This document shows positions 1 through 13,442 of a DNA stretch of 13,442 nt, one piece after another. The translations under genes were made by a program, and so were the position numbers. The notes under the pieces were generated by a model. That model made no database searches, was not told where the DNA came from, and saw nothing but the letters and a program-made list of their open reading frames with translations. The first letter of the stretch is position 1. Each line of letters starts with the position of its first letter. The DNA is from an uncultured Chlorobiaceae bacterium (GTDB taxonomy: Bacteria; Bacteroidota; Chlorobiia; Chlorobiales; Chlorobiaceae), in NCBI GenBank assembly GCA_903838095.1, contig CAILXE010000105.1:1-13442 (forward strand), written 5' to 3'.

Positions 1-221
1 GCGTCCTGTATGTTCCCGCCTTTTACCATCACCTGGTAAAAAGTATTATCAATCTCATCTCCGATTTCGAGACCAAAACCGGAGGTGGCATTGGCCTGGG
101 GATCAATATCAATAAGTAATGTCCTGAACTCAGAGATAGCAATAGAGGCCGCTATATTGACAGAAGTGGTTGTTTTTCCAACCCCACCCTTCTGGTTTGC
201 AATCGCAATAACTCTGCCCAT
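1..221 (-). CDS. parA: Chromosome-partitioning ATPase ParA/Soj, N-terminal 73 codons
   Basis: The minus strand from ATG at 221 reads [20 protein letters not shown], the deviant Walker A of ParA/MinD ATPases with signature Lys (K11) and catalytic-loop Lys (K16). It is followed by [16 protein letters not shown], the Walker A' segment. The gene continues off the left edge, so the Walker B and C-terminal parts are not visible. ParA/Soj ATPases bind DNA non-specifically as ATP dimers and, with ParB/Spo0J, segregate origin regions. The sequence is closer to chromosomal Soj than to the second ParA at 11984, which has QKGGTGKST and a different operon. It is divergent from the glycosylase gene at 318, and a good -10/-35 pair lies in the 96-bp gap. 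Family assignment is very sure; the gene symbol is likely but ParB is outside the window. Confidence 0.93.
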
Positions 222-273
222 GTACTAACCAGGAAAATTTTCAGCAGTTGAAAGTTTTATCATATCCTGATAC

Positions 274-301
274 ATTATAATACTTACAGCAACCATTACA
301 A
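274..301 (-). promoter_or_regulatory. Candidate sigma-70 type promoter for the minus-strand parA
   Basis: On the minus strand a TTGTAA hexamer (plus 296-301) lies 16 bases before a perfect TATAAT (plus 274-279), about 50 bases upstream of the parA ATG at 221. The TATAAT overlaps a second TATAAT on the plus strand at 276-281, so the same site might also serve the glycosylase gene. The plus-strand copy has no -35 at a normal distance: the TTGAAA at 248 is 22 bases away. Inferred from consensus only. Confidence 0.4.
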
Positions 302-317
302 ATTTTAATCTTGCTTC

Positions 318-908
318 GTGGGAAGACTGGAAAAACAATTCTATGAAACACCGACACTTGAACTTGCTGAAAAGCTGCTGGGAAAGATATTTGTCCGCAT
401 CCTGCCGGGCAATATCCGGCTGAAAGGAAGAATTGTTGAAACAGAGGCCTATTGCGGCCAGCATGACGAAGCCAGCCATGCGTGGAAAGGCAAAACAGCA
501 AGAAACCATAGTATGTTCAGCGCGCCAGGCACCATGTATGTCTATTTTACCTATGGCAACCATTATATGCTCAATATTGTCAGTGAGCCTGAAAACAGCG
601 CCGGAGCGGTACTGATAAGAGGAATGGAGCCTGTTGAAGGAATGCAATTTATGCAGGAACAAAGAGGAACCGGCATTTTCACCAATCTTATGAGCGGGCC
701 AGGAAAACTGGCCAAAGCCCTTGCTATCGACCGCAGTTGCAATGGCAAAAATCTGTTTGGTGAAGAATTCTATTTGGAAGATGCTCCCCCACTGCCAAAA
801 GAGCTGTCAGGCACCAGTTGCAGAATTGGAATTTCAAGAAGCCGGGAGCTGCCATGGCGAAAATTCATTCTCAATAATCCGCATGTCTCGAAAGGCAAGG
901 TTACATGA
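318..908 (+). CDS. mpg: 3-methyladenine DNA glycosylase, AAG/MPG family
   Basis: This 196-residue protein is a monofunctional base-excision glycosylase of the human AAG (MPG) fold, which flips out and removes alkylated or deaminated purines. The family signature is clear. GRIVETEAY (38-45) carries the Glu that activates water (E43, equal to human E125) and Y45. DEASHAW supplies H54, and YVYFTYG supplies Y76 and Y79, which correspond to the human base-stacking and helix-intercalating tyrosines. The C-terminus has [13 protein letters not shown], also typical. Length is normal for bacterial members. The GTG at 318 is the only reasonable start: the frame has a TAA at 306 and no in-frame ATG before the first conserved block. 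No Shine-Dalgarno sequence is evident, which is also true of several other genes here. It is divergent from parA and 107 bases upstream of mgtE. Confidence 0.95.
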
Positions 909-1015
909 ATGAAAAAAAAGAAAAGCTTATTGGAAAGTTCCGGAAAATAACCCTTTTTGGGGCAGAGTAATTTTTGTCAGGATGTCGTCATAACCCTTAC
1001 TCAACCTCTCCTTTC

Positions 1016-2398
1016 ATGATCGGAAACCCAATATTACCGGAAATCAGGGAACTGATCGAACAACGCAACTTCAGCGCACTGCAGAGACTGTTCAACGACT
1101 GGCTGCCGGTTGACCTTGCTGAACTGATCTCCGATCTTCCTGAACATGAACAGGCGATTCTTTTTCGGTTGCTGCCAAAAGATCTTGCAACCGAAACCTT
1201 TGAATACATTGATTTTGACTCTCAGCAGAATCTTCTGACTGCGCTGACCAAAAAACATGTCACCCACATTCTCAACAGCATGTCGGCAGATGACCGTACC
1301 GCGCTGCTTGAAGAGCTGCCGGGCACTGTGGTACAGGAGCTGTTGAAACTGCTCTCTTTCAAAGAGTTCAAGATTGCAAAAACGCTGCTTGCATACGCTG
1401 AAGGCAGTGTTGGCCGACTCATGTCGCCCGACTACCTCAGTGTTAAAAAAGACTGGAATATCAATCAGGTGCTCGACTACATCCGCACCTACGGCCATGA
1501 GAGCGAAACCCTGAACGTCATCTATGTCGTGGACGACATCGGCAAGCTCAAGGGTGAGCTGCTGGCAAGAACGCTCCTGCTCTCATCGCCTGAAAAAAAG
1601 GTGAGTGAGATTATTGACGAAGACAAGATGATCACCCTGACTGCGGCACAAGACCAGGCCGATGCGCTTGATGCCTTCAAACGCTACGACACGGTTGCCC
1701 TTCCGGTTGTTGATTCCAATGGCTACCTGATCGGTGTTGTTACTGTGGATGATATGCTCGACGTGGCAGAAGAAGAGGAAACTGAAGATATCCAGAAATT
1801 CGGCGGTATCGAAGCGCTCGAAGAGCCCTACATTGACCTGCCAATACCAGAGCTTATCAGAAAACGGGCTGTCTGGCTGGTGATTCTCTTTGTCGGGGAG
1901 ATGCTGACTGCCTCGGCAATGGCATTTTTCCAGGATGAGATGGCAAAAGCTATCGTGCTTGCCACGTTTATTCCGCTCATCATGTCGAGTGGAGGAAACT
2001 CAGGCTCACAGGCGGCATCGCTCATCATCCGCTCTCTCTCACTTGGTGAGATAACCATTGGCGACTGGTGGAAGGTTATGCGGCGAGAACTTGCCTCAGG
2101 ACTTGCGCTTGGCTGTATTCTCGGCCTGATCGGAGTCTTCAGGGTGATCATCTGGGCAATAGTACTCGGCCATTTCAACACACAATGGCTTTATATCAGC
2201 TTTACCATCGGGCTCTCACTGGTTGGTATTGTGCTGTTCGGTACCCTGACAGGCTCAATGCTTCCCTTGTTTCTGAAGCGCATGGGTCTCGATCCGGCAG
2301 TCTCTTCAGCACCGTTTGTGGCAACACTTGTTGACGTCACAGGAATTGTTATTTACTTCAGCGTCGCATCGCTTCTGTTAGGGGGGATTCTTCTCTGA
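1016..2398 (+). CDS. mgtE: Magnesium channel/transporter MgtE
   Basis: This 460-residue protein has the full MgtE architecture: a cytosolic helical N domain (about 9-120, with [12 protein letters not shown]), a tandem CBS pair (about 130-250, with [21 protein letters not shown]), a connecting helix, and about five membrane segments from residue 286 on. The pore signature [13 protein letters not shown] is present (GGNSGSQ at 326-332). So is the Asp of VDVTG (D440), equivalent to the selectivity-site D432 of Thermus MgtE. MgtE is a homodimeric inner-membrane Mg2+ channel closed by Mg2+ binding to its N and CBS domains. The start at ATG 1016 is chosen because its N-terminus lines up with Thermus MgtE. 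An in-frame TTG at 974 would add 14 poorly conserved residues and cannot be excluded. The next gene follows after 15 bases, so mgtE and ETF-QO could be co-transcribed. Confidence 0.95.
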
Positions 2399-2413
2399 AC
2401 AATCGCTTGAGCT

Positions 2414-4087
2414 ATGGAACAGGAACGGGAATCACTGGAATTTGATATTATTTTTGTCGGAGCGGGGCCTGCCAACCTCACTGCTGCCATCCATCTCCAG
2501 CGCCTGATAAAGCGCCACAACGCCCATTCTGCAAATCCGCTTGACCCAACCATTGCCGTCATCGATAAAGGACGCTATGCGGGCGCTCACCTGCTCTCAG
2601 GCGCTCTGCTTGACCCAAGAGCTCTTGAAGAATTTTTCCCCGACTTCCGGGAGCAGGGCTGCCCGATTGAAGCCTCCGTCAGCCATGAAACCATCTGGTT
2701 CCTGCAAAGCAAAAGGAAATTTCCGATTCCCTTTGTTCCAGAAACGTTCAGCAACAAAAACTCACTGCTTGTCTCACTCAGTCGCCTCGGTGCATGGCTG
2801 GCTGAAAAGGCTCAAGAGGAGGGTATTCAGTTTTTCGACAACACCGCAGCTTCAGCCCCTTTCATCGAAAATGGCAGGCTTGCCGGCATTATAACCGACG
2901 AGAAGGGACTCGATAAAAACGGCCATCAGAAACCGGGCTATGAACCGGGATTACTGCTGAAAAGCAAGGTAACGGTGATCGGCGAAGGATCAGACGGCTC
3001 ACTCTCACGACAGCTTTTCAGTCATTTTTCGACTGGCAGCTCTATCCAACGGTATGAAACAGGTGTTAAAGAGACATGGCGTATCCCCGAAGGGCGGGTT
3101 ATAGCAGGAGAGGTACACCACACCTTCGGCTTTCCTTTTGAATCGGATGTGTATGGCGGCGGCTGGCTCTACGCCTTCTCCCAAACACTCGTTTCCGTTG
3201 GATGTATTTCATCACTGGGGTCCGATTCGCCCGTATGCGACCCCCATCTCAACCTCCAGCGCTTCAAACTCCACCCGTTGATGGCCAACATCCTTAAATC
3301 GGGAACAATGGTTGAAGCGGGGGCAAGAACCATAACCTCCGGTGGGCTCGACACCATGCCGCAACTCTCCTGGCCAGGCTATCTCTTCACCGGTGAATCG
3401 GCAGGGATGGTTAACATGCAACGACACAAGGGAATACATCTTGCCATGAAGTCGGGCATCATTGCCGCCGAAACCCTCTTTGATGCGTTGCTGTACGAGG
3501 ATTTTTCAACCGAACGGCTGAAAAGCTGCGACGAAAAGTTCAGAAATTCATGGGCTTACGACGAACTCTACGCCGCCCGAAACTACCGCAAATCGTTTGA
3601 CAACGGGTTGTATGCCGGATTGCTTCAGGCGGGCCTCCAGCTCAGCTTTCCCGGCCTCTCCATGAAAAAAACTCAGATAAGCCTTTTTGGTCTGGCACCC
3701 GCCCCAAACCTTGGTCTGAAAAAACGGAAAGATACCTCGTTTGCAATACCAGAGTTCAGGTCAGATGGCATCAGAACGTTCAGCAAAGAGAGAAGTCTCT
3801 TCAATTCAGGCGTCATGCACGAAGAGAACCAGCCCTGCCACCTGCGCATCAAGGCTGAAGACATGGCAGAGATCTGCTTGAAAAAATGCACCATCGAGTT
3901 CGGAAACCCCTGCCAGCACTTCTGCCCCGCAGCGGTGTACGAAATCATCACCGAACCCGTTCCGGCGCTCAAGCTGAATCCGTCAAACTGCCTCCACTGC
4001 AAGACCTGCGAAGTTGCCGACCCTTATGGCGTCATTACCTGGACTGTTCCCGAAGGCGGCGGAGGGCCAGGATACAAGGTGAGCTGA
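2414..4087 (+). CDS. Electron transfer flavoprotein-quinone oxidoreductase (ETF-QO)
   Basis: This 557-residue protein has the order of ETF-QO/ETFDH. An N-terminal FAD Rossmann motif GAGPAN (16-21) is followed by the KGRYAGAHLLSGALLDPRAL region, a long substrate/quinone domain, and a C-terminal [4Fe-4S] ferredoxin-like domain. The cluster ligands are C504 (CPAAVYE), C526, C529 and C532 (CLHCKTC), spaced as in the human enzyme. The chain ends with the family hallmark VPEGGGGPGY. ETF-QO takes electrons from reduced electron transfer flavoprotein and passes them through FAD and the cluster to membrane quinone. It attaches monotopically to the membrane. The start at ATG 2414 leaves only a short leader before the FAD motif. 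ETF subunit genes are not in the window, so the physiological donor is unknown. A decayed copy of its 3' end lies at about 5140-5346. Confidence 0.93.
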   Translation: MEQERESLEFDIIFVGAGPANLTAAIHLQRLIKRHNAHSANPLDPTIAVIDKGRYAGAHLLSGALLDPRALEEFFPDFREQGCPIEASVSHETIWFLQSKRKFPIPFVPETFSNKNSLLVSLSRLGAWLAEKAQEEGIQFFDNTAASAPFIENGRLAGIITDEKGLDKNGHQKPGYEPGLLLKSKVTVIGEGSDGSLSRQLFSHFSTGSSIQRYETGVKETWRIPEGRVIAGEVHHTFGFPFESDVYGGGWLYAFSQTLVSVGCISSLGSDSPVCDPHLNLQRFKLHPLMANILKSGTMVEAGARTITSGGLDTMPQLSWPGYLFTGESAGMVNMQRHKGIHLAMKSGIIAAETLFDALLYEDFSTERLKSCDEKFRNSWAYDELYAARNYRKSFDNGLYAGLLQAGLQLSFPGLSMKKTQISLFGLAPAPNLGLKKRKDTSFAIPEFRSDGIRTFSKERSLFNSGVMHEENQPCHLRIKAEDMAEICLKKCTIEFGNPCQHFCPAAVYEIITEPVPALKLNPSNCLHCKTCEVADPYGVITWTVPEGGGGPGYKVS

Positions 4088-4177
4088 GGACAAACTTGAC
4101 TCAAAAGAGCAAAAAAACTTTTATCTTGATCTGGAAAGCCTTTTGATCAATCATTATATAAGATCTCACGCCCGTAA

Positions 4178-4197
4178 GGGCACGCCACGGCGTGCCC
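4178..4197. repeat. Perfect 9-bp palindrome, REP-like
   Basis: GGGCACGCC (4178-4186) and its exact reverse complement GGCGTGCCC (4189-4197) are separated by two bases, giving a strong GC hairpin (8-bp stem with a 4-base loop). A smaller CCC-GTAA-GGG inverted repeat (4171-4180) abuts it. The hairpin lies in the 131-bp gap between ETF-QO and the MNT gene. It overlaps a GTG that could otherwise be read as the MNT start. Its position after ETF-QO would suit a terminator, but no T-run follows. It resembles dispersed REP-type palindromes; copy number cannot be judged from one window. Confidence 0.55.
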
Positions 4198-4218
4198 CAA
4201 CAACAGCCCCTATACACC

Positions 4219-4521
4219 ATGCGCCTGACAACAGAGCAAATCAACACCATCGTCACCACCTGCCGCACGATTGCGGGAGCGGGTGCCCTCGTCTGGCTCT
4301 ATGGCTCACGGCTCGACGACACGCGTCATGGTGGCGATATTGACCTGCTGATCGAACCGACAGACGCTGTCAGCTTACTGCTCCGTGCACGCATCAAAAC
4401 TCGCTTGGAACAAACGCTCAGCCTCCCTGTTGATGTGATGGTCAAAAACCCCGGTGCCACCGACAATCCGTTTCTCTCAATTGCTCTCGCTCAAGCAAAA
4501 CCACTGGAAATCGCGCCATGA
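4219..4521 (+). CDS. MNT-type minimal nucleotidyltransferase, antitoxin-like
   Basis: This 100-residue protein of the MNT (minimal nucleotidyltransferase) family carries GSRLDDTRHGGDIDLLIE. That is the GS(x)9DxD core with G29-S30 and metal ligands D40 and D42; a third acidic residue, D72, lies in LPVDVMV. In characterised HEPN-MNT toxin-antitoxin pairs, MNT proteins neutralise the HEPN RNase by adding AMP to it. The reading frame also opens at a GTG at 4192, but that codon lies inside a perfect palindrome. ATG 4219 begins directly at the conserved helix, so it is preferred. The following gene encodes a HEPN-like domain and overlaps by 68 bases. The MNT motif itself looks intact. Function as an antitoxin is inferred from the pairing. 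Confidence 0.8.
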   Translation: MRLTTEQINTIVTTCRTIAGAGALVWLYGSRLDDTRHGGDIDLLIEPTDAVSLLLRARIKTRLEQTLSLPVDVMVKNPGATDNPFLSIALAQAKPLEIAP

Positions 4522-4837
4522 AGTCAACGACACCCACAACTTGTTACTCTCGGGTGAACAGGCTGACAGCTTCATCAAAGTGCTGGCCATCTTCGAAAAA
4601 AAACGGGTCATTCGTTCCGTTGAAGAGTGGCAAATGACACGAACGGCAAGACATTTGGCTGCCCACGACTACGAAATCAGCTACAGCGACGTTGCCGACC
4701 ACTTCAACACACTGCACAACCTGACGAGCATCTTCTTCCAGATCGCCCGACGCTTTATTGTTTACTGTGAACAAGAGCTGGGAATAAGCCCCCGTAGTCC
4801 CGATTTTTCTGAAGAGTTTTTCTTGATTACGGAGTGA
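4454..4837 (+). CDS. HEPN-domain protein, partner of the MNT, N-terminal half shortened
   Basis: The frame encodes up to 127 residues. The recognisable part starts near residue 30 (LLLSGEQADSF) and runs through EKKRVIRSVEEWQMTRTARHLAAHDYE to a helix ending YCEQELG. This matches the second half of HEPN partners of MNT proteins, including the RX4H catalytic motif (R66, H71; RHLAAH) of HEPN RNases. Such partners usually have about 140-150 residues with another helical half in front; here it is mostly missing. The only in-frame start is GTG 4454, deep inside the MNT gene. The ATG that overlaps the MNT stop at 4518, which would be the natural translational-coupling start, is in another frame and stops soon after. 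The gene therefore looks like a product of an internal deletion plus frameshift. Whether it still makes an active toxin is doubtful. Confidence 0.65.
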   Translation: MPPTIRFSQLLSLKQNHWKSRHEVNDTHNLLLSGEQADSFIKVLAIFEKKRVIRSVEEWQMTRTARHLAAHDYEISYSDVADHFNTLHNLTSIFFQIARRFIVYCEQELGISPRSPDFSEEFFLITE

Positions 4838-4986
4838 AACTGAACCTGCCACAGGAACCCCTCCACTACCAGAATCACACGGTGCGCCTCTTTGAGGTCT
4901 TCCGACTCAATCACACCATTGTACTTGCCCAGCAACCGCGTCAACGCCCTCAATGCGTCAGCCAGTTGTTCGTTTAGCTTGCCCAT
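4762..4986 (-). CDS. Possible small hypothetical protein, convergent with the HEPN gene
   Basis: On the minus strand, ATG 4986 is preceded by GAAAGAAG and opens a 74-codon frame. Its first about 46 residues look protein-like and amphipathic (MGKLNEQLADALRALTRLLG, then KYNGVIESEDLKEAHRVILVVEGFL). The last part lies antisense to the end of the HEPN gene and looks like read-through, so the original protein may have been shorter or cut. I do not recognise the family. No motif for function is visible. It could be a decayed fragment associated with the MNT/HEPN module. Confidence 0.3.
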   Translation of the reverse strand: MGKLNEQLADALRALTRLLGKYNGVIESEDLKEAHRVILVVEGFLWQVQFHSVIKKNSSEKSGLRGLIPSSCSQ

Positions 4987-5137
4987 CTTCTTTCAAATGT
5001 TGGCGTTACCTCGCTATGCCACTTTCTTATTCTTCTGTGAGATAACTTTGTTATTGCCTATGGTTCAGCAAAAGGATGTTGTCGGTTACCCTCGGAAGTA
5101 ATTGAGGCAAATACTCTTCTCAGCAGCTTTTAGATTG

Positions 5138-5346
5138 GATGAAAAATCGGCTGATGGTTTGACCGCAAAAAAAAAATTTGTTCCCATCGTTCTTGCTCAA
5201 AAAAATACATCAGAACATCATACTATGAAGTCAATAACATACTTGGCCCAGCTGCGGTTTATATATTTTCCGACGAACCAGTTACTGCGCTCAAGCTGAA
5301 TTCTTCAAACTTACCACTGGCGAGTCATGCGTATAAAGTCGCATAG
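5138..5346 (+). pseudogene. Decayed copy of the ETF-QO C-terminal end
   Basis: In the frame of 5245 the DNA reads GPAAVYIFSDEPVTALKLNS, then SNLPLASHAYKVA and a TAG at 5344-5346. The intact ETF-QO at 3931-4087 reads CPAAVYEIITEPVPALKLNP, then SNCLHC and finally PGYKVS-stop. The nucleotide match is also visible, including GCGCTCAAGCTGAAT in both. Just upstream, another frame (about 5138-5220) reads LDEKSADGLTAKKK, which weakly resembles the SDGIRTFSKER part of ETF-QO. A frameshift and a deletion would join them. All four cluster cysteines are lost and the VPEGGGG segment is deleted, so this is a relic. The 3' core is convincing; the upstream part is tentative. It ends 85 bases before the left end of the insertion sequence. 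Confidence 0.7.
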
Positions 5347-5430
5347 GCTTATCTTACGTATTTCCCATAAAACATTTTATAAAAAAAAGATAGGTGATTT
5401 ATACCAATCCTGAAAACTATTAAATATAAA

Positions 5431-7184
5431 CCTGAGTTGATCGATTCGTAATAATGTAGACAGTTCAGTGCGGCAAAAAAACAATATTCCAAGTAATGGA
5501 AGCTGAACCGAACAGAAATCATCATCTGAGACGTTGAACAATGTCGGTTTTCATGGTGAATCGCAGGAAAAACAGACGTTCGGCACTCCAATGATACTAT
5601 TTTTGATCTGATCGGGCGTACCTCTCCCATGATGACATGATGTGTTCTGCTCCTCCAGACCGTGTTTTCAACCGGTCATGACTGGTGCAAGTTGACAGGC
5701 TGCAAACAACCGATCAAACTGCAGACGTTTAAAGGTAGCTCTCGGTACTTTCATGATCAGTTTGCCGGCATGTCGGACAATCTTTCCTGCCGTGTCAATG
5801 ATCTGACGGCGGAAGGTATCAGCGTAGACGGTTACCGGAATGACTGGTGCCGTTACATCTTCCTTGAAGGCCTCGAACAAGTTGTGGCTGACACACATCA
5901 GATAATACCAGGCTGCGTTAGCGGCGAAACGCTTGAATGGCAACTGCTCATGGCCAAAGTTTTTCAACGCTCTGTTCGCCAGTTCATCACTGCCTCGTTG
6001 ATGATAATCGGCCAGAATCTGATGAGCTGTCAGTAAATGCGCTTGACCAGCCTGACGGATCTGTTCGTCAATCGGACCACCCATGCCAAGGTTCGTGATG
6101 ATAACGCTGTCTTTAACCAGACCAGCAAGAACCAACTGCCGGTCTTTCTGGATCAGACGACTGTAGATGGTCCGACGGGCCTTGTGCCAGTTTGTTTGTC
6201 TGGTTTTGAATTCGGTATACTCCCAGATCTCCTTGTTGTCACGAGAGGTAAACGGAAACCAGTCGGTAGCTAATGCCGCTGCATTGGTAACGTTACTATA
6301 GCGTTTGCCTCCGCAGTAATAACCGATCTTGAGCCATTCACAGGTCTCAAACAGCTCATGATCATAAAAGCCGGCATCCATACGAACAATGATTGGCACA
6401 TCAGCACGGTACGCTGTCCGGATTTTTTCAACCATATGAACCAGCATCATATCAGCGGTATCACCATGATTGGAGTGCTTCTTGCCACCACGAAAAACCG
6501 CATCCACAAAGTATCTACCCCAGTTCAGTTGCAGGGGCTGAAAGCCTTTGACTTTCTTGTAGGTTGGTTGTGTACGCCATGCCGTTTCAGGGCATCATCA
6601 TTGTTGAGCACCATGGTATCCATACCGAGTACAATGACCTCTGGCTTCATGATGTTGAGTCTCCAGATGAAGAGGTGCTGCAGCAGTCGCCGAAAAAGAA
6701 AAACTCGCACATACGAAAACTTGCTGAACAATCGTTTGATGGTATGCGACGAGGCCAGATTGCTACTGCCTATTACTCCGGCATAACTGTCATCTTCCTT
6801 CAACTGGTCAAACCTGGTAAGGTGGCGGCTGGTGCCGTCCATGAAAAAGCAGAACAACTGAACAAACAGCTCGGTGACGGCAAGACCTTTGCTGTTTTTG
6901 CGCATCGAACCAAACCATCGTTCAATCAGCGGCAAAATCTGAATGCTGCGAACATAAGCTTCAAACAACGCCAATCCGGCTCGACCGGTCATGCGCTCAT
7001 CAGTTGGCTGAATGGTGCTGATTTTCTGTTCTTTTTTATGCTGAAACCTTGTATCTTTTGCCATAAAGCTCTCTACCTCTTGGGTTGTGTTTTCTTGGGC
7101 GGTAATTTCGTCGTTACCCGCTTTAATATAACACTTTAGTCTATAAGTTGAGGGCTTTTTTTATTCCTTATCGATCAGGTCAGG
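5431..7184 (-). mobile_element. IS1380-family insertion sequence, 1754 bp
   Basis: The boundaries are set by terminal inverted repeats. The left end begins CCTGAGTTGATCGATTCG at 5431, and the reverse complement of the right end begins CCTGACCTGATCGATAAG at 7184. About 19 of 24 positions agree. The flanks are ATAAA (5426-5430) and TTAAA (7185-7189), which is not an exact target duplication. The inside carries one transposase reading frame on the minus strand, now frameshifted, and about 237 bases of untranslated DNA after it. Length and transposase fit the IS1380 family. The right end cuts a DNA methyltransferase gene, and the missing part of that gene is not found beyond the left end. Confidence 0.85.
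5668..7064 (-). pseudogene. IS1380-family DDE transposase, frameshifted
   Basis: The N-terminal portion starts at ATG 7064 (MAKDTRFQHKKEQKISTIQP) and contains the first catalytic Asp in VIVLGMDTM (D149). It runs to ALKRHGVHNQPTRKSKAFSPCN and stops at 6525. The C-terminal portion in another frame picks up the conserved QPTYKKVKGFQPLQLNWGR, then VDAVFRGGKKHSNHGDT and the second catalytic Asp (RMDAGFYDHEL). It ends at 5668. Comparing the two frames, GGCGTACACAACCAACC near 6564-6578 has two extra bases (a CA repeat) relative to the expected GGCGTACAACCAACC. Removing them restores one open frame of 464 codons, a normal IS1380 length. The transposase therefore looks inactivated by a 2-base insertion. 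Programmed frameshifting is not typical of this family, and no slippery heptamer is evident. Confidence 0.85.
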
Positions 7185-8013
7185 TTAAATAGTCATACAT
7201 ATTCTCAAGGTTTTTAGCCCCGAGTGGCATCGCTTTTTTTCTAAACGGAATTAGGCATACAAAATTCCCCACCCCAAACACCTCATCCATCAACTCCCGG
7301 ACATGATGCACGTTCTCATCACTGATCTGCACAAAAATGCTGCCGCTTTCAGTGAGCAGTTCTCTTGCAAGAAGCAGTCGATCGCGCAGGTAAGTCAGGT
7401 AGGAGTGAATGCCAAGCTCCCAGGTGTCACGGAAAGCAAGAATCTGCTCCGGCTCGGAGGTCAAATCGTCATCCTTGCCATCCTTCACATCGCGCTTGTT
7501 GACAAAAGGCTGAAAGTTTGAGCCATACTTGATGCCATAGGGAGGATCAAAAAATACCATCTGCACTTTGCCCGCCATCCCCTCCTTTTCAAGCAGGGAG
7601 TTCATCACCAGCAAGCTGTCGCCCGCCACCAGACGATTGCTCCATCCGTGGGCATGCTGATAAAACTTGATGGCTTCGCGCAATGGCGGATTTTCATCCA
7701 ACTGACCAAAAAATGATAACTGTGCGTCATCCTCCCTGATTTTGCGTACCGCTTCGATGATGCTGCGCGGATCAATACGCTCGTGAACGTGCAGCGAAAC
7801 TGTCGGAATCTCAAAAGAGGTATGATCCGCCTTGCCAGCCCATTGCAGTTGAGGGTCAAGATGAGGATCGTAGGCATAACTTTTCTTTGCTCCGGCATCA
7901 GGATCAGTCTGGGGTGTCACCAACCCCACAGGCGGATTGTTCACCCGCAGCTTGTCTTTATGCTCGTAAGACTCAATCGGACGCTTTGTATCAACTGCCT
8001 GTTTTTTTGCCAT
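7180..8013 (-). pseudogene. Type III-like site-specific DNA-methyltransferase, 5' fragment cut by the IS
   Basis: From ATG 8013 the minus strand encodes about 275 residues of an N6-adenine methyltransferase resembling type III Mod subunits. A long N-terminal region with SLHVHERIDPRSIIEAVRKI is followed by LVAGDSLLVMNSLLEKEGMAGKV and the catalytic DPPY motif (156-159, FFDPPYGIKYGSNF). LLTESGSIFVQISDENVHHV and the segment NLENMYDYL come next. At that point the right end of the insertion sequence begins, and the IS itself supplies the TGA stop (7180-7182). Full-length relatives are several hundred residues longer and carry the SAM-binding FxGxG motif and target-recognition domain after this point. 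Those are absent here, so the product should be inactive. No matching 3' remainder or res gene is visible on the other side of the IS. Confidence 0.85.
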
Positions 8014-8055
8014 TGAAGTTGGATGCCTTTTATTTCATCGCGATGTTTGCAACAG

Positions 8056-8076
8056 GTACACTCACCCAGAGTGTAC
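8056..8076. promoter_or_regulatory. Perfect 8-bp inverted repeat upstream of the methyltransferase
   Basis: GTACACTC (8056-8063) and GAGTGTAC (8069-8076) are exact reverse complements around a 5-base ACCCA centre. The repeat lies 43-63 bases upstream of the methyltransferase ATG at 8013, where an operator or promoter-overlapping site would sit. It has no T-run on either side, so it is unlikely to be a terminator. The regulator is unknown. Confidence 0.45.
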
Positions 8077-8421
8077 AGGGAAATGCAAGTGATAATATAG
8101 GTAACGATTTTGAATAGTTGCGGTTGTTGGGTGGTCTCGGATAGTTTTTTAAAGGTGACCAACAGAGTCCTGCACCGAATTGCACGACCATTTCTGGCAA
8201 AACGCTTACCATTGAAAAGATCAGCAGATTTTGCTTCTTTAACCTTCATAACGTATTATGCCAATAATATAAAACACTGCATTACAACCTGCAGAACATG
8301 ACCTTTGAAGCCTCAGCATTTCTTGAATTATCTCTCCCCATGGCACTGGAACCGGAGATTGTTGACCTGAGTGCAGCACTCTCATCGCCGAGACATTACT
8401 TCTCACCCTTTTTCCCGGTTT

Positions 8422-8440
8422 CACCCCATGAGCGCACAGA
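8422..8440 (+). repeat. Left 19-bp direct repeat, degenerate copy of the mnmA start
   Basis: CACCCCATGAGCGCACAGA here is identical to 9868-9886 at the true mnmA start. After the exact match the two copies remain related for about 20 bases: MSAQTKIFIGEF here against MSAQKKVLVGIS in mnmA, with a one-base shift in the DNA. They then diverge. The DNA between the two repeats is just the AlbA_2 gene with its upstream region. Confidence 0.8.
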
Positions 8441-8521
8441 CAAAAATTTTTATCGGTGAATTCAAGAGAGCGTTAGTGTGTATATGCAGTCAAAAACCGT
8501 ACAAGCTCAAGTGACTTCTCT

Positions 8522-9862
8522 ATGACTAAAGAAAATCAGCATATCGAATGGAAAGAGTCTTGGCGAGACGAGTATTTGAAATGGATTTGCGGTTTTGCAA
8601 ATGCTGAGGGTGGAGTACTGGTTCTTGGCAAGAATGATAAAGGATTGCTGGTTGGACTTAGTAATGCCCAGCAGTTAATAGAAGTTATTCCAAATAAGGT
8701 TCGAGATATTCTTGGCATTATTGTCAAGGTGAATTTGCGTGAAGAGTCAGGAGAGGAATTTCTTGAGATTGTTGTTGAGCCTTATCCATATCCTGTAAGT
8801 TATAAGGGTGAATATCATTACCGTAGCGGCAGCACAAAGCAGGAACTTAAAGGAGCGGCTCTTGATCGGTTTTTATTACAGCGACAGGGACGACATTGGG
8901 ATGGCGTGCCTTTACCCTATGTTTCAATAACCGATCTGGATGATAAAGCGCTGCTGACCTTTCGAAAGCAAGCATTAAAAAGTCAACGATTGCTGCCTGA
9001 AATTATCGATGAATCCAACGACGTGCTCCTTGATAAGCTTCATTTATTTGATGGAGCTTATCTTAAAAGAGCGACGACCTTGTTGTTTCATCCTGACCCT
9101 GAGCGCTTTATTACTGGTGCTTATCTGAAAATTGGATTTTTTGAAACAAACGCTCATGTACGCTATCAGGATGAAGTGCATGGCAACCTTTTTTCTCAAG
9201 TAGGTCAAACAATAGAACTGATTAAAAATAAATATCTTAAAGCGTTCATTTCGTATGAAGGGCTTCAGCGAATTGAGAGCTATCCTATACCGGAACCTGC
9301 ATTACGTGAGGCCATTTTAAATGCTGTTGTTCATAAAGATTACGCAAGCGCTATTCCTCTTCAGATTAGTGTCTATGGCGATAAGTTGATGATTTGGAAT
9401 CCGGGCCAGCTTCCTGCTACCTGGACGGTTGAAAAGTTGTTTAAGAAACATGCTTCGCAACCTTTTAATCCTGATATTGCAAATGCTTTTTTTCGTGCAG
9501 GATTAATTGAAGCATGGGGGCGAGGTATTGAACGGATGATTGAGGCTTGTGATAGAGAAGGAGTTCCTGCGCCACAGTTTAGCTGTGAGCAAACAGGTTT
9601 ATGGACAATTTTTCATTTTTCGCCCGAACATGCTTTAGTGAAAACTACCCAAGAAACTACCCAAGAAACTACCCAAGAAACTACCCAAGAAAAAATTCTT
9701 GCTTTGCTCCGGGAAAAGCCATCATGTACGCAAAAAGAGCTTGCATTTAAAATTGGTATCAGCACAAATGGTGTAAAATACCATATAGGGAAACTCAAAT
9801 CCGAAGGAATTATTCGGCACATTGGAGCTACAAAAACAGGCTATTGGGAAATCGTAAATTGA
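8522..9862 (+). CDS. AlbA_2 (Schlafen-like) ATP-binding regulator with C-terminal winged helix
   Basis: This 446-residue protein is of the family often named RecG-like or 'putative DNA-binding domain'. Residues 4-115 form an AlbA_2 domain (IEWKESW, ICGFANAEGGVLVLGKNDKG, HYRSGSTKQEL). Residues about 255-365 form a GHKL-type ATPase domain (HATPase_c_4) with the N-box REAILNAVVHKDY (R262, E263, N267, H271, D273) and later GRGIERMIEAC. Residues 375-390 are four exact TTQE repeats. Residues 392-445 form a winged helix (TQKELAFKIGISTNGVKYHI). Members are thought to be transcriptional regulators, and AlbA_2 is the bacterial version of the Schlafen core. Some such proteins occur in defence contexts, but nothing here proves that role. 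The gene is visibly AT-richer than mnmA, stands alone, and lies between 19-bp direct repeats, all suggesting transfer. ATG 8522 follows directly on AT-rich DNA. Confidence 0.9.
   Translation: MTKENQHIEWKESWRDEYLKWICGFANAEGGVLVLGKNDKGLLVGLSNAQQLIEVIPNKVRDILGIIVKVNLREESGEEFLEIVVEPYPYPVSYKGEYHYRSGSTKQELKGAALDRFLLQRQGRHWDGVPLPYVSITDLDDKALLTFRKQALKSQRLLPEIIDESNDVLLDKLHLFDGAYLKRATTLLFHPDPERFITGAYLKIGFFETNAHVRYQDEVHGNLFSQVGQTIELIKNKYLKAFISYEGLQRIESYPIPEPALREAILNAVVHKDYASAIPLQISVYGDKLMIWNPGQLPATWTVEKLFKKHASQPFNPDIANAFFRAGLIEAWGRGIERMIEACDREGVPAPQFSCEQTGLWTIFHFSPEHALVKTTQETTQETTQETTQEKILALLREKPSCTQKELAFKIGISTNGVKYHIGKLKSEGIIRHIGATKTGYWEIVN
9644..9691 (+). repeat. Four perfect tandem copies of a 12-bp repeat (TTQE linker)
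   Basis: ACTACCCAAGAA occurs four times in a row without a mismatch, in frame with the AlbA_2 gene, and encodes (Thr-Thr-Gln-Glu)4 between the ATPase domain and the winged helix. Exact 12-bp units can gain or lose copies by slippage while keeping the frame, so linker length is probably variable between strains. Confidence 0.95.
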
Positions 9863-9867
9863 TACTG

Positions 9868-9886
9868 CACCCCATGAGCGCACAGA
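9868..9886 (+). repeat. Right 19-bp direct repeat spanning the mnmA start codon
   Basis: CACCCCATGAGCGCACAGA includes the mnmA initiation codon and begins 5 bases after the AlbA_2 stop codon (9860-9862). It is identical to 8422-8440. The unit between the two repeats is 1427 bp. Confidence 0.85.
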
Positions 9887-10959
9887 AAAAAGTTCTTGTC
9901 GGTATTTCGGGCGGGGTTGACTCTGCTGTGACAGCGTGCCTGCTTTTGAAGCAGGGCTATCAGGTGACTGGCCTGAACATCAAGGTGCTCGACTCTTTGG
10001 ATGAAAACCCTTCGATTCAGCCTTCTCCGCTTGTGATCAGCGACCATCCTGATTTTCAGATCCCGGTCTATACCCTGAACCTCAGCAGCAAGTTCAGAAG
10101 TGATGTTATCAGCTATTTTCATGATGACTATCTTGGAGGAAGAACGCCAAACCCCTGCATGGTCTGCAATAAAAAAATCAAGTGGTTCGGACTTTTTGAG
10201 GGGGCTAAGATGCTTGACGCGGAGTTTGTTGCTACCGGCCATTTTGCCTCAACATCTTTCAGCGAAGGACGATACCGGCTTTACAAGGGGGTTGATCCGC
10301 AGAAAGACCAGAGCTATTTCCTCTGGATGCTCTCCCAGAGCGATTTGGCGAAAACCATTCTGCCGCTTGGCGAACTGACCAAGCCGGAAGTTCGCGCGCT
10401 GGCCCACACTTTTGGTGTCAGGGCGGCTGAAAAAAAGGAGAGCCAGGAGATATGCTTTGTTCCGCAGGATGATTATTGCAGTTACCTTGCCAACGCCATT
10501 CCCGGGCTTGCTGAAAAGGTGGCGAACGGTGACATTGTTGATGAAAACGGACAGGTTATCGGACAGCACCGGGGCTATCCGTTCTACACGATCGGCCAGC
10601 GACGCGGACTTGGCGTTTCAGCCAAAGTGCCTCTGTACGTCACAGGGCTTGATTCAGAACACAACCGTATTCATGTCGGCAAAAAATCTGCGCTTGAAAG
10701 CCGCCGTCTGCTGGCCTGCGGTCTCAACTGGATTGGCATTGAATCGCTGCAAAGCCCAATAGAGGCGCTCGGAAAAATCAGGTATCGTGACAGGGAAACT
10801 GCCTGCACCATTGAACCTGTTGATAATGATACGGTATCCGTATCTTTCGCTTCACCAAAAAGCGCCATTGCATCCGGTCAGGCGGCGGTTTTTTACCGCA
10901 ATACTGAAGTGCTGGGCGGCGGGTTTATTGCTCATGTTATTCAAGAATCTCAACCATAA
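9874..10959 (+). CDS. mnmA: tRNA-specific 2-thiouridylase MnmA
   Basis: This 361-residue protein of the MnmA/TrmU family adds sulfur to C2 of U34 in the anticodon of tRNA-Lys, -Glu and -Gln. The PP-loop GISGGVDSAV (10-19) binds ATP to adenylate the uridine. GGRTPNPCMVCNKKIKW supplies the catalytic Cys (C98, equivalent to E. coli C102, next to C95), and QEICFVP supplies the second, C194. ATGHFA and KDQSYFLW are further family motifs. The segment between residues 37 and 65 is unlike E. coli MnmA (no C..D..DA..VA helix) though similar in length. ATG 9874 is chosen since the family starts a few residues before the PP-loop; an upstream in-frame TTG at 9844 lies inside the AlbA_2 gene. The esterase gene follows after 15 bases. 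Confidence 0.95.
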   Translation: MSAQKKVLVGISGGVDSAVTACLLLKQGYQVTGLNIKVLDSLDENPSIQPSPLVISDHPDFQIPVYTLNLSSKFRSDVISYFHDDYLGGRTPNPCMVCNKKIKWFGLFEGAKMLDAEFVATGHFASTSFSEGRYRLYKGVDPQKDQSYFLWMLSQSDLAKTILPLGELTKPEVRALAHTFGVRAAEKKESQEICFVPQDDYCSYLANAIPGLAEKVANGDIVDENGQVIGQHRGYPFYTIGQRRGLGVSAKVPLYVTGLDSEHNRIHVGKKSALESRRLLACGLNWIGIESLQSPIEALGKIRYRDRETACTIEPVDNDTVSVSFASPKSAIASGQAAVFYRNTEVLGGGFIAHVIQESQP

Positions 10960-10974
10960 CTTTATTCTGCCACT

Positions 10975-11637
10975 ATGCTTCAACGAAGACATCTTTCACT
11001 TACTTTTCTGGATCTTGCCCCAGCCGCCCCTGAAAATGCTCCGCTCATGATGTTGCTGCACGGCTACGGCAGCAATGAAAAAGATTTGATTCAGCTTGCG
11101 CCGATGCTGCATCGCGGGCTCCGATACATCAGCGTTCGCGCACCACACACCCTTGATTTGGGAATGTTCGGGTGGTTCCCTCTCAGCTTTACTCCAACCG
11201 GCATTACTGTTGACTACAATGCCGCAGATGAGGCTCGCCTGCAATTCATCAGCTTTGTCAAGGATATTATTGCAGAATACAAACCTGCCGGCAACAGGGT
11301 TTTTCTGATGGGATTCAGCCAGGGAGCAGTGATGAGTTACATGACGGCCTTCAGTGAACCGGAATTGCTTCACGGGGTTATTGCCTGCTCTGGACAGTTG
11401 CCTGACATGCGTCCGAAAGATGACAACAGCATAAAAGAACTTCCTTTTCTTGTGCTGCATGGAATTTATGACGATATCCTTCCGATCGCGAAAGGTCGAG
11501 CTGCAAAAGAATGGCTGGAACAGCGTGTCAATGATCTCACCTATCGAGAATATCCGATAGCGCACCAGATCGCCGACAGCGGCATAGAACTGATCCACTC
11601 CTGGCTCGAAAAAAGGGTGCCGGAATCTCTGGAATAA
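10975..11637 (+). CDS. Phospholipase/carboxylesterase family alpha/beta hydrolase
   Basis: This 220-residue cytosolic alpha/beta hydrolase belongs to the acyl-protein thioesterase/carboxylesterase group. LLHGYGSNEKDL (27-38) is the oxyanion-hole loop. GFSQGA holds the nucleophile S115, HGIYDDILP holds the acid D166, and YPIAHQI holds H197. The order and spacing of the triad are intact, and no signal peptide is present. Relatives hydrolyse short-chain esters or lysophospholipids; the real substrate is unknown. ATG 10975 lies 15 bases after the mnmA stop, so the two may share a transcript. Confidence 0.9.
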   Translation: MLQRRHLSLTFLDLAPAAPENAPLMMLLHGYGSNEKDLIQLAPMLHRGLRYISVRAPHTLDLGMFGWFPLSFTPTGITVDYNAADEARLQFISFVKDIIAEYKPAGNRVFLMGFSQGAVMSYMTAFSEPELLHGVIACSGQLPDMRPKDDNSIKELPFLVLHGIYDDILPIAKGRAAKEWLEQRVNDLTYREYPIAHQIADSGIELIHSWLEKRVPESLE

Positions 11638-11731
11638 CAGCTCATTGCGCTTCCTGCCTGTTTCAGAAGCAATACCTGACTTGTTTCGTCTGTTTGAGCC
11701 ATTACGGACGTACAATCTTTTGGCCCAAAAG

Positions 11732-11785
11732 AATACACCCTATACACAAAAAACATCATATACACCGAACACACAAGACACACCT
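11732..11785. repeat. 9-bp iteron array A, about six units
   Basis: Read in 9-base steps the DNA gives AATACACCC, TATACACAA, AAAACATCA, TATACACCG, AACACACAA, GACACACCT. The core ATACAC (or ACACAC) recurs every 9 bases with variable flanking bases. It lies about 200 bases upstream of the ParA-like gene. Confidence 0.7.
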
Positions 11786-11927
11786 CCCCTACCTGTTTCC
11801 ATCAGATTTTCCAACTTTTTCTTTTGAAATAATGCACATTCTTGATGTTTATTATTCTTCTTTGCCTATATTTTTACAATAATTACTCCATTTCTGCAAC
11901 AAGATTAATGAACGGCTGGTTTCTAAA

Positions 11928-11981
11928 CTATACGCAGGATACATCATATACACCTAATACACAGGACACATAAAACACACA
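11928..11981. repeat. 9-bp iteron array B, six units ending at the parA start
   Basis: Nine-base steps give CTATACGCA, GGATACATC, ATATACACC, TAATACACA, GGACACATA, AAACACACA. The array ends two bases before the ATG at 11984, so a protein bound here would cover the start of the operon. The core and period are the same as in arrays A and C. There is no Shine-Dalgarno sequence in this leader. Confidence 0.75.
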
Positions 11982-11983
11982 TA

Positions 11984-12748
11984 ATGCGAATTATCACGAT
12001 AGCCCTTCAAAAGGGAGGAACAGGCAAAAGTACCACTGCCCACGCCCTGGGGCAGGGGCTGCAGCAACAAGGATTCAGGGTATTGTTTGTAGACGTTGAC
12101 CCACAAGGAAACCTTTCCTCTACGATGGCAGCCGAAGCAGGGAGACCAACTGCCTATGATGTGCTGACCAAAAAGACAACAGCACAAGAGGCAACACAGC
12201 AAACCGCACAGGGTGCGATTATTCCTGCCAGTCCGCAACTTTCAGGCGCCGACCTTGAAATAACCCAGACAGGAAAAGAGTACCGTTTGAAAGAGGCTCT
12301 CAGGCCCATCCGGAACAAATACGATTTCTGCATCATCGACACACCGCCAGCTCTCGGAACCTTGACCATAAACGCCCTGACTGCTGCAACAGAAGTCATC
12401 ATTCCGGTACAGGCCGACACCTACAGCATCCATGGTATCACACAGCTCTACAGCACCATCAGTGCCGTCAAAGAGTATTGCAACTCCGACCTGAGAGTCG
12501 AAGGCATCCTGATTACACGCTATAACAACCGCACCATCCTGAGCCGTGATCTGGCAGACATTATTGATTCAACCGCACAACAATTGGGCACAAAACTCTT
12601 CAAGACAACAATCAGGGAAGGAATTGCCATCAAGGAAGCTCAAGCAAGGCGCGAACCTCTTTACAGTTATGCACCAGCCAGCAACCCGGCAAAGGATTAT
12701 CAGGACTTTATTGTGGAATACCTGCAAGCGACAAAAGGGGCGAAGTAA
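11984..12748 (+). CDS. ParA-family partition ATPase, plasmid-like
   Basis: This 254-residue deviant Walker ATPase has QKGGTGKSTT (K10 signature Lys, K15 P-loop Lys), Walker A' FVDVDPQGN (D38, D40) and Walker B IIDTPP (D119). It lacks an N-terminal helix-turn-helix, so it is of the short type (as in type Ib, ParA/ParF/delta systems), which does not itself bind its operator through an HTH. ATP-bound dimers of this family coat the nucleoid and move cargo through an adaptor protein. The stop is two bases before the next ATG, so it is co-transcribed and probably translationally coupled with the small RHH gene. It differs clearly from the chromosomal ParA at 1-221. Regulation through the iteron arrays upstream is inferred. 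A non-partition role, positioning another cargo, is possible. Confidence 0.9.
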   Translation: MRIITIALQKGGTGKSTTAHALGQGLQQQGFRVLFVDVDPQGNLSSTMAAEAGRPTAYDVLTKKTTAQEATQQTAQGAIIPASPQLSGADLEITQTGKEYRLKEALRPIRNKYDFCIIDTPPALGTLTINALTAATEVIIPVQADTYSIHGITQLYSTISAVKEYCNSDLRVEGILITRYNNRTILSRDLADIIDSTAQQLGTKLFKTTIREGIAIKEAQARREPLYSYAPASNPAKDYQDFIVEYLQATKGAK

Positions 12749-12750
12749 CA

Positions 12751-13095
12751 ATGGCAAAAAAAACCTTCAAGGACATCAATCCAGCCACAGCATTTATCAG
12801 TAGTGCGCAGGCCGAAAGAGATACATCTCATACACAACATACATCAAACACAGCAAATACAAGATATACAGGGAACACGCCGTATACACATAAAGAAAAT
12901 ACGGCCGAACATAAAACCAAACGCGTCAATTTAGTCATACAACCATCTGTTTTTGAAGACTTTACAAAAATCGCCCACATGAAACGCCGAAGCTTCAACG
13001 ATCTTTTTAACAAGGTCATAGCAGAATACATCGAAAAAGAAGCCGACACTATCCGGGATTACAACAAAACATTTGGAGAGCCTTCATCTTTTTAA
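12751..13095 (+). CDS. Small ribbon-helix-helix DNA-binding adaptor (ParB-like) with Thr-repeat linker
   Basis: This 114-residue protein begins with a basic N-terminal segment MAKKTFKDINPATAFIS (1-17), where small ParB analogues usually carry their ParA-stimulating peptide. Residues 23-46 form a low-complexity linker with Thr at every third position (HTQHTSNTANTRYTGNTPYT). The C-terminal part, KRVNLVIQPSVFEDFTKIAH then KRRSFNDLFNKVIAEYIEKE (57-97), fits a ribbon-helix-helix: a beta strand RVNLVI, then helices about 65-77 and 80-97. The order is that of adaptor proteins working with short ParA ATPases. The linker is encoded by a 9-bp iteron array like those upstream of parA. DNA binding and a partition role are inferred from fold and context; the exact family is not recognised by name. 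Confidence 0.8.
   Translation: MAKKTFKDINPATAFISSAQAERDTSHTQHTSNTANTRYTGNTPYTHKENTAEHKTKRVNLVIQPSVFEDFTKIAHMKRRSFNDLFNKVIAEYIEKEADTIRDYNKTFGEPSSF
12818..12889 (+). repeat. 9-bp iteron array C inside the RHH coding sequence, eight units
   Basis: Nine-base steps give GAGATACAT, CTCATACAC, AACATACAT, CAAACACAG, CAAATACAA, GATATACAG, GGAACACGC, CGTATACAC. The core ATACA/ACACA recurs in every unit. In the reading frame each unit gives two variable residues and a Thr (ACA in seven units, ACG in one), so the same DNA is both linker-coding and iteron. Confidence 0.8.
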
Positions 13096-13179
13096 CCGGC
13101 GCAAAACTATTCACAAACCGCTTCAGAAAAACCTTTCCGCTTTTACTCATCGAAGCATAAAACAGATGATGAGCGCCGG
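13096..13179 (+). promoter_or_regulatory. Possible structured leader upstream of metH
   Basis: CCGGCGC (13096-13102) pairs exactly with GCGCCGG (13173-13179). Inside, CTCATC (13146-13151) can pair with GATGAG (13168-13173), next to the outer stem. This could form a folded RNA 70-150 bases before metH, or a terminator of the parA operon, although no T-run follows at once. No cobalamin or SAM riboswitch box is recognisable, so it is a weak candidate. The rest up to 13248 shows nothing further. Confidence 0.3.
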
Positions 13180-13248
13180 CTGAACGAACGTATTTGCCAG
13201 TGTTATCCGTATATTCTCTTTTTTTTAATCACTGCCATGCTTTAACGA

Positions 13249-13442
13249 ATGAAAAACACATTTTTAAGCCTGCTGGAAAAGCGCATTCTTGTGCTTGACG
13301 GTGCAATGGGCACCATGATCCAGCGTCATAAATTGAAAGAAGAGGATTACCGGGGTGAACGGTTCGCCTCTCACTCACATCCGCTTCTTGGAAACAATGA
13401 TATGCTTGTGTTGACGCAACCGGAGATTATCTATGCCCTCCA
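13249..13442 (+). CDS. metH: Cobalamin-dependent methionine synthase MetH, N-terminal 64 codons
   Basis: ATG 13249 opens [20 protein letters not shown], then [20 protein letters not shown] and [20 protein letters not shown], running off the right edge. [12 protein letters not shown] and the [13 protein letters not shown] block are the beginning of the homocysteine S-methyltransferase barrel at the N-terminus of MetH. The zinc-ligand cysteines and the folate, cobalamin and activation domains lie beyond the window. MetH transfers a methyl group from methyltetrahydrofolate to homocysteine. A shorter homocysteine methyltransferase cannot be excluded from 64 residues, but the spacing of motifs fits MetH best. 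Confidence 0.88.

Follow-up and report, generated by a model that had tools for sequence, protein, structure and literature searches.

The par locus of an uncultured Chlorobiaceae bacterium is probably a plasmid-type ParA-RHH cassette whose ribbon-helix-helix (RHH) protein binds a 9-bp unit repeated in three arrays, two of them upstream of parA and the third written into the codons of the protein's own linker. What the sequence shows is the arrays themselves, their specificity for the locus, the insertion of the cassette, and a choice of linker codons and residues that fits the DNA unit beyond the needs of the protein. The window (the whole stretch of DNA analysed, 13,442 nucleotides) is contig C105 of a 2.37 Mb assembly in 518 contigs that is 82.5% complete, and among named relatives that have this locus the nearest is the Chlorobium MAG L017 (RHH identity 93%). 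An Abhydrolase_2 esterase gene is followed by parA, a 114-aa RHH gene and metH, the last label having been confirmed via the G035 copy of the locus. The features are as follows.

11638..13248, no strand assigned: esterase-metH stretch containing the inserted par cassette, ends approximate (locus comparison; the last part is ordinary metH upstream sequence)
11733..11786, + strand: array A, six 9-bp direct repeats with 5 perfect AYACA cores, non-coding (chain scan; triple-unit match at 11760)
11930..11983, + strand: array B, six 9-bp direct repeats, the first with ATACG and then 5 perfect from 11939 (chain scan)
11984..12748, + strand: parA, a 254-aa ATPase without N-terminal DNA-binding domain (Pfam AAA_31)
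12751..13095, + strand: RHH adaptor gene, 114 aa, with an N-terminal NPAxAFISS motif, a linker and a C-terminal ribbon-helix-helix domain (PHROG 582; alignments A1 and A2)
12751..12804, + strand: N-terminal motif, common to plasmid relatives adjoining parA and altered in orphan RHH proteins (alignments A1 and A2)
12796..12915, + strand: linker codons, residues 16-55 (residues 19-54 with pLDDT < 50)
12821..12892, + strand: array C, eight in-frame 9-bp units within the linker (chain scan, recoding tests)

A preliminary description had placed eight 9-bp units with an ATACA/ACACA core inside the RHH gene at 12818-12889, encoding Thr at every third residue, and had noted the same repeat with the same period twice in non-coding DNA upstream of the operon. 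These observations were borne out, the position being correct within 3 bases (12821-12892). The period of array C is exactly 9 bp and the AYACA core is perfect in 7 of 8 units, the remaining one reading ACACG; the non-coding copies are arrays A and B, which are identical to array C in unit, orientation and period. Array A lies ~200 bp upstream of parA, while array B ends immediately before the parA start codon. Read in the RHH frame as (N)AY-ACA, the core of array C yields T25, T28, T31, T34, T37, T40, T43 and T46, and the seven TxxT pairs of the window linker were equalled by 0 of 2000 residue shuffles. At least five perfect units within 350 bp upstream of parA were seen in 0 of 300 first-order Markov resamples.

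Across the assembly, the pattern AYACA-N4-AYACA-N4-AYACA had eight matches, all at the par locus (one in array A; three in array B, at 11939, 11948 and 11957; four in array C, at 12821, 12830, 12839 and 12848), while the reversed control pattern had one match in the same 82.5%-complete assembly. Extending the search to 98 genomes of the order gave 41 matches, spread over 16 genomes, whereas the reversed pattern matched 11 times. Of these 41, 27 were at RHH loci, in 7 of the 14 genomes that bear an RHH gene; of the other 14 matches, one lay elsewhere in RHH-bearing G004 and 13 in 8 genomes without an RHH match. Among the 20 loci fetched around triple matches, tblastn (which covered those matches with a fetched locus) found parA or RHH relatives at RHH loci only. 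Five-unit arrays also occur in at least 120 stretches of viral contigs, where tblastn found a ParA or RHH relative in 0 of 80 loci fetched, so the repeat alone is not diagnostic.

The proteins share features with systems of type Ib. The ParA matches Pfam AAA_31 (2e-51) from residue 1 and has the features of a type Ib ParA, being short (254 aa) and without an N-terminal HTH; its solved-structure relatives include ParA and Soj proteins, and a second ParA elsewhere in the assembly is a partial match (39% over residues 98-248). Two further type Ib traits are an RHH-domain adaptor gene directly downstream, here after a gap of 2 bases, and repeat arrays, here A and B, upstream of the operon. The adaptor itself matches the Arc-like repressor profile PHROG 582 (2.2e-5), as do 15 of 15 members of alignment A2 at E <= 1 (best 5.1e-6), so the RHH label given to it earlier holds. 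The 114-aa protein had no Pfam match above cut-off, the ParG and PrgO models were each matched by 1 of 15 members (E 0.071 and E 0.078, respectively), which does not amount to a ParG-like family assignment, and parA's partner matched no ParB model, unlike the HTH-type ParB of a canonical chromosomal ParABS system. A PDB search with the RHH profile gave a best E of 4.5. The AlphaFold2 model of the RHH protein, with helices and no strand, is weak (pLDDT 57.8, pTM 0.31), and no fold comparison is therefore drawn from it; residues 19-54, most of the linker, have pLDDT < 50 and are predicted to be disordered. The N-terminal NPAxAFISS-type motif may contact ParA. A promoter scan did not rise above its shuffled controls, with 3 promoters found and a shuffle mean of 2.6.

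A phylum-wide search with alignment A2 found the RHH family in 18 of 394 genomes, belonging to two genera that are both in the window's family; weak matches were seen alongside in G052, G062, G084 and G085. Among viral contigs no relatives of P0004 or P0007 were confirmed, so the linker families P0001-P0007 are known here as protein only.

The esterase is present in 16 of 21 genomes searched, and at nine of these 16 loci (L218-L226) it adjoins metH, without parA or RHH; the par cassette lies between the two genes in the window and G035. The L217 locus ends before metH, and for four more distant genomes metH was not found within the locus. Nine relatives with neighbouring esterase and metH and no cassette indicate that the window's clade acquired the cassette and its arrays by insertion, at a point between the esterase and metH upstream sequence that is common to the relatives. 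L021, the closest cousin whose set of arrays differs, lies on a contig that can be regarded as plasmid-like, since it carries RepA_C, KfrA_N and resolvase genes. The window locus is classed here as a plasmid-type ParA-RHH cassette. Plasmids of Lawsonia, Arsenophonus, Streptococcus and Moraxella carry related ParA-RHH pairs; RHH matches in Lactococcus were weaker, and in Megamonas a small gene adjoins that of a ParA relative. Four Chlorobium ParA-RHH pairs, in three genomes, are beside ATP-citrate lyase genes, a label tested on L022 and assigned by eye to the other three. At one locus, L024, three perfect units lie on the opposite strand just upstream of parA (4063-4089 in reverse-complement coordinates; 0 of 300 resamples), and the L024 linker is without a clear array.

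We propose that the unit bound by the RHH protein would be approximately AYACAYNNN and that RHH dimers would bind all three arrays. Array B, which ends at the parA start codon, would be the operator, and arrays A, B and C together would form either a nucleoprotein complex moved by ParA or a looped repression complex. Array C would provide extra sites ~0.84 kb downstream of array B, built into the codons of the protein's disordered linker. In a genus that has lost parA, arrays of this type would have an autoregulatory role.

Such a genus was found. The second genus (g2) contributes seven genomes with orphan RHH loci (L025, L026 and L028-L032), in all of which the RHH gene follows an AdoMet synthetase gene; the next gene encodes a CDF cation exporter in 5 of 7 and a HAD-type hydrolase in 2 of 7 (neighbour profiles were run on L028 and L029). 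The ParA Walker motif is absent from the ~10 kb fetched around each of the seven RHH genes, and each genome has one other ParA, elsewhere, with 36-37% identity, which is taken as the chromosomal Soj type. The NPAxAFISS motif of the g2 proteins is changed. Upstream of each of the seven genes there is still an array, or more than one, with two or three units. The numbers of resamples out of 300 that reached these arrays were 2 for L025, 7 for L026, 15 for L028, 29 for L029, 0 for L030, 5 for L031 and 0 for L032; taken singly these upstream arrays are weak, those of two units being reached by 2-29. In-gene units are present in 5 of 7, numbering 2 to 6 (L028 2, L029 2, L031 6 of which 3 are perfect, L032 2, and L030 2 in another frame), and the chain scan found none in L025 and L026.

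Since orphan RHH genes keep short arrays without an adjacent parA, partition cannot be the sole role of such arrays, and since partition by a cognate ParA cannot explain the orphan arrays, binding and autoregulation are taken as the shared function. The orphan arrays argue for an operator role of such repeats besides that of a centromere, the latter being likely only where parA is present. The same genes lend some weight to an explanation in which array C is a DNA-level RHH site of purely regulatory use, as an auxiliary operator, a roadblock or a looping partner of array B, and not part of a centromere, and the end of array B at the parA start codon fits it as well. Nevertheless, parA is intact in the window's clade, partition is the expected job of the L021 cousin on its contig with RepA, KfrA and resolvase genes, and the g2 arrays are shorter than the g1 arrays, so that we rate a solely regulatory array C as the less likely, though still appreciable, possibility. 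The orphan RHH protein is possibly a partition adaptor turned regulator. An RHH fragment within the window's own genus (G040:C62:8921-9184; L048, L194; L033) had one TGA and one TAA inside it in one search and was returned as a partial match without stops in a second; it lies ~1.6 kb from an AdoMet synthetase-like ORF and is perhaps a decayed orphan copy.

The preliminary description had suggested that the linker is under selection at the DNA as well as the protein level, and this was supported in sequence tests by Thr codon choice, synonymous recoding and the residues that precede Thr. Codon choice was compared at 15 loci. ACA made up 7/9 of linker Thr codons in the window vs 25% in flanking genes, 6/8 vs 23% in L020 and 5/6 vs 32% in L021. 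In g2 the shares were 8/13 in L028, 9/13 in L029, 9/12 in L031 and 9/11 in L032, with 6-12% in flanking genes, as well as 3/8 vs 0/65 in L030 and 3/11 vs 6% in L025. ACA was not enriched in L022 (0/5), L023 (0/2), L024 (1/2), L026 (0/8) or L027 (2/3; not significant), nor in the linker of the Lawsonia plasmid pair L055 (3/7 vs 16/23). Codons ending in A were more frequent among linker Thr than among other four-fold linker codons in the window group (18/23 vs 8/25, p 0.0015) and in g2 (41/76 vs 44/191, p 1.6e-6), p-values that are optimistic and rough given that many of the compared sequences are kin; in the group beside ATP-citrate lyase genes the counts were 3/12 vs 20/66. Within linkers, ACA was used for 29/46 Thr of TxxT arrays vs 9/32 other Thr, a count over 10 of the 15 loci that omits the near copies L020, L023, L031 and L032 and the outgroup L055. 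Between relatives, a synonymous comparison of low power found linker Thr codons unchanged in 6/8, 4/6, 11/12, 10/11 and 7/10 cases, and other four-fold linker sites in 2/6, 0/2, 19/19, 15/19 and 3/7.

Recoding was done in two forms. In the first, the protein was fixed, codons followed flanking-gene usage, and the score was the match to the clade's non-coding profile, which included the locus's own non-coding arrays; the observed score was reached by 0-1 of 3000 recodings in 7 of 7 array loci tried. The stricter form left the own locus out of the profile and kept the linker's own third-base composition, and was applied to 19 linkers (those of Megamonas and pRGI00116 were inspected and left out). 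For the window, 0 of 2000 recodings equalled array C in their match to the non-coding arrays of other loci, and the corresponding counts out of 2000 were 23 for L020, 6 for L021, 39 for L028, 2 for L031, 15 for L029 and 23 for L032. Five plasmid linkers were scored and only that of Lawsonia was above the nulls, with 33 of 2000 synonymous recodings and 3 of 2000 residue shuffles; the other four were null-like (L052 870, L051 875, L050 1124, L053 1129). Intermediate counts were obtained for L024 (74), L030 (93) and L025 (116), and four further linkers were null-like (L022 412, L023 468, L027 643, L026 1689); array C is not universal among the linkers scored.

The residues before Thr fit the DNA unit in the window's clade. 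All eight arrayed Thr of the window are preceded by His, Tyr, Asn or Asp, which have NAY codons. Across five representative linkers (the window, L021, P0004, P0006 and P0007), the residue before an arrayed Thr was NAY (Y, H, N, D) rather than NAR (Q, K, E) in a ratio of 37:3, compared with 26:42 at other linker positions (p 8e-9, uncorrected for kinship); the rule was not significant in P0006 or P0007 alone. It fails in g2 (11:13 vs 54:88, p 0.31; 5 of 7 loci) and is not significant in Lawsonia (2:0 vs 22:13). Together with the recoding results, the NAY residues make the repeats of array C look selected as DNA.

Linker length bears on how such an array could arise. Window-type linkers are 34 (L021 and P0006), 40, 58, 67 and 70 aa long, and every difference between them is a multiple of three residues (9 bp); P0005 (30 aa, with a different start) was left out of this statement, and P0001 and P0002 have the linker lengths of the window and L021. 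Because each 9-bp unit spans three codons, gain or loss of units leaves the reading frame intact, which makes the linker a permissive place. Whole-unit gain and loss combined with selection on the core would give a shared core, a variable spacer and the length rule, whereas plain slippage would explain the length rule and not the synonymous signal. Mean pairwise identity of the units is 0.86 in the core vs 0.26 in the spacer for array C, and 0.92 vs 0.28 for L021, the core identity in coding arrays being partly imposed by the Thr codons. Array C as a product of 9-bp slippage in a low-complexity linker, copied from arrays A and B and under protein-level selection or none, would accord with the predicted disorder, with linker lengths that change by whole units and with the 9-bp AYACA arrays in unrelated viral contigs. 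It sits poorly with units that share the core and not the spacer, with Thr third bases that stay A in two genera despite local codon usage, and with the mixed chemistry of the NAY residues that precede Thr in the window's clade; we consider it improbable. Selection on the Thr-every-third peptide itself, for example as a contact surface, with codon bias as a side effect of AT-rich DNA, would address the most visible feature of the linker and the raised ACA share in parA (13/28 Thr), but is hardly credible when, at seven loci, the null that keeps third-base make-up reaches the observed score in only 0-39 of 2000 recodings, the adaptors of related plasmid pairs are without such a peptide, and the residue before Thr varies among His, Tyr, Asn and Asp.

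We lean towards a double-coded linker, in which the array would have grown in frame and been kept in two green sulfur genera, surviving there even where parA was lost; a Lawsonia plasmid may be a further case. The repeat pattern does persist through changes of linker length and residues in the window's clade, and does so more weakly in the second genus. The opposite outcome, a Thr-every-third peptide whose Thr codons vary and whose DNA has no shared core, is approached in L026, which has 3 TxxT pairs and no ACA among its 8 linker Thr.

Type Ib partition systems have a small ParA, and the repeat period of ParG is 8 bp. ParF-ParG of TP228 and delta-omega of pSM19035 are described as systems whose RHH adaptor has an unstructured N-terminal part and is also a repressor, and the type Ib centromere as a set of repeats, both direct and inverted, that precedes the par operon (PMC5016525); a title in the reference list of that paper gives the omega repeat period as 7 bp. 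The window shares with type Ib systems an RHH adaptor with a stretch predicted to be unstructured, repeats upstream of the par operon and the small ParA. It differs from them in its period of 9 bp, in scoring below cut-off with the ParG model and in having a third array inside the adaptor gene.

In-gene binding arrays have precedents in the pSK41 origin and in intragenic parS and SegB sites. In the RepA_N plasmid pSK41, four Rep boxes located centrally in the plasmid's own rep gene form the origin, and the origin-encoded part of Rep acts as a linker, proteins without it still working in trans (PMC5703833). As array C would, these boxes place a DNA-binding protein's sites in its own linker codons, the role of the window's RHH protein being putative. 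Unlike the window, pSK41 involves a replication initiator of another fold, and matching non-coding arrays go unmentioned in the available part of the source. In Pseudomonas aeruginosa, 9 of 10 parS sites are predicted in coding sequences (PMC4368675), and for the archaeal SegB, an RHH protein beside the ParA-like SegA, 83.7% of sites are within genes (PMC12284271). These cases resemble array C in suggesting that centromere sites can lie in coding DNA, but they are palindromes scattered in other genes and not an in-frame array that sets the adaptor's own linker. A parS site is found inside spo0J of B. subtilis. A narrow literature search found no earlier description of a binding array in the linker codons of a partition adaptor itself.

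A further close parallel is the Lawsonia intracellularis plasmid pair (L055), whose ParA and RHH proteins are 58.7% and 32.8% identical to those of the window. It too has ATACATATA-like 9-bp repeats upstream and a linker above the nulls. It differs in belonging to another phylum and in having degenerate in-gene units that the chain scan missed. Of 300 resamples, 14 and 3 equalled its upstream chains, and its AT-rich background weakens the tests.

If the dual reading is right, a disordered linker shaped by the DNA sites that its codons spell would be a clean case of dual coding, and its odd residue pattern, with His, Tyr, Asn and Asp before Thr, would be predictable from DNA recognition alone. 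In-gene binding arrays would then occur in partition adaptors as well as in replication initiators, and in the orphan branch one could watch a partition adaptor becoming something else.

Elsewhere in the window, a perfect 12-bp tandem repeat of 4.2 copies lies in frame at 9642-9692, inside an ORF at 8522-9862 (+ strand); it reads TTQE and is N-terminal to the C-terminal winged helix of a SLFN_AlbA_2 + HATPase_c_4 protein. A DDE_Tnp_1_4-group transposase at 5668-7064 (- strand) is divided between two ORFs, each matching a different part of the profile. Adjoining these ORFs is an N6_N4_Mtase-type DNA methylase (7180-8013, - strand), which matches only profile positions 1-101 of 221.
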